Source: Actomonas aquatica
GTDB lineage: Bacteria; Verrucomicrobiota; Verrucomicrobiia; Opitutales; Opitutaceae
NCBI RefSeq assembly: GCF_019679435.2
Contig: NZ_CP139781.1
Coordinates: forward strand, 4,125,753 to 4,189,752
Length of the DNA stretch: 64,000 bases
Direction of reading: 5' to 3'
Shown: piece after piece, positions 1-64,000 of the stretch
Layout of the letters: each line of letters starts with the position of its first letter
Numbering within the stretch: the first letter of the stretch is position 1
Made by a program: the position numbers and the translations under genes
The notes under the pieces: model-generated
The model's database searches: none
What the model was told of the DNA's origin: nothing
What the model saw: the letters and a program-made list of their open reading frames with translations, nothing else

Positions 1-675
1 GTCGAGGAAGGGTTGCTCGGACTTGGTGACCACGGTGGGCAGGACCAGCGGGCGGGTGACGTTGCCGCCGCCGGAGGCGCGCACGAGGGTGTGGAACTCG
101 GTATTCAGCTCGGCCAGCAAGGTGCGCGACTGCTCGTCGCTCATGTTCTCGAAAACGGGCTCGTTGATGCTCTCGAACATGAGCTCGGCCGGGTGGTTGG
201 CGAAGCGGGTGCTGAGCTGGGTCCAGAGGGCGCGGTAGCGGGCGAGCACGGTCTCGCGCTCGGTGGGCATCTTTTCCACCCACTGCCAGGAGTCGTGGTG
301 GAGGTTGAGCATGACGTGCAGGTTGGCGGCGAGGGCCCAGTCGACGATCTGTTCCACGCGGTCGAGCCAGGCGGCGTTGATGGTGTAGTCGGGCGCCGGA
401 CCGGTGTGGTCGGTCCACGTCACCGGAATCCGGATACTGTTAAAACCCTCGGCGGCAATGGCCTGAATGAGCTCCTCGGTGACAAGCGGATTGCCCCAGG
501 AGGTTTCGGTGGGAATGGCGTCGAGCGTATTGCCGAGGTTCCAGCCGGGCTGCATCTCATCGACGTAGGTCTGGATGCTGGTGGATTGGGCTGACAGCGT
601 GGAAAGGAACGCGGCCGAGCAAAGCAACACGGCGGCGCAGCGCCGCACGAAGCGCGAGAGGGGGAGGAGGGTCAT
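1..675 (-). CDS. Secreted GH5 endoglucanase-like glycoside hydrolase, C-terminus cut by window edge
   Basis: Translating the minus strand from an ATG at 675 gives 225 residues that stay open to base 1. Residues 1 to about 30 form a signal peptide (RR, hydrophobic core, LSAQS). The mature part begins with the GH5 cellulase hallmarks MQPGWNLGNTLDA (about 41-52) and SWGNP. It continues with RIPVTW near residue 85, NLHHDSW at 124-130, and the acid/base motif FESINEP, where E172 is the expected catalytic acid. The nucleophile Glu lies beyond the edge. GH5 enzymes hydrolyse beta-1,4-glucans or mannans outside the cytoplasm. Family assignment is strong; the exact substrate is unknown. No clear Shine-Dalgarno precedes the ATG. 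Confidence 0.9.
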   Translation of the reverse strand, partial: MTLLPLSRFVRRCAAVLLCSAAFLSTLSAQSTSIQTYVDEMQPGWNLGNTLDAIPTETSWGNPLVTEELIQAIAAEGFNSIRIPVTWTDHTGPAPDYTINAAWLDRVEQIVDWALAANLHVMLNLHHDSWQWVEKMPTERETVLARYRALWTQLSTRFANHPAELMFESINEPVFENMSDEQSRTLLAELNTEFHTLVRASGGGNVTRPLVLPTVVTKSEQPFLD

Positions 676-793
676 GGCGAGGGTTTGTGGGTCAGCGGGA
701 CGAATCGAACCGCACACGGCAACTCAACGTCGATATAACGTTAAATCAAACTTTAGCGGACGCTTTCTCGCAGACCGGGCGTGGTCGCTACGG

Positions 794-1252
794 CTATTCG
801 ACATGAATGCGAGCGTGGACGGACGGTGGGCGTTCCCATTGGCCCCAGGAACCGGGCCAGTCGATGGGGCGGCCGGCGAAACCCACGTCGCCATCAGGGC
901 CGCCGCGGAAGGCGGCGCGGACCCGCACCAGGATGTCGACTCCGGCGCTTTGAGCGGGGGCGGCAAAAACGTAGTGCACCTGCGGTTCGCCGGGTTGGGC
1001 GTAGTGGTTGAGGGTCCAGGTTTCGCCGCCATCGAGGGAGCATTCGACTTGGAAAAATTCGATCCACTCGGCGGGGGCATGCACCGTCTCAGCTTCGATC
1101 GTGATGTGGGCGGTCTCGCCGGCGCGCACAAAGACAGGGGCGGCGATGGTGAGTGTGCGGTCAGGCGGTGGGGGCGGGGTGCGGAAGACCAGCGCCAGCA
1201 AGCCGCCCAGAGCCAGGGTAAAGAGGAGGATGGCAGGCGCGGTGGGTTTCAT
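794..1252 (-). CDS. Small exported or membrane-anchored protein of unknown function
   Basis: The frame extends further upstream but the likely start is the ATG at 1252, because it opens directly into a hydrophobic helix (ILLFTLALGGLLALVF, about residues 8-23) followed by a proline run. That leaves about 152 residues. The remainder looks like one beta-sandwich of the Ig/FN3 kind, with alternating beta strands, EWIEFFQVECSLDGG, and a C-terminal strand ending VHARIHVE. I do not recognise a named family. The helix has no lipobox, so a single N-terminal anchor or cleaved signal are both possible. It lies between the GH5 gene and a divergent membrane protein gene. Function unknown. Confidence 0.6.
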   Translation of the reverse strand: MKPTAPAILLFTLALGGLLALVFRTPPPPPDRTLTIAAPVFVRAGETAHITIEAETVHAPAEWIEFFQVECSLDGGETWTLNHYAQPGEPQVHYVFAAPAQSAGVDILVRVRAAFRGGPDGDVGFAGRPIDWPGSWGQWERPPSVHARIHVE

Positions 1253-1387
1253 GAAGCAGGCTCGCGCTGGACCACAGCGGGCATCGGGGAGGGAAGCAAG
1301 GACGGGGCGGCGGGGTCGGGAAATGAAATGAGTTGTCTGATGTGGCGACTGCCGACGTGTTGAAGGCGATGCGACGATGCGGGAGTT

Positions 1388-3211
1388 ATGAGCGTTTCTA
1401 GTCTGGTGGGCGTAATAGCGACCGGCGGTGGCGCCGTGACGGCCCCTCTGGCCGGAGCGGTGAGTGTGCTGCTGGTGCTGTTGCCGGGGCTGGCGTTGTC
1501 GCTGCTCACCCGGCCGGCGCATGCGGTGGAGCGGCTGGCGCACAGCGTGATCCTGTCATGCTTGGTTGGATACGTTTCATTCTGGGTTTACCTGCAGGAC
1601 TTTGCGTGGGGACGTTGGTTCACGATGGGGGTGCTGGGCGTGAGTGCACTGGCGTTGGGCGTCGCTGCGGTGGTGGCGCGGGCGAAGATATTTGAGGCGG
1701 AGTTGCTGCGGGTGCTGGGCATCGTGTTGGCGACGGTGGTGGTGTATCTCAGCGTGCTTAACCTGGTATCCTTCGACGGTTCACAAGGGCAGTTGGCGAA
1801 TACGTTTTTTTTCCCGCAGTGGAACGACAACACGGTGCAGGATTCGGCGGCGGCTCAGCTCTTTGCCGGGCAGTCGATGGAGAAGGTGGAAGGGTGGCGG
1901 CTGAGTGAGCGGCCGCCCTTGCAGGCGGGCTTCCTGGTGATGTCGGGCGTGCCGTTTTTCGGCTCTTCGCTGTGGCTGCAGGCGGCGGGGGTGGCGGTGA
2001 ATTCGCTGTGGGTGATCGCGCTGGCTTATGTCGGTTTGATGGCCGGGCTGACGCGGCGGGCGCTGGGCCGTGTGCTGTGGTTGGCGGTGTTGGTGGGTTT
2101 TTTATTCAACAGCAGTGTTTACGTCTGGCCCAAGCTGCTGGCGGGCACGTTGGTCGTGCTGGGTGCGGCCTATTGGTGGTATGCCGGCACGGGAGCAGCG
2201 ATGGGCGGTCGCTTGTGGCTCGGCATTGTGGCGTGGGGTGGTGCGTGGTTTGCGCATCCGGCGACTGGTTTCGCGGTGGGCCTGGCGGTCGCGTGTGGCG
2301 CGGTGGTGGGCTGGCGGATGATCCGGCAACGGCCGCCGCACCGCGTTTGGACGCTGGCGGTGTTGGCACTCACCTTGGCGTGGATGTTGGTGCCGTGGAG
2401 CCTTTACAAGAGCCGTCAGCCGACGGCAGAGAACGTGTTGCTGCACTACCATCTCGGTGGGGTCTTTGACGGGCAGACTGATGGATCGGTGGCCGATACC
2501 ATTGTCGCGTCCTATCAGCAGCGCTCGGTCGGTGAAGTGATGGCGCGCAAATGGAACAACCTGCGCACGCTGCTCCTCCCGTGGGGCGACTACGGCGAAG
2601 GGGCGATCGAATGGCGGCGCCGCGACTACTACCACCTGAGCGCGGCGCTCGGGGTGTTGAACGTCGGTTGGCTGGTTTGGCTGGCGCACGGAGTGGCGAG
2701 GTGGCGGAGGCGCCGAACGCCGGCGGCGGACGAAATGGAAACGGTTCCGCGGATGGGACCACCGTTCATTGGTGCACTGTTGGTGCTCGGGGTCTGGGTG
2801 CTGTTGGAGTTCGGGGCGTTGGCACCAGAGATCGCGGTGTGGCTGGAGCACGATTTTGGGCCGCCGCTTGCGCTGACGATTTTGCACCAAGGTTCCTACG
2901 CGCCCTACCTGTTGCTCGTGTTGGTGGCCGCGGCTTGGGTCGCTCAACTCCCGGACTGGGCGTGGCGCACGGTGGCCGGCCTGCACCTCGCGGTGTTTGG
3001 CTGGTTTTATGGACTCACGCCGCGAGCGCTGGATGGCGCCGGCGGCGTGAATATCGCAGTGGTCCTCACGCTGGGGGCAGGTCTGGCGGGACTCTGCCTC
3101 GCGTGTCTGGGCCGGTGGTCAGAGCCGCCTCACTCTTCGAGCGCGTCGAGCACGATGCCGGGGGTGAGGAGCTCGGGGAGGACGACCGGGTCGGGTTCGC
3201 CGGGTTTGTAG
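1388..3211 (+). CDS. Polytopic membrane protein, possible GT-C-type glycosyltransferase
   Basis: This 607-residue protein is dominated by about a dozen hydrophobic helices, beginning at residues 15-40 and 50-68. A first large non-cytoplasmic loop (about 135-180) carries acidic residues (FPQWNDNTVQD) and the short motif SERPPLQAG. That pattern resembles the first periplasmic loop of lipid-linked-sugar GT-C transferases such as the PMT/ArnT group. Resemblance is by architecture and a short motif only. GGGAG lies a few bases before the ATG. The last 27 or so codons run antisense into the 3' end of the dsbD-like gene (3130-3211), so the true C-terminus deserves care. No pathway partner is adjacent. 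Confidence 0.65.
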   Translation: MSVSSLVGVIATGGGAVTAPLAGAVSVLLVLLPGLALSLLTRPAHAVERLAHSVILSCLVGYVSFWVYLQDFAWGRWFTMGVLGVSALALGVAAVVARAKIFEAELLRVLGIVLATVVVYLSVLNLVSFDGSQGQLANTFFFPQWNDNTVQDSAAAQLFAGQSMEKVEGWRLSERPPLQAGFLVMSGVPFFGSSLWLQAAGVAVNSLWVIALAYVGLMAGLTRRALGRVLWLAVLVGFLFNSSVYVWPKLLAGTLVVLGAAYWWYAGTGAAMGGRLWLGIVAWGGAWFAHPATGFAVGLAVACGAVVGWRMIRQRPPHRVWTLAVLALTLAWMLVPWSLYKSRQPTAENVLLHYHLGGVFDGQTDGSVADTIVASYQQRSVGEVMARKWNNLRTLLLPWGDYGEGAIEWRRRDYYHLSAALGVLNVGWLVWLAHGVARWRRRRTPAADEMETVPRMGPPFIGALLVLGVWVLLEFGALAPEIAVWLEHDFGPPLALTILHQGSYAPYLLLVLVAAAWVAQLPDWAWRTVAGLHLAVFGWFYGLTPRALDGAGGVNIAVVLTLGAGLAGLCLACLGRWSEPPHSSSASSTMPGVRSSGRTTGSGSPGL

Positions 3212-5220
3212 ATCAGGTTGAATGGGACGGCGCTCCGGTTCCACTTGGCGAGCTCGGCGGTGATGGCCGGATCGCGGTTGGTCCAGTCGGCTTTGAGCGT
3301 GAGCACGTTGGCGTCACGGAAGGTTTCCTTCACGTCCTCGGAGTTGAAAACGAGCTTCTTGTTGGCCTGGCAGGTGGCGCACCAGCGAGCGGTGAAATCG
3401 ACGTAGACGGGGCGGCCTTCGGCGCGGGCGGCGGCGATGGCTTCGGGGCTCCACTTTTCCCACACGACGTCGTTGGGGGCGGGGGGCTTGGGCCAGCCGA
3501 AGGCGGTGCCGGCGCCGAGCAGGAGCAGGCCGGCGGCGATGCCGATGCGGCGGCGCGTGGCCTTAGCGCCGGGAGCGGCGTAGCGGCCGTAGAACCAGAC
3601 GCCAAAGGCGATGAGGGTGAGGCCAAAGATGGCGTTGAGCGCGCCGCCTTCGGTGGTCTGACCAATCAGAACCCAGACAAGGTATCCAACGGTCGCATAC
3701 AGCGGGAAGGCCATGGCCTGCTTGAAGGTCTCCATCCAGGCGCCCGGGCGCGGCAGCACTTTGACCGCGCCGGGGAAGAGGGAGAGCAGCAGGTAGGGCA
3801 GGCTCAGGCCGACGGCGATGACGGTGAAGATCAGGAACGACTCGGCGACGGAAACGGCCAGCGCGGCGCCGAGGGCGGGCGCGAGGAAGGGAGCGCTGCA
3901 GGGCGTGGCGACGACGGTGGCGAGCACGCCGGTGAAGAAGGTGCCGGTGAGTCCGTCCTTGGACTGGAGCTTGGCACCGACACCGGTGGCGCTGAGGCCG
4001 AACTCAAACACGCCGCTCATCGCGAGCGCGAAGATGAGCATGACGGCGGCGAGCACGAAGATGAAGGCGGGCGACTGGAGTTGGAATCCCCAGCCGAGTT
4101 GGTCACCGCCGGCGCGGAGCACGGCGAGCAGGCCGGCCAGCGCCCAGAAGGAGGCGAGCACGCCGAGGGCGAACACCCAGCCATGCATGGCGACCTTGCG
4201 GCGGTCGGCGCCGGCTTGGTTGACGAAGCCGAGGATCTTGATGCCGAGCACCGGGAAGACGCAGGGCATAAGGTTGAGAATGAGGCCGCCCACGAAGGCG
4301 AGGGCGAGCGTGCCGATGAGGTTGGTCGAACCGGCGGCGGGCGCAGCATCGGCGGAGGTCGCCGTGCCGTCGGCCGTGGTGGCAGTGGCGGGAGCCGCGC
4401 CGAAAGCGACATCGACGGCGAGACCCTGCAGGTTGCGATCGCCGACCCAGGCGTTGTCCTGGCGGAGCACGCCCATGAGACGGTCGCCGTCGCCCATGTA
4501 GTATTCGGAGACGGGCAGGGTGACGGTGAGAGTGCCGTCGGCAAAGGTGTGCGATTGCGGCAGGTCAAACTGCACGAGCGCGTCGCTGGCGAAGAACCAC
4601 GGGTTGGTCGGTTCGGCGTCGAGGCCGCTGACGGTGAGGGTGACCGCGGTGGCGCTCTTGCTGGCGGAGACTTGGAGATCGGTCGGCAGGACCGGGAGCG
4701 TGTTGATCGTGGCGCGCACCTCGTCGCCGTGGTCGGCGTGTGGCTGGCGCGGGGTGTTGGCGTCGACGACCGGCAGGGTGAGTGCGAAGGGCGCGTCGCC
4801 CGGAATGCAGACGTCGGCACACATGAGCCAGTCGGCGTGGCCCTGGAGGGTGACTTCGGTGCCGGGCGTGAGGTCGGCGGGCGGGGTGAGTGTCACCGGA
4901 AGGTAGGTGACGTTTTCGTAGCCATTGCCGGTGATGGTGCCGTGGGAATCGCGGATTATGCTGGGTGTGGGCCATTGGATTTCGCCGGCGGTCCAGCCCT
5001 CGGGCAGTTGCCACTCGATGGAGGTCGGGTAGCCGGTGCCGGCATTGATCCAGTAGGAATGCCAATGGGATTCGTGTTCGAGGCGCAGGGCGACGGTGAT
5101 GGGTTCGCCGGGACGCACGGCGGCGTCGGCCGAGGCGAGCGAGGCCTCAACTTGGGCGAAGGCGACCTGGGTGAGCAGGAGGCTGGCGAGCACCGCGCTG
5201 AGTTTGCGGAGGAAATTCAT
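3130..5220 (-). CDS. dsbD: DsbD-family thiol:disulfide reductase
   Basis: The 696-residue protein has the full DsbD layout. A signal peptide ends near FAQ23. A periplasmic beta-domain follows with a CADVC pair at Cys134/Cys138. A multi-helix membrane core (about 300-565) contains NLMPCVFP and TPCSAPF, the two membrane cysteines that shuttle electrons. A C-terminal thioredoxin domain carries WCATC at 613-617. DsbD proteins pass reducing power from cytoplasmic thioredoxin to periplasmic thiol proteins. It is the last gene of the minus-strand cluster behind two cysteine-synthase-like proteins and an M16 peptidase, 78 bases after the previous stop. Likely clients (inference) are the exported TlpA-like proteins encoded nearby. 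Its 3' end overlaps the convergent membrane protein gene by 82 bases. Confidence 0.9.
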   Translation of the reverse strand: MNFLRKLSAVLASLLLTQVAFAQVEASLASADAAVRPGEPITVALRLEHESHWHSYWINAGTGYPTSIEWQLPEGWTAGEIQWPTPSIIRDSHGTITGNGYENVTYLPVTLTPPADLTPGTEVTLQGHADWLMCADVCIPGDAPFALTLPVVDANTPRQPHADHGDEVRATINTLPVLPTDLQVSASKSATAVTLTVSGLDAEPTNPWFFASDALVQFDLPQSHTFADGTLTVTLPVSEYYMGDGDRLMGVLRQDNAWVGDRNLQGLAVDVAFGAAPATATTADGTATSADAAPAAGSTNLIGTLALAFVGGLILNLMPCVFPVLGIKILGFVNQAGADRRKVAMHGWVFALGVLASFWALAGLLAVLRAGGDQLGWGFQLQSPAFIFVLAAVMLIFALAMSGVFEFGLSATGVGAKLQSKDGLTGTFFTGVLATVVATPCSAPFLAPALGAALAVSVAESFLIFTVIAVGLSLPYLLLSLFPGAVKVLPRPGAWMETFKQAMAFPLYATVGYLVWVLIGQTTEGGALNAIFGLTLIAFGVWFYGRYAAPGAKATRRRIGIAAGLLLLGAGTAFGWPKPPAPNDVVWEKWSPEAIAAARAEGRPVYVDFTARWCATCQANKKLVFNSEDVKETFRDANVLTLKADWTNRDPAITAELAKWNRSAVPFNLIYKPGEPDPVVLPELLTPGIVLDALEE

Positions 5221-5298
5221 GATACGTGCAGACTGGTGAAAGGGGGGAGAGGCGCAACCGGCGCGGATTGTTCCCGGGAAAGGTCGATCGGTATCCGT

Positions 5299-6279
5299 TT
5301 AGCCGGTGACGTCGTGATGAAACAGGCGGGTGGAGTAATAACGTTCGGCGCGGTCGCAGAGGATGGTGGCGACCTGGGCTTGTGGGCCGAGTTCGTGGGC
5401 GAGGTGCAGGGCGGCGCAGAGGTTGGCGCCCGAGGAGGTGCCGACGAGCAGGCCGAATTCGCGAGCGAGGCGCTGGGTCATGGCGAGGGCGTCGGCGCTG
5501 CTGACCTTGCATTTGCGATCGATCGGCGCCTCGCGCACCAGCGGCGGCACGTAGCCACCGGCGATGCCTTCAATGGCGTGACAACAGGGCAACTCGCCAG
5601 CAAGCATGGCGGCTTCGGACGGCTCCATCGCGACGACGAGGGTGTCGGCGTGGGCGGCTTTCAAGGCGCGACCGCAACCGGTGATGGTGCCGCCGGTGCC
5701 GTAGCCGGACACGAAGGCATCGACGCGGCCGCCGGGAATCTGGCGCAGGATTTCCGGGCCCGTGGTTTCCTCGTGGTCCTGCGCGTTGAGGGGGTTCTCA
5801 AACTGGCAGGGCAGGAAATAACGCGGATCGGCGGCGGCCATCTCGCGGGAGAGCGCGATGCCCGTGCCGTAACCATCGGTGGTGGTGAAGAGCTGGATCG
5901 ACGCGCCGAAGTGGCCGATGAGGTGGCGACGTTCCACGCTGGCCGATTCGCTCATGAGGATCTTCACGGCGTAGCCCTTGGCGGCGCCCACCATGGCGAG
6001 CGCGATGCCGGTATTGCCGGAGGTGCACTCGAGAATGATCGAACCAGGATGCAGCAGCCCGCGCTTCTCGGCATCGTTGATGATGTGCAGCGCGAGACGG
6101 TCTTTGATGGAGCCCGACGGATTCAGATACTCGGCCTTGGCGTAGATGGTTATCCCCTCGGCAGCGAAGTGCAGCGGCAACAGGGGCGTATTGCCGATAA
6201 GATTGAGCACGGGCGAAGAGGCCGCGGCGGAGCGGGAGGCGGACGCGTAGGGCATGGCGAAGGGAAGGTGAGCCTTCAT
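5299..6279 (-). CDS. Cysteine-synthase-like PLP enzyme, copy 1
   Basis: This fold-type II PLP protein is close to O-acetylserine sulfhydrylase and cystathionine beta-synthase. Lys59 in NPSGSIKDR is the expected Schiff-base lysine. TSGNTG at 87-91 binds the substrate carboxylate, GYGTGGTITG binds phosphate, and GTSSGAN lies near the C-terminus. I start it at 6279 because that ATG overlaps the peptidase stop codon (TAATG), which implies translational coupling; an in-frame ATG at 6306 also exists. Length is about 326 residues, normal for the family. Unusual features are ILMSESAS where CysK has MPE, and a double cysteine in GELPCCHAIEG. Real substrates may not be acetylserine plus sulfide. It shares both deviations with the paralogue at 9166-10152. 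Confidence 0.88.
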   Translation of the reverse strand: MKAHLPFAMPYASASRSAAASSPVLNLIGNTPLLPLHFAAEGITIYAKAEYLNPSGSIKDRLALHIINDAEKRGLLHPGSIILECTSGNTGIALAMVGAAKGYAVKILMSESASVERRHLIGHFGASIQLFTTTDGYGTGIALSREMAAADPRYFLPCQFENPLNAQDHEETTGPEILRQIPGGRVDAFVSGYGTGGTITGCGRALKAAHADTLVVAMEPSEAAMLAGELPCCHAIEGIAGGYVPPLVREAPIDRKCKVSSADALAMTQRLAREFGLLVGTSSGANLCAALHLAHELGPQAQVATILCDRAERYYSTRLFHHDVTG

Positions 6280-9125
6280 TATTGGAACTGGCGGGTGGTC
6301 TTCCAAGCCTCGCGATCGGTGAAGGTGGCGGGCACGGCGGACTCGGTGTGGTTTTCGCCGGAGAGCAGCACGAGGCGCTCGCGTTTGCCGGGGCCGCTCA
6401 GAACGTTCGTCAACAGGCTGACGAGTTCGGGCTGGGTGAGCTCCTCGAGGGCGGCGAGGGTGGCGGCGCGGCGTTCCCAGTCTTCGTCGTAGGTGAAGGC
6501 GAGGCTGAAGAAGCGGCCGGCTTTTTCGGCGAGACTCTTGTCCTTGGCTTCGAGGTTGGAGCGGGCGCCGGAAATGAGGGTGGCGAACGCCTCGGGGGAG
6601 AGCTCAGCCAACTGCGCGGGCAGCGTGGCAATGAAGGTCTCGGCGCGCTCCCGCAGGGCGTCGGGGTCGTGGGTGCTGGATTGGATCACGAAGTAGAGCG
6701 AGCGGGTCTGGCGGGAGCTGCTGCTGCCGGCGCCGACGATGTAACCCAGTTGCTGGCTGGTGCGCAGCTCGTTGAAGAAGGGCTGGGCGATGAAATTGCC
6801 GAGCACGGTGGCGGCGGCGCGCTGGCGGGCGTCGGCGCCAGGCAGGAAGAGCTGGGTGCTGAACACGGAATTCACGCCCGCCGTGGTGTCGACATCGGCG
6901 ATCACTTCACCGGGCTCCTGCAGAAGCTCGCGGGGCCGGCGTAGTTTATCCTCGGATACGGCGGCGAAGTCCAAGCCGTCGCGCAGCTCCCGCGATGTGG
7001 TCAGCGCGGTCTCGGGGGCGACGTGGCCGTGCACGATACCTTCGAGCGTGCCGGCGGCAAAAAACGCTTCGGCGACGGCGGCAACCTCGTCCCATGTGGC
7101 GGCTTCGGCGGTCGGCAGGAGTTGGTCGGGCAGAAAGTTGTAGGCGTTGCTCCAGGCGCTGCGGCGGGCGTTGGCGAGTTGGAAGGCTTCGGTCTGCGGG
7201 AAGCTGCGCAGCGTGCGCAGGTAACCTTCCTTGAGGGCGGCGAAACGTTCGGGGGTGGGCGCGATGTGCGGCAGCAAGTCCACGGTTTCGCGGGCGAAGC
7301 GCAGTGCGGAGTCGCCGAAGCCGGTCACGGTGAGGTCGAAGCCGGTGGCGGAGACGCCGACATTGAAGCTCAGACCCGCGCGAGCGGCTTCATCGGCGGT
7401 GGCGTTGAGCGCGTCGCCGAGGCTGGCCTCGAAGAGGGCGAGCAGGGCGGTTTCGCGTGGACTGATCGCGGCGCCGGCCGGCACGAAGCGGAAGCGCAGG
7501 CTGGTTTGCGGACGTTGAAACTCGAGGTCGGGCGCGTAGAAGAGGGTGAGGCCGGGCTCGCGGGTGAGCAGGGTGGGGCGTTCGACGAGGAGGCTGGGAG
7601 CGGCCGGCACGTAGGGATTGGCGCGGGGGAGGGCAAAGGTGCCGTCGGCCGGGTCGCGGGCGTCGAGCAGGCGCTGGTAGGCCGGGCCGGTGTCCTCAGA
7701 ATATGAATACGCGGTGCCGTAGAACTCCTCGGTGCGGTCGGTGGGGACGCCCTTGGCGGTGAACACGGCGATCAGGTTGTCGGGCGTGAGCTGGTTGAGG
7801 ATGTTGCGGTAGTCGGCTTCGTCCGGCGCGACCCAGACGTGGGGCACGCGTTCGGCGACGGCGAGTGGGTAGAACAGCGCCTGGTTGGCGAGAGCGGTGG
7901 CGAGGCGGGCGCCTTCGCCGCGGTCGTTGTAGGTCTCGTTGAGGGCGGCGATGCGGGCGGTCTCCTCCCAGAGGGTGGTGGGGAATTCGCTGTGCTGGAG
8001 GAAGTCGATGTAGCCGAAGATGAGGTCGAGGACGCGGGGGAGATCCGCGGCGCCTTCCGGCGTGAGCGACACGCTGAGGCTGAGGGAACTGTAGTCGGCC
8101 GTGCGGTCCCAAATGCCGCCGCCGGCATTGAGGGCGAGACCGGCTTCTTTGAGGGCGTGTTCGAGTCCGCCGGCGCTGGAGTGTGAGAACAGGCGGGCGA
8201 TCAGTGCATCGTTCTTGGCCCCGAAGTTGGTGCGGGTGGCGGTGAGCGGAAACTGGAGTTGCAGGGCGCGCACCTCGCGCACGGGTTCGACCTGCGCGAG
8301 ACGGAAAGCGGCCAGGCGTGGTTGGTAGGTGGCGGTGTGGTGCAGGGGGCCGAGTTCGCGATTGGGGATGGCGGAAAAGTGGCGACGCGCCATGGCCTCG
8401 AGTTCGGTGAGCGGGGCGGCGCCGGTGATGGCGAGCGCCATGCGGTCGGCGCTGTAGTAAGCGTTGAAGAAGGCGCGCACGGTGGCGGAGTCGGCGTGGG
8501 CGAGCGTGTCCTTGTTGCCGGCCGTGAAGCGGGACTCAGGCGAGTCGGGGGCGTAGAGTTCGCGCATGACATTGTAGATGCGGCGGCCGTCGTTCTGGAC
8601 GTGGCGCATGACCTCGTTGTGCACCGCGTTGACTTCACGCTCGGTGAAGGTGGGGGTGAAGAGCGGGGCGATGAAAAACTGGGCGAAACGGTCGAGGGTG
8701 TCGTCGAGCGCCTCGTGGCGGACTTCAAACTGGTAGTTGGTGTGGTCGGAGGAGGTATAGGCGTTGGTGTAACCGCCGTTGTTTTTCACGAAGGTGCCGT
8801 ATTCGCCCTCGTCGGGAAATTTTTCGGTGCCGAGGAAGAGCATGTGCTCGGTGAAGTGGGCGAGGCCGGTGGCTTCGAGTGGGTCCTCCAGCTGGCCGAC
8901 ATGAACGGCGAGCGCAGCAGCGGATTTGTTGAAGGAGGGATCGCTCACCAGCAGCACGCGCAGGCCGTTGTCCAACACGAGTCGGCCAAAGGTTGCCTGA
9001 TCGGTCGGGGCGACTTCGCGCGGCGGCAAGTCTGTCGGCCGGGCGGTGGCGTGGGTGGCGGTGGCGGTGGCGAGTGCGGCCAGGAAGGTGCCGGCCAGCA
9101 GAGAGAGGCGAAGGAGTCGGGTCAT
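6279..9125 (-). CDS. Periplasmic M16 (pitrilysin/insulysin-type) zinc peptidase
   Basis: The 948-residue protein starts with a signal peptide (about residues 1-27, ending in an Ala/Thr-rich cleavage region). The inverted zinc motif is complete: H90-F-T-E93-H94, then E171 exactly 76 residues after H94, which is the classic HxxEH(X76)E arrangement of active pitrilysins. The length matches single-chain M16A peptidases with four homologous domains rather than the two-subunit forms. M16 enzymes enclose and cut peptides of roughly ten to a few tens of residues. It is flanked on both sides by cysteine-synthase-like genes and coupled to the downstream one by a TAATG overlap. A role in trimming an imported or home-made peptide is inferred from context. 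Confidence 0.92.
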   Translation of the reverse strand: MTRLLRLSLLAGTFLAALATATATHATARPTDLPPREVAPTDQATFGRLVLDNGLRVLLVSDPSFNKSAAALAVHVGQLEDPLEATGLAHFTEHMLFLGTEKFPDEGEYGTFVKNNGGYTNAYTSSDHTNYQFEVRHEALDDTLDRFAQFFIAPLFTPTFTEREVNAVHNEVMRHVQNDGRRIYNVMRELYAPDSPESRFTAGNKDTLAHADSATVRAFFNAYYSADRMALAITGAAPLTELEAMARRHFSAIPNRELGPLHHTATYQPRLAAFRLAQVEPVREVRALQLQFPLTATRTNFGAKNDALIARLFSHSSAGGLEHALKEAGLALNAGGGIWDRTADYSSLSLSVSLTPEGAADLPRVLDLIFGYIDFLQHSEFPTTLWEETARIAALNETYNDRGEGARLATALANQALFYPLAVAERVPHVWVAPDEADYRNILNQLTPDNLIAVFTAKGVPTDRTEEFYGTAYSYSEDTGPAYQRLLDARDPADGTFALPRANPYVPAAPSLLVERPTLLTREPGLTLFYAPDLEFQRPQTSLRFRFVPAGAAISPRETALLALFEASLGDALNATADEAARAGLSFNVGVSATGFDLTVTGFGDSALRFARETVDLLPHIAPTPERFAALKEGYLRTLRSFPQTEAFQLANARRSAWSNAYNFLPDQLLPTAEAATWDEVAAVAEAFFAAGTLEGIVHGHVAPETALTTSRELRDGLDFAAVSEDKLRRPRELLQEPGEVIADVDTTAGVNSVFSTQLFLPGADARQRAAATVLGNFIAQPFFNELRTSQQLGYIVGAGSSSSRQTRSLYFVIQSSTHDPDALRERAETFIATLPAQLAELSPEAFATLISGARSNLEAKDKSLAEKAGRFFSLAFTYDEDWERRAATLAALEELTQPELVSLLTNVLSGPGKRERLVLLSGENHTESAVPATFTDREAWKTTRQFQ

Positions 9126-9165
9126 GGATGAAACGAAGGCGAGTGAGGGTGAGTGGCGCAGGCGC

Positions 9166-10152
9166 CTAGTTTTGGGACGAACGAGGGGCGGAAAACCCTA
9201 CGTCAAAGGCGTCGATTGGCGGAAAAAGCTGAGTGGAAAGGTAACGGTCGGCCCGATCACAGAGGACGGTGGCGACCTGAGCGGCAGGCCCGAGCTCACG
9301 GGCGACACGCAGAGCCGCGATGATGTTGGCGCCGCTGGAAGGTCCGACGAAGAGGCCATAATCACGGGCGAGGCGGCGGGCGGCGGCGAAGGCTTCCGCA
9401 CTGTCGACGCGTTCGGTGCGATCGAGGCGAGCTTGGCGGAGCAGGGGCGGTTGAAAGCCGCCAGTGAAACCTTCGATCAGTTCACAGCAGGGCAGCTCGG
9501 CAAGGGTGCCGTGGCCTCCCACCGCTTCGACCGCGACGAGTTGGCAATCGGGATTGGGCTCGCGCAGCGCGGCGCCGCAACCAGCGAGCGTGCCACCGGT
9601 CCCGTAGCCGGCGACAAAGGCATCGACCTGACCGTGCGGAATTTGCGCGAGGATTTCGGGGCCGGTGTGGGTGGCGTGGTCGGCGACGTTGCGCGGGTTT
9701 TCGAATTGGCGGGGCAGGTAGGTGTGTTCCGGGTCGGTGGCGGCCATTTGTTCGGCGAGAGCGATGCCGCTGAGGTAGCCCTGGTTGGCGCGAAAGAGGG
9801 TGAGCTCGGCGCCGAGGTGGCGGATGAGATGGCAACGTTCCGCGCTGGCGGAGTCACTCATGAGAATGTGCACCTTGATGCCGAGCCGGGCGCCGAGGGT
9901 GGCGAGCGCGATGCCGGTGTTACCGCTGCTTACTTCGACGACGCGGAGGTCGGGGGACGGGGCGCGCGTCCGTAACAGATCATTGAATACAGTCGCGGCG
10001 AGACGGTCTTTGATGGAGCCGGAGGGCAGCAGATATTCCGCCTTGGCGTAGAGCGTGACGCCTTCCGCCGAGAAGGGCAGCGCCAGCAGCGGCGTGGGGC
10101 CGGGCGAGGGCAGTGGCGGCGGGCGGTGGGAGGATGCGGAGGGTCTAAACAT
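9166..10152 (-). CDS. Cysteine-synthase-like PLP enzyme, copy 2
   Basis: This paralogue of the protein at 5299-6279 has 328 residues. Lys48 in LPSGSIKDR is the PLP lysine. The substrate loop reads SSGNTG instead of TSGNTG. GYGTGGTLAG and GPSSGAN are present. Like copy 1 it has ILMSDSAS after the substrate loop and a double cysteine (AELPCCELIEG), so the two form their own subfamily by eye. The N-terminus is proline-rich and short of the usual first helix. It is the first gene after the regulator and lies 40 bases before the M16 peptidase, so the cluster is probably one transcript from a promoter near 10230. Two non-identical copies in one operon suggest distinct steps or a hetero-oligomer. 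Confidence 0.86.
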   Translation of the reverse strand: MFRPSASSHRPPPLPSPGPTPLLALPFSAEGVTLYAKAEYLLPSGSIKDRLAATVFNDLLRTRAPSPDLRVVEVSSGNTGIALATLGARLGIKVHILMSDSASAERCHLIRHLGAELTLFRANQGYLSGIALAEQMAATDPEHTYLPRQFENPRNVADHATHTGPEILAQIPHGQVDAFVAGYGTGGTLAGCGAALREPNPDCQLVAVEAVGGHGTLAELPCCELIEGFTGGFQPPLLRQARLDRTERVDSAEAFAAARRLARDYGLFVGPSSGANIIAALRVARELGPAAQVATVLCDRADRYLSTQLFPPIDAFDVGFSAPRSSQN

Positions 10153-10217
10153 GGACGGTCGTCGCGGACATGAGTGCCCGGGGAAACGACCGTGCGTCGT
10201 GACTCTGCCGAGTCAGG

Positions 10218-10231
10218 TTAACTTTAGTTAG
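10218..10231. promoter_or_regulatory. 14-bp dyad TTAACTTTAGTTAG upstream of the cysK-like/M16 cluster
   Basis: TTAAC and GTTAG half-sites are separated by four bases and lie 66 bases before the copy-2 start codon. The same element with two mismatches lies at 11503-11516 in front of the divergent TonB receptor. It is the likely binding site of the LuxR-type regulator encoded between them. That assignment is inference; the sequence similarity is seen directly. Confidence 0.5.
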
Positions 10232-10269
10232 GTGTTGCTCCCGCCCCGCTACGGGCGGCGGCGGCGCGA

Positions 10270-11448
10270 TCAGCGCAGGGCGATGATCAACTGGGCGCGG
10301 CTGCCGACTCGCAGCTTCTGGTAAATGCCGCTGATCTGCACGCGGATGCTGCCTTCGGTTTTGTGCAGCTGTTGGGCGATGATTTTGTTGGGCAGGCCTT
10401 CACAAATGAGCGTGGCGATTTCGCGTTCGGCGGGGGTAAGTTGCGCCAGCAATTGGCGACGATTGCTTTGGCCGTCACTGCCGACGGCGGCCTCTTTCAG
10501 CCGCACCACAAAAACCGGTTGCTCCATGCCGCCGCGGTTGTCTTTGCGCATGGTGATGGCGGCTTCGATTTCGCCGTGAGGCGCGACCACTTCGCTCGTG
10601 CGGGGAGCGGGGACGGCATTGGGCGAAATTTCCTGACCAGAGGTGAGCAGGGACATTTTCAACTCTTCGCAGGCGCCGGTGATTTCGGGCGGCAAAGCGA
10701 AAACGGCTTGCGAGTTGTAGCGACGCGCCTCGGTGGCGCCGAAGTTCCACACCGCACAAAGGCGGGAGGCTTCGATGCTGGTGTAAATGACATGCAGGTT
10801 CCAATCGAGGAAGAGCACGGCATCGGGTTGAGCGCGGTAAAACGACTCCAGCAGCACGCGCGTGCGGCGCTCGCCTTCGTAGGCATCGAGGCGTGCCAAG
10901 GCGGCGTCGATGTGGGGATGCAGAGAGTGCAGGCGGGCGAGTTCGTCCGGGGAAAAATCGCTTTGGTCGGATCGGCGGCGCAGGGCGAACGACGTGGTCA
11001 CTTCGCCAGCGTTCCAGAAAAGCAGGTGAGCCGAGTAGCGCCAGCCGAGCGGTTGCATGTAGCGTTGGTAATAACGCGTTTGCGGAATCTTGCGCGGGTC
11101 CGCCATCAGCTGCGAATGGCTGTAGGCCGGCACGCCGGGGCGGGCATCGAGGAAGGGTTGGAAAAAACTGCGCCCTTCGCCGGCGACAACACCTTGCATG
11201 TGGGAGTCGTCGGGCACGCGGGAGTTGGCCGAGGTGAAGCGGCGGGTGGTGGATTCCTTGCGCCAGTCGGTGTAGCCCTGCGACATCACCATGCTGTCGT
11301 GCGGCACCAGATCCTCGAAGAGCGACTGCAGGCTTTTCCACAAAGCGTTGATGCCCAGAGCGCGGTTCACTTCCAACACCGCCTGCTGCTCGGCGGCTTG
11401 CAGCGCGCGGGCGGGAGGGAGTTCGGGACAGTAGGTGGTTTCGGACAT
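10270..11448 (-). CDS. LuxR-family transcriptional regulator with PAS-like sensory region
   Basis: About 392 residues from the ATG at 11448; an in-frame TTG at 11469 is a less likely alternative. The C-terminal 60 residues are a GerE/LuxR helix-turn-helix: LTPAEREIATLICEGLPNK, then IAQQLHKTEGSIRVQISGIYQKLRV. The first 330 residues are mixed alpha/beta, and a segment around VLFLDWNLHVIYTSIEASRL looks like a PAS fold. There is no receiver domain and no ATPase, so this is not a classic two-component or MalT-type regulator. It probably senses a small molecule. It sits exactly between the two transcription units that share a 14-bp dyad and is the natural candidate for their control. Confidence 0.85.
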   Translation of the reverse strand: MSETTYCPELPPARALQAAEQQAVLEVNRALGINALWKSLQSLFEDLVPHDSMVMSQGYTDWRKESTTRRFTSANSRVPDDSHMQGVVAGEGRSFFQPFLDARPGVPAYSHSQLMADPRKIPQTRYYQRYMQPLGWRYSAHLLFWNAGEVTTSFALRRRSDQSDFSPDELARLHSLHPHIDAALARLDAYEGERRTRVLLESFYRAQPDAVLFLDWNLHVIYTSIEASRLCAVWNFGATEARRYNSQAVFALPPEITGACEELKMSLLTSGQEISPNAVPAPRTSEVVAPHGEIEAAITMRKDNRGGMEQPVFVVRLKEAAVGSDGQSNRRQLLAQLTPAEREIATLICEGLPNKIIAQQLHKTEGSIRVQISGIYQKLRVGSRAQLIIALR

Positions 11449-11502
11449 GTCGTGTTTTTGCGAATACAAGCAGGAAGCAAACCAACGCCGCTGAGGTCGG
11501 TC

Positions 11503-11516
11503 TTAACGTTTGTTAG
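11503..11516. promoter_or_regulatory. 14-bp dyad TTAACGTTTGTTAG in the LuxR/TonB-receptor divergent promoter
   Basis: It matches 12 of 14 positions of the element at 10218-10231, with the half-sites TTAAC and GTTAG fully conserved. It lies 38 bases before the TonB receptor ATG and 55 bases before the regulator ATG, so one bound protein could affect both directions. Confidence 0.5.
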
Positions 11517-11553
11517 ATTGAGTCGTGCGTTGCCCCTTCCCATCGGTCGGGTC

Positions 11554-14241
11554 ATGGCCAAGCCGACCTATCGCACACTTCTCACCGCAGCGACCCTTGC
11601 GGTGTTTTCACCCGGCGCTCTATTGCGAGCGCAATCCACTCCCACCCCAACTTCATCCGACGCGGACACCACCGCCGCAGAGGTCATGGAGTTGCAACAA
11701 ATGGAAGTAACCGGTTCCCGGTTGCGTTCCCTCGTGGGTGAACAACCCGCCGTGCCGGTGCTCAGTATCAATAACGAAGAACTGGTGCGCCGCGGCGTGA
11801 CCCGGCTGGCCGATGTGCGCTGGGCGATTCCGCAATTGGGCGTGTCACAAGGTTTTAATGACAATCTCGTCAATGGCGGCCCGTCCCGCGCGCAGATGTC
11901 GAGCACGACCTTCGATCTGCGCGGCCTCGGCGGCAACTCGACGCTGGTGTTGGTCAATGGCCGTCGCATCCCCCACTCCGGCCAGGCCTTCCCGGGCGGC
12001 GCCGGTGGTCGCGAGGACTTTAATGTGGATGGTCTGCCGATTTCCGCGATCGAGCGCATCGACGTCCTGCCGCAAGGTGCTGGCGCCATCTACGGTGCCG
12101 ACGCCATCGCCGGCGTGGTCAACCTCGTGCTGAAGAAAAACTACTCCGGCGGAGAGATTGATTTCACCTACGACGACACCTTCAGCACCGACGTCGCCAA
12201 CTTCACGACGAGTCTCACGGCAGGTTTCACGCAGGACAAATTGACGACGTTCTTCACCGTAAGTCGCTCCACCCAAAACGCCCTCGGCGCGCGTGACCGC
12301 TACTTCACCGCCAATGCCGCACCGTCGGTTTACAGCCCGCTGGAAGGCGCGACCTTGAGCATGGAGCGCTACCCCGCCACGGCGACGTCGCCGGTCCCGG
12401 GCTTCGGCACACCGGTGGTGGCGTTGCCCGCCGGCACCACGGGCACCGACTACACGACCGGTGATCTGACGGATGGCTCCGATATGCCGCTCTACCGCAC
12501 GAGCGACTACTCACAGCTGATCAACGAATCCGACACGACCAGCGTCTCCGGTCGCATCAACTACCGCGTGAACAATCTCTTCGAACCTTACGCCGAGGTG
12601 CGTTGGTCGCGGATGAGCTTTGATTACGTCGGCACGCCGTTGACCTTCCTCAACCAGTTGCCCGTCGGTTACATCGGCAATCCTTTCGATGTGCCGGTTT
12701 ACCTCAGCAAAACGTTTTATGACATCCGCCCGCAGGTGGAGTCGTCGCAGGAGAACTCCGCCATCGTGCTCGGCACGCGCGGTAACCTGCCCGCCGGCTG
12801 GACCTACGACCTGAGCTACACCTGGACGCGCAATCAGGTCTGGGACAATGCCATCAACAACGGCTTCAACTACGCGGCGCTCACCGCGGCTTTGGCCGAG
12901 ACCGATCCGAGTCGTCAGATCAACTTCGCCTACGACTCCGCCACGATGGAGAACCCGAATGGTCAGTCCCTGATCGATCTGCTCTCGACCACGCTGCACG
13001 AAGACACCTCCGATCTCTACTCCGCGCTATTCAGTGCGAGTGGCCCGATCTGGGAAGGTTGGGCGGGTGATGTGCAACTCGCCGTCGGCGGCGAGTCGCA
13101 GCGCGAGGAAGTGGAGTTTTTCCTGAGCCCGGCGCTTTCCTACGCCCTGCAGGATCCGTTCACCCGAACGATCAATGCGGCCTTTGCGGAAGTTGCCGTG
13201 CCCTTGCTGGGCGAGGCGCAGGACCTGCCGTTGGTGCATCGTTTGGAAGTGCGCGGCGCGATTCGTCACGAGGACTTCTCCGACATCGGCGGGCATGCCA
13301 GCCCGAGCGTGAGCGTGTTGTTCCAGCCGGTGGAGTGGATGACCCTGCGCGCCAACCGCAGTGAAGGCTTCAAGGCGCCCAAGCTCTACGACCTGTTGAG
13401 CCCCTACTACGACACCACCACCAACATCCTCGAACGCTACGGTTACTACGATCCTTACCGCGGCAACGAAGCGGTGTTCGGCACCTACGACCTGAGCACG
13501 GGTGGCCAACCCGGCCTGCAACCGGAAACCTCCGTCTCCTACAACGCCGGGATCGTCATCGACGTCCCGGGCATCGAAGGCCTCTCGCTCTCCGCCGACT
13601 GGTGGGAAACCGAGTTCGATGATCGCGTTGGCTCCGCGAGCTATCAGGTGTTGTTCGAATACTTCCCGGAGCGCATTACCCGTGGTCCGCGTCTGGCGAC
13701 CGATCCGGCAGACTGGCTCGGCCCGATCACCGGCATCGACAGCAGCTCGATCAACCTCTCGTGGGTGCGCGCCACGGGCATGGACTTCTCCATGACCTAC
13801 CACCGCATGACCGGCTGGGGCGAGTTCCTCGCGCACGCCACCTACACCAAGCAGGATCCGCAGGAGCAGCAAGCCACCCCGGGTTCGTCGCTCAGCTACC
13901 GCTACTTCCCGGAACGCCTGAGCGGCTCACTCGCCTGGATCAAGGGTCCGTGGGAGGCCGGCGTATCGGTCAACTACCAGGGCACCTACACGCCCTACGG
14001 TCCGACCAACACCACTTGGATCTACCCGTCCCTGATCGAGTGGAACCCGCGCGTCGCCTATCAGTTTGGCCGTGACCCGAGCGCTGGCTTCTTCAGCAGC
14101 CTGCTCAGCGACACCAAGCTGTCGCTCACCGTGATCAACGCGCTCAACAACAAGCCCGGCCCGGCCGCGCTCGCCAGCAATCGCTACGTGAACGACCCGC
14201 GTCTGAGCCGCTACGTGCTTAGTTTGAACAAAAAGTTCTGA
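11554..14241 (+). CDS. TonB-dependent outer-membrane receptor (locus 1)
   Basis: The frame is open far upstream, but the ATG at 11554 begins a proper signal peptide (residues 1 to about 28, ending LLRAQS). The protein is about 895 residues. The plug starts with MEVTGSRLRS, then LADVRWAIPQLG and STLVLVNGRRIPHSG, and ends with the conserved YGADAIAGVVNLVLKK. A long beta-barrel follows and ends in a C-terminal phenylalanine (LSLNKKF), as outer-membrane insertion needs. It is divergent from the LuxR-type regulator and followed by an exported TlpA-like thioredoxin. The substrate is unknown. A peptide substrate is suggested by the M16 peptidase next door, but that is inference. Confidence 0.93.
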   Translation: MAKPTYRTLLTAATLAVFSPGALLRAQSTPTPTSSDADTTAAEVMELQQMEVTGSRLRSLVGEQPAVPVLSINNEELVRRGVTRLADVRWAIPQLGVSQGFNDNLVNGGPSRAQMSSTTFDLRGLGGNSTLVLVNGRRIPHSGQAFPGGAGGREDFNVDGLPISAIERIDVLPQGAGAIYGADAIAGVVNLVLKKNYSGGEIDFTYDDTFSTDVANFTTSLTAGFTQDKLTTFFTVSRSTQNALGARDRYFTANAAPSVYSPLEGATLSMERYPATATSPVPGFGTPVVALPAGTTGTDYTTGDLTDGSDMPLYRTSDYSQLINESDTTSVSGRINYRVNNLFEPYAEVRWSRMSFDYVGTPLTFLNQLPVGYIGNPFDVPVYLSKTFYDIRPQVESSQENSAIVLGTRGNLPAGWTYDLSYTWTRNQVWDNAINNGFNYAALTAALAETDPSRQINFAYDSATMENPNGQSLIDLLSTTLHEDTSDLYSALFSASGPIWEGWAGDVQLAVGGESQREEVEFFLSPALSYALQDPFTRTINAAFAEVAVPLLGEAQDLPLVHRLEVRGAIRHEDFSDIGGHASPSVSVLFQPVEWMTLRANRSEGFKAPKLYDLLSPYYDTTTNILERYGYYDPYRGNEAVFGTYDLSTGGQPGLQPETSVSYNAGIVIDVPGIEGLSLSADWWETEFDDRVGSASYQVLFEYFPERITRGPRLATDPADWLGPITGIDSSSINLSWVRATGMDFSMTYHRMTGWGEFLAHATYTKQDPQEQQATPGSSLSYRYFPERLSGSLAWIKGPWEAGVSVNYQGTYTPYGPTNTTWIYPSLIEWNPRVAYQFGRDPSAGFFSSLLSDTKLSLTVINALNNKPGPAALASNRYVNDPRLSRYVLSLNKKF

Positions 14242-14271
14242 TCCGCGGTCACCCGCTGTCGGCTCGCTGTT

Positions 14272-14300
14272 GTCCGCACCGCCAAACGCGCGGTGCGGAC
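14272..14300. terminator. Intercistronic hairpin, 11-bp perfect stem
   Basis: GTCCGCACCGC and GCGGTGCGGAC pair perfectly around a 7-base loop, 30 bases after the receptor stop. Only TTCCC follows, so it may be a weak terminator or a processing/stability hairpin that lowers expression of the downstream thioredoxin gene relative to the receptor. Confidence 0.5.
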
Positions 14301-14354
14301 TTCCCGCGGAGCTCCTTCGTCTTTTCTCCCTCCTTGCCGTTTCGGCCTTTGCCC

Positions 14355-15581
14355 ATGTCTCCCTCTTTGCTCTCCCGTTCTCTTTTTTCCCGTCTGTTGC
14401 CGGCGGCGCTCCTGGCCTGCGCCGTCGCGCTGCGGGCGCAGGACGAACCCTCCTCCAATGATCCCGCGCAGGAAGCCGCGTGGGCCGAAGTGCAGGCCAT
14501 CATGACGCGGCCCTCTTCCTTCGCCGACAAACCGCGTGATGAACTCACGCCTGCGGACCGGCGGCTGGGTATGCGGGAGTCGGATCAGCGCAGTCAGGAC
14601 CTGGAAGCCGCCATCGATGCCTACGTCGCGACCTATCCGGATGATCCCCGCCGGTTGAATGTTTTCGTGATGCTGTCGTATCAGCCTCCTCACTACATCA
14701 CCGGATTCACCTCGGCGGATGATGAAAATCCGACGTGGGGGAGTCTCGAGGGCGACGAGGTCAAGGCGGCGGCCTTTGCCGAACGCCAATGGCAGCGCAT
14801 CGACGAAGTGCTGGCTTCGTCCGACGCCACCGAGCGCGAAATCGGGGGAGCCTTCTACAGCCGCTACGTGGATACCCGCAGCGTTTTTCTGGACGATCGC
14901 ACCGAGGAGAACCGGCAACGCTTCCTCGACGTGGCCGCCGCGATGATGGACCGCCTGCCCGATGCCGCCGGCCGCCTGGTGCGCGAGCACACGGGTTTTC
15001 TGCAGGAGTATGGCACCGAGGCCGAACAGGCCGCGTTTTTTGCCCGGCTTGAATCCAGCGAGGACCCCGAGGTGCAGCGCATGCTGGCGGAGGCCAAGGG
15101 CGACTACAGTCGTTTCGACGGCATCGCCGAGACCGCCTTCACCGCCGCCGATGGCCGTGAAGTCGACCTGACCAAGATGCGCGGCAAAGTGGTGTTGATC
15201 GACTTCTGGGCAACGTGGTGCGGTCCCTGTATCGCCGAGATTCCCAATCTCGTGGCCAACTACGCCAAATACCACGACCAGGGTTTTGAGATCGTGGGGA
15301 TCACGCTGGAAAACTCCGGGGTGCGCAGTGGTTTCGACGATCCCGCCAACGCCCCCAAGCTGGCGGCCGCCAAGGCTCGCATGCTCGCCTTTGCGGACAA
15401 GCGTGAGATGCCCTGGCCGCAATATTTTGACGGCAAGTTCTGGCAGAACGATCTCGCCCAGCGTTACGGCATCAACGCCATCCCGGCCATGGTGCTGATC
15501 GGTCCCGACGGCGAAGTTGCCTCGATCGAGGCCCGCGGACCCGAGCTCGAGCGCCAGATCAAGCGCCTGCTCAAACTTTAA
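14355..15581 (+). CDS. Exported TlpA-like thioredoxin with a long N-terminal helical domain (copy 1)
   Basis: From the ATG at 14355 the protein has about 408 residues. A signal peptide ends near LRAQDEP. About 250 residues of helix-rich sequence without a recognised domain follow. The last 140 residues are an AhpC/TSA/TlpA domain beginning GREVDLTKMRGKVVLIDF and carrying WCGPC (in WATWCGPCIAEIP). It has the cis-proline region IPAMVLIGPDG. TlpA/ResA proteins reduce periplasmic disulfides and receive electrons from CcdA/DsbD proteins. Its pairing with a TonB receptor, and a DsbD in the neighbouring cluster, point to thiol chemistry on the imported ligand. A paralogue with the same layout lies at 23572-24729, also directly behind a TonB receptor. 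Confidence 0.9.
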   Translation: MSPSLLSRSLFSRLLPAALLACAVALRAQDEPSSNDPAQEAAWAEVQAIMTRPSSFADKPRDELTPADRRLGMRESDQRSQDLEAAIDAYVATYPDDPRRLNVFVMLSYQPPHYITGFTSADDENPTWGSLEGDEVKAAAFAERQWQRIDEVLASSDATEREIGGAFYSRYVDTRSVFLDDRTEENRQRFLDVAAAMMDRLPDAAGRLVREHTGFLQEYGTEAEQAAFFARLESSEDPEVQRMLAEAKGDYSRFDGIAETAFTAADGREVDLTKMRGKVVLIDFWATWCGPCIAEIPNLVANYAKYHDQGFEIVGITLENSGVRSGFDDPANAPKLAAAKARMLAFADKREMPWPQYFDGKFWQNDLAQRYGINAIPAMVLIGPDGEVASIEARGPELERQIKRLLKL

Positions 15582-15615
15582 CCGGTAGCGGCGGGTCCGT
15601 GCGCTGTCGCCGGCG

Positions 15616-15767
15616 TTGTATCAAGCAACGCATTACGGAGGATGTTCATGTCCTTCCGCTGCCGTTTCCCTTTCAGCTGTAGTTGTTGTTGGGCCCGGGT
15701 AGCCCGTTGCGGGGCCCGGGCCTGTTTGGCTCCTGAGCAGCCGGTGCGTTTTCCCCTTGGCAGGTAG
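15616..15767 (+). promoter_or_regulatory. Attenuator-like leader: overlapping mini-ORFs and a GC-rich hairpin
   Basis: A GGAGG at 15637-15641 sits six bases before an ATG at 15648 that opens a 39-codon frame (to 15767) with the cluster FSCSCCW. The +1 frame (TTG at 15616 to TAG at 15702) reads four consecutive valine codons and then GPG-stop. Both frames run into a hairpin, GGCCCGGG (15692-15699) with CCCGGGCC (15715-15722) and an inner CCCG/CGGG pair, followed by TGTTTGG. Leader peptides with runs of one amino acid before a terminator are typical of transcription attenuation. The frame with the good ribosome site is the cysteine one. The valine frame fits the aminotransferase-like gene downstream but has only a TTG start. 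Confidence 0.4.
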
Positions 15768-15796
15768 CCGGGCTTGGTGCCTGTAACTGGGCCGTT

Positions 15797-16555
15797 ATGA
15801 TGATGGGTTCTCCCGGGATACGGATCGCAATGTGGTCGGGGCCGCGGAACATCTCCACGGCGTTGATGCGCAGCTTCGGAGCGCGCGCGGATTGCGCGGT
15901 GACCGACGAGCCGTTCTACGCCCACTACCTGCAGGCCACCGGCATCGTGCATCCGGGCCGCGAGGAGATCATCGCCTCGCAATCCACCGATGCGACCGAG
16001 GTCGCGACCTGGCTGAGCGGTCCGCCGCCGGAAGGGAAGGCGGTGTGGTATCAAAAACACATGACGCATCACCACTTGCCGGGCATGCCGACGGACTGGT
16101 GGGAGACCGTGCGCCACGCCTTTCTCATTCGCGAACCGGCCGACATGCTCACCTCGTTGCTTGAGGTGTTGCCGCAACCCGACCTCGAAGCCACCGGCCT
16201 GCCGGGGCAGCGACGTATCTACGATTCCATTACAGCCCGCCAAGGCGGTGTGCCGCCACCGGTGATCGATTCGCGCGATGTGTTGCGCAACCCGGCGGGC
16301 GTGTTGCGCGCCCTGTGCGAGCGCCTCGGTATTGCGTGGGATCCGGCCATGCTGCAATGGGCGCCGGGCCCGCGGCCAACCGACGGCGTGTGGGCGCGGC
16401 ATTGGTATCGCAACGTCGAGGCCTCGACCGGGTTTGCGCCCTACCGGCCGAAGGACGCAGTGGTGCCGGACGGCTACCGCTCCGTGTTGGCCGAAGCCGA
16501 GGACCTGTATGCCGAGATGGCGCAGCATCGGCTGCAGGTGCCCGACGTATCCTGA
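15797..16555 (+). CDS. Sulfotransferase-like P-loop protein
   Basis: The 252-residue protein opens with IAMWSGPRNISTALMRSFGAR (about residues 10-29). This matches the 5'-phosphosulfate-binding loop of PAPS-dependent sulfotransferases (G-x-x-R-x-x-S/T). A second signature-like segment, HAFLIREPADMLTSLL, resembles the 3'-phosphate loop (RxPxxxxxS). There is no signal peptide. Three ATG codons in a row begin the frame; I take the first. Twelve bases separate it from the aminotransferase-like gene, so the two are almost certainly co-transcribed. I recall plant proteins annotated as branched-chain-aminotransferase-like that fuse the same two domains, but have not checked this here. Whether sulfotransfer really occurs is unknown. 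Confidence 0.75.
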   Translation: MMMGSPGIRIAMWSGPRNISTALMRSFGARADCAVTDEPFYAHYLQATGIVHPGREEIIASQSTDATEVATWLSGPPPEGKAVWYQKHMTHHHLPGMPTDWWETVRHAFLIREPADMLTSLLEVLPQPDLEATGLPGQRRIYDSITARQGGVPPPVIDSRDVLRNPAGVLRALCERLGIAWDPAMLQWAPGPRPTDGVWARHWYRNVEASTGFAPYRPKDAVVPDGYRSVLAEAEDLYAEMAQHRLQVPDVS

Positions 16556-16567
16556 ATTTCTCCCGCC

Positions 16568-17470
16568 ATGCTCCAGCCCTACTACGAAAAGAACGCCAAC
16601 CTCATCGTGAACCTCAACGGTCGCCTCGTGCACCGTGATGAGGCGGGGGTGTCGCCCTTTGATTCGGCGGTGCAGAACGGCGACGCGGTGTGGGAAGGGC
16701 TGCGGCTTTACGCGGGGCGGGTTTTTCGGCTGCAGGCGCACCTCGACCGCCTGCGACGCTCGGCGGAACTGCTGCAGTATGCCGGTTACCCCGACGATGA
16801 GACGCTGGTGCGGGAACTCGTGCGCACCTTCGAAGCCAACGGTATGTTCGACCACGTGCATGTGCGCCTGACGGTGAGCCGCGGACTCAAATACACCTCC
16901 GGCCTCGACCCGCGCATCAACACGCGGGGGTGTTCGTTCTTCATCCTGCCGGAGTGGAAGCCGCCGGTCTACGATAAGTCCGGCATCACCCTCGCCACGG
17001 CCCAGCACCGGCGACCGCCGCCCAACGTGCTCAACCAGCACATTCACTCCTGCAACCAACTCACCAGCATCCTGGCCAAGCTCGAGGCCAATGCGGCGGG
17101 CGTCGATGATGCGCTCATGCTCGATCTGCAGGGCAACCTGGCCGAGACCAACGCTACCCACGTTTTCGGTGGGCGCGGCGACACGCTCCATACCTCGACC
17201 ACCGTGGCATGTCCGGAGGGTATCACGCGCAGCACGGTGCTGGAGCTTTGCCGCACGCACGACATCCCGCACGAGGTGCGCGACATCCCGCGGGCGGAGT
17301 TGGACGAGATGGACGAACTGTTCGTGACGGGAACGATGGGTGAACTCGTGCCGGTGGTGCGGCTCGATGGACGCACCTTCAAGCCCGGGCCGCTCTATGC
17401 TCGCCTGAGCGAACTGTTCGCCGGCGAGGTCGCGCGGTCGGCCGATCCGCTACTGGTGGAAACACGCTGA
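16568..17470 (+). CDS. Class IV aminotransferase homologue with the catalytic lysine replaced by histidine
   Basis: The 300-residue protein has the BCAT/D-amino-acid-transaminase fold. DAVWEGLRLYAGRVFRL is followed by HLDRLRRSAELL, where Arg61 matches the PLP-phosphate arginine. NLAETNATHVF holds Glu193, which in the family binds the pyridine nitrogen. VTGTMGELVPV gives the phosphate-binding Thr. The Schiff-base lysine should lie three residues before the Asn of the SxNxL segment (IKSLNLL in Bacillus D-aminotransferase). Here that segment reads QHIHSCNQL, so His160 occupies the lysine position. Codons at about 17038-17055 are unambiguous. Canonical transamination therefore seems unlikely; a lyase, PLP carrier or non-PLP role is possible. 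It is coupled to the sulfotransferase-like gene and may be attenuated by the leader upstream. Confidence 0.85.
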   Translation: MLQPYYEKNANLIVNLNGRLVHRDEAGVSPFDSAVQNGDAVWEGLRLYAGRVFRLQAHLDRLRRSAELLQYAGYPDDETLVRELVRTFEANGMFDHVHVRLTVSRGLKYTSGLDPRINTRGCSFFILPEWKPPVYDKSGITLATAQHRRPPPNVLNQHIHSCNQLTSILAKLEANAAGVDDALMLDLQGNLAETNATHVFGGRGDTLHTSTTVACPEGITRSTVLELCRTHDIPHEVRDIPRAELDEMDELFVTGTMGELVPVVRLDGRTFKPGPLYARLSELFAGEVARSADPLLVETR

Positions 17471-17498
17471 TCGCCCGTCGACCCTTTTGCTGAACGCC

Positions 17499-18374
17499 AT
17501 GGCTCAACCTGTATCCACTTCGTCCCGACGCCGCGATCCGCGCCCGCGCACCTGGCGTGACCTTTGCCTGGTGGTGCTCGGCTCACTCATCGTCGCGCTG
17601 GGCTTCAACCTGCTGCTGCGTGCGGGCGGCATCGCGCCGGGTGGTGTGCCCGGAGCGTCGTTGGTGCTGCAGCGATTGAGTGGGATCGAGCCGGCGATCT
17701 GGCAGGCGTTGCTCAATGGCGCGCTGCTCATCTTCGGTGGTCTCATGCTGGGGCGCGGGTTTCTGGTGCGTTGCGCGCTGGGCTCGGCATTGGTGCCGAC
17801 CTTCGTGGCGCTCACGCGCGAGCTGCCGCCGCTCACACAGACGCCGTTGTTGGCCGCGATCTGTGGTGGGGTGACGGTGGGAATCGGCATTGGTCTCGTC
17901 TTCCTCGGGCGCGGCTCGGTGGGCGGCTTCAGCACGGTGGCGATCGTCTTGCACCGCAAGTGGGGCTGGGCGGTGGATCGCTCCATCATGGCGCTCGACG
18001 GGGTGGTGATTGCGGCGGCAGCGTTTGTGTTTCCGACGGAGCAGGCGCTGTGTGCGATCGTGGCGGCGGCCTTGCTCAGTCGCACGGTGCGCCGGGTGTT
18101 GAGTGGCGGTGATCACGCCAAACTTGCCCTCATCGTGACCTCGCAACCGGCGGCGGTGGCCGATGCGGTGCTGCACGAGATCGACCTCGGTCTCACGCGC
18201 CTGAGCGGCGAGGGTGGCTACACTCGAGAGGCGCGCGACATACTCATGGTGGTGATGCGCCCGAGCGACACGCCACGACTAAAGCGGGTGATCAAGCAGC
18301 ACGACCCGCGGGCCTTTTTGACCCTCACCGACGCCAGCGAAGTGCTGGGCTACGGCTTCAAGATGCACGAGTAG
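17499..18374 (+). CDS. YitT-family membrane protein (DUF161/DUF2179)
   Basis: About 291 residues from the ATG at 17499. Five to six hydrophobic segments make up the YitT/DUF161 half, with the family pattern GFNLLLRAGGIAPGGVPGASL near residues 35-55 and GIGIGLVFLGRGSVGGFSTVAIVL around 130-153. The C-terminal 80 residues (HAKLALIVTSQP to the end) form a soluble DUF2179 ferredoxin-like domain, including GLTRLSGEGGYTREARDIL. YitT proteins are widespread inner-membrane proteins without an agreed substrate. The gene follows the aminotransferase-like gene by 28 bases in the same direction and may belong to the same transcript. Confidence 0.9.
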   Translation: MAQPVSTSSRRRDPRPRTWRDLCLVVLGSLIVALGFNLLLRAGGIAPGGVPGASLVLQRLSGIEPAIWQALLNGALLIFGGLMLGRGFLVRCALGSALVPTFVALTRELPPLTQTPLLAAICGGVTVGIGIGLVFLGRGSVGGFSTVAIVLHRKWGWAVDRSIMALDGVVIAAAAFVFPTEQALCAIVAAALLSRTVRRVLSGGDHAKLALIVTSQPAAVADAVLHEIDLGLTRLSGEGGYTREARDILMVVMRPSDTPRLKRVIKQHDPRAFLTLTDASEVLGYGFKMHE

Positions 18375-18524
18375 GCAAGCGGGGCGGAAAACGCTTTGAC
18401 GTGCGACTTCGGGGTTTCCGTTAGTTGAACGCTGGAAATTATTTTTGACCCTTGCTCAAGGTCGGTTGGCGACCCCTGTTGGCATGGCGCTGGCTCCCGG
18501 GTGAGCTGGTTCCGCGCCTCCTTG

Positions 18525-19055
18525 ATGACTCCGTCCGACTCGAAACAGGCCCAGTGGTTTTCCCGTGAAGTGCTGGTGCATGAAGCCGCTTTGCGCTCCT
18601 TCCTGCGCCGGCGTTACCCGTCCCTGCCCGATATCGATGACTTGGTGCAGGAGAGTTTTTTGCGGGTTTTCAAGGCACACGGCAGTTCCCCGATTCATTC
18701 GGTGCGCGCCTTCCTTTACACGACCGCCCGTAACCTCGCGACGGACTATTTCCGCCGACGCCAGGTTGTCGCGATTGAAGGAGTAGCGGAAGTGGAGGAC
18801 CTGGCCGTCCACCTTGATGAGGTGGAGTCCATTCCGGACACCGTCGCCAAAAACCAGGAAGTCGCCCTTTTGATCCAGGCCATCAAAACCCTCCCGCCGC
18901 GCTGCCGCCAGGTGCTGACCTTGCGTAAAATCTACGGCATGTCGCAACGCGACATCGCTGAGCGGCTGGGTATTACCGAGCACACGGTCGAAGCTCACGT
19001 GGGGGCCGGCGTGCGCAAATGCGGCGAATATTTGGCAGGGCTGGGTCTCCCCTAA
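18525..19055 (+). CDS. ECF-type RNA polymerase sigma factor (FecI-like)
   Basis: About 176 residues from the ATG at 18525; a GTG at 18501 in frame would add eight. Sigma region 2 is clear (PDIDDLVQESFLRVFKAHG, then RAFLYTTARNLATDYFRRR). Region 4 ends the protein (LPPRCRQVLTLRKIYGMSQ, then RDIAERLGITEHTVEAHV). Regions 1 and 3 are absent, as in extracytoplasmic-function sigmas. It is followed after 14 bases by FecR and then an STN-domain TonB receptor, the classic surface-signalling order. A GGAAAT box at 18434-18439 upstream resembles the FecI -35 element, which would fit autoregulation, but a single hexamer is weak evidence. Confidence 0.93.
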   Translation: MTPSDSKQAQWFSREVLVHEAALRSFLRRRYPSLPDIDDLVQESFLRVFKAHGSSPIHSVRAFLYTTARNLATDYFRRRQVVAIEGVAEVEDLAVHLDEVESIPDTVAKNQEVALLIQAIKTLPPRCRQVLTLRKIYGMSQRDIAERLGITEHTVEAHVGAGVRKCGEYLAGLGLP

Positions 19056-19069
19056 ATTCCTCATCGGCA

Positions 19070-20215
19070 ATGTCGCAAAGTTCCTTTCCCTCCGACTCTT
19101 CTTCCGCTGATTCCATTGGGTCCGCGGCCGCCGCTTGGGTGGCGCGGCGCGACCGTGGGCTCACCGCGGCCGAAGAAGCTGAACTGACGGCGTGGCTCGA
19201 GGCCGATCCGCGTCATCGGGCACGTTATGAAGGTCTCGGCATGTCGTGGGCCTTTCTGGATGGTTTGGCGCAGTGCCGGCCGGAAACGGATGATGAGCCG
19301 GATCCCAATCTGTTCATCGAAGACGATGAGTTTTCGCCGGAGAGCGAGGATGAGCGGCCGGTGTCGTGGCGTCGGCGGTGGGGGGCGGTGGCGGGATGGG
19401 CGGTTGCGGCCAGTCTGGCGGTATTGCTGACGTGGACGCGCAGCGATTCCGATCAGGAGGTGGCCTCGAGTTTGGAGGCATCTGTCGAGTCCGTGATGGC
19501 GGCAACCGAGAACCCGGTGATTGAAGTGTCACCGCCGTGGTCGTTCGAGGCCGCGGAGACGGGGCCTTTGCGGCTGCCGGATGGTTCGCTGGCTGATCTC
19601 AATGCCGGAGCGCGGATCGAGGTGGCGTTTACGGCCGCACGCCGAGATGTGCGTCTGCTGGCGGGCGAAGCCCATTTTACCGTGGTCAAGGACGCTCGCC
19701 GACCGTTCATCGTCGAGGCAGCCGGAATGCGTATCCGCGCGGTGGGGACAGCGTTCAACGTGCGGCTCTCAGCGGCTCAGGTTGAGGTCCTGGTCACCCA
19801 TGGCTTGGTGGCGGTGGATGCGCACGACATGCCGACGCAGCCCGACGCCGATCCGCTCGCGGTCAGTCAGGGCGCGCTGCTTTCGGTGGGTGAGCGCGCG
19901 CAGGTCAATTTGGCGGGGGCCATACCGGAGACCGTGGTGGAGGTATTGCCAGAAGTGTTGGTGGCGGAGGCACTCGCTTGGCAGCCACCGACCATACGCT
20001 TCGAAAATGCGCCGCTGGAAGAGGTGATCGGACTTTTTAACGGCGCCAATGACCGTCAGTTGCGCATCGCCGATCCGAAACTGGCGGCGCTGCGGATCGA
20101 AGGCGTTTTTCGTCGCGACAATGTCGATGCGTTTGTGCGTTTGCTGGAAGCAGGTTTTGGCGTGGCGGCGCGGGAAAACACGCTCGGTGTGACCGAGCTG
20201 CGGGCGGCCCGTTGA
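19070..20215 (+). CDS. FecR-family anti-sigma regulator
   Basis: About 381 residues from the ATG at 19070. The cytoplasmic N-terminus shows the FecR pattern AAAWVARRDRGLTAAEEAEL, then WLEADPRHRARYE. One membrane helix lies near residues 105-122 (AVAGWAVAASLAVLLTW). The periplasmic FecR domain follows (LPDGSLADLNAGARIEV, RDVRLLAGEAHFTVVKD, VRAVGTAFNV region). The C-terminus carries the secretin/TonB short-domain-like segment (FENAPLEEVIGLFNG, then LRIADPKLAALRIEGVF) that contacts the receptor. FecR transmits receptor occupancy to the sigma factor encoded just upstream. An unusual acidic stretch rich in Asp and Glu precedes the membrane helix. Confidence 0.93.
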   Translation: MSQSSFPSDSSSADSIGSAAAAWVARRDRGLTAAEEAELTAWLEADPRHRARYEGLGMSWAFLDGLAQCRPETDDEPDPNLFIEDDEFSPESEDERPVSWRRRWGAVAGWAVAASLAVLLTWTRSDSDQEVASSLEASVESVMAATENPVIEVSPPWSFEAAETGPLRLPDGSLADLNAGARIEVAFTAARRDVRLLAGEAHFTVVKDARRPFIVEAAGMRIRAVGTAFNVRLSAAQVEVLVTHGLVAVDAHDMPTQPDADPLAVSQGALLSVGERAQVNLAGAIPETVVEVLPEVLVAEALAWQPPTIRFENAPLEEVIGLFNGANDRQLRIADPKLAALRIEGVFRRDNVDAFVRLLEAGFGVAARENTLGVTELRAAR

Positions 20216-20323
20216 AGCGGCCAAGGTCCCGCGACGTGCGATCGCCAAAAAAATTCTAACGGAAACGTCACGCTCGCCCGTTTCCCCCGGGCAGTGGCCG
20301 CAATGGCGCACTGTCTTCGACCT

Positions 20324-23300
20324 ATGAACTTGCTCCGCTTCTTCCGATCCGCTCCCTCGGGTCTTCGCCGGCTTTGCCCGATCGTCGGTGTGGCTCTCGC
20401 CCTTGTTCTGTCGGCTTTTGCTGCTGACGAGGAACCGACTCAATCTTTCGACCTGCCGGCGGCTCCCGCCGGTGAGGCGCTCAAAGTGCTCGCGGCCCAG
20501 TCTGGTCGGGAGCTCATCTTTCAACCCAGTGTCGTGCGCGGTGTCAGCACGCCGGAACTCAAGGGCGTGTTTACGGTGCGGCAGGCATTGGCGGCTCTGC
20601 TGGCGGATACCGAATTGGAGGCCGTGTTTGACGAGGAGACCGGGGCCATTGCCATCGTGCGGCGCAAGGTGCCGCCGGGGACCCGGAGCACGGCGCGCAA
20701 TGATGACGGCACGCTTGCCCTGGATACCTATACTGTCGAAGCGACCAAGATCGATGGCACCATCAATCGCGGTCTGCTGCAGGCCGGGGAAAATGCGCCG
20801 CTCTACCACGACGTGATCAGCCGGGTGGATATCGAGCGTATGGGGGTCTCCAGTCTCGAGGAACTTTTCCGTTACCTGCCGCAGACCTCATCGGTCACGA
20901 CGGCCCTACAGACTGCCGGCAATAATACGGGCACCTCAGGCGGGCTGACGGCCCGCTATTCGACGATTGGTCTGCGAGGCTTCAACTCCGCGCAAACCGT
21001 GATTCTGGTGAACGGACGCGCGATGCCGCGCACCGGGTTGACGGATGTTGGAGGTGCTGACCTCGGGCGCATTCCGCTCGCCGCCGTCGAACGGGTGGAG
21101 GTGCTGCCGTCCTCCGGCTCGGCCATTTACGGGGCGGGGGCGCTGGGCGGTGCGATCAACATCATTTTGCGCAAGGAATACGCGGGTCGTGATCTGACGA
21201 CCTACATCGGCACCTCCACCGAAGGCGGCGCAACGGAGATGCGCTTCACCTACCTCGAAGGGCTGCGCTTTAACGAAGGCCGGACCGGTCTCACCATGAC
21301 CTTGAGTTATCACCATCGCGACGCGCTGCGTTTGGAGGATCGCGACTATCTCGACCGTGCTCTGCAGCGCTACGGTCCGGACTCCACGCTCACCAACGCT
21401 CAGGGCGAACTCTACTTCGAACGCCTGATGTTGCAGGCCTACGCCGGGGCGCCTGGCACGATCTTGATCGGTTCCGGCGCGGCGGCGTCTGACCTCGGTA
21501 TCCCCGGCGCCGACGGCGTGCGTTTCGCGTCGATCCCGGCGGGCACGACTCCCGAAGAATCGTTTCAGCTCACGCCGGCCGATTTCACCGCTACGGCTGG
21601 TGTGCCCAACCTTGAATCACGCTATGGTCGGACCGTCATCTACCAGCCCACCGAAGCCTTCAGCTTCAACGCCATTTTGGAACACGAGTTCCTGCCGGAT
21701 CGGCTCGACGGCTACGTTGAATTCACCGTCGGCCGCAACGGCCAGAACTACTCTGCGCCGCAGAACTTTTCCGTGGCGCTTTCCGCGACCGATCCGCTCA
21801 ACCCCTTCCGCACCGATGTGACGCCGGGCTTTGTCGGCCGACCGATCACCTTGTTTCTCGATCTGCCCGACCTGCCGGATCCGGAGTATGACACGCAGTA
21901 TGATTCGGCCCGCATCGTGGCCGGCCTCAAAGGCCAGATCACCGAGACTTGGGAGTGGTCGATTGACGGCACCTTTGACTACAGCGACAGCGACGTGCAC
22001 AGCACCAGCGCCGAGGCCAACCTCACCAATCTCACCGCGCTCTCGCCCTACACCGATCAGGGGCCGCAGGCCGCGCCGGAAACCCGCCGCGCCATCTATC
22101 CGATCTTTGCCGATCACGACCTGTATCCGGTCAGCGAGGCGGTGGTGGCAGACTACTTCGGTTACGACCGCCACTCGTTCAGCGAGAGTGAGCAGGCGGA
22201 GGTCAACGCCCGTTTGCTGGGGGAGGTTTTCCGCCTGCCGGGTGGCCCGGTGCGTGCCTCCGCCGTGGCCAAGTATTCAGATTGGACCTACGACAGCGGC
22301 CAGGCCTATCTTTACAGCAACGGCTACTACGAAGCGATCAACGGTGTGCCGTTTACGTCCAGCCCAAGCTCCAGCGAAGCCAGTCGTGAAGCCATCTACG
22401 GCGCGGTCGAGTTGAGCGTGCCGGTCTTCGGGCCGGACTGGCACCCGATTCCGTTCATTGAGGCTTGGGATATTCAGGCGAGCCTCTCCCGCGAGGAGAA
22501 CACTTCGGAGGGGGTGGACTCCAACGGCGATCTGTTTGCCAACGAGCAGTCGGCCAACAGCAACGTCGTCGCGACCAAGATCCAGTTCACCCCCGACATC
22601 GCGATACGCGGTTCCTACTCGGAGGGGTTTTATCCGCCCAACTGGGATGACGTGAGCCTGCCCGAGAGCGAGTTCATGCTGCCGGGTTTTTTCCCGGATC
22701 CCGCACGCGGCAATACGATGCAGTTCACGCCGATGATGACGATCAAGCAGGGCGGCAACCCCGGCCTTGAGCCGGAGACGGCCGAGTCGTGGAACGCGGG
22801 TCTGATTCTCACACCGCGCTTTTGGCCGGACTTCTCCCTCAACCTCGATTTCTGGCGCATCGAGAAAAGCAACGCCATCGTCTTCTCCTCGTTTGTGGAC
22901 ATCATCGCCAACCCCGAGGCTTTTGGCTTCCTGATCACTCGCGAAGCGCCGACGGCGGACGAGGCCGCCATGGGCTGGCTCGGGCGTATCACGGCGGTGG
23001 ATGCGCGCGCCTTCAACGCCTCGATCACTCGCACCGAAGGCGTGGACATCCGCCTGCACTACCTGCTGCGGGCCGGCGATATCGGCGATTTCTCCTTCAA
23101 GGCCAATGCGACCTTCACCAACAACTTTGAACTGCTCGCCACGCCTACCGCTCCGATGGTGGATCAAGTGGGCGGTGCGGGGCCGGCCCACTGGCGCGGC
23201 AACGCCGCAGTGACCTGGCAACGCAACCGCTGGTCCGCCACACTCACCGGTCGTTACCTCGACAGTCGTTATGGCCCTACCACCGATCCGTCGCCCAGTT

Positions 23301-23548
23301 ATCCGGGCGCGTATCCAATTGATGGGCACAAACGGCCCTCGATCCTCACCGCCGACGTGCAGCTGAGTTACGAGCATCCCTACGCCACGGGTTCCCGCAA
23401 TTGGTTCCAGGGCACCAAGTGGACGCTGGGGGCGCTGAACGTGACCAACGAGGCCCCGAGTTTCGTGACCGACGGACTGTCCTTCTACGATCGGGCCGCT
23501 GACCCGCGGCAACGCTTCGTCTACGTGCAGATCAAAAAATCCCTCTGA
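20324..23548 (+). CDS. TonB-dependent transducer with N-terminal STN domain (locus 2)
   Basis: I start it at the ATG 20324, which opens a signal peptide ending LVLSAFAADE; an in-frame ATG at 20294 is less suitable. About 1074 residues. The STN domain (about 40-105) shows FDLPAAPAGEALKVLAAQSGRELIFQP and the family motif LKGVFTVRQALAALL. The plug follows (TYTVEATKIDG, SSLEELFRYLPQTSS, QTVILVNGRAMPRTG, IYGAGALGGAINIILRK). The barrel ends VQIKKSL. With the sigma and FecR genes upstream it forms a complete trans-envelope signalling system in which ligand binding induces its own operon. The ligand is unknown. A TlpA-like gene starts 23 bases downstream. Confidence 0.95.
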   Translation: MNLLRFFRSAPSGLRRLCPIVGVALALVLSAFAADEEPTQSFDLPAAPAGEALKVLAAQSGRELIFQPSVVRGVSTPELKGVFTVRQALAALLADTELEAVFDEETGAIAIVRRKVPPGTRSTARNDDGTLALDTYTVEATKIDGTINRGLLQAGENAPLYHDVISRVDIERMGVSSLEELFRYLPQTSSVTTALQTAGNNTGTSGGLTARYSTIGLRGFNSAQTVILVNGRAMPRTGLTDVGGADLGRIPLAAVERVEVLPSSGSAIYGAGALGGAINIILRKEYAGRDLTTYIGTSTEGGATEMRFTYLEGLRFNEGRTGLTMTLSYHHRDALRLEDRDYLDRALQRYGPDSTLTNAQGELYFERLMLQAYAGAPGTILIGSGAAASDLGIPGADGVRFASIPAGTTPEESFQLTPADFTATAGVPNLESRYGRTVIYQPTEAFSFNAILEHEFLPDRLDGYVEFTVGRNGQNYSAPQNFSVALSATDPLNPFRTDVTPGFVGRPITLFLDLPDLPDPEYDTQYDSARIVAGLKGQITETWEWSIDGTFDYSDSDVHSTSAEANLTNLTALSPYTDQGPQAAPETRRAIYPIFADHDLYPVSEAVVADYFGYDRHSFSESEQAEVNARLLGEVFRLPGGPVRASAVAKYSDWTYDSGQAYLYSNGYYEAINGVPFTSSPSSSEASREAIYGAVELSVPVFGPDWHPIPFIEAWDIQASLSREENTSEGVDSNGDLFANEQSANSNVVATKIQFTPDIAIRGSYSEGFYPPNWDDVSLPESEFMLPGFFPDPARGNTMQFTPMMTIKQGGNPGLEPETAESWNAGLILTPRFWPDFSLNLDFWRIEKSNAIVFSSFVDIIANPEAFGFLITREAPTADEAAMGWLGRITAVDARAFNASITRTEGVDIRLHYLLRAGDIGDFSFKANATFTNNFELLATPTAPMVDQVGGAGPAHWRGNAAVTWQRNRWSATLTGRYLDSRYGPTTDPSPSYPGAYPIDGHKRPSILTADVQLSYEHPYATGSRNWFQGTKWTLGALNVTNEAPSFVTDGLSFYDRAADPRQRFVYVQIKKSL

Positions 23549-23571
23549 ACGACGCCTCAGCCAACCACACA

Positions 23572-24729
23572 ATGATCCCTCCTTTTTCGTTTCTTTTTCG
23601 CCGATCTTTCGCCGCCGCGATTGCGGTCCTGGGGCTGGTGTTGGGCTCCGGGACCGCGGTCGCCGGCGAGTCCGCCGAGGCGGACCTTGCCACCCTGCGT
23701 GAGCTGATGAGTCCGGAGCGTCCGCCGGACCTGACGCCACGTGAGAATTACCTGTGGTTTGACCAAGTCACGCGACGCGTCAGTGCCGCCGCCCTCGCAT
23801 TTTTGGAGGAGTATCCAGAAGATCCGTTGCGGTGGGAGGTGGCGTTGATTCTACAGCAACGGCGGTTCCAGCCCCGCTACGTCATCTCGATCGATGAATC
23901 GTATCCGGAAGGTGGTGAATCTGCGGTGCATCGGGATGAGGCGGCGGAGGCGGCCTTTGAGGCCAAAGTTGTGGCGATCGAGGCCGAGTTGCGGGCTGCC
24001 ACCGATGCACCGGAGCACGTCCGCGAGCAGTTGGCCTTTCATGATCTGAATCCCAAGTTCTTCCCGGCTTACGAAGCGCTGCGAGCGGGAGAAGAACCGG
24101 ATCTGTCGACGCTGGAGCCGGCCTTCCGGGCCTTTCTGGCGGAGTGGCCGAACAGCGAAACCGGCCGCGGGATGTTGCCGACTTTTGTGAACCTGAAGAT
24201 GAAGACAGCGGCAGCGCCCACCGAGGAGGAGGTGCTGCAGGCCTTCGCCGAAAGTCCCAATCGGCACGCCCGGGCTTACGTGCGCGACCGATTGCGATTC
24301 TTTGAGTTGAGTCAGAAACCCTTCGAGCTCGCCTTCACCGCCATCGACGGTCGGGAGGTCGACCTGACTGACCTGCGCGGCAAAGTGGTGCTGATCGACT
24401 TCTGGGCCACCTGGTGTGGCCCGTGCATCGCCGAGCTGCCCAATGTGAAGCAGGTGTATGCCGACTATCACGACAAAGGTTTCGAGATCATCAGCATCTC
24501 ACTGGACCAAGAGAAGGATCGGCAAAAATTCATCGATCTGGTGGCGGCGGAAGCGGTCACTTGGCCGCAGCGCTTCGAGGGCAAGGGCTGGAACGACCCC
24601 CTGGTGAAGACATGGACGGTGAGCGGCATCCCCGCGATGTTCCTGCTCGATCAGAACGGCATGCTGGTTTCGACCAACGCCCGCGGGCCGAAGTTGGAGG
24701 CCGAAGTGAAGCGGCTGCTCGAGCTCTGA
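23572..24729 (+). CDS. Exported TlpA-like thioredoxin with a long N-terminal domain (copy 2)
   Basis: The 385-residue protein has a signal peptide ending near TAVAGES. A roughly 240-residue helical region follows, with LRELMSPERPPDLTPRENYL and FLEEYPEDPLRWEVALIL. The C-terminal TlpA domain begins GREVDLTDLRGKVVLIDF and holds WCGPC (WATWCGPCIAELP). The N-terminal regions of this and the copy at 14355-15581 share the pattern of a short helix pair followed by YPxDPxR, so the whole architecture is paralogous, not only the thioredoxin part. It starts 23 bases after the receptor stop, so it is part of the FecIR-regulated unit. A partner role for the receptor cargo (reduction or chaperoning) is inferred. 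Confidence 0.9.
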   Translation: MIPPFSFLFRRSFAAAIAVLGLVLGSGTAVAGESAEADLATLRELMSPERPPDLTPRENYLWFDQVTRRVSAAALAFLEEYPEDPLRWEVALILQQRRFQPRYVISIDESYPEGGESAVHRDEAAEAAFEAKVVAIEAELRAATDAPEHVREQLAFHDLNPKFFPAYEALRAGEEPDLSTLEPAFRAFLAEWPNSETGRGMLPTFVNLKMKTAAAPTEEEVLQAFAESPNRHARAYVRDRLRFFELSQKPFELAFTAIDGREVDLTDLRGKVVLIDFWATWCGPCIAELPNVKQVYADYHDKGFEIISISLDQEKDRQKFIDLVAAEAVTWPQRFEGKGWNDPLVKTWTVSGIPAMFLLDQNGMLVSTNARGPKLEAEVKRLLEL

Positions 24730-24827
24730 CTGGCGACGGCACTGACGGTGAGCGCACCCCGGGCGGATCGGTGGTGCGCCAGCGTTGACTTGCCAGCGGA
24801 GGCTCAGGTGCTACGCAAGCAAGTGAC

Positions 24828-25820
24828 ATGCAAACACGCCCCTTTGGGAACACCGGCCGCGCGGTCGGAGAAATCGGTCTTGGCACCTGGCAGCTCGGCG
24901 CAAATTGGGGAGATGTCTCCGAGGAAGACGCCATCGAGACGCTGCGCACGGCTGTCGAGGGCGGCGTGACGTTTTTGGATACGGCCGATGTCTACGGCGC
25001 GGGCCGCAGCGAAACGATCATCGGCGAGTTCCTGAGCGACCATTGCGACGATCCGGACGACTTGTTTGTCGCCACCAAGCTGGGCCGCGGCAGCGAGCCG
25101 GGCTGGCCGCTGAACTTCACGCGGGCGGCGGTGCGCGAGCACACCGAAGAGTCGTTGGAGCGACTCGGCATCGACGCGCTCGATCTCACGCAATTGCACT
25201 GTGTGCCGACCGAGGAGCTCAAAAAAGGCGAGCTCTTCGGCTGGCTCGACGAGCTCAAGGACGAGGGCAAAATCAAGGCCTACGGCGCGAGCGTGGAGTC
25301 GATGGAGGAAGCGTTGTTCTGCCTCGAAGACGGTCGGGTGAACTCGCTGCAGATCATCTTTAACGTGCTGCGGCAGAAGCCCGCCACGGTGCTCTTTGAG
25401 AAGGCCAAAGCGGCCAACGTCGGCCTCATCGTGCGCCTGCCGCTCAACAGCGGATTGCTCGGCGGCAAGATGTCGAAATACACCACCTTCGCGGCCGATG
25501 ATCACCGCAATTTCAACCGCGATGGGCAGGCCTTTAATGTGGGTGAAACCTTCGGTGGTCTGCCGTTTGAGACCGGGCTCGAGATCATCGAGGAGCTGCG
25601 TCCGCTGGTGCCGGAAGGTTACACCATGGCCGAGTTTGCACTGCGCTGGATCCTCGATCACGACGCGGTGAGTGTGGTCATCCCGGGCGCCCGGAACCCG
25701 GCGCAGGTGAAGTCCAACCTCGCCGCCGCCGCGCTTGATCCGCTCTCGCCCGAGCTGCACGAAAAGCTGGCCGAGTTCTACCGCGCCCAAGTCGCCGAAC
25801 ACATCCGTGGCCCCTACTGA
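24828..25820 (+). CDS. Aldo/keto reductase family oxidoreductase
   Basis: The 330-residue TIM-barrel protein has the AKR tetrad: Asp51 and Tyr56 in FLDTADVYG, a lysine in LFVATKLGRG, and a histidine in LTQLHCVPTEEL. The NADPH-binding end reads VVIPGARNPAQVKSNLAA. It resembles the AKR11/12 group of general aldehyde reductases. It reduces an aldehyde or ketone with NADPH in the cytoplasm; the substrate cannot be told. The stop codon overlaps the convergent permease gene by seven bases. The preceding spacer of about 100 bases shows no strong terminator. Confidence 0.92.
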   Translation: MQTRPFGNTGRAVGEIGLGTWQLGANWGDVSEEDAIETLRTAVEGGVTFLDTADVYGAGRSETIIGEFLSDHCDDPDDLFVATKLGRGSEPGWPLNFTRAAVREHTEESLERLGIDALDLTQLHCVPTEELKKGELFGWLDELKDEGKIKAYGASVESMEEALFCLEDGRVNSLQIIFNVLRQKPATVLFEKAKAANVGLIVRLPLNSGLLGGKMSKYTTFAADDHRNFNRDGQAFNVGETFGGLPFETGLEIIEELRPLVPEGYTMAEFALRWILDHDAVSVVIPGARNPAQVKSNLAAAALDPLSPELHEKLAEFYRAQVAEHIRGPY

Positions 25821-27289
25821 GGTCGGGGCGCGGTGCGCAGGCGGATTTCGCCTTCCGGCAAGACGTCGACGATGCGCAATTCCAGCGCAGCCGGATCGAC
25901 GTCCCAATCGACAGGCAATTGCAGGGAAAACGTGCCGCGCAGCCCGATGCTGAGGTTGGTGAAGTGCGACGGGCCCGTGCTAAGTTTAACGATCCATGCG
26001 CGGCGGGCGGAGTGATCGACCCAGACCCACATGGGCGGCCGTTGATGGGAGATGCGAGACTGTCGACTGGGGCGGGCGGCGGCAAAAAGTTCAAGGGTAA
26101 CGCCGGGGCCGCCGATCACCTCGGTGTCGCCGGTGATGCGGACACGGAGCGTGTCGGTTTCCAGGGCGGAACCGAGGTGGCCGGGCAGGGTGCCGAGCAC
26201 CTCCAAGCGCAGTCGGGCGAGCTTGGCGGAGACTTGGTCAGGGGCATCGGAAACCGCAGCCGCGGGGTCGGCGATTTCCAGAGTGGCGAGGTAGGGCAGG
26301 GCTTGCGTCTGCTCGATGGTGTAGCCGGGCAGTCCGAGCTGCTCGGCGATGCCGGGCGAAGGCAGGAGGAGATTGTCGTCGAACTCGCTGCGCCGGTCTT
26401 CGGCTTGGGTCGGCAGCGCGCGGATTTCGTTGAGCTGCCAAACGGCGTGTGGATCGAGTCCCGCAAAATTGATCTCCGTCGTCCGATACTTGTCGGAGTA
26501 GTAGGGCTGGGGCGGGGTGGCCGTCATGGTCGCGTCGCCCACCGGTAAGCGGGGCAAATCGTTTGGGTTGGCGGGCAGGATCGTTTCGAGCAACGCCAGG
26601 CCCGCGACGTAGCCGCCGATGATCAGCAGGTGTTGGCGCGTGCGGGGTCGGCGGTATTGCCGGAGGGTGAGACCGACGGCGAGCACAACGGTGCTGATGG
26701 CGACCAGCCAGCCCACGATGGGGCTGTAATCGAATAACTGAACCGACCGGTGCGACCGCATGCTCACCAGGCCCACGGTCAACGCCAGCGGCATCCCCAC
26801 AAAAATTCCCACGGTTGCGCCGAGGAAGTGGCGACTGGTGCGGCAAAGCGACGCAACCAAGAGCAGCAAGAAAAAGAAGAGGGCGTGCAGAGCACCGGAT
26901 TGAGCGATGCGGGCGGCGAGGTCGGAGATGGGCCAGGATTGCCCGCCCTGAGCGGTCAACACGCCGGCCACGGCCGGAACGAGGACCAGCACGACGGCGC
27001 CGGTGAGCATTTTGGCGACCGCCACCCATTCGCCGCGGAGGGGACGCACGCGCCAGGCAGCGCGGAGCTCGGCGCTGGGATGGTTGAAGGCCAACAGGCT
27101 GAGGAGAATGAGCCACACGACGCCCCAGGAGAGGGCGATTATCCCGGTGAGCCAGGTCAGGGCGTCTTCCGGACCGGTGGCGAGTCCGGCCTGCAGTCGG
27201 GCGTAGGCCCAGAGCACGGCGATCCAGGCGGGTAGCAACCAGCGGAAGAGCCGCCAGTCCTCGGCGAGGGTGAAGCGGAGTGTATTCAT
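25814..27289 (-). CDS. ABC transporter membrane component with a C-terminal soluble domain
   Basis: The 491-residue protein has seven or eight helices in the first 250 residues, from LLPAWIAVLWAYARL to LLIIGGYVAGLALLETILP. A stretch of about 240 non-membrane residues (beta-rich) follows and runs to the end with no returning helix. The start codon overlaps the stop of the ATPase gene (ATGA, 27286-27289), so it is the permease of that ABC pair. The soluble tail would face outside if the helix count is odd. Together with the YtrA-type repressor this resembles efflux or envelope-stress transporters. No closer family is recognised. Confidence 0.8.
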   Translation of the reverse strand: MNTLRFTLAEDWRLFRWLLPAWIAVLWAYARLQAGLATGPEDALTWLTGIIALSWGVVWLILLSLLAFNHPSAELRAAWRVRPLRGEWVAVAKMLTGAVVLVLVPAVAGVLTAQGGQSWPISDLAARIAQSGALHALFFFLLLLVASLCRTSRHFLGATVGIFVGMPLALTVGLVSMRSHRSVQLFDYSPIVGWLVAISTVVLAVGLTLRQYRRPRTRQHLLIIGGYVAGLALLETILPANPNDLPRLPVGDATMTATPPQPYYSDKYRTTEINFAGLDPHAVWQLNEIRALPTQAEDRRSEFDDNLLLPSPGIAEQLGLPGYTIEQTQALPYLATLEIADPAAAVSDAPDQVSAKLARLRLEVLGTLPGHLGSALETDTLRVRITGDTEVIGGPGVTLELFAAARPSRQSRISHQRPPMWVWVDHSARRAWIVKLSTGPSHFTNLSIGLRGTFSLQLPVDWDVDPAALELRIVDVLPEGEIRLRTAPRPQ

Positions 27290-28161
27290 ACGATGGTTAC
27301 AGGGGGCGGGAGCGTCGGTTGGGGGCCGCGCACGAGGGCGAGGTAGATGTCGCGCAAAGGCAGCGCCGTGGCGGTGGCTTCTGGCGGAGAGGTGGCGGGG
27401 TCGAACTGCGGGTCGATGTAGCTCACGCTGCCATCCTCATGGCGTTGCACCTGCCAGACGTGTGGCGGCGGTTCACCAAAGGGTTGGGTGACGCGACGAA
27501 AACGGGCCCGCAGGGACTCGATTTCGGTTTCGAGCCGGAGGTGACCGCGACGGATCCAGAGCAGGCGATCGGCGAGGGTTTCGACGTCGCTGATCTCGTG
27601 CGAAGAGACGAGCACCGTGGTGCCGTCTTCGGCAACGAGATCGACGAGTTGTTGCACCACCTGATCGCGGGTGACGAGGTCGAGTCCGCTGAAGGGTTCA
27701 TCGAGCACCAGCAGTTCGGGGCGGTAGGGCAACACGCTGGCGAGGTGGGCCTTCATGCGCTGGCCGCGGGAAAGGGTGGTGAGACGCTGGTGGCGAGGCA
27801 GCTCCAGCGCATCGACGATGCGGCGTTCGAGCTGGCGGTCCCACTGCGGGTAGAGTGAACGCCAGCGGGCGAGCAGCGTGTCGACCGTGAGGGCGCGGTG
27901 GTGCTGGAGGTCCTCGCTCACGTAGCCAATGCGCGCCCACTCGCGCGGGCCGAGTTGGCGGTGGTCGACGCCGAAGATCGTCGCGTGGCCGTAGCTGGCG
28001 GGCAGCAGTCCGAGCATAAGGCGCAACGCGGTGGTTTTGCCGGCACCGTTGGCACCGCAGATCACACTGACCGAGCCGGCCGGGAAGTGGCCCGAAAATT
28101 GGGCGACGGCAGTGTAACGACCGAAGCGGCGGGTGAGCTGGTGGGCGGTGAGCGGGCTCAT
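27286..28161 (-). CDS. ABC transporter ATP-binding protein
   Basis: The 291-residue ATPase has Walker A GANGAGKTT (about residues 35-43), the signature LSRGQRMKAHLASVL, Walker B LLVLDEPFSGLD, and the switch histidine in VLVSSHEISDVE. The signature has SRGQ instead of SGGQ, as is common in drug/export ATPases of the CcmA type. It overlaps the GntR gene upstream by four bases and the permease downstream by four bases, so the three genes form one tightly coupled operon. A C-terminal extension of about 80 residues follows the core. Confidence 0.94.
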   Translation of the reverse strand: MSPLTAHQLTRRFGRYTAVAQFSGHFPAGSVSVICGANGAGKTTALRLMLGLLPASYGHATIFGVDHRQLGPREWARIGYVSEDLQHHRALTVDTLLARWRSLYPQWDRQLERRIVDALELPRHQRLTTLSRGQRMKAHLASVLPYRPELLVLDEPFSGLDLVTRDQVVQQLVDLVAEDGTTVLVSSHEISDVETLADRLLWIRRGHLRLETEIESLRARFRRVTQPFGEPPPHVWQVQRHEDGSVSYIDPQFDPATSPPEATATALPLRDIYLALVRGPQPTLPPPVTIV

Positions 28162-28589
28162 GGCCGGGCGGCTTTGGCGGCCGGGGTGTCGGTCGGCGTG
28201 GGGTCGAACTCACCACCGAGACGTTGCCAGTGTTTGCGCAAGGCGGCTTCGACCTCGCTGAGTTTGATGCCGGTTTTGCGGGCCTCGATCACGACGCGTT
28301 CGAGGTCGGGTCCGAGCACGGAGGCCTTTTCGGCGCGAGTGCCGGTGATGGCTTCGGCGACGGTGGTGCCGACGGCGGGGGTGGAGATGAGGATCCCCTC
28401 CTGCTGGAGTTGGCCCACGATCTTGCGGGCGGTGTTGGGGTTGACCCGCAGGGCTTGGCTCAGCTGGCGGACGGAGGGAAACCGTTCACCGGGCAACAGG
28501 CGGCCGGTGAGCACGGCCTTCTTCACGGCCTGCACCACCTGTTCCGTGATGGGCAGACCCGGTTTGAGGTCGACGGGGAAGGGTAGCAT
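28158..28589 (-). CDS. GntR-family repressor, YtrA subfamily
   Basis: The 143-residue protein has the winged helix of the GntR family: PITEQVVQAVKKAVLTGRL, then GERFPSVRQLSQALRVNPNTARKIVGQL, then EGILISTPAVGTTV. Only a short helical tail follows, without a ligand-binding FadR or HutC domain, which defines the YtrA group. YtrA regulators usually control an ABC transporter in the same operon, and that is the arrangement here. A perfect 8-bp inverted repeat two bases upstream of the start codon is the likely operator, giving autorepression of the whole operon. Confidence 0.93.
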   Translation of the reverse strand: MLPFPVDLKPGLPITEQVVQAVKKAVLTGRLLPGERFPSVRQLSQALRVNPNTARKIVGQLQQEGILISTPAVGTTVAEAITGTRAEKASVLGPDLERVVIEARKTGIKLSEVEAALRKHWQRLGGEFDPTPTDTPAAKAARP

Positions 28590-28590
28590 G

Positions 28591-28613
28591 CTGTGCTAGA
28601 TGAGATAGCACAG
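28591..28613. promoter_or_regulatory. Perfect palindromic operator of the GntR-ABC operon
   Basis: CTGTGCTA and TAGCACAG are exact inverted copies separated by the seven bases GATGAGA. The near half-site ends one base before the GntR start codon, so there is no room for a normal ribosome-binding site beyond it. Bound repressor would cover the translation start region, and the mRNA may be leaderless. Confidence 0.75.
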
Positions 28614-28761
28614 GTAACACGGCAAGTCGAATTGCTGGCGGATTGAAAAATGGGGCGAAGTGCGTCGCGGGTGGGGAGGGGCAATGTTACGATTTGCGGC
28701 GGAGGGTGGCTTCGGGTTTGCGCCGGAGGTGGGCGGGGCCCTAGCCCTGAGGGTCACGACG

Positions 28762-30012
28762 ATGCGGAGCCGTTTTATCAAGTTGGTCGAGGAGGGGAGC
28801 CTGACGTTTACGCAGGTGTGCGCGCGCTTTGGGATCTCGCGCAAGACCGGCTACAAGTGGCTCAAGCGTTTCCGCGAGCAGGGGGATGCGGGGCTGCACG
28901 AGTTGAGTCGGGCGCCGTTGCAACACGGGCGGCGGGTGGCACCGGCGATCGAGCGCGCGGTGCGGGCGGTGCTGGAACGGCATCCGGAGTGGAGCGATGG
29001 CAAGGTGCGCGCGGCTTTGGCGGCGGACGGACTCGAGCCCCTGCCGGCGCTGGGCACGATCGAGGCGATTCGGCAGCGACCGGAACGCGGGCGAGTGGCG
29101 GTCGATGCGTCGCGCCTGCAGGTCAACGATGTCTGGCGCTTGGTGGTGGGGCCGGCGTCGGTGGCGTTTGGCGTGAATCACCGCGGGTATGCGTTGTGGG
29201 ATGAGGCAACGGGATTTGTGCTGGCGGCGGATGTGTTGCCGGAGGACGGCGAGGGCGGGCGGCGGACATTGGTCCGACGGGCGTGCGCGCAACATGGTTT
29301 GCCGACGCGGCTGCGTTGGCCGGTGGAGGCACTGCTGGAGGAAGCGGGGACGCTGGGGTATCACACGCCGGAGACGGTCGAATTGATGCGCCAAGGCGTG
29401 CAGGTTGAGTTCGTGGCGGAGGCGGTGGTTCTGCCGGTGGCGAACGTGAATGCGGAGGCGGACGAGGCGGTGTGGGGCGCGCTGCGGGAGCGTTTGCGTC
29501 ATTTGCCGGCGGGCGCGGACCTGGGTGGTCTGGGGCGACGGGCCGGGGGCGAATCGCGGGAGGTGGGTGAGGCAGTTTTTGTGCGGGAGTGGCGTGAGTC
29601 GTTGCCGCGTTGGCGGGGGCGCTTGAGTGCGTGGGCAGACGGTCACAACGCGGGCGCGCGCGATGCGGCCGGGGCGTTGACCGGGCCGGCGACGCGTTAT
29701 CGGCCGAGCCGTCGGGGGTGGCGTGAGGCGGGGGCGGTGGCGGCGGACGCGGGAGCGGCGGAGTCCACGCGCCGTGTTTCGGAGAAGGGGCTGTTGCATT
29801 TTGAGGGGCAGCGTTGGCTGTTGGGTCGGGCCTTTGCGGGGTGCGACGTGGAGCTGAGTGCGTTGCCGGAGACTGGGCGCTGGCGGGTGAGTTTTGCCGG
29901 GCAGGCGTTGGGTTGGCTGGAGTCGGCTGACGCGCTCGACGGCGATGAATGGGGGCCGCCGCAGCGGGTGCGCGCGCTGGAGGTGGTTACGGCCAACGCA
30001 AAGATCAGGTGA
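28762..30012 (+). CDS. IS481-type transposase homologue lacking the DDE catalytic residues
   Basis: I take the ATG at 28762, eight bases after GAGGG and at the usual beginning of the family. The first 60 residues match the IS481 N-terminal helix-turn-helix closely (FTQVCARFGISRKTGYKWLKRFRE). A second DNA-binding segment follows (HPEWSDGKVRAALAADG). The integrase-like middle keeps the framework, but the first Asp region reads DVWRLVVGP where IS481 has a WQMDFKG-type motif. The second (DNG) region reads LRWPVEALL, and the final Glu region is unrecognisable. The frame is nonetheless uninterrupted for 416 residues, longer than typical IS481 enzymes. I saw no terminal repeats. A domesticated DNA-binding protein is more likely than an active or freshly broken element. 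Confidence 0.75.
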   Translation: MRSRFIKLVEEGSLTFTQVCARFGISRKTGYKWLKRFREQGDAGLHELSRAPLQHGRRVAPAIERAVRAVLERHPEWSDGKVRAALAADGLEPLPALGTIEAIRQRPERGRVAVDASRLQVNDVWRLVVGPASVAFGVNHRGYALWDEATGFVLAADVLPEDGEGGRRTLVRRACAQHGLPTRLRWPVEALLEEAGTLGYHTPETVELMRQGVQVEFVAEAVVLPVANVNAEADEAVWGALRERLRHLPAGADLGGLGRRAGGESREVGEAVFVREWRESLPRWRGRLSAWADGHNAGARDAAGALTGPATRYRPSRRGWREAGAVAADAGAAESTRRVSEKGLLHFEGQRWLLGRAFAGCDVELSALPETGRWRVSFAGQALGWLESADALDGDEWGPPQRVRALEVVTANAKIR

Positions 30013-30064
30013 CGGCGCGGTCTTGGCTTTGACCTGCGTCGGCGGAAGGAGGCAGATCGGAGCG

Positions 30065-30892
30065 ATGTCGTTTCGAAACCTCGTTTGTGTGTTTCTGTGG
30101 ATGAGCTCCCTGGTCTGGGGCGCGGAGCATACGGGGGACCCGGGTGACGGCGGATGGCAGTTTGAAGAACTGCGCCGCTGGCCGGCGGAGGAGGCGCGGC
30201 AGGGCGTCGCGGTCGACGCACAGTCGTTTTACGTGATCAGCAACTATCTCATCGGTCGTTACGACAAGGTGAGTGGCGAGCGCACCGCGCAGTGGGCGTC
30301 GGCCGAAGGCGGGCCGTTCATTCACCTGAATGCCGCGGTGGTGTGGGAGGGTGAGTTGTGGGGGGCGCACTCCAATTACCCGACGGTGCCGATGGCGAGT
30401 TCGGTGGAAGTCTGGTCGCTCGATTCGCTGGAGCATCGGCGCTCGATTGCGTTGGGCGTGGCGACCGGATCACTGGTGTGGATGGATCGACGGGGCGACC
30501 GCTGGTGGGCGTGTTTTGCCAATTATGATGGCAAGGGCGGCGTGCCGGGGCGTGATGCGCGCTGGAGTGAGTTGGTGGAGTTTGATCACGAATGGCGGCG
30601 ACTGCGGGGCTTTGTTTTTCCGGCGGAGTTGGTGGAGCGCATGGACGGTTACAGTGCCTCGGGCAGCGTGCCGGCCGGGCCGGGAGCCTGGTGGGTCGCG
30701 GGGCACCACGTGCCCGAACTTTACCGCGTGGAATTGCCGGAGGCGGGCGCGACGCTGCGTTGGACCGCAACGGTGAGCACCACGATTCCCGGGCAGGCGC
30801 TGGGCTTGGATCCGGAAGACCCGGAGCTCCTCTACGGCATCGATCGCAAGACGCGGGAAGTGATCGTGGGGCGGCTGCGGAAGGTGCGTTGA
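30065..30892 (+). CDS. Exported protein of unknown function, possibly a beta-propeller
   Basis: About 275 residues from the ATG at 30065, with AAGGAGG 12 bases upstream and a signal peptide ending LVWGAE. The remainder has repeating beta strands rich in Trp and Tyr with recurring Asp-Gly turns (SFYVISNYLIGRYDKVSGE, then VVWEGELWGAHSNYPTVPM, then GQALGLDPEDPELLYGIDRK). That suggests a six-bladed propeller without obvious catalytic residues. I do not recognise the family. It starts 52 bases after the transposase-like gene in the same direction. No partner gene is evident. Confidence 0.65.
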   Translation: MSFRNLVCVFLWMSSLVWGAEHTGDPGDGGWQFEELRRWPAEEARQGVAVDAQSFYVISNYLIGRYDKVSGERTAQWASAEGGPFIHLNAAVVWEGELWGAHSNYPTVPMASSVEVWSLDSLEHRRSIALGVATGSLVWMDRRGDRWWACFANYDGKGGVPGRDARWSELVEFDHEWRRLRGFVFPAELVERMDGYSASGSVPAGPGAWWVAGHHVPELYRVELPEAGATLRWTATVSTTIPGQALGLDPEDPELLYGIDRKTREVIVGRLRKVR

Positions 30893-30908
30893 GGTCTGTT
30901 TTGCGGTG

Positions 30909-30935
30909 TTACCGATGTAATAATAACACTGGTAA
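30909..30935. promoter_or_regulatory. Paired inverted operator-like sites upstream of TonB receptor 3
   Basis: TTACCGATGTAA (30909-30920) and, on the opposite strand, TTACCAGTGTTA (30924-30935) are two similar TTAC-N4-GTNA dyads in inverted orientation, three bases apart. They lie about 175-200 bases before the receptor start. The form resembles LacI-family operators, but no LacI gene is in the window. Confidence 0.35.
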
Positions 30936-31109
30936 CGGCGAGCCCGCGGGACAGGGAATGGAGGGCGATTGAAACGGCTGAAATAAGGGGAGGAGGTGTC
31001 GTTTGGGTGTCAGCCAAGTGACATTGGCAACGATAGCGTGACAGCCTTCAGAACCGTTTGACGAGGGTAGTAAAAGGCAGGCAAACGGGCTGCGAATTCC
31101 TGACCCGTT

Positions 31110-33914
31110 ATGCGTTTCTTATCACTCTCCCCCCAACGCCTGCGCGAACGAATCGCCGTGGGCCTTTGTTGCTTGTTCACGGCTGGAGCCGTTTCCGCTG
31201 AATCGCTCACCGGCCTGGTGCGTGATGCCAATAACCAGAGTTTTCTCGTCGGTGCGCGGGTGTCGGTCGACGGCACTGGCCGCGCGGCCACGACGGACCG
31301 TGAAGGCCGTTTTACGATGCGTGATCTGGCGCCGGGCACCTACACGGTGACGGTGGATTATCTCGGCTACGACACGGTGAGCCAGACGGTGGTGGTGCCC
31401 AATGGCGCTGATGCCGCGGTCGACTTCAGCGTCGGCGGCGAGGTGCTCGAGATGGCGGCCTTTGTGGTTGAAGGTAACCGCGAAGGTCAGGCCAAGGCGC
31501 TGCAGCAGAAGCGCGTGTCGGCCAACCTCGTGGACCTCATCGCGGCCGACAACATCGGCAAGCTGCCCGACGGCAACGCCGCCGAAGCCGTGCGTCGTCT
31601 GCCCGGCGTGGTGGCGGAAATCGACCAGGGGGAAGGTCGCTTCATCGTGGTGCGCGGCATCGATTCCGCGCTCAACAACGTGACCATCAACGGTCAGGTC
31701 GTCGGCTCACCCGATGGCGGCACCCGCGCGGTGGCGATGGATGCGGTGCCGGCCGATTTGATCAGCCGCATCGAGGTGATCAAAGCGGTCACGCCGGACA
31801 TGGATCACAACGCGATCGGCGCGTCGGTGAACATCGTGACGCCGAGCGCGTTCGACCGCGACGAAGCCTTTGCTTCGGCCAAGTTCTCCACCGGCATCAA
31901 CGCCAAGAGTGATCGCGCCTCCTATGATGGCGCCGTGTCCTACGGTTCGCGTCTTGCGGACGAGCGTTGGGGCATCGTGGTGGGCGCCAGTTATTCGTAT
32001 CGCCGCTACGCTTCGGACCTCGCCAGTGTCGGCGCCTGGGTCGACCGCAACGGCTATTACGTGCCCTCTGGTTACACGCTCTTCGACTATGATGTGGAGC
32101 GCCAACGCGGCGGCGTGAATGCCGGCGTGGAGTTTCGCCCGACCGACGGACGCAGCTTCTATCTGCGCAGCAGTTTCAACACGTTCCAGGACGACGAAGG
32201 TCGCAACCAGGTCGACTACGACTTCAACCGAGGCACACTTTCCAACCAGACTGCCAACACCGGCGAGTGGTCGCAGGGGCGCGCCTCGCGCGAGTTTCGC
32301 AGCTACTTGCAACGAGCCCGGATCAACAGTGTGCAGGCGGGCACGGAGCTTGAGTTCGATCGCTCCACCTTCGACGCCAGTGTGACCGTGGGTCGCTCCG
32401 AGCGCATCACGCCGCGTCGCGTGGACTGGGAATTCCGTTCGTCGTCCAGCGCCTTCCCGAGCAGCTACGACACGAGCACGCATCCGATTCCGACCCTCAC
32501 GCCGAGCGATAATTTTTACGAGGCCTCCGCCTATCCCTTCCGCCGCGTGCGCCGTCGTTCGGATGCCGAGGTGGAGGACTTGGTGAGCGCCGAACTCAAC
32601 TTCAAGCGCGAGGCCGAGCTTCTCGGTGGCCATGGTTCCTGGAAGGTCGGCGCGCGCTGGCTTTCGCGCGACAAGTCGCTTGATCGGAATAATGAAAACT
32701 ACACCGGCGCGACGAGTTTCAGCCTGTCCGAGCCGGGTCTCGCGGGCGGTGAACCGGACGACTTCATGGACGGCCAGGTGCAGTTTGGCGCCACGCTCGA
32801 CAACCCGGCGCTGGAAGCGTTCTTCGCCAACAATCCCTCCTATTTCGAATACGATCCGGATGGCAGTCTCGCGAACTCCACCGAGTCCGACTTCGATGTC
32901 TCGGAAGATGTGATGGCCGCCTACGCAATGGCCGATGTGAGCTGGGGTCAGTTGACCGTGCTCGGCGGTGTGCGTCTGGAGGCCACCGAGGCTGACTACG
33001 CCGCCAACGAATTTGGCGAAGAAAACGGTTCGCCCATTTTCCGGCCCATCACCGGCAGCAACGACTACACCGATGTGATGCCCGGCCTGCACCTGCGTTA
33101 CGCGTTCAGCGATCGCCTGCAGCTGCGCGCGTCGTGGACCAACACCATCGGCCGCCCGGCCTACGGCGATCTGGCGCCGGTGCGCGAGACCGAGGTGGAG
33201 CAGGTCACCGCCAACGAGTTCCAGGGCAGCATCAGCACGGGCAATCCGGATCTGAAACCCTATGAGTCGATGAACTTCGACGCGGGCCTCGAATACTTCC
33301 TCGACGGCGCCGGCATCCTCTCCGCGGCGGTTTTCCACAAGGAGATCGACAACCCGATCTACGGCAATTCGACCTCCCTTTTCGACACCACCTTCGAGGG
33401 GCGCTTTTATTCCCAACTCGGTCTGTCGCGGCCGGAGAACGGCGACTCCGGCAAGGTCACCGGTATCGAGCTCAACTACCAACAATACTTCACCTTCCTG
33501 CCGGGCCCGTTCAACGGCTTCGGGTTCTCGGCCAACTACACGTGGACCGACTCCGAGGTCACGATCTTCTCCCGCCCGGGGGAAAAGCTGCCCTTCTTCA
33601 AGCAGGCGGATGGCGCCGGCAACGTGGCGCTCTACTACGAGAAGTATGGGTGGGACGTGCGCCTCGCGCTCAACTACAGCGGCGAGTATCTCTCCGGAGT
33701 CGGCGGCGCAGCCGATCAGGACTTCTACGTCGATTCGCGCCTGTCGTGGGATTTCAAGATGTCCTACCGCATCAACGACCACTGGCAGGTTTACGGAGAG
33801 ATGCTGAACATCTTCGAGGAGCCGCTGCGTGAATCCTGGGGCACGCAGCACTTCCTCGCCGGTCGCGAAATCTATTCCTGGAACGCCAAGCTCGGCGTGA
33901 CCTGGCGCATGTAA
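31110..33914 (+). CDS. TonB-dependent receptor with carboxypeptidase-regulatory-like domain (locus 3)
   Basis: The 934-residue receptor has a signal peptide ending GAVSAES. A carboxypeptidase-D regulatory-like beta domain (about 32-105; GLVRDANNQSFLVGARVSV, then GRFTMRDLAPGTYTVTVDYLGY) precedes the plug. The plug carries the motif NIGKLPDGNAAEAVRRLPGV and GIDSALNNVTINGQ, typical of the Caulobacter/Xanthomonas-type TonB receptors that import oligosaccharides. The barrel ends NAKLGVTWRM. It is followed by a PhoD phosphatase after 32 bases and a GntP permease, which suggests uptake of a phosphorylated or sugar-acid compound (inference). Confidence 0.95.
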   Translation: MRFLSLSPQRLRERIAVGLCCLFTAGAVSAESLTGLVRDANNQSFLVGARVSVDGTGRAATTDREGRFTMRDLAPGTYTVTVDYLGYDTVSQTVVVPNGADAAVDFSVGGEVLEMAAFVVEGNREGQAKALQQKRVSANLVDLIAADNIGKLPDGNAAEAVRRLPGVVAEIDQGEGRFIVVRGIDSALNNVTINGQVVGSPDGGTRAVAMDAVPADLISRIEVIKAVTPDMDHNAIGASVNIVTPSAFDRDEAFASAKFSTGINAKSDRASYDGAVSYGSRLADERWGIVVGASYSYRRYASDLASVGAWVDRNGYYVPSGYTLFDYDVERQRGGVNAGVEFRPTDGRSFYLRSSFNTFQDDEGRNQVDYDFNRGTLSNQTANTGEWSQGRASREFRSYLQRARINSVQAGTELEFDRSTFDASVTVGRSERITPRRVDWEFRSSSSAFPSSYDTSTHPIPTLTPSDNFYEASAYPFRRVRRRSDAEVEDLVSAELNFKREAELLGGHGSWKVGARWLSRDKSLDRNNENYTGATSFSLSEPGLAGGEPDDFMDGQVQFGATLDNPALEAFFANNPSYFEYDPDGSLANSTESDFDVSEDVMAAYAMADVSWGQLTVLGGVRLEATEADYAANEFGEENGSPIFRPITGSNDYTDVMPGLHLRYAFSDRLQLRASWTNTIGRPAYGDLAPVRETEVEQVTANEFQGSISTGNPDLKPYESMNFDAGLEYFLDGAGILSAAVFHKEIDNPIYGNSTSLFDTTFEGRFYSQLGLSRPENGDSGKVTGIELNYQQYFTFLPGPFNGFGFSANYTWTDSEVTIFSRPGEKLPFFKQADGAGNVALYYEKYGWDVRLALNYSGEYLSGVGGAADQDFYVDSRLSWDFKMSYRINDHWQVYGEMLNIFEEPLRESWGTQHFLAGREIYSWNAKLGVTWRM

Positions 33915-33946
33915 TTCCGGTCATCCCTCAACCTGCTGTCATCGTC

Positions 33947-35386
33947 ATGTTGTTTTCGCTCGTTTCTCTCCGTCGTGGTTTGGCTCTGCTGCTCGCGCTC
34001 GCGCTCGCGGTCGCGTTGCCGTGGGTCGCGGCCAAAGATGAGGATGGTTATGCCCGCATCCTCCAGGGGCCTATGCTCGGCGCCGTCTCGCCCACCACCC
34101 AGCTCATCTGGGTGCGGGTGAGCCACCCGGGCGACGTGGCCGTCGTCTACGGCACGGACCCGTGGCTGGAGGCGGAGGACACGCGTATCAGCAAAACGGT
34201 GACAGCGGCCGATGGCGACGATCGCATCGTGAAGATCGAGCTCACCGGGCTCGCTCCCGCCACCACCTACCACTACCGCGTTCAGGTGGCTGGTCGGGTC
34301 GACAAATATGTGGCCGAACTGCCGGCGTGGAGTTTCCGCACCGCGCCGGCGGTCGGCACCCCGGCCGTCTTCCGGGTGGCCTTTGGCTCCTGTCTGCGCC
34401 TGCAGACTCAGCCGTCCGACCGGATCTGGACAGGGCTCGCGGCGTGGTCGCCGGATCTCTTCCTCTGGTTGGGCGACAACATCTACGGGGACTCCCGCGA
34501 TCCGCACGTGCTGGCCGAGGAGTATCGCCGCATGCACGACGTGCAGCCGCTCAAACCGCTGTTGCGCAGTGTGCCGCAACTGGCGATCTGGGACGATCAC
34601 GACTTCGGGCTGAACAACCACGACCGCACGCATCCCGAAAAGGCTGCGGCCTACACCGTGTTTCGCGACTACTGGGCCAACCCGGCCTTTGGCGAAGCGG
34701 GTAATCCGGCGGTGTATTTTCAATTCAACTACGGCGGCGTCGATTTCTTCATGCTCGACGTGCGCATGTATCGCGACCCCAACAAGGAGGATGTTGCGCA
34801 CAAGACGATGCTCGGCGCGCGTCAGCTGGCCTGGCTCAAGGCCGGTCTGCAGGCGAGCACGGCACCGTTCAAGGTGCTCGTGAGCGGCAGTGGCTGGAGC
34901 GGATCCAAGGGCGAGCACGGCGATGCGTGGTCGGCCTTCTTGGAGGAGCGGGACGGTTTGTTTGATTTCCTGCGCGACGAAGAAATCGGCGGCGTGGTGC
35001 TGGTGTCGGGTGACACCCACCAGGGTGAACTCAACGCCATGCCGTGGTCGGACCGCGGCGGTTACGATCTCTACGAATTTGTCAGCTCCCCGCTGGGACA
35101 GCGTCCGTCGCAAAGCTGGGTGGTGCGCTACCCGGAGGTGCGCTTGCGGGCGGGTTACACGGCGTCGTCGAATGTCGGTGTGCTGGAGTTTGATTTGAGC
35201 GACGACGAGCCGCGGCTGCGTTTCGTGCTGGTCGATGAAAGTGGTCGTCGCGTGTGGACGCCGCTCGAGGTGCGGGCCGACGAGTTGCGCAACGGAGTGG
35301 TGTCGTGGCCGGAGAAAATCGATCCCGCCATGCAGGAAGCGCAGGCGCGGCGCGCGCAGGGTAAGCCCTACTTTCCGGCCCCGTGA
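33947..35386 (+). CDS. PhoD-type alkaline phosphatase/phosphodiesterase, exported
   Basis: The 479-residue protein has a hydrophobic signal peptide (residues 8-27, ending WVAAKDE). An FN3-like N-terminal domain follows (LIWVRVSHPGDVAVVYG, then LTGLAPATTYHYRVQV). The metallophosphatase core begins at FGSCLRL, with WLGDNIYGDSRD, IWDDHDFGLNNHD and VVLVSGDTHQGEL supplying the metal ligands. PhoD enzymes use Fe and Ca to cleave phosphate mono- or diesters in the periplasm. Its place between a TonB receptor and a gluconate-type permease suggests it dephosphorylates a substrate that enters through the receptor before uptake by GntP. Confidence 0.92.
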   Translation: MLFSLVSLRRGLALLLALALAVALPWVAAKDEDGYARILQGPMLGAVSPTTQLIWVRVSHPGDVAVVYGTDPWLEAEDTRISKTVTAADGDDRIVKIELTGLAPATTYHYRVQVAGRVDKYVAELPAWSFRTAPAVGTPAVFRVAFGSCLRLQTQPSDRIWTGLAAWSPDLFLWLGDNIYGDSRDPHVLAEEYRRMHDVQPLKPLLRSVPQLAIWDDHDFGLNNHDRTHPEKAAAYTVFRDYWANPAFGEAGNPAVYFQFNYGGVDFFMLDVRMYRDPNKEDVAHKTMLGARQLAWLKAGLQASTAPFKVLVSGSGWSGSKGEHGDAWSAFLEERDGLFDFLRDEEIGGVVLVSGDTHQGELNAMPWSDRGGYDLYEFVSSPLGQRPSQSWVVRYPEVRLRAGYTASSNVGVLEFDLSDDEPRLRFVLVDESGRRVWTPLEVRADELRNGVVSWPEKIDPAMQEAQARRAQGKPYFPAP

Positions 35387-35435
35387 GTGTCGCCACAGTT
35401 GAGCATCGCCGCGGGACGGCGGGAGTGCTTGCGTC

Positions 35436-36779
35436 ATGAACGTTATCGCCCCGCTCGTATCCCTGCTCCTTGCCATTGCGTTCATCGTGGTTGCCACGAC
35501 GCGGTGGCGATTGCCGCCCTTTCTGGCGCTGCTGCTCGCCGCCTGTGCCTACGGGGTGGCGTCGGGCCTGTCGCCGGCCGAAACGCTGGTCGCCATCACG
35601 GGCGGGCTCGGGCGGACCGTGGCCGGCATCGGCATCATTATTGCCAGCGGCTGCATCATCGGGGCCGTGCTCGAGCAAACGGGCGCGGCGATGGTGATGG
35701 CCAACGCGGTGCTGAAGGTCGTGGGCCGCTCGCGCACGGTGTTGGCCATGGGGCTTACGGGCGGCGTCGTGTCGGTGCCGGTGTTCTGTGATTCTGGATA
35801 CGTGGTGCTGGCGCCGCTGGTGCGGTCGTTGGCGCGCCGGGCCAAACAATCGATCGCGGCGCTGGCGGTGGCCCTGAGCATGGGGCTTTACGCGACGCAC
35901 TGCCTGGTGCCGCCCACGCCTGGGCCGGTGGCGGCGGCGGAGGCCTTGTCGGCGGATTTGGGTCAGGTGATCGCGCTGGGTTCGCTGGTGGCGGTCGTGG
36001 TGATCGGTGTCTGCTGTCTCTTTGCGATGTGGGCCGGGCGGCGTTGGTATATCGAACCGCCCGCGGCGCAGGTGGCGCCCGCGGCGGGTGAAGCGGAGGA
36101 GGCGGGCGTGGTGGCGAGTTTGCCGCGGGCGTTTGCGCCCATCGTGCTGCCGGTGGCGCTGATCGCGCTGCGTTCCTTTTTCCCGGGGGCGGAGGGCTCG
36201 CGCTGGGCGGCGACGGTGACGTGGTTGGGCGACCCCAATGTGGCGCTACTCCTCGGGGCGCTGCTGGCGCTGGTGCTGGCCCGTCGGCACGGGGCGGCGG
36301 AGTTGGGGGAGTGGTCCGGCGAGGCGTTGCGCAGCGCGGGGGCCATCGTGCTGGTGACGGGGGCGGGCGGCGCGCTGGGCGCGGTATTGCGGGCGACGCC
36401 GTTGGCGGAGGCGATCGGCACGCAATTGGCGTCGATGGACCTCGGTTTGTTCAACATCGTGCTGCCCTTTCTGGTGGCGGCCGGACTGAAGACCGCGCAG
36501 GGCTCGTCGACCGTGGCGATTGTGACGACGGCTTCGTTGTTGGCTCCGCTGTTGCCGGCGCTGGGACTGGACCAAGGCACGGTGCTGACCCTCACGGTGC
36601 TCGCCATCGGCGCAGGCTCGATGACGGTGTCGCACGTGAACGACAGTTACTTCTGGGTGATCACGCAGATGTCGGGCATCACCGTGTCGCAGGGTTACCG
36701 ACTCATCACGCTGGCGTCGGCGGTGGCGGGTGGCACCGCTATCGTGGTGATCGTGATCCTACGCTTCCTGCTCGGTTGA
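35436..36779 (+). CDS. GntP-family sugar-acid:proton symporter
   Basis: The 447-residue protein has twelve or more hydrophobic helices and GntP family features: FLALLLAACAYGVASGL near the start, IIASGCIIGAVLEQTGAAMVMA, LVPPTPGPVAAAEAL in the middle, and AQGSSTVAIVTTASLLAPLL toward the end. Family members take up gluconate, glycerate or related hydroxy acids with protons across the inner membrane. It starts 49 bases after the phosphatase gene, and the C-terminus overlaps the convergent Mpv17-like gene by 21 bases. Confidence 0.93.
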   Translation: MNVIAPLVSLLLAIAFIVVATTRWRLPPFLALLLAACAYGVASGLSPAETLVAITGGLGRTVAGIGIIIASGCIIGAVLEQTGAAMVMANAVLKVVGRSRTVLAMGLTGGVVSVPVFCDSGYVVLAPLVRSLARRAKQSIAALAVALSMGLYATHCLVPPTPGPVAAAEALSADLGQVIALGSLVAVVVIGVCCLFAMWAGRRWYIEPPAAQVAPAAGEAEEAGVVASLPRAFAPIVLPVALIALRSFFPGAEGSRWAATVTWLGDPNVALLLGALLALVLARRHGAAELGEWSGEALRSAGAIVLVTGAGGALGAVLRATPLAEAIGTQLASMDLGLFNIVLPFLVAAGLKTAQGSSTVAIVTTASLLAPLLPALGLDQGTVLTLTVLAIGAGSMTVSHVNDSYFWVITQMSGITVSQGYRLITLASAVAGGTAIVVIVILRFLLG

Positions 36780-37469
36780 GCGGCGCTGCGAGAGGTGGGC
36801 CATCAGCAGGGTGAAGAAACAGAGCACGAGGTTCTGCATCGGCAGCTGTAGGGGCACCGGCAATACGTAGATGAGGGCGACGGTCGGGGCCCAGATGCCA
36901 AGGTTGGCGATGAAGACCGGTAACAGATCGCGACCATACCAACCGCGGCGACGCACACGGGCCCAGACCGGGGCAAAGTTAAATCGGTGTTCGATCCATT
37001 GGTAACCGAGCCACATGCCCGGCACGGCCCAGAAAGGACCGTAGACCAATTGATCGAGCAGGGACTTGAGCACGACGGTGCCGACGGAAGGCTCGGTGCC
37101 GAACAGCGCAGCCATGCCGGCGTAGAGCAGGTGGACTTCGACGCCCTTGGCGGCCCAGAACAGAACGAGTCCGACTCCCTGGCTGAGGTCGTAGCGACTG
37201 CGAGTGGCGGGCATGGCGCGCAGGTAGAGCCACGGAATCAGGCCGCCGGCGAGCGCGGTGGAAAGCATGCTGAACCCGACGCCCCAGCGGGCGCGCACCT
37301 CCGTGAGACCACGCAGCGCCTCCGCCACGCCCGGGGCAAAATAGTAGCCCAGCACGATGGCGAGCGCGACGGCCTGCAGGGCAAGACCCGGCAGGATATT
37401 GGCGCGGGCGCCATCCAGCCCAGCCCGCCAGGGGGCAACCGGTTTGGAGGAAACAATCGAGTCCGACAT
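36759..37469 (-). CDS. Mpv17/PMP22-like integral membrane protein
   Basis: About 236 residues from the ATG at 37469. Four or five hydrophobic segments are present. The second half reads KSLLDQLVYGPFWAVPGMWL, then GRDLLPVFIANLGIWAPTVALIY, then LPMQNLVLCFFTLLMAHLS. That mirrors the eukaryotic Mpv17/PMP22 order (DQ-xx-xP, then a Trp-Pro helix with an Asn, then a helix ending in SxxxH). The first half is not obviously similar. This is a resemblance by eye, not a confirmed homology. Function in bacteria is unknown. The gene converges on the GntP gene. Confidence 0.6.
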   Translation of the reverse strand: MSDSIVSSKPVAPWRAGLDGARANILPGLALQAVALAIVLGYYFAPGVAEALRGLTEVRARWGVGFSMLSTALAGGLIPWLYLRAMPATRSRYDLSQGVGLVLFWAAKGVEVHLLYAGMAALFGTEPSVGTVVLKSLLDQLVYGPFWAVPGMWLGYQWIEHRFNFAPVWARVRRRGWYGRDLLPVFIANLGIWAPTVALIYVLPVPLQLPMQNLVLCFFTLLMAHLSQRRSTEQEA

Positions 37470-37552
37470 CGGCGCGACGTTGCGCGAATCCTGTCCCCCT
37501 GCAACCACCCAACCTCGTCGCCGACAAAAGTAACCGAATGGCGGTGTCTGTC

Positions 37553-38074
37553 TTATTGAACCACGCCCGGCTTCGCTGGCGTGGCGGTGAAGGCGGCGGT
37601 GACGACGCCGAGGTAGTTGCGCGCGGTGATTGGCGTGGGGTCGGCGCGGCCGGCGTTATTGACGCCGACGGCGATCCAGCCGTGGCGAGTTGGTTTGGCC
37701 AGGGCATGGGCGATGAAACGGCCGTCGGGGCCGCGGTAGAGCACCACCTGGCCGCGTTGCAGCTCGGCGTAGGGAATGGGTTCGGTGACGATCCAGGCGT
37801 CGGGCGGGATGAGTGGCTCCATCGACAGGCCGAGTCCGCGCCAGGCCCGGGCGCCGGGGATGCTGGCGGCGTAGGCGTCGGCGCGCTGCGAAAGGGCGCG
37901 GTCGATGTCGCGGGCGGAGGCGGCTGGGTCGCGCACCGTGAAGCGCTCAATGCGGGGCACCGTGACGGTGAGGGGCGGGCTGCTGCAAGCGGGCAGCAAG
38001 AAGCTCGCGAGCAGGAGGCAAATCACCACAAAAGCGGGCGAAGTGGAGTCCTTGGATTGGCAAGGCGAGCGCAT
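37553..38074 (-). CDS. Lipoprotein with a signal-peptidase/LexA-like (S24/S26) core
   Basis: About 173 residues from the ATG at 38074. The N-terminus is a lipoprotein signal (hydrophobic stretch then LLPACSS, lipobox Cys). After a spacer of about 60 residues comes RGLGLSMEPLIPPDAWIVTEP. This matches the G-x-SM-x-P-xxxxGD motif around the catalytic serine of S24/S26 peptidases, and AELQRGQVVLYRG fits the next strand (xGDxVVxR). The expected catalytic lysine would be in FIAHALAKPTRHGW, where it reads LAKP rather than the usual VKRV. The protein could be an anchored periplasmic protease or a derivative without activity. The start codons of this gene and the divergent flavin reductase are only 16 bases apart. 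Confidence 0.6.
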   Translation of the reverse strand: MRSPCQSKDSTSPAFVVICLLLASFLLPACSSPPLTVTVPRIERFTVRDPAASARDIDRALSQRADAYAASIPGARAWRGLGLSMEPLIPPDAWIVTEPIPYAELQRGQVVLYRGPDGRFIAHALAKPTRHGWIAVGVNNAGRADPTPITARNYLGVVTAAFTATPAKPGVVQ

Positions 38075-38090
38075 CGGGTAGAGTAAAAAC

Positions 38091-38702
38091 ATGTTGGTCG
38101 ATTTTGAGAAGCTCGCGGGCCCGAAGGCCTACCACTGGATGACGGCGATCATTGCGCCCCGGCCGATTGCCTGGGTGTCGTCGATGGGGCCGGAGGGTCA
38201 GGTGAACCTGGCGCCATTTTCGTTTTTCACCGGGATCACGTCCCGGCCGCCGACGTTGATGTTTGTGCCGATCAATCAGCACGACGGCACGCCCAAGGAC
38301 ACGATGCGCAATATCGAGGCGACGGGCGAGTTTGTGGTCAACGTGGTGACCGACGATCTGGCCGAGACGATGAACGCCACGGCGGCGATGTTGCCGTATG
38401 GCGAGAGCGAGTTTGAGGCCGGCGGCATCGAGGCCGCGAAGTGTGAGCAGGTAAAGGCCCCGCGCGTGGCGGCGGCTCGCATCGCGCTGGAGTGCAAGTT
38501 GGACCGCATCGTGAAGATCGGCGATGAGCCGGGCGTGGCCAACTGCGTGTTCGGCCGCATCCTGTGGGCGCACGTGAGTGATGAGATTTTGAATACGGAA
38601 GGCCGGATCGACCCGACCAAGCTCGACCTGACGGGTCGTATGGGCGGCGACGACTACGTGCGCGCCCGCGAGAAGTTCAGTATCGGTCGACCGCCGCGCT
38701 GA
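38091..38702 (+). CDS. Flavin reductase-like FMN-binding protein
   Basis: The 203-residue protein is a flavin-reductase-like domain. YHWMTAIIAPRPIAWVSSMG, then NLAPFSFFTGITSRPPTLMF, then KDTMRNIEATGEFVVNVV follow the family order, including the FMN-phosphate segment around APFSFF. Such proteins supply reduced FMN to oxygenases or act as small reductases in the cytoplasm. No partner oxygenase is nearby. It lies divergent to the lipoprotein gene with a very short shared promoter. Confidence 0.9.
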   Translation: MLVDFEKLAGPKAYHWMTAIIAPRPIAWVSSMGPEGQVNLAPFSFFTGITSRPPTLMFVPINQHDGTPKDTMRNIEATGEFVVNVVTDDLAETMNATAAMLPYGESEFEAGGIEAAKCEQVKAPRVAAARIALECKLDRIVKIGDEPGVANCVFGRILWAHVSDEILNTEGRIDPTKLDLTGRMGGDDYVRAREKFSIGRPPR

Positions 38703-38823
38703 GGCCCGCAGGCGTGGCGCTGCCTGCACCCGCAGCGGCAGGGGGCGGCGTGTAGCGGTGGGGTGGTGACGATCAGGATTCTCGGCTTCCCATGGGCGCG
38801 GTCTGCGCCCAGCCTGTGCGCCC

Positions 38824-40038
38824 GTGATCGACCCCGCCACGTCTGCTGTGCCTTCGTCCGATAACGTTTCCGCTGCCCGCGGCCCTGCGGGTGGCGGCGA
38901 GTTTAAGCCCGACGCGTGGCGCGGAGGAAAAGACCGCCCAAGGGTGGGGCAGCGCCAAGATGGCCGTTGGTGGTGGGTGGATCCGCAGCGGGGGCCGGTG
39001 TTTGTGGCAGGCCTGGCGGGGGTGGCGCGTTCGGTGGGATCGCAGTCGGTGATCGGGCAGTTGCGGGGCTGGGGTTTTAATCTGCTGCTTCCGCCGGTGG
39101 CGGAGGGGTTTTGCAACCGGGGGTTGCCGCATGTGGCGGTGTTGGAGTTGGCCAAGTCGGGCGACCGGATGTTGCGGCAGGCCGGGGTGGCGTTGCCGGA
39201 TGTGTTTGATCCCCGCTGGGAGGAGGCGGTGCGGCAGCGCGTGAGCGTGGAGCCAGCGACGGCGGGGTTGGCGGCGTATGTAGCGGATACGGAACTACGC
39301 TGGGGCGGGGAGGCGAAACCGGGGGAGGCGTTTGACCGGCCGAGTCTGTTGCAGGTGTGTTTGAGTCTGGATCCGGTGCATGCGGCTTACCATGCGGCGT
39401 GGGAGTTTGTGCTCGCGACGCGGCCGGGGGGGGTGAGTGATCTGGTGCGGGACTGGGCGGTGACTTTGCCCAATAAAGAAACGCTGCGGCAGATGACGGC
39501 GGATGATCAGGTGCTGGATTCGCCGGCGTTCCGGATTGATCACGAGCGGTTTTTGCGGGAATTTTGTCAGCGTTATCATCGGGTGGTGGGCGAGGCGCTG
39601 AAGACGGCGGATGGCACGCGTTTGTGGTTGAGCGCGCCGCTGAGTGCGACGACGCCGGCGGTGGTGCGGTCGACGGCGGCGGCGCAGGTTGACGTGGCGC
39701 TGGTGAGCGAACCAGGGCTGGGCGGCGGCTGGACGCCGGAGTTGATCTGGGGCGTGGATGGCAGCGGTTGGAGTGGGCAGCGCAGCGTGCTGGACCCGGC
39801 GGCGCTGAGCGATCTGGAGCGGCAGCTGGCGCGCACGCGAGAAACATTGTTGGCGTGGAGCGAACAGCCGCAGGTGGTGGGTTACGTGTGGTCGCGCTAC
39901 GCGGGGGGCGATGTGGAGGCGGACGGGCCTGGTTTGAGCTCGTTGTTGGATGACAACGGTCGGATCAACCATGCTCGGGTGGACCCGTTGGCGGCGTTTA
40001 ATAAGGCGGCTGCGGCGCTCCGGGGTGCGGTCGGTTAA
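38824..40038 (+). CDS. GH50/agarase-like TIM-barrel protein without signal peptide
   Basis: The 404-residue frame starts with GTG at 38824; the first internal ATG comes only after about 115 codons, so the start is uncertain. The order of motifs follows agarase-type glycosidases: GRWWWVDPQRGPVFVAG, LRGWGFNLLLPP, VFDPRWEEAVRQ, then a Gly-rich LAAYVADTELRWGGEA where the Glu of DTELRW matches the acid/base position (DNELxW in GH50). The nucleophile region near the C-terminus (VDVALVSEPGLGGGWTPEL) does not show the usual SEFSF-like motif. No signal peptide is visible, unlike true agarases. It may be an intracellular glycosidase or a degenerate relative. Confidence 0.6.
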   Translation: MIDPATSAVPSSDNVSAARGPAGGGEFKPDAWRGGKDRPRVGQRQDGRWWWVDPQRGPVFVAGLAGVARSVGSQSVIGQLRGWGFNLLLPPVAEGFCNRGLPHVAVLELAKSGDRMLRQAGVALPDVFDPRWEEAVRQRVSVEPATAGLAAYVADTELRWGGEAKPGEAFDRPSLLQVCLSLDPVHAAYHAAWEFVLATRPGGVSDLVRDWAVTLPNKETLRQMTADDQVLDSPAFRIDHERFLREFCQRYHRVVGEALKTADGTRLWLSAPLSATTPAVVRSTAAAQVDVALVSEPGLGGGWTPELIWGVDGSGWSGQRSVLDPAALSDLERQLARTRETLLAWSEQPQVVGYVWSRYAGGDVEADGPGLSSLLDDNGRINHARVDPLAAFNKAAAALRGAVG

Positions 40039-40098
40039 CCTTGCGACGGAGGGGGCGGGCGGGGCAGGGTGGGCGCCCTTTTCCACCAATTGCTCGCC

Positions 40099-40650
40099 AT
40101 GGAATCCAACCATCTCGCCGATTATCTGAAGCAACGTATCCGCACTGTGCCCGACTGGCCGATCGCGGGGGTGAATTTTCGCGACGTCACCACGTTGTTT
40201 AACGACCCGGAGGCGTTTCGGGTGATGATCGAGGCGTTCTCGCTGGATTGCACCCGGCTGGCGGTGGATGTGATCGCGGCGATCGATGCGCGCGGTTTTA
40301 TCATCGGCGGCGCGCTGGCCTATCAGTTGCACAAGCCTTTCGCGCTGGTGCGCAAGAAGGGCAAGCTGCCCTATCGCACGGTCTCGGAGGACTACACGCT
40401 GGAATACGGTTCGGCCACGATCGAGATCAACGAGGATGCCTGCGCGGCGGGTCAGCGGGTGCTCTTGGTCGATGATTTGATCGCGACCGGCGGCACCTTG
40501 TTGGCGGCGGCGAAGCTGTTCCAGAAAATCGGCGCGGAGGTCGCGGGCGTGGCGGCTATCATCGACCTGCCGGAGCTGGGCGGTTCGGCCAAGCTGCGCG
40601 ATGCCAAGCTGCCGGTGCATGCGTTGTGCGCGTTCAGCGAGAGCGAGTAA
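40099..40650 (+). CDS. apt: Adenine phosphoribosyltransferase
   Basis: About 183 residues from the ATG at 40099. It begins with the APT start LADYLKQRIRTVPDWPIAGV, then FRDVTTLFNDP. The family segment IDARGFIIGGALAYQLHKPF follows, then VRKKGKLPY, and the PRPP-binding loop VLLVDDLIATGGTLLAA. The enzyme converts adenine and PRPP to AMP in purine salvage. Length and motifs are complete. The gene stands alone; the next gene begins 63 bases on. Confidence 0.96.
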   Translation: MESNHLADYLKQRIRTVPDWPIAGVNFRDVTTLFNDPEAFRVMIEAFSLDCTRLAVDVIAAIDARGFIIGGALAYQLHKPFALVRKKGKLPYRTVSEDYTLEYGSATIEINEDACAAGQRVLLVDDLIATGGTLLAAAKLFQKIGAEVAGVAAIIDLPELGGSAKLRDAKLPVHALCAFSESE

Positions 40651-40713
40651 GGGAAATTTCACTACAATCGACTCAACCCAACTCACTTAACCAACACGGG
40701 AGCGCGCGACACC

Positions 40714-41697
40714 ATGGGCCTGAAGATCTGGAGCAATACGAAGTTCAACGAGACGGCGGAGCAGACCCTGCGCGACGAGCTGGCGCAGCGCGGACACGAG
40801 TTGGTCTTCTCCAGCGCGGCCAACGCCAATGTGCTGCAGGGCGGTGGGGAGGATCCGGATCTCCCCGGCGCGGACATCGCGTTGGGGCAGCCGGATCCGG
40901 CGCAATGCCTCGGCCTGTCGAGCCTGCGTTGGGTGGAGGTTGTGACGGCGGGTTACACGCGCTACGACCGGCCGGAGTTTCTGGAACCGTGGCGGGAACG
41001 CGGCGCGGTGTTTTCCAACATGTCGGGCGTGTTTGCGGAGCCCTGCGCGCAACACGTGTTGGCGATGATGTTGTCGCTGTCGCGGCAGTTGCCGGCCTCG
41101 TATCGTGATCAGTTGGACGACCAGCGCTGGGAGTATTTTCAGCGGCGTTACGACTCGTCGCTGCTCAATGGGCAGACGGTGCTTATCCTGAGTTACGGCA
41201 CGATCGCCAAGCGACTGGTGGAGCTGTTGCAGCCCTTTGGGATGAAGATCTACGCGCTGCGGCGACGAGCTTACAGCGAGCGCGGAGTGCACGTCATCGC
41301 GGAAGATCGGCTGACGTCGGTGCTGCCGGAGGTGGACCATCTCGTGAACATCCTGCCGGAGAGCGAAGCGACGTATCATTTTGTGAATACACGACGGCTC
41401 GGTCTGCTGAAGCCGACGGCGAGGTTCTACAACATCGGCCGCGGGACTACGGTGGATCAGAACGCGCTCATGGAGGCGCTCAACAGCGGCAAACTCGACG
41501 CGGCCTATCTCGATGTGATGGATCCCGAGCCGCTGCCGCCGGAGCACCCCATGTGGCGCACCAAGAACTGCTACATCACGCCGCACACGGGTGGCGGGCG
41601 ACGCGATCAGGACGACGCCATTGTGGCGCATTTTTTGAAGAACCTGGCGGCGTTTGAGCGGGGGGATTTGGACGCGATCGAGAATCGGATCGTGTGA
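40714..41697 (+). CDS. D-2-hydroxyacid dehydrogenase family protein with altered nucleotide loop
   Basis: The 327-residue protein has the two-domain layout of D-isomer-specific 2-hydroxyacid dehydrogenases. The Rossmann loop normally reads GxGxxG but here is ILSYGTIAKRL, with Ser and Ala in place of the first and third Gly. The catalytic Arg (NIGRGTTVDQNAL), Glu (DVMDPEPLPPEHP) and His (TPHTGGG) are in place. The N-terminal domain ends LRWVEVVTAGYTRYD. It probably reduces a 2-keto acid with NAD(P)H or runs the reverse reaction. The loop changes may loosen cofactor binding. The substrate is unknown. Confidence 0.88.
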   Translation: MGLKIWSNTKFNETAEQTLRDELAQRGHELVFSSAANANVLQGGGEDPDLPGADIALGQPDPAQCLGLSSLRWVEVVTAGYTRYDRPEFLEPWRERGAVFSNMSGVFAEPCAQHVLAMMLSLSRQLPASYRDQLDDQRWEYFQRRYDSSLLNGQTVLILSYGTIAKRLVELLQPFGMKIYALRRRAYSERGVHVIAEDRLTSVLPEVDHLVNILPESEATYHFVNTRRLGLLKPTARFYNIGRGTTVDQNALMEALNSGKLDAAYLDVMDPEPLPPEHPMWRTKNCYITPHTGGGRRDQDDAIVAHFLKNLAAFERGDLDAIENRIV

Positions 41698-41739
41698 TGC
41701 GCGGAGGCGCGCGATAGCGCGGCGGAGAGGCAGGGGTAG

Positions 41740-41797
41740 CGCGACCAAGGTCGCGGCCTACGCGGAGAGGCCGGGGAAAGCGGCCGAGACGGCCGCT
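41740..41797. repeat. Two REP-like palindromes in an intergenic spacer
   Basis: The spacer contains CGCGACC-AA-GGTCGCG (41740-41755) and AGCGGCCG-AGA-CGGCCGCT (41779-41797), each a perfect inverted repeat, and the second is followed by GCTACACC. An identical copy of the second palindrome with the same downstream bases is at 50480-50498. They look like members of a dispersed REP family. Confidence 0.65.
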
Positions 41798-41808
41798 GCT
41801 ACACCGCT

Positions 41809-42888
41809 TTAGTCGTCGGGGGTGATGCGGCGGCCGCCGCGTTTGGGTTCGAAGGCTTTTTTGCGCCAGCCGGGTTTGTTGGCGACGGCGCGGGCGGCGC
41901 GGCGGGCGGCGGGTTTGGGGGCGTGGTCGCCGGTGATCTTCAGGTAGTGAATGTAACGCTCCGTATCGAGCGTGCCGTTCTCCAGCGCGGCTTGGATGGC
42001 GCAGCCGGGTTCGGTCTCGTGCTGGCAATTGCTGAAGCGGCAATGGCGGGCGAGGTTCACGATGTCGGTGAAGGTTTCGGTGACCCCTTCGTCGGCCACC
42101 CAGAGCTGCAGTTCGCGCAGTCCGGGGGTGTCGATGAGCAGGGCGCCGCTGGGGGTGCGCACGAGCTCGCGACGGGTGGTCGTGTGCCGGCCCTTGCTGT
42201 CCTTGGCCCGGACTTCGCCGGTGGGCAGAAAGTCGTCCTGGGTGAGCAGATTGGCGAGGGTGGATTTGCCGACGCCGGAGGAGCCGAGGAAGGCGAGGGT
42301 GGTGCCCGGGGAGGCGAGTTTGCGCAACTCGCCGAGACCGCGACGGCGGGTGGTATTGGTGAGAATGATACGCACGCTCGGCACGAGTTGGGCGATCTCG
42401 GCTTTGACGCTTTCCGGGTCTGGGTGGACGTCGCTCTTGTTGAGCACGATGACGGGTTCGGCGCCACTTTCGCGGGCGGCGACGAGGAAGCGTTGGATGC
42501 GGGCGGGGTTGTAGTTGCGATCCAGTCCACTCACCAGGAGCACGTAGTCGATGTTGGCGGCCACGACTTGTTCGATGTCTTCTTCACCGGCGGCGCGGCG
42601 GGAAAACTTGGTGCGGCGCGGCAGCACCGCGTGGATGTCGACGCGCTGACCGTCCTCGCGATGGCTGATGGCCACCCAATCGCCGACGGCGGGAAAATCG
42701 CTCGTTTGGGCGTGGCGATGGAAGAAGCCACCGCGGCATTCGCCGAGCCATTCCCGATCGGCGTCCTGCACCGCGTAGAACTTGCGTCTCAACTCACAGA
42801 CGACCCGCGCCGGTTTGAGTCCAGCCGCGAGGTGAGGAGCGAAGGCTTCGGACCAAAAAAGGTTCCAGCCGTAGTGATCGAGAGACAT
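41809..42888 (-). CDS. rsgA: Ribosome small-subunit-dependent GTPase A
   Basis: The 359-residue protein is a circularly permuted GTPase. An OB-fold N-terminus (GDWVAISHREDGQRVDIHAVLPRR) is followed by the G4 motif LNKSD, then G1 GSSGVGKSTLANLL and G3 DTPGLREL. The zinc-knuckle end reads CRFSNCQHETEPGCAI, with the Cys-Cys-His-Cys ligands of RsgA. The enzyme releases RbfA and finishes 30S subunit maturation. The C-terminus has a basic Ala/Lys/Arg tail of about 40 residues that is longer than usual and may bind RNA. Confidence 0.97.
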   Translation of the reverse strand: MSLDHYGWNLFWSEAFAPHLAAGLKPARVVCELRRKFYAVQDADREWLGECRGGFFHRHAQTSDFPAVGDWVAISHREDGQRVDIHAVLPRRTKFSRRAAGEEDIEQVVAANIDYVLLVSGLDRNYNPARIQRFLVAARESGAEPVIVLNKSDVHPDPESVKAEIAQLVPSVRIILTNTTRRRGLGELRKLASPGTTLAFLGSSGVGKSTLANLLTQDDFLPTGEVRAKDSKGRHTTTRRELVRTPSGALLIDTPGLRELQLWVADEGVTETFTDIVNLARHCRFSNCQHETEPGCAIQAALENGTLDTERYIHYLKITGDHAPKPAARRAARAVANKPGWRKKAFEPKRGGRRITPDD

Positions 42889-42983
42889 GATTGAAGAAGA
42901 AAATGGCGGTTCACAAAGGGTGCGCCGGAAAGTGCAAGCTTTGCGTGGGGGATTTGGCGAATGTGACGTATTATCTAGCTACC

Positions 42984-43805
42984 ATGATAACACAGCTCCA
43001 GACCGTTCCGCCGGCGGTGGTGCGAGCTGATCCCCGCAGTAAAACCCCCGCCGCAAATCGCCCGCAATCGCGGGCAACCCCCAAACTTGATCGTCCTGAT
43101 TGGCATTATGAACCGGTGCTTCCGCTCGTCCACATTCCGTGGCTCGCGTTGGTGGCTTCTGGTGCGATGCACGTCGTCGTCATGTTTGCGTTTAACGACA
43201 AAGCTCCGCCTCCGATCAAGGCTGAGTCGATAGAACAAATCTCCGTCCAACTGATGGAGATGCCTCCCATCGAGGAATTGGATGAACCCGAAAAGGTGTT
43301 CGACCCGGACGCCGCACAGCAGGAGGAGCTCGACCCGGGCGCCTACGTGCCAATGCAGGCCGACGTGCCGTCGATCATAACCGACGCGACGTTTGTCCAA
43401 AAACTCGATTATGCGTCGCTGTTGCCGAAACCGGACTTCGACGCCGCCAAGGTCGTGAGCATCCCGTCGCGCATCGCGCACGGCAAGGTGCGTCCCGACC
43501 AGATTCAAGACCTCTTTAACCTCGGTGACCTCGACCGCGTGCCGGAGCCCATTCTGCAGCGTCCGCCGGTCTTCCCGCCCAGCCTCAAGAACGAGGTGCG
43601 TGAAGCCGAAGTCGTGGTCGACTTCATCGTCGGCGCCGATGGTAAGGTCCCTTGGGCCAAAGTGTATTCATCGACGCATCGTGGATTCGAGGATGCGGCG
43701 GTCCTCGGTGTTTCCCGCTGGCAGTTCCGCCCCGGCATGAAAAACGGGCGCAAGGTGGCCACGCGCATGCGTGTGCCGCTGAAGTTCCGGGTGGTGGACG
43801 ACTGA
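42984..43805 (+). CDS. TonB-family energy transducer
   Basis: About 273 residues from the ATG at 42984 (an ATG at 42891 in frame would add a Cys-rich stretch that looks non-native). One membrane helix lies near residues 68-85 (PWLALVASGAMHVVVMFAF). The periplasmic region is acidic and Pro-rich (MEMPPIEELDEPEKVFDPD). The C-terminal TonB fold follows: REAEVVVDFIVGADGKVPWA, then FEDAAVLGVSRWQFRPGMKNG, then RMRVPLKFRV. TonB proteins pass proton-motive energy from ExbB/ExbD to outer-membrane receptors; no exbBD genes are in this window. A strong terminator follows at 43857. Confidence 0.9.
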   Translation: MITQLQTVPPAVVRADPRSKTPAANRPQSRATPKLDRPDWHYEPVLPLVHIPWLALVASGAMHVVVMFAFNDKAPPPIKAESIEQISVQLMEMPPIEELDEPEKVFDPDAAQQEELDPGAYVPMQADVPSIITDATFVQKLDYASLLPKPDFDAAKVVSIPSRIAHGKVRPDQIQDLFNLGDLDRVPEPILQRPPVFPPSLKNEVREAEVVVDFIVGADGKVPWAKVYSSTHRGFEDAAVLGVSRWQFRPGMKNGRKVATRMRVPLKFRVVDD

Positions 43806-43856
43806 GCCGATCCCTTGGTTGCCAACCTCCCCCCGCGCCGCGGGAAATGATTCAGC

Positions 43857-43898
43857 GAGGCGCCGAACCCAGAAACGGTTCGGCGCCTCTTTGTGTTT
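43857..43898 (+). terminator. Rho-independent terminator, 13-bp perfect stem
   Basis: GAGGCGCCGAACC pairs perfectly with GGTTCGGCGCCTC around a seven-base loop, followed by TTTGTGTTT. It closes the TonB-protein transcript, 52 bases after the stop codon. It is the clearest intrinsic terminator in the window. Confidence 0.93.
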
Positions 43899-44007
43899 GG
43901 AGCCCTCCGCTAAATGGGGCCGCGCGTGCGCAAGTATGCGTATGTTGGAGACGCGGCGGATGCCGTAGGCTGGGAGTGTCGGTATCGTATAGTTCCTATT
44001 TCCGCCA

Positions 44008-44103
44008 CGAACCGTGGGCCGGTTCGAATGGAGCCCATCTTTCGTCCTGCTGGCGTGGGACGAGAGTCGAGTCGAGCCGCGCCTCAGGAGTGGGGCGCGG
44101 CTC
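44008..44103. other. Run of three hairpins, possible structured RNA
   Basis: The 43899-44138 spacer has no gene I can support. It holds three consecutive stems: CGAACCG/CGGTTCG (44008-44026), CTTTCGTCC/GGACGAGAG (44039-44066, one G-U pair), and GAGCCGCGCC/GGCGCGGCTC (44074-44103). No T-run follows any of them. The spacing and number suggest a small RNA or structured element rather than a terminator. Confidence 0.35.
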
Positions 44104-44138
44104 ATTCGGTGGGTGCCGGGGCGGGGCGAACTCGGGGC

Positions 44139-44441
44139 CTACTGCTCCGGCGACTGCGACGCGTCGTCGATGGGGCGGTAGTAAAGGGCGGTGCGACCGA
44201 CGGTGCCGACGAGGGCACTGGAGGTAAGGGTGGCGAGTTCGGCGAAGAGAGCTTCGCGGGCTTTGCGATCGGTCTCGCCGGCGCGCACTTTGATGAGGCC
44301 GTTGCGGGAGAGTTGGCTGTTGAGCTCGCGGATGACGGTGGCGGTCACGCCCTCGCGGCCAACGGTCACGCTGGCTTCCAGGAGTTGGCCTTCGCTGCGC
44401 AGGACGCGACGTTCGGCACCGGTGAGGGAGGGAGTGGTCAT
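44139..44441 (-). CDS. yhbY: YhbY-family CRM-domain RNA-binding protein
   Basis: The 100-residue protein is a single CRM domain. LTGAERRVLRSEGQLLEASV is followed by VTVGREGVTATVIRELNSQL, then LIKVRAGETDRKAREALFAEL. The final part has GTVGRTALYYRP, which corresponds to the GxxxxLYR end of YhbY proteins. YhbY binds pre-50S ribosomal particles. The usual GxxG RNA loop reads GREG. The gene lies upstream of a hairpin-rich spacer. It follows the TonB receptor gene (44496) in the same direction with a 54-base gap. Confidence 0.92.
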   Translation of the reverse strand: MTTPSLTGAERRVLRSEGQLLEASVTVGREGVTATVIRELNSQLSRNGLIKVRAGETDRKAREALFAELATLTSSALVGTVGRTALYYRPIDDASQSPEQ

Positions 44442-44495
44442 GCGCGCAGAGGAGGACGGCGGCGGCGCGGCGTCAACGCTCGTTGTGGGCTGCGG

Positions 44496-46565
44496 TCACC
44501 ACGTCCAACGCACGCCGGCGCGACTGAAGCGCGGGGTGCCGAGGTCGTAGAGGCCGTCGGTGGTGCGGCGGGTGACAACGGCTTCATCGAAGACGTTTTC
44601 GATGGCGACGAAGAGTTCACGGTCGGCGGCGAAGCGGTAGCCGAGGCGCAGGTCGACCGTCATGGCGGCATCGAGCACGAGGGTATTGGCGTCGTCTTCG
44701 TAGGCGTCGCTGAGGTAGCGGGCCTGCGCGCCGAAGGTGAGCGCGGCGAGCGGACGCCAGTCGGCACCGAGGACAACGGTATGGCGCGAAACTTGGGGCA
44801 GGTTGAGTCCGGTGGCGTGGTCGCTGGAATCACTGTAGAGGTAGTCGGCGCGGAGCGTCAGGGCGGTGGCGGGTTGCCAGTGGGCGGAGAGCTCGAGGCC
44901 GTGCACATCAACCCGGGGGAGATTTTCGCGGCGGCGGCCGAGACCGCCAGCGGGCACAAATCCCACGCCGGGCACGACGCCGGGACCGGCACCGAGGGTG
45001 ACGTTGGCAACGGCGTCCTCGAGGCGGTTGGTGAAGGCGTTGGCGCGTAGGCGCAGGTCGCGGGTGGCGAACGTAGTGCCCAGCTCGATACCGCGAAGCG
45101 ATTCGGGCGCGAGGTCAGGGTTGGCCTCGGTGATGTCGTTGCCGACGCGGAAGGGGCGGTAGAGCTCGTTGAGGGTCGGCAAGCGGAAGGCGCTGTAAGC
45201 GGCGGTGTGCAAACGCCAGTTGTTGGTAGCTTGCCAGACGAGTCCGGCACGCGGATTGAACTCCACGCCGTCGCGACTGGGCAGGTCGTCCTCGCGCACG
45301 ATGGAGCCGGCGGTGCGATCGATCTCGATGCGGTGGGCGTCGCTGAGTTGCCAAGCGTCGAGGCGGGCGGAAAGGCTGCCGCGGAGGGCGGAGGTGAGGG
45401 CGCGGTCATGGTGAGCGAACACGCCGGCAAAGGTCTGGGTGCCACCGGCCCGGCGATTGCGAGTGAAGTCATCGCCGGAGCGGAAATAGTTTTCGCGGGT
45501 TTCACCCTGCACCCAACGCACGTCGGCACCGGCGGTGGTGGTCTGGTCGTTGTCGGACCACGTGATGGTGGCGGCGGCTCCGGCGGCATCGGCGGGCACG
45601 GCGTATTGATCAAGCACGGCGATCTCGCTGTCGCGGGCATCGCTCACGGAGGTGAAGCGATTGGCGAATTCCTGCGTCTGGACGTAGGCCGTGGCGGTCC
45701 AGTCGGCGGGGGCGCTGAGCAGTTCGAGAGTGCCGGAGGCGGAGGCGGCGAGCAGCGCCTCGCGGGTGCGGTTGCGTTGCAGGGGTGTGCCGTTACCGCG
45801 CTCCTCACGGAAGATGCGAGCGGTGAGCGTGCCGCGGGTGCCGTTGGTGGTGGTGCGGGACCACGAGACCTGGGCGGTGCCCTGTTCGAGGTCGGTGGGG
45901 CGGTCGATGGGGCCAGCCCACTCCGACGCGGTGCGGCGAAAACCGTCGGACCGGAAGCCACGAGTGTTGATGGTGAACGTGTCGGCGCCACGCACCGTGG
46001 TGTGGTGGAGGTCGGCGGCGAAGGTGCCGAAGTCTCCGCCCTCTATTTGTAGTTGGGTGGAGGATACGGCGGCGTCGGCGGGCTGAGATGAGGCGGTGAG
46101 CAGTTGAATGGTGCCGCCGAGCGCGGCGCTGCCCCAGGCACTGGAGCCGCCGCCGCGCACGATCTCGGCGGAGGTCAGAGCGAGGCGCGGGGCTTTGCTC
46201 CAGGTGACCCAGCCGCCGAAGGGATCGTTGAGGGGAATGCCGTCGACGAGGACGAGGGTGCGGCCGGCGCCGTTGGGGCCGAGGTTGCGCAGCGAGACGC
46301 CTTGGGTGGTGGGGTTGGCGGAGAGGCTGCCTTGGCGGCGGAAGAGGCTGAAGGCGGCGGAGGCCTTGAGCGCTTCGTCGACGGTGAGGGCGGTGGTGTC
46401 GCTGAGGTCGTCAGCGTTAAAGACATCGACCGTGACCGGCAGAGCGGAGAGTGGCTGAGGCGAGCGGGTGGCGGTAACGACGAGCGGATCGAGCACCTGG
46501 GCGGCAGCGGCGACCGGGAGGAGGCTGAAGGCGAGGAAGCGAAGACGAAGCGCGCGAAACAGCAT
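44496..46565 (-). CDS. BtuB/siderophore-type TonB-dependent receptor (locus 4)
   Basis: I start it at the ATG 46565, which begins a signal peptide ending VAAAAQ; a longer frame starts at 46622. About 689 residues. Directly after the signal comes a clear TonB box, LDPLVVTATRSPQ. The plug (LTVDEALKASAAFSLFRRQG, then GAGRTLVLVDGIPLNDPFGG, then GSAALGGTIQLLTA) and the barrel ending AGVRWTW follow. Its size and TonB box match BtuB/FepA-type receptors for vitamin B12 or iron complexes. No B12 riboswitch core could be found upstream. Palindromes at 46680 and 46702 are probable control sites. Confidence 0.93.
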   Translation of the reverse strand: MLFRALRLRFLAFSLLPVAAAAQVLDPLVVTATRSPQPLSALPVTVDVFNADDLSDTTALTVDEALKASAAFSLFRRQGSLSANPTTQGVSLRNLGPNGAGRTLVLVDGIPLNDPFGGWVTWSKAPRLALTSAEIVRGGGSSAWGSAALGGTIQLLTASSQPADAAVSSTQLQIEGGDFGTFAADLHHTTVRGADTFTINTRGFRSDGFRRTASEWAGPIDRPTDLEQGTAQVSWSRTTTNGTRGTLTARIFREERGNGTPLQRNRTREALLAASASGTLELLSAPADWTATAYVQTQEFANRFTSVSDARDSEIAVLDQYAVPADAAGAAATITWSDNDQTTTAGADVRWVQGETRENYFRSGDDFTRNRRAGGTQTFAGVFAHHDRALTSALRGSLSARLDAWQLSDAHRIEIDRTAGSIVREDDLPSRDGVEFNPRAGLVWQATNNWRLHTAAYSAFRLPTLNELYRPFRVGNDITEANPDLAPESLRGIELGTTFATRDLRLRANAFTNRLEDAVANVTLGAGPGVVPGVGFVPAGGLGRRRENLPRVDVHGLELSAHWQPATALTLRADYLYSDSSDHATGLNLPQVSRHTVVLGADWRPLAALTFGAQARYLSDAYEDDANTLVLDAAMTVDLRLGYRFAADRELFVAIENVFDEAVVTRRTTDGLYDLGTPRFSRAGVRWTW

Positions 46566-46679
46566 GATGGGCAGCCCGACACCCTCATGCGAAGGAGCCG
46601 GCCGGTCAACCGACGCCCCCATTCCACCCGGCTACACGTCAAACAGCCCCCGGCGACCGCGCCCACGGATTATTCAAGT

Positions 46680-46698
46680 TGTCACCTAATAGGTGACA
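46680..46698. promoter_or_regulatory. 19-bp palindrome TGTCACCTAATAGGTGACA, site 1
   Basis: The palindrome is perfect around its central base and extends by one more pair to 21 bp (46679-46699). It lies 115 bases upstream of the receptor start. A second copy differing at one base is at 46800-46818, exactly 120 bp away. Both sit in the divergent spacer between the TonB receptor and the SulP gene. Confidence 0.8.
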
Positions 46699-46701
46699 AA
46701 A

Positions 46702-46715
46702 TTAGCCAAGGCTAA
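46702..46715. promoter_or_regulatory. Palindrome TTAGCCAAGGCTAA, DtxR/MntR-like
   Basis: A 14-bp dyad (TTAGCC-AA-GGCTAA) lies three bases beyond site 1 and would face the receptor promoter. AGCC/GGCT dyads occur in DtxR-type iron or manganese operators, which would suit a siderophore-type receptor. The family assignment is tentative. Confidence 0.45.
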
Positions 46716-46799
46716 TAATTATGGGTGTTGTAAGCCGTTGGAAGTTAGGAGGAAGGCGGGTTTTAAGCTCTTCGAGTTGGGAAATAGTGGGTGAAATGG

Positions 46800-46818
46800 T
46801 GTCACCTAATGGGTGACA
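46800..46818. promoter_or_regulatory. 19-bp palindrome TGTCACCTAATGGGTGACA, site 2
   Basis: It is the second copy of the 46680 site, with G in place of A at position 12. The 120-bp spacing is about 11.4 helical turns. Two bound dimers could act separately on the two divergent promoters or loop. Confidence 0.8.
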
Positions 46819-46973
46819 GGTGGAGCGGGCGGGGTGGGGATGGTGAGGGGAGTTAAGGATTGCGTTGGAGGTGGGTGGGAGTCTTTCTGCGCGGCCCGTT
46901 GGTTGACCGCGGGGGATGCTTCTTACCCGCCCACTCGTTTAGCTTTTCCATTCACCGCCCGACTGGGGCGCAG

Positions 46974-47004
46974 GCGTCGACCCCAACGTCGGCGCTTTTT
47001 GTTT
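46974..47004 (+). terminator. Intrinsic terminator in the leader of the SulP gene
   Basis: GCGTCGAC pairs with GTCGGCGC (one G-U) around six bases and is followed by TTTTTGTTT. The T-run ends only about 20 bases before the SulP start codon at 47025, which leaves no room for a promoter between them. It therefore probably acts as an attenuator in the leader. The 155 bases upstream may contain the sensing part. Confidence 0.65.
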
Positions 47005-47024
47005 GGGCCTATTCCTCCCACGAC

Positions 47025-48569
47025 ATGACCAACCCATTTCGCAAAAAACGCGGCAATTTGAAGGACGATGCGCTCTCCGGGCTCACCGTCGCGCTGGCGC
47101 TCGTGCCGGAAGCCATCGCCTTTGCCTTTGTGGCGGGGGTGCCGCCGTTGGTGGGCCTGTATGCGGCCTTTTTCATGGGCTTGATCACGGCGATGTTTGG
47201 CGGTCGTCCGGGCATGATTTCGGGCGCGACCGGCGCGATGGCGGTGGTGATGGTGGCGCTGGTGCAGGAGGGTAATTTGCGCGGCGGCGAGGGCGCGGGA
47301 CTGGAGTTTCTTTTCGCGACCGTGATCCTGACCGGCCTCATTCAGATGCTGGTGGGGGCGCTGCAGTTGGGGCGGTTGATCCGACTGGTGCCGCACCCCG
47401 TGATGATGGGTTTTGTGAACGGTCTCGCGATCGTGATCTTCCTGGCGCAGCTCGACATGTTCAAAGAGCGCAACGGTGCCGAGGTGGGCGACTGGTTGTC
47501 TGGTTCGGCGCTGTGGCTCATGCTCGGGTTGGTGGCGCTGACGATGGCGATCATCCATTTTCTGCCCAAGTTCACCAAGGCCGTGCCGTCTTCGCTGGCG
47601 GCGATTCTGGTGGTGGCGGGCATCGCGTTTCTGGGCGTGAACACGCAGGTGGTCGGTGACCTCGCGAGTGTGCAGGGCAGCCTGCCGCAGCTGCATCTGC
47701 CGAACGTGCCGTTCAACCTCGAGACGCTCGGGTTCATTTTCCCCTACGCGGCGATTCTGGCGTCGGTGGGGCTCATTGAATCGCTGATGACGCTGCAGCT
47801 GGTGGACGAACTCACGGAGACGCGCGGCAAGGGTAATCGGGAGTGTGTGGCGCAGGGCGCGGCGAACATGGTGAGTGGCTTCTTCGGCAGCATGGGTGGA
47901 TGCGCGATGATCGGGCAGAGTCTGATCAACATCCGCTCGGGCGGGCGTGGTCGCACCTCCGGTATCGTGGCGGCGGTGGGCCTGTTGATCTTCATCCTGG
48001 TAGGCGCGCCGTTTATCGATCGCATTCCGATCGCGGCGCTCACCGGCGTGATGTTCATGGTGGTGATCGGCACCTTTGAGTGGGCGACGTTCAACACCTT
48101 CGGCAAGGTGCCGAAGAGCGACATCCTGGTGGTGGCGATCGTGACGGGTGTGACGGTCTACGCGGACCTGGCGATCGCGGTGTTGGTGGGCGTGTTGGTT
48201 TCGGCGTTGGTCTTTGCGTGGAAGAGCGCGCAGCACGTGCGTTTGATCACGGTGGAGGACACGCATCAGCGACGCACCTACCTGCTGAGCGGGTTGTTGT
48301 ATTTTGGTTCGGTGCGGGAGTTCGCCGAGCAGTTCACGCCGAGCGAAGATCCGACGGATGTGGTGATCGATTGCCGTGACACGCGCGTGTGTGACCTGTC
48401 GGGCTTGGAGGCGATCAATGCCTTGGCCGAGCGCTACCGCAAAGTCGGCAAGACCCTGCACCTGCGTCACCTCTCGCCGGACTGCCGACAGATGCTGCAG
48501 AACGCCGGCAATCTGGTGGATGTCGAGGTGATGGAAGACGATCCGCACTACTCGGTGGCGCGGATTTGA
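47025..48569 (+). CDS. SulP-family inorganic anion transporter
   Basis: About 514 residues from the ATG at 47025. The transmembrane part (about 20-400) starts with [25 protein letters not shown] and [22 protein letters not shown], followed by the SulP/SLC26 pattern [15 protein letters not shown]. The C-terminal STAS domain (about 425-510) contains [19 protein letters not shown]. SulP proteins carry sulfate, bicarbonate, chloride or dicarboxylates. The STAS Ser/Asp region is conserved. No carbonic anhydrase or sulfate-assimilation gene is adjacent, so the anion is unknown. Expression is probably controlled by the leader terminator upstream. Confidence 0.95.
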
Positions 48570-48643
48570 GGTCGGCGCTTAAATGCTCCGCTGATCGGTC
48601 GATCCTTGTCCGGAAACGATATCTCCGCCAAGTAAAAGAGGTA

Positions 48644-49429
48644 TCAACCCTTTGAATACCAAGTTTGCGGGTCGAGCTGGTAGTAGGTTTGGAGCTCGGC
48701 GTAGAGGTCGGGGCGCTTGCGGGCGAGTTGGCGGGGTTTTTCGAAAAAGGCCTCGGTGGCGACGGCGAAATACTCGGCGGGGTTGGTGGCGCCGTAGGTG
48801 TCGAGCACGGTGCGTTTGCCGTCGGCGGCGAGGCGTTCGAGGCGGGCGTGGCCGTCGGTGAGGACGTGGGTCCAGCGGGCGTAGTGTTCGGGGGCGCGGA
48901 GGAAGGGCGTGCCATCGGCGCGGCCGTCGGCTTGGTCGAGTTGGTGGGCGAACTCGTGGAGGGTGACGTTGTGGCCGTCGAAGGTATTGCGGGCGCCGCT
49001 GAGCACGGCGTTCCACGCGAGCACGATGGTGCCGCGGCTGGAGGATTCGCCGAGGCGGACGACTTCGCGTTCGACGACGATGCCGAGCTCGTCGACGAGG
49101 CGTTCGCGGGCGCGGTAGGCGGCGGGGTAGAGTAGGATGCTGCGCAGGCGCGGGAAGGGCGGTCCGGGGAGTTTGAGGCAGAGCACGCAGGCCTGGCCGG
49201 CGACGGTGAGCACCATCTCATCGGTGAGGGTGAGGCCGCCGCAGGCTTCGAAGTGTTTGTCGCGGACAAAGCGGGCGATCTGTTGGTGCAGGGTTTCGCG
49301 CAGGTCGGCCGGGAGGTGTTGGTAAAGGGGAACGTTGGCTTCGAGGATGGCGATCCAGGCGGGATCAAAAACCACGGGGCCGGGGTCGGGGGGATTCAGC
49401 CAGGCGGCGAGGCGGGTCCAGAAGCTCAT
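48644..49429 (-). CDS. MtfA-type (M90) zinc metallopeptidase
   Basis: About 261 residues from the ATG at 49429. The zinc motif is HEFAHQLDQADG (HExxH). The MtfA pattern includes FEACGGLTLTDEMVLTVAGQACVL near residue 75 and EYFAVATEAFFEKPRQLARKRPDLY near the end, where Glu provides the third ligand. MtfA (YeeI) binds Mlc and controls PTS glucose uptake in enteric bacteria. The family is also present in organisms without Mlc, where its role is unknown. It is a stand-alone gene converging on SulP. Confidence 0.92.
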   Translation of the reverse strand: MSFWTRLAAWLNPPDPGPVVFDPAWIAILEANVPLYQHLPADLRETLHQQIARFVRDKHFEACGGLTLTDEMVLTVAGQACVLCLKLPGPPFPRLRSILLYPAAYRARERLVDELGIVVEREVVRLGESSSRGTIVLAWNAVLSGARNTFDGHNVTLHEFAHQLDQADGRADGTPFLRAPEHYARWTHVLTDGHARLERLAADGKRTVLDTYGATNPAEYFAVATEAFFEKPRQLARKRPDLYAELQTYYQLDPQTWYSKG

Positions 49430-49523
49430 GGGGGCAAGAGGCAAGGGTGGCGGGGCGGCGAAGGCAACGGCGCGCGTTTTTGAGATGGAGTCGGGCGGGC
49501 GGGCGCTGTCTGGTGGGCGGCGT

Positions 49524-50408
49524 ATGGCATCTCCGACGCTTCTCGTTCTCGCGGCTGGCATGGGTTCCCGTTACGGCGGGCTCAAGCAACTCGACCCGGT
49601 GGGGCCGGCGGGCGAAACGATTTTGGATTACGCGGTGTTTGATGCGGTGCGGGCGGGTTTCGACCGGGTGGTGTTTGTGATCCGCCGCGATTTTGAGGAC
49701 GCGTTTCGGGAGCAGGTAGGGGCGAAGTATGTGGGCAAGCTGGAGGTGGCGTATGCGTTTCAGGCGCTGGACATGTTGCCGGAGGGCGCGCTGATGCCGG
49801 AGGGGCGCGAGAAGCCGTGGGGAACGGGGCACGCGGTGTGGTGTGCGCGCGAGGTGGTGGGCGAGACGGCGCCGTTTGCGGTGATCAACGCCGACGACTT
49901 TTTGGGCGCGGATGCGTTTGCGCAGTTGGCGGGTTTTGCGGCGGAGCCGGATGCGGATCACGCGATGGTGGGTTACCGGCTGATGAACACCTTGTCGGAG
50001 CAGGGCGCGGTGTCGCGCGGGGTGTGTCAGGTGGACGCGGACGGCCTGCTCACGGAAGTGGTCGAGCACACCGGGATCCAGCGCCGTGATGTGGGGCCGG
50101 GGGGCGAGGCGCTCTTTGCGGGCGACGAGATTGTGTCGATGAACTGCTGGCTTTTTCAGCCGACGTTCTGGGGCGCGCTGGATCGGCAGTGGCGGGCGTT
50201 TGTGGCCGAGCGTTTGGGCGAGCCGAAGGCGGAGTTTTATTTGCCGGCGGCGGTGTCGGCGGAGATCGAAGCCGGGCGGACGTCGGTGCGGGTGCGGGCT
50301 ACGTCGGCGCGGTGGTTTGGGGTCACCTATCGCGAGGACAAGCCGCTGGTGGAGGCGATGCTGCGCGGGTTGATCGCGGAGGGGGCGTATCCGTCACCGC
50401 TTTTTTGA
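49524..50408 (+). CDS. Nucleotidyltransferase (sugar-1-phosphate NTP-transferase type)
   Basis: About 294 residues from the ATG at 49524. The N-terminus is the NTP-binding signature LLVLAAGMGSRYGGLKQLDPVG. The acidic metal site is FAVINADDFLGADAF. The C-terminal part is alpha/beta and ends without a hexapeptide repeat, which separates it from GlmU and GlgC. It probably activates a sugar phosphate, but the substrate is unknown. The stop codon merges into a tandem heptamer array. Confidence 0.88.
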   Translation: MASPTLLVLAAGMGSRYGGLKQLDPVGPAGETILDYAVFDAVRAGFDRVVFVIRRDFEDAFREQVGAKYVGKLEVAYAFQALDMLPEGALMPEGREKPWGTGHAVWCAREVVGETAPFAVINADDFLGADAFAQLAGFAAEPDADHAMVGYRLMNTLSEQGAVSRGVCQVDADGLLTEVVEHTGIQRRDVGPGGEALFAGDEIVSMNCWLFQPTFWGALDRQWRAFVAERLGEPKAEFYLPAAVSAEIEAGRTSVRVRATSARWFGVTYREDKPLVEAMLRGLIAEGAYPSPLF

Positions 50409-50462
50409 TACGGGATGCGCGATGCGGGATGCGGGGTGCGGGATGGGGGATACGGGATGGGG
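50407..50462. repeat. Tandem 7-bp repeat, eight copies
   Basis: Eight consecutive heptamers with the consensus GATGCGG (variants GATACGG, GATGCGC, GGTGCGG, GATGGGG) begin inside the stop codon of the nucleotidyltransferase gene. A second heptamer array of different sequence lies at 52339-52373. Confidence 0.8.
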
Positions 50463-50479
50463 GCGGTGAGGCAACGGGG

Positions 50480-50498
50480 AGCGGCCGAGACGGCCGCT
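50480..50498. repeat. REP-like palindrome AGCGGCCGAGACGGCCGCT
   Basis: It is identical to 41779-41797, including the following GCTACACC, and lies in the spacer between two converging genes, 16 bases from the DUF547 stop. Confidence 0.7.
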
Positions 50499-50513
50499 GC
50501 TACACCCGGAGAG

Positions 50514-51281
50514 TTACTGGGCGTTTAAGGTCCAGTCGTAGGGTTGGTAGGTGATCTTCCACTTGCCGGGGTTTTGGCGGAGGGACTTTGCGAGGTCGTC
50601 GGGGAGGAATTGGGCGGCGTAGCGGAGGAGCTCGGCGTCGGTGGTGGCGAAGTCGGCGCGATACCAGTTGAGGAGTTGGGAGAGGGCGGCTTGGCGGCGG
50701 CGCGGGTCAAAGGTGTTGCGGTGGGCGAAGAACCATTCGGCCTGTTGCTGCAGTTGGGTTTCGAGCTGCGCGGCGCTGTAGGCCTCGGCGCGGAGCTGGG
50801 CACAAGAGAGGGCGGCGCAGACGAGGGCGAAGTGGATGCGGGGTTCGTCCCAACGTTGGCGGATGATGGCGTGCTCGATCTGGTTGAGGGTGAGGGCTTC
50901 GCCGTTGACGACGGCGAGGGGGACTTCCCAGGGGGCTTTGTCGTCGGCGGGACCGGTTTGGCCGAGGCCGTGGATGACTTTGATGGAGTCGATCGGGTAG
51001 ACGCTGAGGACGAGTTTGAGGGTGTAGGCGTTGTAGGCGTTGATCCAGAAGGCGAGCCGGGCGTCGGCGGAGTCGAGAGTGGCGGGATCGGTGGTCGCGA
51101 GTTGGGCGAGGTAGGCGTCGAGCCGCGGGTCGGTGCGCAGGGCGGCGTAGTCGACGCGTCCGTCCTCGACATGATCGTGGAGCAGCGCGTCGAAGGTGTC
51201 GTGGGTGAACGCGGTCGCGGCGCTCAGCGAGGTGAGGGCAACCCACAGCGGGGCCAGGAAAAGGAGAAGGGCGCGTGGCAT
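50514..51281 (-). CDS. DUF547 exported protein
   Basis: About 255 residues from the ATG at 51281, with a signal peptide ending SLSAATAF. The DUF547 pattern is clear: DGRVDYAALRTDPRLDAYLAQL, then RLAFWINAYNAYTLKLVL, YPIDSIKVIHG, LNQIEHAIIR and IHFALVCAALSCAQLRAEAYSA. The Cys-rich CAALSC segment and conserved His and Glu resemble a transglutaminase-like fold, but the activity of DUF547 is not established as far as I know. It sits directly downstream of a peroxiredoxin-like gene on the same strand. Confidence 0.9.
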   Translation of the reverse strand: MPRALLLFLAPLWVALTSLSAATAFTHDTFDALLHDHVEDGRVDYAALRTDPRLDAYLAQLATTDPATLDSADARLAFWINAYNAYTLKLVLSVYPIDSIKVIHGLGQTGPADDKAPWEVPLAVVNGEALTLNQIEHAIIRQRWDEPRIHFALVCAALSCAQLRAEAYSAAQLETQLQQQAEWFFAHRNTFDPRRRQAALSQLLNWYRADFATTDAELLRYAAQFLPDDLAKSLRQNPGKWKITYQPYDWTLNAQ

Positions 51282-51346
51282 GGCGCAATGAGAGGGTTGG
51301 ATCGGGCAATTCATTCCCGAAGCGGTGAGGGGGGACGCGGGGGTGA

Positions 51347-52015
51347 TTAACCCTGGCGCAACAGGCGCACGATCTCGGCCGGGTCGAGACGACGGGCGGG
51401 ATCTTCGTCGATTGAGGCGGCGCGAATGGTGCGGTCTGGATTGATGAGGTAGGTGGCGGCGAGGGGCAGTTGGCCGTCGCCGGCAGGGCCGTTGGCTTGG
51501 GCCAGGTCGATGCCGAACTGGCGGTAGACCTGGCGGACGCGACCGGGGAGCGGGTAAGTGAGGCCGAAGCGGGTGCTCACTTTGAGGCCGAGGTCACAGA
51601 GCAGGGGAAAGGCGAGGTCCTCACGGGTTTCGAAGGCGAGGGCGGGGTCGGGCAGCTGCGGGGAGATGGCGACGAGTTCGGCGCCGGCGGCGCGGATTTC
51701 GGGCAGGGCGCGTTGCAGACCGCGCAGGTAGGTTTCGCAGAAGCCGCACCAGCCGCCGCGGTAGAACACGAGCACGACGGGGCCGTGGCGGAGGAGGTCT
51801 TTCAAGCGGGTGGGGCGGCCGGCGGAATCGGCGAGGATAAAGTCGGGCGCGGTATCGCCGGGCGCGAGGGCTTCGCGGGCAAGGCCCTCATCGACGAGGG
51901 TGGCGATGAGCTGTTCGATGGTGCGCAGCTGTGCCGGGGTCACGGCTTTCCGCCACGCCGCGGCCCGCTCCGCGAGTTCGCGGGAGGTTTGATGCTGGGC
52001 GGGCGTGGAGGACAT
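51347..52015 (-). CDS. AhpC/TSA-family peroxiredoxin-like protein
   Basis: The 222-residue protein has a helical N-terminal region of about 60 residues, then a thioredoxin fold of the AhpC/TSA kind (GDTAPDFILADSAGRPTRLKDLL). The active-site segment is FYRGGWCGFCETYLRGLQ, so the peroxidatic site is a thioredoxin-like WCGFC rather than the peroxiredoxin PxxxTxxC. No signal peptide is seen. This group is often annotated as a peroxiredoxin-like alkyl hydroperoxide reductase. A glutaredoxin gene follows 70 bases upstream on the same strand. Confidence 0.88.
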   Translation of the reverse strand: MSSTPAQHQTSRELAERAAAWRKAVTPAQLRTIEQLIATLVDEGLAREALAPGDTAPDFILADSAGRPTRLKDLLRHGPVVLVFYRGGWCGFCETYLRGLQRALPEIRAAGAELVAISPQLPDPALAFETREDLAFPLLCDLGLKVSTRFGLTYPLPGRVRQVYRQFGIDLAQANGPAGDGQLPLAATYLINPDRTIRAASIDEDPARRLDPAEIVRLLRQG

Positions 52016-52084
52016 GGTGACGGTGGAAAGGGGCCATCCGGCAGGAGCGGTGGCTCCGGGGCCGGAGGGGCGTGGTGGGAGGAC

Positions 52085-52336
52085 TCAGGCAGCAAGCGGA
52101 ATGCCGCAGGAGACGAGGAAGGGCACGAGTTCGACGGCGCCGAAATCGGAAAGGATTTTGCCTTCCCAGTCGAGCACGGGGGCGAAGGTTTGGCCGGAGA
52201 GGCGGCGCATGTCTTCGAAGGCGGCCGGGTCGCCGGAGACGTTGCGCTCGTGGTAGGAGACTTGAGCGTCATCGAGGACGCGGCGGGCTTCGGCGCACCA
52301 AGGGCAGCCGGATTTGGTGTAGAGGACGGGAGTCAT
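52085..52336 (-). CDS. Glutaredoxin-family protein
   Basis: About 83 residues from the ATG at 52336, where TPVLYTKSGCPWCAEARRVL begins the glutaredoxin fold with the CPWC active site. The following segment, VSYHERNVSGDPAAFEDM, and a cis-Pro region FAPVLDWEGK fit, although the usual TVP reads FAPV. It reduces protein disulfides or glutathione adducts in the cytoplasm. The start codon is preceded by a T-rich heptamer array instead of a ribosome-binding site. Confidence 0.88.
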   Translation of the reverse strand: MTPVLYTKSGCPWCAEARRVLDDAQVSYHERNVSGDPAAFEDMRRLSGQTFAPVLDWEGKILSDFGAVELVPFLVSCGIPLAA

Positions 52337-52338
52337 TG

Positions 52339-52373
52339 GATTTTTGATTTTGGATTCTCGATTTTGGATTTGG
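52339..52373. repeat. Tandem 7-bp repeat, five copies (GATTTTG type)
   Basis: Five heptamers (GATTTTT, GATTTTG, GATTCTC, GATTTTG, GATTTGG) end three bases before the glutaredoxin start codon on the minus strand. The array is much richer in A+T than the surroundings and occupies the place of the ribosome-binding site. Confidence 0.7.
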
Positions 52374-52470
52374 CGGAGGGCCGGAGAGGCAGGGATTTGG
52401 GTCACAGAGATCACAGAGGAGGGCACGGAGGACACTGAGCGATCGAGTTATGTATTTTAATGGTGGATAC

Positions 52471-53064
52471 TCAGGGGCGCCAGGCGTGGCGGTCGGCGGC
52501 GTCGCTGGCGGAGCCGGCCCAGAGGGAGCGCAGGCTGCCGAGCGGGCGGCTGTAGACGATGGAGACGGTTTCGGCGCCCGGGTTGTGACGGCCGAGGCCG
52601 GCGTTGGAGAGGTGGCCGATGCGCAGGCCGAGACGTTGGTTGCGCGGCAGTTCGCGGGTGAGTTCGGCGAAGGAGTAGAACTCGAGTTTCAGGCCGAGGT
52701 CGCGATCGGGTTCGTGTTGATAGTAGAACGGACCGGAACCGAGGGTGAGTCGGTAGTTGGGCGAGAGTTCGAGGTGGTAGATGAGGCCGGCACCGGCGAA
52801 CCAGGTGCGCGAGTCGGTGAGGTTGAGGCTCACGTAGGGATGGATGCCGTGCCACTGTTGCGGGAAGCGCAATTCGAGGGCGGCGAGGGGATCGGCGGGT
52901 TCGTCGTCGAGCACGCCGAGCATGCCGAAACGGGCGACGAGGGTGTAGCTTTCGGTATCCGGGGCGGCGGTGCGAATGGCAGCGGCGGCGGGCGCGGCGG
53001 ACAGGGTGCTCAGCAAGAGCAGGACAAACAGGGAGCGGAGGGAGGTTTTAGGTAGAGCAGTCAT
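52471..53064 (-). CDS. PagL-type acyloxyacyl hydrolase (lipid A 3-O-deacylase)
   Basis: The 197-residue protein has a signal peptide ending APAAAAI. The remainder is an eight-strand beta-barrel pattern. The active-site motif near residue 150 is LGLRIGHLSNAGLGRHNPGAET, which contains the His-Ser pair and the NPG of PagL (HxSN...NPG). PagL removes the 3-O-acyl chain of lipid A in the outer membrane. It ends SDAADRHAWRP without a terminal Phe, which is unusual for a barrel. The gene is alone on the minus strand. Confidence 0.85.
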   Translation of the reverse strand: MTALPKTSLRSLFVLLLLSTLSAAPAAAAIRTAAPDTESYTLVARFGMLGVLDDEPADPLAALELRFPQQWHGIHPYVSLNLTDSRTWFAGAGLIYHLELSPNYRLTLGSGPFYYQHEPDRDLGLKLEFYSFAELTRELPRNQRLGLRIGHLSNAGLGRHNPGAETVSIVYSRPLGSLRSLWAGSASDAADRHAWRP

Positions 53065-53163
53065 GGCTTAAGTTCCGGTTGAAGGGAGGGGCGCCTTGAA
53101 AGCTGGGAAGGGACGAGAGGGGATCCGCTGAAGGTCTAGACCACGGGAAGGGGGCAGTGGTTC

Positions 53164-53195
53164 GACGGGGCGTCGCGTGGAGGCGACGCCCCGTC
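53164..53195 (-). terminator. Strong hairpin after the AhpD-like gene, 13-bp perfect stem
   Basis: GACGGGGCGTCGC and GCGACGCCCCGTC pair perfectly around a six-base loop, 18 bases past the stop codon of the AhpD-like gene on the minus strand. No T-run follows, so termination efficiency is uncertain. Confidence 0.6.
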
Positions 53196-53212
53196 GGGTC
53201 TTACTCCAGACT

Positions 53213-53800
53213 TCAGGCTGCTTGCTGCTCCGTGGCTTCACCACGGAAAGCGGGATCGAGGGCCACCGGGGAGAGGTGGATGAAGTAGTTGCTGATGATC
53301 TTCTGCACGACGCCGAGGAGGATCTCGACGGCCTGCTCGCGGGTGTAACCGGCGGCGATGAAGGCATTCAGTTTTTCGGGCGAAATGTAGCCGCGATTGG
53401 CGACGATCTCGCGGGTGAGGTTGATGAGGGCGTCGAGCTTGGCATCGGGCACCGGGTTGCCGGCGCGGACGGCGGCGACGATGGCCGGGTCGACCTTGAC
53501 CATGGCTTTGGCGACGAGGCTGTGGGCGGCGACGCAGTAGCCGCAGTCGTTGACCGAGGAGATGGCGATGAGGATGAGCTGTTGCTCGGCCGGGCTGAAC
53601 GACGTCTTTTCAAACGCGCTGGAGGCGGCGAGGTAAGCGTGCAAACCGGCGGGCACGTTGGCGATGGCGCCGATGAGGTTCGGCACGAAGCCGAAGGCCT
53701 TTTGGACCGCGGCGATGGCGTCGCGGGAGGCGGCGGGAGCGTCGTTGATGGAGCGCACCGGCAGTTCAAGGGAGGCGGGAGAAACCGTGTTGTTATTCAT
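53213..53800 (-). CDS. Carboxymuconolactone decarboxylase/AhpD-family protein
   Basis: The 195-residue protein is all-helical with the AhpD motif NDCGYCVAAHSLVAKAM (CxxC then His), which supports peroxidase chemistry. KAFGFVPNLIGAIANVPAGLHAYL and AFEKTSFSPAEQQLILIAIS follow the family. A LysR-type gene starts on the other strand 148 bases away, and a 22-bp inverted repeat lies between them; this gene is probably its target. It may detoxify a peroxide or a carboxymuconolactone-like compound. Confidence 0.92.
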   Translation of the reverse strand: MNNNTVSPASLELPVRSINDAPAASRDAIAAVQKAFGFVPNLIGAIANVPAGLHAYLAASSAFEKTSFSPAEQQLILIAISSVNDCGYCVAAHSLVAKAMVKVDPAIVAAVRAGNPVPDAKLDALINLTREIVANRGYISPEKLNAFIAAGYTREQAVEILLGVVQKIISNYFIHLSPVALDPAFRGEATEQQAA

Positions 53801-53892
53801 GGGACGAACTTGAGTAGATGAAGGTTGGTTTTATTCGCGGCCCCGCAGTGGGCGTTGCCGTCGATGTCCCAGAATAGCCCGAAACCATAAAT

Positions 53893-53914
53893 AGCGGAAA
53901 TCGTATGATCCGCT
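53893..53914. promoter_or_regulatory. Inverted repeat AGCGGA-N10-TCCGCT between AhpD-like and LysR genes
   Basis: The arms are perfect, and the spacing of a 22-bp site with an AT-rich centre suits LysR-type regulators. It is positioned 34 bases before the LysR gene and 92 bases before the AhpD-like gene. Confidence 0.6.
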
Positions 53915-53948
53915 TGTAGTAATAGGATTATCTTATAACGGAAATGGC

Positions 53949-54893
53949 ATGGAACTGAGGCATCTGCGGACCTTCGTGGCGGTGGCGCGGCACCTGAACT
54001 TTACGGTGGCGGCGGCGGAGCTGCATGTGGCGCAGCCGGCGGTGAGTCAGACGATCCGGGATCTGGAGGAGGAGATGGGGGTGACCTTGTTTCAGCGCTC
54101 GAAGCGGTCGGTGCGGCTGACGGCGGCGGGCACGGTGTTTCGCGGGGAGGTGGAGCGCATTTTGGAGACGGCGGACGGGGCGGTGCGGGCGGCGCAGCGG
54201 GCAGCGCGGGGTGAGGTGGGCAAGCTGGTGCTCGGCTACATGGGTCCGGCGACAACGCCGTTTTTGCCGCGGGTGTTGCGGGCGTATCGTGAGCTTTATC
54301 CGGATGTGGAGTTGGTGCTGCACGAGATGATGCCGACGGAGCAGCTGGCGGCGTTTGAGCAGGAGCGCATCGATGTGGCGTTTACGCGGCCGACGGGATT
54401 GGCGGGGCAGCGGTTGTGGTTGGAGGAGGAGTTGATTTACACGGACCGGGTGGTGGCGGCGGTGCCGTCGGATCACGCGTTGGCGCAGCGTCGCGGCGGG
54501 ACCTTGCCGGTGAAGCGGTTGGGGCAAGAGACCTTGGTGGTTTACCAGCAGACGGGGGCCATGGGCCTGTATGACATCATCATGGGCATGTGTCGGCGGG
54601 CGGGGATCGCGCCGCGGGTGGTGCAAGAGCCGGATTTAATGCCGACGGTGGTGACGCTGGTGGCGGCGGGAGTGGGGATCGGTCTGGTGCCGGGCTGTGT
54701 GGCGTGTCGGCATGTGCCCGGGGTGGAGTTTCGGGAGCTGAGTCCGCGGTCGGATGACGTGCCGTTGGTGATGGCGTGGGGGCGGGACAATGCGTCGCCG
54801 ACGCTGGGGGCGTTTTTGGATGTGGTGCGGGAGTTGAAGCCGGCGATTCAGGCGCAGATGGAAGGGGCGGCGCATTGCGGGCGGACGAGCTGA
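53949..54893 (+). CDS. LysR-family transcriptional regulator
   Basis: The 314-residue protein begins MELRHLRTFVAVARHLNFTV with the LysR helix-turn-helix (AELHVAQPAVSQTIRDLEEEMG, then LFQRSKRSVRLTAAG). The effector domain starts LVLGYMGPATTPFLPRVL. This matches the AlsR/CbnR-like group. It is divergent from an AhpD-like gene and probably activates it in response to an aromatic or oxidative signal, binding the repeat at 53893. The DNA-binding part is standard; the ligand is not predictable. Confidence 0.95.
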   Translation: MELRHLRTFVAVARHLNFTVAAAELHVAQPAVSQTIRDLEEEMGVTLFQRSKRSVRLTAAGTVFRGEVERILETADGAVRAAQRAARGEVGKLVLGYMGPATTPFLPRVLRAYRELYPDVELVLHEMMPTEQLAAFEQERIDVAFTRPTGLAGQRLWLEEELIYTDRVVAAVPSDHALAQRRGGTLPVKRLGQETLVVYQQTGAMGLYDIIMGMCRRAGIAPRVVQEPDLMPTVVTLVAAGVGIGLVPGCVACRHVPGVEFRELSPRSDDVPLVMAWGRDNASPTLGAFLDVVRELKPAIQAQMEGAAHCGRTS

Positions 54894-55052
54894 AATAAAT
54901 GAAATTGAAGTTTCGTTGCAATATGCGGTCAGGCAGCGATACGGTGTCCCTTACTGGTCGTTCCTTCTGTAATCCTGCCGCTGATGAAGCGGTGCCTCGC
55001 CTCGTGAAGGGTCCGTGTCAGCGGCCGCGTGAGGGGGGCGTTCCCCGTAGAG

Positions 55053-57740
55053 ATGAGGTTTCCGATCTATCGCAGTCTTATTTTCGCCACGCTCGGTTTA
55101 CTGGGCGTGGTGCTCGGTGGCGTGGTGTTCTACTGGCTGGCGTTACAGGGGCTCCAACAGGCAGAGATGGGGCGTTTGCAGGCGCGGGCGGAGCAGCGGG
55201 CGACGGAATTGCGGGCGAAGGCGCGGGAGGCGGAGACGTATGTGCGGGCGTTGGCGGCCAACTCGGTGGTGAGGACGCTGGCAGCGGGAGATGGGGGGGA
55301 GGTGGCAGAGGCGGACCAACTGCGGCGGTTGGAGGAGGACCTGCTGGCGACGATGCGGGCGAACCTACGCGTGCAGCAGTTGCGATTGATCATGGCGGAT
55401 GAAGCGGGCCGCGAGTTGGTGCGGGTGGACCGAAAGTCGATTTGGGAAGATGTGAGGGTGGTCGGCCCGGAGCAGTTGCAGGAGAAGGGGCACCGGGACT
55501 ATGTGCGGAGGGGTCGGACCCTGGAGCCCGGGCAGGTGATGCTGGTGCCGATCAGTTTAAATCGGGAGGAAGGTCAGGTGGAGTTGCCGTATCGGCTGGT
55601 GGCGCGGGCGGTGGCGCGAACCGAGCCGGTGGAAGGGGGGCCGTCGGTGCTGGTGGTGGCCAATGTGGATGTGACCCGGGAGGTGGAGGCCTGGCAGCGG
55701 GAGTCGGGCGAGGGGTTGAAGGTGTATTTGCTGGGTGAAGACGGGGCATTTTTGTCGCACCCGGATCCGGCGCGGCGGTTTGGGGTGGAGCTGGGCACGG
55801 GGTTTACGGCGGAGCGGGAGTTTGCGAATTGGGAGTCGATGCGGCACGACGGGGCGGCCCAGCGGCAGATCGAGAGGGACGGTCCGGGGCATTGGTTGGG
55901 TTATGTGGAGGTGCCGGTGTTGGTGCGTTCGGCGCCGGAGCCGGTGGTGTTGGCGCGGGTGGTGATGAGAGCGACGGATCGGTTTTTGGAAGGGACGGCG
56001 GGCATGGTGTTGCGCACCTCGATGCCGCTGGCGGCGCTGGTGGCGGTGGGGCTGGCGGTCCTAGCGATCGTGATGTGGCGGGCGGTGGCGCGGCCCTTGG
56101 ATACGATCCTGCCGGCGGTGGCGGCGTATCGCGGTGGGGGCACCTTGCGCATTCCGGTGCGGGTGGGGTCGACGTTTAAGCCCTTGGCGCAGGCGGTGGA
56201 GCGCATGAGCGCGTTGTTGCACGAGCAGTCGGAGGCGTTGGAGATGGAGACGAATGAGCGCCAGGTGTCGCAGCAGGCGATGGAGACGATCATGTCGGGC
56301 ATGCCGGATGCGGTGTTGGTGGTGGACGAGAAACGGCGGGTGGCGTTTGCGAACCCGCGGGCGTGTCGGCTGTTTGAGCGGAAGGCAGAGGCGTTGTTGG
56401 GCACACCGTGTCCGTTGCAGTTTGAGTGCGACCAGGTGCTCGAGCTGCAGTATGGCGAGCAGTCGGCGAAACGTCGTTTGGAGGTGCGGGCGGTGGAGTT
56501 GGGGTGGATGCGGCGGACGGCGCAGCTGGTCGTCATTCGGGATGTGACGGAGGTGTTTGTGCTGTCGGAGCAGTTGCGGCAATCGGCCAAGATGCGGGCG
56601 CTGGGGCAGCTGGCGGCCGGGATTGCGCATGATTTTAACAACGCGCTGGCGGTGATGACGATGAGTGCGGAGATGCTAACGAAATGTGAGCAGGACGACG
56701 TGGAGCAGGCGAAGGAGTTGCAGGACGAATTGCGGGTGGCGACGCGGCGGGCGCGCGACCTGACGCGGCAGTTGTTGATTTTCAGCCGGGGAGACGAAGG
56801 TGAGGCGCGACCGATCAACCTGTCGGACTTGTTGGTGGGGTTGCTGAAGATGTTGCGGCGGACCTTGGCCCCGAAGGTGACGGTGCAGACCTCGTTGGAG
56901 GCGGACCTGTATTTGGTGGATGCGCGGGAGTCGGAGATCGAGCAGGTGGTGGTCAACCTCGCGATCAATGCGCGCGATGCGATGCCGCAGGGCGGGAAGC
57001 TACAGATCACCACGAGCAACCGGGTTTTTGAGCACCCGCTGGAGGTGGAAGGGGTGCATGTGCCGCCGGGGCATTATGCGGTGTTGGAGGTGGCGGACAA
57101 TGGTTCCGGGATGACGCCGGAGGTGAAGGCGCAGGTCTTTGATCCGTTCTTTACCACGAAGGATCGGGGCAAGGGCACGGGGATGGGGCTGGCCAATGTT
57201 TTCGCGATTGTGGAGCGCCACGACGGGGTGGTCGCGCTCCACTCCGAGCCGGGCCAAGGGACCTGTTTCAGCATCTACCTACCGCAGACGCTGAGGACGG
57301 TGGAGGCGACTACCGGAAGTGAGGAGAATCTGTTGGAGTTGGCCTCCTGTCATGGTTCGGAGCGGGTGTTGGTGGTGGAGGACGAGCCGGTTTTGGCGCG
57401 CCTGATGGTGGTGTGTCTGGAGGAATATGGGTATGCGGTGGAGCACGTGTTGGCGGGCGAGGAAGCGTTGCTGCGCTTGCAGGATGATTCGCAGGCGGCG
57501 GTCGACCTGATTATCGCGGATGTCCTGTCCCCAGGTATGGGTGGGTTGGAGTTGAGTGTGGAGTTGTCCGCGCGGGGCCTTGAAGTCGCCGAGCTGTTGA
57601 TCTCGGGCTCGTCCAATTGTTCGGAGGAGGAGGCGAGGGCGGCGTTGGCGCGAGGGGCGCGGTTTTTGGGTAAACCGTTTACGCCGTCGGTGCTCGTCAA
57701 GATGGTGCGAGAGGTCTGCGACGAGCGAAAGCGGGGTTAG
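55053..57740 (+). CDS. Hybrid sensor histidine kinase with extracytoplasmic sensor and receiver domain
   Basis: About 895 residues from the ATG at 55053; a GTG at 55029 is an alternative with AGGGGGG nearby. A helix at about 6-30 and another at about 318-340 bracket a periplasmic sensor of the double-Cache type. A HAMP-like linker and a PAS domain follow (MSGMPDAVLVVDEKRRVAFANP). The H-box is LAAGIAHDFNNALAVM. The ATPase domain shows NLAINARDAMP, VADNGSGM and GTGMGLANVFAIVE. A C-terminal receiver domain (VLVVEDEPVLARLMVV, then IIADVLSPGMGG with the phospho-Asp, then FLGKPFT) ends the protein. No response regulator with an output domain is adjacent, so its partner is elsewhere. Confidence 0.95.
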   Translation: MRFPIYRSLIFATLGLLGVVLGGVVFYWLALQGLQQAEMGRLQARAEQRATELRAKAREAETYVRALAANSVVRTLAAGDGGEVAEADQLRRLEEDLLATMRANLRVQQLRLIMADEAGRELVRVDRKSIWEDVRVVGPEQLQEKGHRDYVRRGRTLEPGQVMLVPISLNREEGQVELPYRLVARAVARTEPVEGGPSVLVVANVDVTREVEAWQRESGEGLKVYLLGEDGAFLSHPDPARRFGVELGTGFTAEREFANWESMRHDGAAQRQIERDGPGHWLGYVEVPVLVRSAPEPVVLARVVMRATDRFLEGTAGMVLRTSMPLAALVAVGLAVLAIVMWRAVARPLDTILPAVAAYRGGGTLRIPVRVGSTFKPLAQAVERMSALLHEQSEALEMETNERQVSQQAMETIMSGMPDAVLVVDEKRRVAFANPRACRLFERKAEALLGTPCPLQFECDQVLELQYGEQSAKRRLEVRAVELGWMRRTAQLVVIRDVTEVFVLSEQLRQSAKMRALGQLAAGIAHDFNNALAVMTMSAEMLTKCEQDDVEQAKELQDELRVATRRARDLTRQLLIFSRGDEGEARPINLSDLLVGLLKMLRRTLAPKVTVQTSLEADLYLVDARESEIEQVVVNLAINARDAMPQGGKLQITTSNRVFEHPLEVEGVHVPPGHYAVLEVADNGSGMTPEVKAQVFDPFFTTKDRGKGTGMGLANVFAIVERHDGVVALHSEPGQGTCFSIYLPQTLRTVEATTGSEENLLELASCHGSERVLVVEDEPVLARLMVVCLEEYGYAVEHVLAGEEALLRLQDDSQAAVDLIIADVLSPGMGGLELSVELSARGLEVAELLISGSSNCSEEEARAALARGARFLGKPFTPSVLVKMVREVCDERKRG

Positions 57741-57840
57741 GCGTTAAGGGGCCACGCTTTCGCCTTTGGCTCAACCGGCAGCTACTGGTGGGACCGGAGC
57801 GCGTGTATTGCGCTGGACCCACGTAATTTGAAGACAGCCC

Positions 57841-58380
57841 CTAGAGTTCGAGTTTGAGGGTCTGCACTTCGGAATCGGTGGCGGTGCGCAGGCGGATCAC
57901 GACTTCGAGTTCGTCGATGGCGGCGGGGTAGGAGGCGCGCATGGGTTCGAGGGCCTGGAGTTGGCCGGGCTCGAGGGTGAAAATTTCGGGCACGGGCACA
58001 AAGTTGCCGAGCACGGAGCGGACCTCGGCGACGCGCAGGCGCAGGGCCTCATCGCTGGTGTTGCGCAGGGTGATGGTGAGCGATTGGCGGGGCGGCGCGC
58101 CACCGCCGCGACGGGCGCCGGGACCGGCGTAGGCGCGGGGCCGGCGATCGGTGAGGGCGGGTTCGTCGATGACCACGGGTGCGCCGCCGAGGCGTTGGGG
58201 CGGCAGGGCGTCGACGAGGCGGAAGGGGCCGAGTTCGGCCACGACTTCCAATTGATCACCAAAAAAGTGGGCCCGGCCGGTGATGACGGGTTGGGGCGGA
58301 GGAGGACCGGAGCGTGGGGGGGCGCCGCAGCCGGCGACCACCAGCAAGGTGATCAGCAAGGCGAAGGAGCAGCGGAGCAT
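57841..58380 (-). CDS. Lipoprotein of unknown function
   Basis: About 179 residues from the ATG at 58380, beginning with a lipoprotein signal (LLITLLVVAGCGAPP, lipobox Cys about residue 18). A short Pro-rich linker follows, then a beta-rich domain (SLTITLRNTSDEALRLRVAEV, then VVIRLRTATDSEVQTLKLEL) that resembles an Ig-like fold of the kind seen in chaperone or pilus proteins. There is no enzyme signature. It is convergent with the hybrid kinase and divergent from the symporter gene. Confidence 0.7.
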   Translation of the reverse strand: MLRCSFALLITLLVVAGCGAPPRSGPPPPQPVITGRAHFFGDQLEVVAELGPFRLVDALPPQRLGGAPVVIDEPALTDRRPRAYAGPGARRGGGAPPRQSLTITLRNTSDEALRLRVAEVRSVLGNFVPVPEIFTLEPGQLQALEPMRASYPAAIDELEVVIRLRTATDSEVQTLKLEL

Positions 58381-58538
58381 CGACGATCGGGGGGGCATGA
58401 GCGAAGCGGACAGGAGTGAGACGGCGAGGCGGCTTAAGTGTTTCGTGGAGAAGCGGAATAATGCGCGGAGGGCGGCGCGGCGCCAAGCCTGCTGGGGTAA
58501 GGGGCGTCCGGGCGTTGACGGTGACGGCGAGGCGGTTG

Positions 58539-59840
58539 ATGGTGCGCGGCAACCTGCTCATGCTCGCCGCGCTCTTTTCTCAACGACACCTCACCCGCAA
58601 CATTCTCGTCGCCATGGCCCTGGGCATCGCCCTCGGCGTGGGCCTCAACCTGTTGGGAGTCGATGCGGAGTCGCCCGGGTTTCTGGTGGGGCAGGTATTT
58701 CCGACCATCGGTGGGATCTTTGTGCGGCTGCTGCAGATGATGGTGGTGCCGCTGGTGTTGTTTTCGCTGATGACCGGCACGGCGGCGCTGGATGATGTGC
58801 GCAAGCTCGGTCGCATTGGCATCAAGACCCTGGCCTTCTATCTCGGGACGACCGCGCTCGCGATTACGATTGCGATCGGTCTGGCGGTGTTGGTGCAGCC
58901 GGGGGCCGGGTTCACGCTCAACTACGATCACGATTTTGCGGTGAGTGAGAGTCCGCCACTGGCGCAGGTGATCATGGACATTTTCCCGACCAACCCGATT
59001 CAGGCGATGGCCGAGGGCAAGATGCTGCAGGTGATCGTCTTCGCGATCCTGTTTGGCATCGCCATGTGTTTGGCGGGCGAGCCGGGCAAGCGGGTGTTGG
59101 CCATCGCCAACGACCTGAATGAGATCGTGATGAAGCTCGTCATGATCCTGATGCTGGCGGCGCCGTTTGGTGTATTTGCGCTGGTGGCCAAGACCTTCGC
59201 GCTGGAGGGGCTGAGTGCGATCGTGGCGTTGGGCAAATACTTCGGCCTGGTGGTGGTGGCGCTGGCGGTGCACGCTTTCGTGTCTTACGGCGGCATCCTG
59301 AAGCTCTTCACCGGGCTCGGCGTGATTAACTTCTTCAAGATGATGCGACGGGTGCAGTTGTTTGCCTTCTCCACGGCGAGCAGCAACGCGACCCTGCCGG
59401 TGAGTCTGGAGAACGCGGAGCACAATCTGGGCGTCAAACCCTCCATCGCGTCGTTCACGATTCCGCTCGGCGCGACCGTCAACATGGACGGCACGGCGAT
59501 CATGCAGGGCGTGGCGACGGTGTTCATCTCGCAGGCGCTCGGCATCGATATCGGAATCCAAGGTTACCTGATGGTGATTCTGACCGCGACGCTGGCCTCC
59601 ATCGGCACGGCGGGTGTGCCGGGGGTGGGGCTGATCATGTTGGCGATGGTGTTTCAGCAGGTGGGTCTGCCGATCGCGGCGATTACGGTGATTTACGGAG
59701 TCGACCGCCTTCTCGACATGGCGCGCACGGCGGTGAATGTGACCGGCGACGCGGTCGTTTCGGTGATCGTGGCGAAGAGTGAAGGTGAATTTGACCAGGC
59801 GGTTTACGACGCCGACGAGCCGGAGTGGCAGAAGGATTGA
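58539..59840 (+). CDS. Dicarboxylate/amino acid:cation symporter (DAACS family)
   Basis: About 433 residues from the ATG at 58539 with GAGG seven bases before it; the next ATG, at 58560, is also possible. The DAACS pattern is complete: VFPTIGGIFVRLLQMMVVPLVLFSL, FSTASSNATLPVSLENAE, FTIPLGATVNMDGTAIMQGV, and TLASIGTAGVPGVGLIML. The NMDGT motif and the Ser-rich hairpin bind substrate and Na+ or H+. GltP/DctA proteins take up glutamate, aspartate or C4-dicarboxylates. It stands alone and is followed by a hairpin. Confidence 0.95.
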   Translation: MVRGNLLMLAALFSQRHLTRNILVAMALGIALGVGLNLLGVDAESPGFLVGQVFPTIGGIFVRLLQMMVVPLVLFSLMTGTAALDDVRKLGRIGIKTLAFYLGTTALAITIAIGLAVLVQPGAGFTLNYDHDFAVSESPPLAQVIMDIFPTNPIQAMAEGKMLQVIVFAILFGIAMCLAGEPGKRVLAIANDLNEIVMKLVMILMLAAPFGVFALVAKTFALEGLSAIVALGKYFGLVVVALAVHAFVSYGGILKLFTGLGVINFFKMMRRVQLFAFSTASSNATLPVSLENAEHNLGVKPSIASFTIPLGATVNMDGTAIMQGVATVFISQALGIDIGIQGYLMVILTATLASIGTAGVPGVGLIMLAMVFQQVGLPIAAITVIYGVDRLLDMARTAVNVTGDAVVSVIVAKSEGEFDQAVYDADEPEWQKD

Positions 59841-59861
59841 CACGCGCGGTGAAACGAAAAA

Positions 59862-59886
59862 CCGGCCCGAAACGGGGAGGGGCCGG
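59862..59886. terminator. Hairpin CCGGCCC/GGGCCGG after the symporter gene
   Basis: A seven-base-pair stem around an 11-base loop lies 21 bases after the stop codon. On the plus strand A5 precedes it but no T-run follows, so on the minus strand it would be the better terminator. It may act in both directions. Confidence 0.45.
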
Positions 59887-60007
59887 CGTGGAGGGGCCGT
59901 TATCCGAGAGGATGAAACTTTGTGATGCGTGACGATTCCGCTCGCCGGGAGCGGTGGGGTTTTCACTTTCCAGCGCTCCTTTCCGAACTCACGTTGTCCC
60001 CCAGTTC

Positions 60008-61378
60008 ATGAACTCCATTTCCAACGAGCTGTTGATCCTGCTGCTGTTGCTCCTGATCAATGGCATCTTCGCCATGGCGGAGGTCGCGCTCATTTCGGCG
60101 CGCAAATCGCGCCTGCGTGAGCTCGCGGAGGACGGCGACAAGCGGGCCGAACGGGCGTTGGCGGAGGCGTCGGAGCCCTCGCGATTTTTGTCGACGGTGC
60201 AGGTGGGCATCACGCTCGTGGCGGTCCTGGCCGGTGCGTTTGGTGGTGGGGCTCTCACGACGCGTTTGGAGAGCTTTTTGGCCGGCATCGGTCCCCTGGC
60301 AGAGTTTTCCCATAGCATCGCGCTGACCATTGTGGTGGTCGGCATCACCTTGTCGTCGGTGGTGTTGGGTGAGCTCGTGCCGAAGCGCATCGCGCTGATG
60401 AAGCCGGAAACAATCGCGCTGATCCTGGTGGGCCCCATGCACAAGCTGTCGCGCATCGTGGCGCCGGCGGTGAACTTGCTGACGTGGTTGTCGGAGTTGG
60501 CGTTGCGGCCGTTTGGCCTGCATCGCGCGCCAAAGGAGGCGCCGGTGACCGAAGAGGAGGTCAATATTCTGGTCGAGCAGGGCATGACCGAAGGCGTCTT
60601 CAACGAGAGCGAGCGCGACATGGTGGCGGGCGTGCTGGAGCTCGATGAGATGCCGGTCACCTACCTCATGACGCCGCGGCCGAAGCTGGTGTTCCTGGAT
60701 CTGGCCGAGCCCGACGAAACGAATTGGCGCAAGGTCGTGGCCAGTGGTCACTCGCACTTCCCGGTCGTGCACGACAACCGCGAACAGGTGGTCGGCATGG
60801 TGTCGGTGAAAGCGATCTGGGCCAACAATGCCTTTGGGGTGCCGACGCAGTTGCGGCACCTGCTGACTCCGCCGCTCACCGTGCCGGAGACGATGATGGC
60901 GAGCGCGTTGCTCGAACAGTTTAAGGTTTCGGGCAAACACATCGCGCTGGTGGTCGACGAGTTTGGCTCCGTGGCGGGCATCGTGACGCTTTACGACGTG
61001 CTCGAAGCCATCGTGGGCGACATCCCGGAGTCGGGTCGCGACGACGAGCCGGAGGCGAAGCAACGCTCCGACGGCTCTTGGTTGGTGGATGCCACCTACG
61101 ATATCGACGAGCTGAAGGAGCTCACCGGCATCGACGAATTCACCCACGAGGAGGAAGCGGAGTTCCAGACGGCCGGTGGTTTTGTGATGACCCACTTCGG
61201 GCGCATTCCGTCGACGGGCGAAGCGTTTGAGCATGACGGCTGGCGCTTTGAGGTGGTCGACATGGACCGCCACAAGATCGACAAGCTGCTCATCTCCAAG
61301 TTGCCCGATGCGGCCGAGGACGACGGCGAGAAGCGCCGCGATCGCGACAACGACGGCGAAGAGCAGGTCGCGGGCTGA
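60008..61378 (+). CDS. CNNM/CorC-HlyC family membrane protein
   Basis: About 456 residues from the ATG at 60008. The DUF21 membrane domain (about 1-180) has LLLLINGIFAMAEVALISAR, then VGITLVAVLAGAFGGGAL. Two CBS domains follow (LMTPRPKLVFLDLAEPDE; VPETMMASALLEQFKVSGKHIALVVDE, then GIVTLYDVLEAIVGDI). The CorC_HlyC transporter-associated domain ends the protein (ELKELTGIDEFTHEEEAEFQT, then GFVMTHFGRIP). Such proteins export or sense Mg2+ and possibly Co2+. The gene is single. It ends about 30 bases before a repeat element. Confidence 0.93.
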   Translation: MNSISNELLILLLLLLINGIFAMAEVALISARKSRLRELAEDGDKRAERALAEASEPSRFLSTVQVGITLVAVLAGAFGGGALTTRLESFLAGIGPLAEFSHSIALTIVVVGITLSSVVLGELVPKRIALMKPETIALILVGPMHKLSRIVAPAVNLLTWLSELALRPFGLHRAPKEAPVTEEEVNILVEQGMTEGVFNESERDMVAGVLELDEMPVTYLMTPRPKLVFLDLAEPDETNWRKVVASGHSHFPVVHDNREQVVGMVSVKAIWANNAFGVPTQLRHLLTPPLTVPETMMASALLEQFKVSGKHIALVVDEFGSVAGIVTLYDVLEAIVGDIPESGRDDEPEAKQRSDGSWLVDATYDIDELKELTGIDEFTHEEEAEFQTAGGFVMTHFGRIPSTGEAFEHDGWRFEVVDMDRHKIDKLLISKLPDAAEDDGEKRRDRDNDGEEQVAG

Positions 61379-61410
61379 TCCGAACCGCGTCGCTCGGACA
61401 CCCCACGGCT

Positions 61411-61510
61411 CCTTATTCTTTCCTCTTTATATTTCCCTTTCTCTTCGGGGAGCGGATGGGTTCCGGCCTGGGGGGAGAAAGAAAAAGATAAAGAAGAAAG
61501 AGAAAGAGGG
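61411..61510. repeat. Polypyrimidine-core-polypurine repeat, copy A
   Basis: A pyrimidine-rich arm, the core TTCCGGCCTGGGGGGA (61461-61476) and a purine-rich arm form an imperfect inverted repeat. Over 24 bases of the right arm, 21 are identical to copy B (62598-62687). The element sits 18 bases beyond the stop codon of the SMP-30-like gene on the minus strand. Confidence 0.65.
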
Positions 61511-61528
61511 AGTCGGGCGGGGCCCGAC

Positions 61529-62584
61529 TTACCAGCCCCGGCCTAGCCAAGTCGTTTGGGTGGGGATGCGGACGAGGGAGTCGTCGGCGGTGAGGAAGAG
61601 GGTGGTGCCGTCGGGGCCGCCGAAGGCGACGTTGGCGGTGCCGCGACCGGTGAGCAGGGAACCCAGGTGCTCGCCGTCGGGGCTGAGGATGACGAGGCCG
61701 CCGGGGCCGGTGGCCCAGACGAAGCCATCGACATCCACTTTCAGGCCGTCGAAGCCGCCGCGACGGCCTTGCTCGCGCAGCGGGCGACCATCGAAGAACA
61801 CGCGTGGTTCACCGACGGCTTGGCCGGTGGCGTCGAGGGAGAGGGCGTAAATGTAGGGTGCGGCGCCGTCGGTGCTGCTGATGTAGAGGGTGCGTTCGTC
61901 GGGGGAGAGGCCGATGCCGTTGGGGCGGCTGATGGCGGCGGTGAGCAGGTGGACCTGGCCGCTGGGTTGGAGGCGGTAGACGCCTTGGTGGGGCAGTTCC
62001 TTGCCGACCTTTTGATCGGTGAGGCCGTAGGGCGGATCGGTGAAGAACAGGTCACCGGAACGGGCGCGCACGAGGTCGTTGGGGCTGTTGTAGCGGAGGC
62101 CTTCGAAGCGGTCGGTGAGGGTGGAGAAGGTGCGGCCGTCGGCGTTGAGGCGGGCGAGGCGGCGGTCGCCGTGTTGGCAGAGCAGGAGACGGCCGGCGGC
62201 GTCGAAGGCGAGGCCGTTGGCGCCCTCTTCGTAAGGCGCTTCGCTCATGAGGCCGGTATAGCCGGAGGGGTGGAGGAAGAGGCGGGTGCCGCGCGCGGCG
62301 GTCCAGGCGTAGGCCTTGTTTTCCGGCACGTCGGTGAAGAGCAGGCGGTCGTGGGTCGCGTCCCAGACGGGGCCCTCGGCCCATTCGAAGCCGGTGGAGA
62401 GCAGCTCCATGTGGGCGTCCGGCGCGAGGCGGTCGTCGAGAGCCGGCGAGAGGCGCTCGACGGTGCCGAAGACGGGGTAAGCGCCGGGCTCTTCGTTGAG
62501 GATGTGCGCGAACGTGGCGGTGACGGCCGAGAGGGAGAGCGCGAGAGCGGCGGTGGCGGTGGAAAGCAAGCGAGGGACAGGCAT
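61529..62584 (-). CDS. Exported SMP-30/gluconolactonase-like beta-propeller protein
   Basis: The 351-residue protein has a signal peptide ending TATFAH. The SMP-30/LRE propeller pattern is present: WAEGPVWDATHDRLLFTDVP near residue 67, where the Glu of EGP is a metal ligand, YNSPNDLVRARSGDLFFTDPPYG with the Asn and Asp ligands, and SRPNGIGLSPDERTLYISSTD near the end. Members hydrolyse lactones (gluconolactonase type). Export to the periplasm is typical of sugar-lactone users. Two copies of a repeat element flank the gene (61411 and 62598). Confidence 0.93.
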   Translation of the reverse strand: MPVPRLLSTATAALALSLSAVTATFAHILNEEPGAYPVFGTVERLSPALDDRLAPDAHMELLSTGFEWAEGPVWDATHDRLLFTDVPENKAYAWTAARGTRLFLHPSGYTGLMSEAPYEEGANGLAFDAAGRLLLCQHGDRRLARLNADGRTFSTLTDRFEGLRYNSPNDLVRARSGDLFFTDPPYGLTDQKVGKELPHQGVYRLQPSGQVHLLTAAISRPNGIGLSPDERTLYISSTDGAAPYIYALSLDATGQAVGEPRVFFDGRPLREQGRRGGFDGLKVDVDGFVWATGPGGLVILSPDGEHLGSLLTGRGTANVAFGGPDGTTLFLTADDSLVRIPTQTTWLGRGW

Positions 62585-62597
62585 GGGGCAGGAGAGG

Positions 62598-62687
62598 TCT
62601 TTCGTCTTTCTCGTTCTCCCTGAAGGGCGAAAGGCTTCCGGCTGGCGGGGATTACGAGAAAGATAAGGAGTAAAGAGAAAGAAGGGG
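62598..62687. repeat. Polypyrimidine-core-polypurine repeat, copy B
   Basis: It is homologous to copy A, with the core TTCCGGCTGGCGGGGA (62636-62651) and a right arm containing AAAGATAAGGAGTAAAG. The element begins 14 bases upstream of the SMP-30-like start codon, so it lies in that gene's leader. Confidence 0.65.
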
Positions 62688-62853
62688 GAGGTGGGGCGAG
62701 GGAGGGGCCTTTGACCGTTAACGCTGGGCCATCGCGTTTTGTGAACAACGTGTGGACAAGGGGGAACAACTCACAGCAAGTTGCGTTTGCTTTGTGGAGA
62801 GGGTCAGCCGACGTTGGCGAGCCTTCCACCACGACGATGAGCCGCGACGACAC

Positions 62854-63786
62854 ATGCAAGACCCCTTCACCGGCCAACCGACCTGCATCCAAGGTGGGCG
62901 ACTCCCCGACGAAGAAAGCTGGCGCGCGCTTCAACACGATCACCGGCGACGACTGGAAGCGCTCGCTCGCTTCCGCGCGGCTGCGGCGGCAGTCGGCATC
63001 GGAACGTATCCGGACGATGACCTCGTCCTCTGGGAACCCGACGAAATAGGGCTGCTGGCGGCGGCGGATCCGCTGTGGAGTGAACTCGATGAGGCAGCGC
63101 GGGCGTTTCGCGCGACCTTTCCGTTGATCGAGCTGGAGGACTTCGGGTTTCCGGCCGACGTGGAGGATTTGTTGGGCGAATGCAGTCCGCGCCTGCGCCC
63201 GATCAGCAGTGGGGTGGAGGCGACGGCGTTCGAGGCGGAGGATCAATCGATCTACAAGTTTTTCATGCCGCGCGACGATGGGCACATCGGCGGTAGTTTT
63301 GAGTTTTACCGCAGTGACGACGTGGCGCTGCAGGCGGAGGCGGCGGACGGGACGTATCAGGCGATGTTGGAGAAGTTTGACCTCATCCTGCGGCTGGGCG
63401 GCATGCCGACGGAGGTGGTGGGCGTGACCAAGCGTGAAGGCGTGCTGGTGACGAAGCAGACCCTGGGCGGGCTGTTGGGGGAAGGCGCGGACACCTCGGG
63501 CGTGCAACCGGCGGGACTCATCGCGTGGCCGTCACGGTTTCTGCGGGCGCACCGGGATCATCCGCGGCTGTATTTTGTGGACGGGGCGCCTTGGCTGGTG
63601 GCCGATCTGCACAGCAAAAACCTAGTGAAGGCGGCGGACGGGCAGCTGCGGGCGATCGATCTGTTGGCCGCGCCGTTGCCGCTCGATTTGGTGGCGAAGG
63701 AACCGCTGTTGGCCGACTGGCTGGAGCGCGTGAAGGCCGATGCGAGTGCGACGGTCCTGCGCGCGGTGGACGATGACGAGTTGTGA
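62854..63786 (+). CDS. Kinase-fold protein, polyvalent-protein type, orphan
   Basis: About 310 residues from the ATG at 62854; earlier starts are possible but lack support. The first 110 residues are charged helices. A Gly-loop-like segment follows (ISSGVEATAFEAEDQSIYKF, with Lys as the candidate ATP lysine). Later come FLRAHRDHPRLYFVDG and WLVADLHSKNLVKAADGQ, then LRAIDLLAAPLP, which correspond to the catalytic Asp/Asn and metal Asp of kinase-fold proteins. The order resembles the kinase-like domain of phage polyvalent proteins. Whether it phosphorylates proteins or small molecules is unknown. It is a single gene with no toxin-antitoxin partner. Confidence 0.55.
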   Translation: MQDPFTGQPTCIQGGRLPDEESWRALQHDHRRRLEALARFRAAAAAVGIGTYPDDDLVLWEPDEIGLLAAADPLWSELDEAARAFRATFPLIELEDFGFPADVEDLLGECSPRLRPISSGVEATAFEAEDQSIYKFFMPRDDGHIGGSFEFYRSDDVALQAEAADGTYQAMLEKFDLILRLGGMPTEVVGVTKREGVLVTKQTLGGLLGEGADTSGVQPAGLIAWPSRFLRAHRDHPRLYFVDGAPWLVADLHSKNLVKAADGQLRAIDLLAAPLPLDLVAKEPLLADWLERVKADASATVLRAVDDDEL

Positions 63787-63863
63787 GCGCGGCGGGGGTA
63801 GCGGCGGAGAGACAGGGACTTTTGTTAACCGCGGATGGATACCGGGGGGGGGCCGCGCTGAAA

Positions 63864-64000
63864 TCAGTCGGCGGTCTGCGCGAAGAAGCGGTTTTCCAGA
63901 GCGATGCAGAGGGCGTGGTAGATGGGCAGGTGGCGTTCCTGGATGCGTGGGGTGCTTGTATGGGGAACGCGGATACAGACGTCGCACAGGGGCGGCATCG
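63864..64000 (-). CDS. gmhA: Phosphoheptose isomerase, C-terminal end only
   Basis: The minus strand codes CDVCIRVPHTSTPRIQERHL and then IYHALCIALENRFF up to the TGA at 63864. That is the C-terminal signature of SIS-domain phosphoheptose isomerases (CIRVPS-xTxRIQExH). The N-terminal part lies beyond the right edge. GmhA makes D-glycero-D-manno-heptose 7-phosphate for the LPS inner core, in keeping with a Gram-negative envelope. The ATG at 63998 is internal to the family's usual sequence. Confidence 0.8.
   Translation of the reverse strand, partial: MPPLCDVCIRVPHTSTPRIQERHLPIYHALCIALENRFFAQTAD

Follow-up and report, generated by a model that had tools for sequence, protein, structure and literature searches.

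The stretch of Actomonas aquatica DNA analysed here, 64,000 nucleotides in length and referred to as the window, contains a gene that raises a specific question: what can a class IV aminotransferase homologue do when the lysine that forms the Schiff base with PLP is missing? The gene (16568..17470, + strand) starts with ATG and has an intact frame for 300 residues, and its product is a member of Aminotran_4 (PF01063, E 6.2e-42; 144.4 bits compared to a cut-off of 28.5), the only Pfam family found for it at E 0.001. None of the 20 NCBIfam models listed, those for IlvE/BCAT, D-amino-acid transaminase and PabC among them, is matched above its cut-off, and the best, PRK08320, gives 195.8 of 363 bits. 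Since the best NCBIfam models bear the name of branched-chain aminotransferases, class IV proteins such as this one are easily mistaken for those enzymes. The AF2 model (64 sequences; pLDDT 93.2) is that of a complete fold type IV protein. It matches BCAT structures with Z scores of about 30-35, and the closest solved structures are 7z79 (Z 36.2), deposited under the title of an aminotransferase-like protein from Variovorax paradoxus, and its N174K mutant, 9j32 (Z 36.4 over 296 residues).

The first-pass annotation had read a histidine, residue 160 (codon CAC, 17045..17047, + strand), at the place of the Schiff-base lysine, and this is borne out by alignment: the Lys of NIKSLNYL in 5mqz lies opposite H160 of QHIHSCNQL, a repeat with MAFFT agrees, and the same residue lies opposite the Asn of 7z79 that the title of the 9j32 mutant numbers N174. 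In the AF2 model, H160 is at the start of a predicted helix (160-177). Relatives were taken from a scan of GTDB genome contigs, of which the best 80 of 116 matching loci were used, and from 387 Verrucomicrobiota genomes scanned at E 1e-55, which gave seven loci including the window's own. With the copy from the window itself and a duplicate locus (L005 = L015) taken out, 85 loci remained, which together with the window make 86 aligned rows. Their record titles assign the loci to Verrucomicrobiota, Planctomycetota, Bacteroidota, Actinomycetota, Melainabacteria, Pseudomonadota, Poribacteria and Fraserbacteria, or about eight phyla; for metagenome bins such titles may be in error. A search at E 1e-60 of 61 genomes from the family to which the window belongs gave no match besides the window's own, and a search of viral contigs gave no relatives.

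Alignment of these homologues, which had been suggested as the way to check the invariance of His160, gives histidine in all 86 rows and, after thinning at 80% identity (some loci are near-copies), in 57 of the remaining 57. One of the six search patterns held the motif itself (NQHIHSCN); the histidine is not an artefact of that pattern, because 72 of the 86 rows read IHH, which an IHS pattern cannot select, the other 14 reading IHS. The PLP-phosphate Arg, the pyridine-N Glu and the phosphate Thr are kept, as had also been claimed: R61 of the phosphate cup (16748..16750, + strand; present as well in 39/39 lysine-type rows), E193 (17144..17146, + strand) and T220-R221 of the phosphate-site GITR motif (17225..17230, + strand) are identical in 86/86 rows, the best 80 of the 116 GTDB loci included, and so are N163, H98 and H58. 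Position 256 is Thr in 64 rows and Ser in 22. A functional pair formed by H158 and H160 finds no such backing and is rejected, as H158 is not conserved (His in only 9/86 rows and Lys in 69). We regard the Lys-to-His exchange as confirmed; it is real, conserved and fixed in the His family.

The lysine is retained by other class IV proteins of the same genomes. A PF01063 search of 18 genomes, chosen for carrying a His-type gene, gave 66 matches, and each genome holds at least one match besides the His type, the window's own genome having two (L002, L003). Among the 48 non-His-type paralogues, Lys is in the aligned column in 36 and one column off in two (L147, L149), and the other 10 show no residue at this place where the profile match ends short; neither His nor Asn occurs there among these 48, 10 of them being without a readable residue. 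In the set of 39 lysine-type rows used for comparison, 37 have Lys, and the remaining two (A and T) look like one-column misalignments, reading AKA in L149 and AKT in L147.

The protein of known structure, 7z79, leads to a second lysine-less branch. With 7z79 as the query, 398 Pseudomonadota genomes gave 47 matches at E 1e-40, 41 of which reached E 2e-75 or better. Motif readings cover 32 of these 41, namely 30 loci, G733 and G436, the last of which is of the His type. Asn occupies the lysine place in all 30 loci among the matches listed, and thus in 31/31 rows with 7z79. The place of the pyridine Glu is taken by Ser in eight rows and Thr in 23, and the cup residues R61, T220 and G255 are kept. 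The window protein, with His and Glu at these two places, is not of the 7z79 type. Five derived residues are nevertheless common to both branches. Trp42 (16691..16693) and His98 (16859..16861) are present in 57/57 His-branch and 31/31 Asn-branch rows and in 0/39 of the lysine type, and the corresponding counts are 57/57, 31/31 and 5/39 for Glu129 (16952..16954), 55/57, 31/31 and 2/39 for Asn195 (17150..17152), and 57/57, 30/31 and 7/39 for Cys215 (17210..17212, all + strand). We take W42 and H98 to be the equivalents of Phe36 and Tyr95 in the substrate pocket, in E. coli BCAT numbering. Two further residues, Q36 and M257, are invariant and newly derived in the His branch.

Phylogeny agrees with this division. 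In a first tree, from which the motif columns were omitted and which included the 39 lysine-type rows, the His family is on one side of a branch with an SH-aLRT support of 95, and the His family and 7z79 are together separated from the lysine-type rows with a support of 99. In a second tree, in which 12 long-branched lysine rows were dropped and Asn rows were added, the His group and the Asn group each stand on one side of a branch (support 99), and the split between lysine-type and lysine-less rows has a support of 74. Both trees are quick searches with SH-aLRT support only. On these sequence data, the His family is one clade and the Asn branch, with 7z79, is its sister.

A handle on the substrate is given by the gene next to it. 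Twelve bases separate the aminotransferase homologue from an upstream sulfotransferase gene (Sulfotransfer_5, 15797..16555, + strand, 252 residues), which matches PF19798 with E 8e-57 (192.7 bits, cut-off 23.2). Its AF2 model (pLDDT 96.1) has Z scores of 13.7-14.0 to TPST1 and to the olefin-synthase (4gox) and CurM (4gbm) sulfotransferases, and CurM is the first solved sulfotransferase by sequence profile (E 2.3e-9). In CurM, the sulfotransferase activates a hydroxyl for elimination. Across an alignment of 51 sequences, P16, R17, S20, K87, H92 and R112 do not vary, which, on our reading of the motifs, fits a functional PAPS enzyme. With a profile of the window's sulfotransferase, copies on the same strand and no more than 1.2 kb from the His-type gene were counted as linked, over 87 rows that include the window and the duplicate L005. 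The sulfotransferase adjoins the His-type gene in 72 of the 87 rows (the best 80 of 116 GTDB loci included), and in L026 it is just downstream. The other 14 rows are without an adjacent sulfotransferase; for two of them (L010, L064) the sequence upstream is too short for a verdict. PF19798 is located elsewhere in the genome for L033, L039, L049, L066, L070 and L073, and the genomes of L004, L006, L007, L011, L012 and L013 have no PF19798 match at E 1e-5. A fusion of the two genes was looked for and occurs in none of the 87 rows.

The same pairing is seen in the Asn branch. Within the 398 Pseudomonadota genomes, 41 encode the lysine-less protein, 38 have PF19798 (E 1e-10) and 37 have both, so that PF19798 is found in 37/41 carriers of the lysine-less protein versus 1/357 of the other genomes (Fisher p 2e-46, a value that ignores relatedness, as do the genome counts). 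The one exception, G797, has a weak PF19798 match (E 1.5e-16) and no lysine-less protein. In 28 of the 37 genomes the two genes are adjacent, with the sulfotransferase downstream in 25 and upstream in three, one of which is the His-type G436, and in nine they are unlinked. Conversely, G675, G700, G733 and G787 have the lysine-less protein without a PF19798 match; three of these, G675, G700 and G787, which have none at E 1e-10, are the closest relatives of 7z79 in the 398-genome sample. PF19798 occurs in five of the 387 Verrucomicrobiota genomes, four of which have the His type, and gave no match in 14 control genomes. In the fifth Verrucomicrobiota genome, G351 (L206, around 5300-7200), an intact PF19798 sulfotransferase lies beside a frame-broken Asn-type gene. 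The linkage of the sulfotransferase to both lysine-less branches is strong. The sulfotransferase is not strictly required, since six His-branch and four Asn-branch genomes have no PF19798 match, and as gene order differs between the branches, the linkage has probably been kept or remade for function.

A YitT-type membrane protein gene is located downstream of the aminotransferase homologue and is not counted as part of the unit. In a genome of the same genus, G020, the YitT gene (81% identical) and a TlpA-like gene lie within about 8.5 kb (compared with 14334-18374 in the window), and neither PF19798 nor a His-type gene was found in that genome at the thresholds used. The nearest relatives of the window gene are the planctomycete-labelled loci L010 and L023 and, as the pair is variable within the genus, this suggests that the window pair was acquired by horizontal transfer. 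An M24 metallopeptidase-like gene lies directly upstream of the aminotransferase gene in L004, L006, L007, L011, L012 and L013, the six loci whose genomes gave no PF19798 match, and there takes the position that the sulfotransferase has in other loci. These genes are of two types that are 27-35% identical to each other, and no curated M24 name reached its cut-off for them; by eye, we take the metal-ligand motifs of the L011 protein to be intact. At L195 (5601-6876, + strand) an M24-like gene is divergent from an Asn-type gene that also adjoins a sulfotransferase. With six His-branch loci of two types and this one Asn-branch locus, M24 was rejected as a general third member, and an M24-like gene of L207, which sits among SfsA and RadC genes, was discarded. 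Genes for TlpA-like proteins (16 loci), OmpA (12), RecA (4) and AIR carboxylase (5) are also conserved neighbours, and from the locus lists we take them to be lineage-specific synteny and not partners. In the window, a thioredoxin-domain (TlpA-like) gene (14334-15581, + strand) precedes the pair, and at L072, one of the cluster of 16 loci, a TlpA-like gene (1775-3047) comes just after the aminotransferase gene; the two proteins match over the thioredoxin part only (25% over 146 columns, E 7e-13). In four of 13 Asn-branch regions (L192, L193, L194, L202), the gene directly follows that of an amino acid type ABC transporter ATPase. SBP_bac_3 and two permeases are found by Pfam in L194 only, the other three resting on similarity of the ATPase, and the best NCBIfam scores of the L194 ATPase are to HisP, TcyN and EhuA, all below cut-off. 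The window also has a PALP-family (cysteine-synthase-like) PLP enzyme (9166-10152, - strand; PF00291, E 1.4e-64), whose own lysine motif is, we presume, SGSIKDR.

We now put forward a tentative mechanism, to which we give slightly less than an even chance, in which the window protein is a remodelled, lysine-independent fold type IV enzyme that acts in one pathway with the PF19798 sulfotransferase and combines aldimine-free PLP or PMP with chemistry by His160. The Schiff-base lysine would have been given up and the substrate pocket remodelled. By analogy with enzymes described below, PLP or PMP is probably held non-covalently in the old site in the His branch, and the cofactor aldehyde or amine would react directly with the substrate. 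In place of the lysine, His160, perhaps together with His98, would make the proton transfers, a role that falls to a histidine in the fold type I enzymes ColD/E1, and would thus probably function as the acid-base. The substrate, to go by the ABC transporter ATPase genes next to some Asn-branch members, is probably amino-acid-like and may be modified by the sulfotransferase before or after the lysine-less enzyme acts, for example by sulfonation of a hydroxyl; that the sulfate is installed as a leaving group is our guess from the resemblance to CurM. We do not expect ordinary multi-turnover aminotransferase activity.

The main doubt about the use of B6 comes from the Asn branch. Because that branch has the same partner and has lost the pyridine Glu too, the function common to both branches may not need PLP chemistry and might proceed without B6. 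A serious rival to the proposed mechanism, which we consider possible if somewhat unlikely, is therefore that the clade has left B6 chemistry altogether. The cup would now accommodate an anion ester of another kind (of sulfate or phosphate, for instance what the sulfotransferase makes), and catalysis or binding by H98, E129, H160 or N160, and N195 would need no cofactor. The Asn branch fits this well, as it has replaced both the Lys and the Glu in all 31 rows while keeping R61, T220 and G255, and it pairs with the same sulfotransferase. The His branch speaks against it, since it keeps the pyridine Glu in 86/86 rows, and it is hard to see what this residue would do if no pyridine ring were bound. 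That the protein has no catalytic function at all, and is a pseudoenzyme that binds or regulates the sulfotransferase, would account for the strong pairing of the two genes, but we judge it improbable. The many pocket residues that are newly derived and invariant (W42, H98 and C215 across the two branches and also, within the His branch, Q36 and M257) are unlike the product of decay, and the protein is present without a PF19798 match in six His-branch and four Pseudomonadota genomes.

Quite improbable, in our view, is that the protein works as an ordinary PLP enzyme whose aldimine is formed by a different lysine (K108, K131 or K171). K108 and K131 are indeed conserved in 86/86 His-branch rows and K171 in 85/86, 27 of the 31 rows of the Asn branch also have Lys at the K108 position, and the loop that bears K108 is presumably near the subunit interface, as in BCATs. 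Nevertheless, in the Asn branch K108 is replaced by Arg in four rows and K131 by Ser in 13 of 31. Lys171 (in SILAKLEA), which had been named as a possible aldimine lysine, is rejected as a very unlikely stand-in because it is also present in relatives that bear the normal Lys, is Cys or Leu in 31/31 Asn-branch rows, and lies 11 residues further along the same predicted helix as H160. A single-strain mutation or a pseudogene has a negligible probability, being refuted by the histidine in 86/86 rows, the intact frame and purifying selection (NG86 dN of 0.22-0.32, well below dS of 1.07-1.67, with four relatives; dS is near saturation). With the single-strain mutation refuted and Lys171 very unlikely, both alternatives in the first-pass annotation, PLP bound without an internal aldimine and a new chemistry, stay live.

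A broader version of the proposal is that PF19798 and the lysine-less class IV protein, in both its His and Asn branches, form a widespread two-gene pathway for a reaction, so far undescribed, of an amino-acid-like compound in which the sulfotransferase activates the substrate and the old pocket finishes the reaction aldimine-free. We offer this as speculation that is unlikely to hold as a whole; if it did, fold type IV would have reached the Lys-to-His solution of ColD independently and then dropped B6 chemistry in the Asn branch. Whatever its reaction, this clade, which record titles place in about eight phyla and which occurs in 41/398 Pseudomonadota genomes sampled, cannot use the standard lysine mechanism at the position where it normally operates. 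As the clade is paired with a single sulfotransferase family, the substrate can be approached directly through the partner, and the two branches (one with His and Glu, the other with Asn and no Glu) offer a natural experiment in the conversion of a PLP site. In a literature search, mostly without subscription papers, we recognised no paper that deals with 7z79, with a class IV protein lacking the lysine or with its pairing to a sulfotransferase. In the portions available, PF19798 is merely listed in PMC11625862 and PMC12506393, and of these two, PMC4867686, PMC5131300, PMC4783884 and PMC8987622, only the last has a bearing on mechanism. No family description that we found explains the family; its fold and the replacement of Lys by His are known from other enzymes, and the sulfotransferase setting was not found in print.

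How, then, does the window protein compare with known systems? It is most like 7z79, which it matches in fold over its whole length (Z 36), in the absence of the lysine, in W42, H98, E129, N195 and C215, and in the pairing with PF19798 seen in most 7z79 relatives of the 398 Pseudomonadota genomes. They differ in that 7z79 has Asn where the window protein has His and Ser/Thr where it has the pyridine Glu, and in the 7z79 branch the sulfotransferase is mostly downstream rather than upstream as in the His branch. With PRK08320-type BCATs (5mqz, 5cm0, 5e25), the protein shares the fold, about 35% identity by structural alignment, the phosphate cup and the pyridine Glu. In contrast to the window protein, these enzymes have the lysine, and its score of 195.8 bits is below the cut-off of their model; the lysine-type rows have Phe or Tyr at the place of W42 in 38/39 cases and none has His at position 98. 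In plants, a fusion protein joins a sulfotransferase-like part to a class IV aminotransferase part. The sugar 3-dehydratases ColD, E1 and SpnQ have, like the window protein, His in place of the catalytic Lys. They are of fold type I, with an aspartate-aminotransferase-like fold, act on sugars and are of an unrelated lineage, whereas the window protein fits fold type IV over its whole length. According to the available text of PMC8987622, ColD/E1 use PMP as the cofactor with the His as an acid-base and proton mover, and the H220K variant of E1 carries out a transamination that is not catalytic, as the cofactor is not regenerated. ColD/E1 are the nearest mechanistic precedent for a class IV protein in which a histidine stands in for the lysine.
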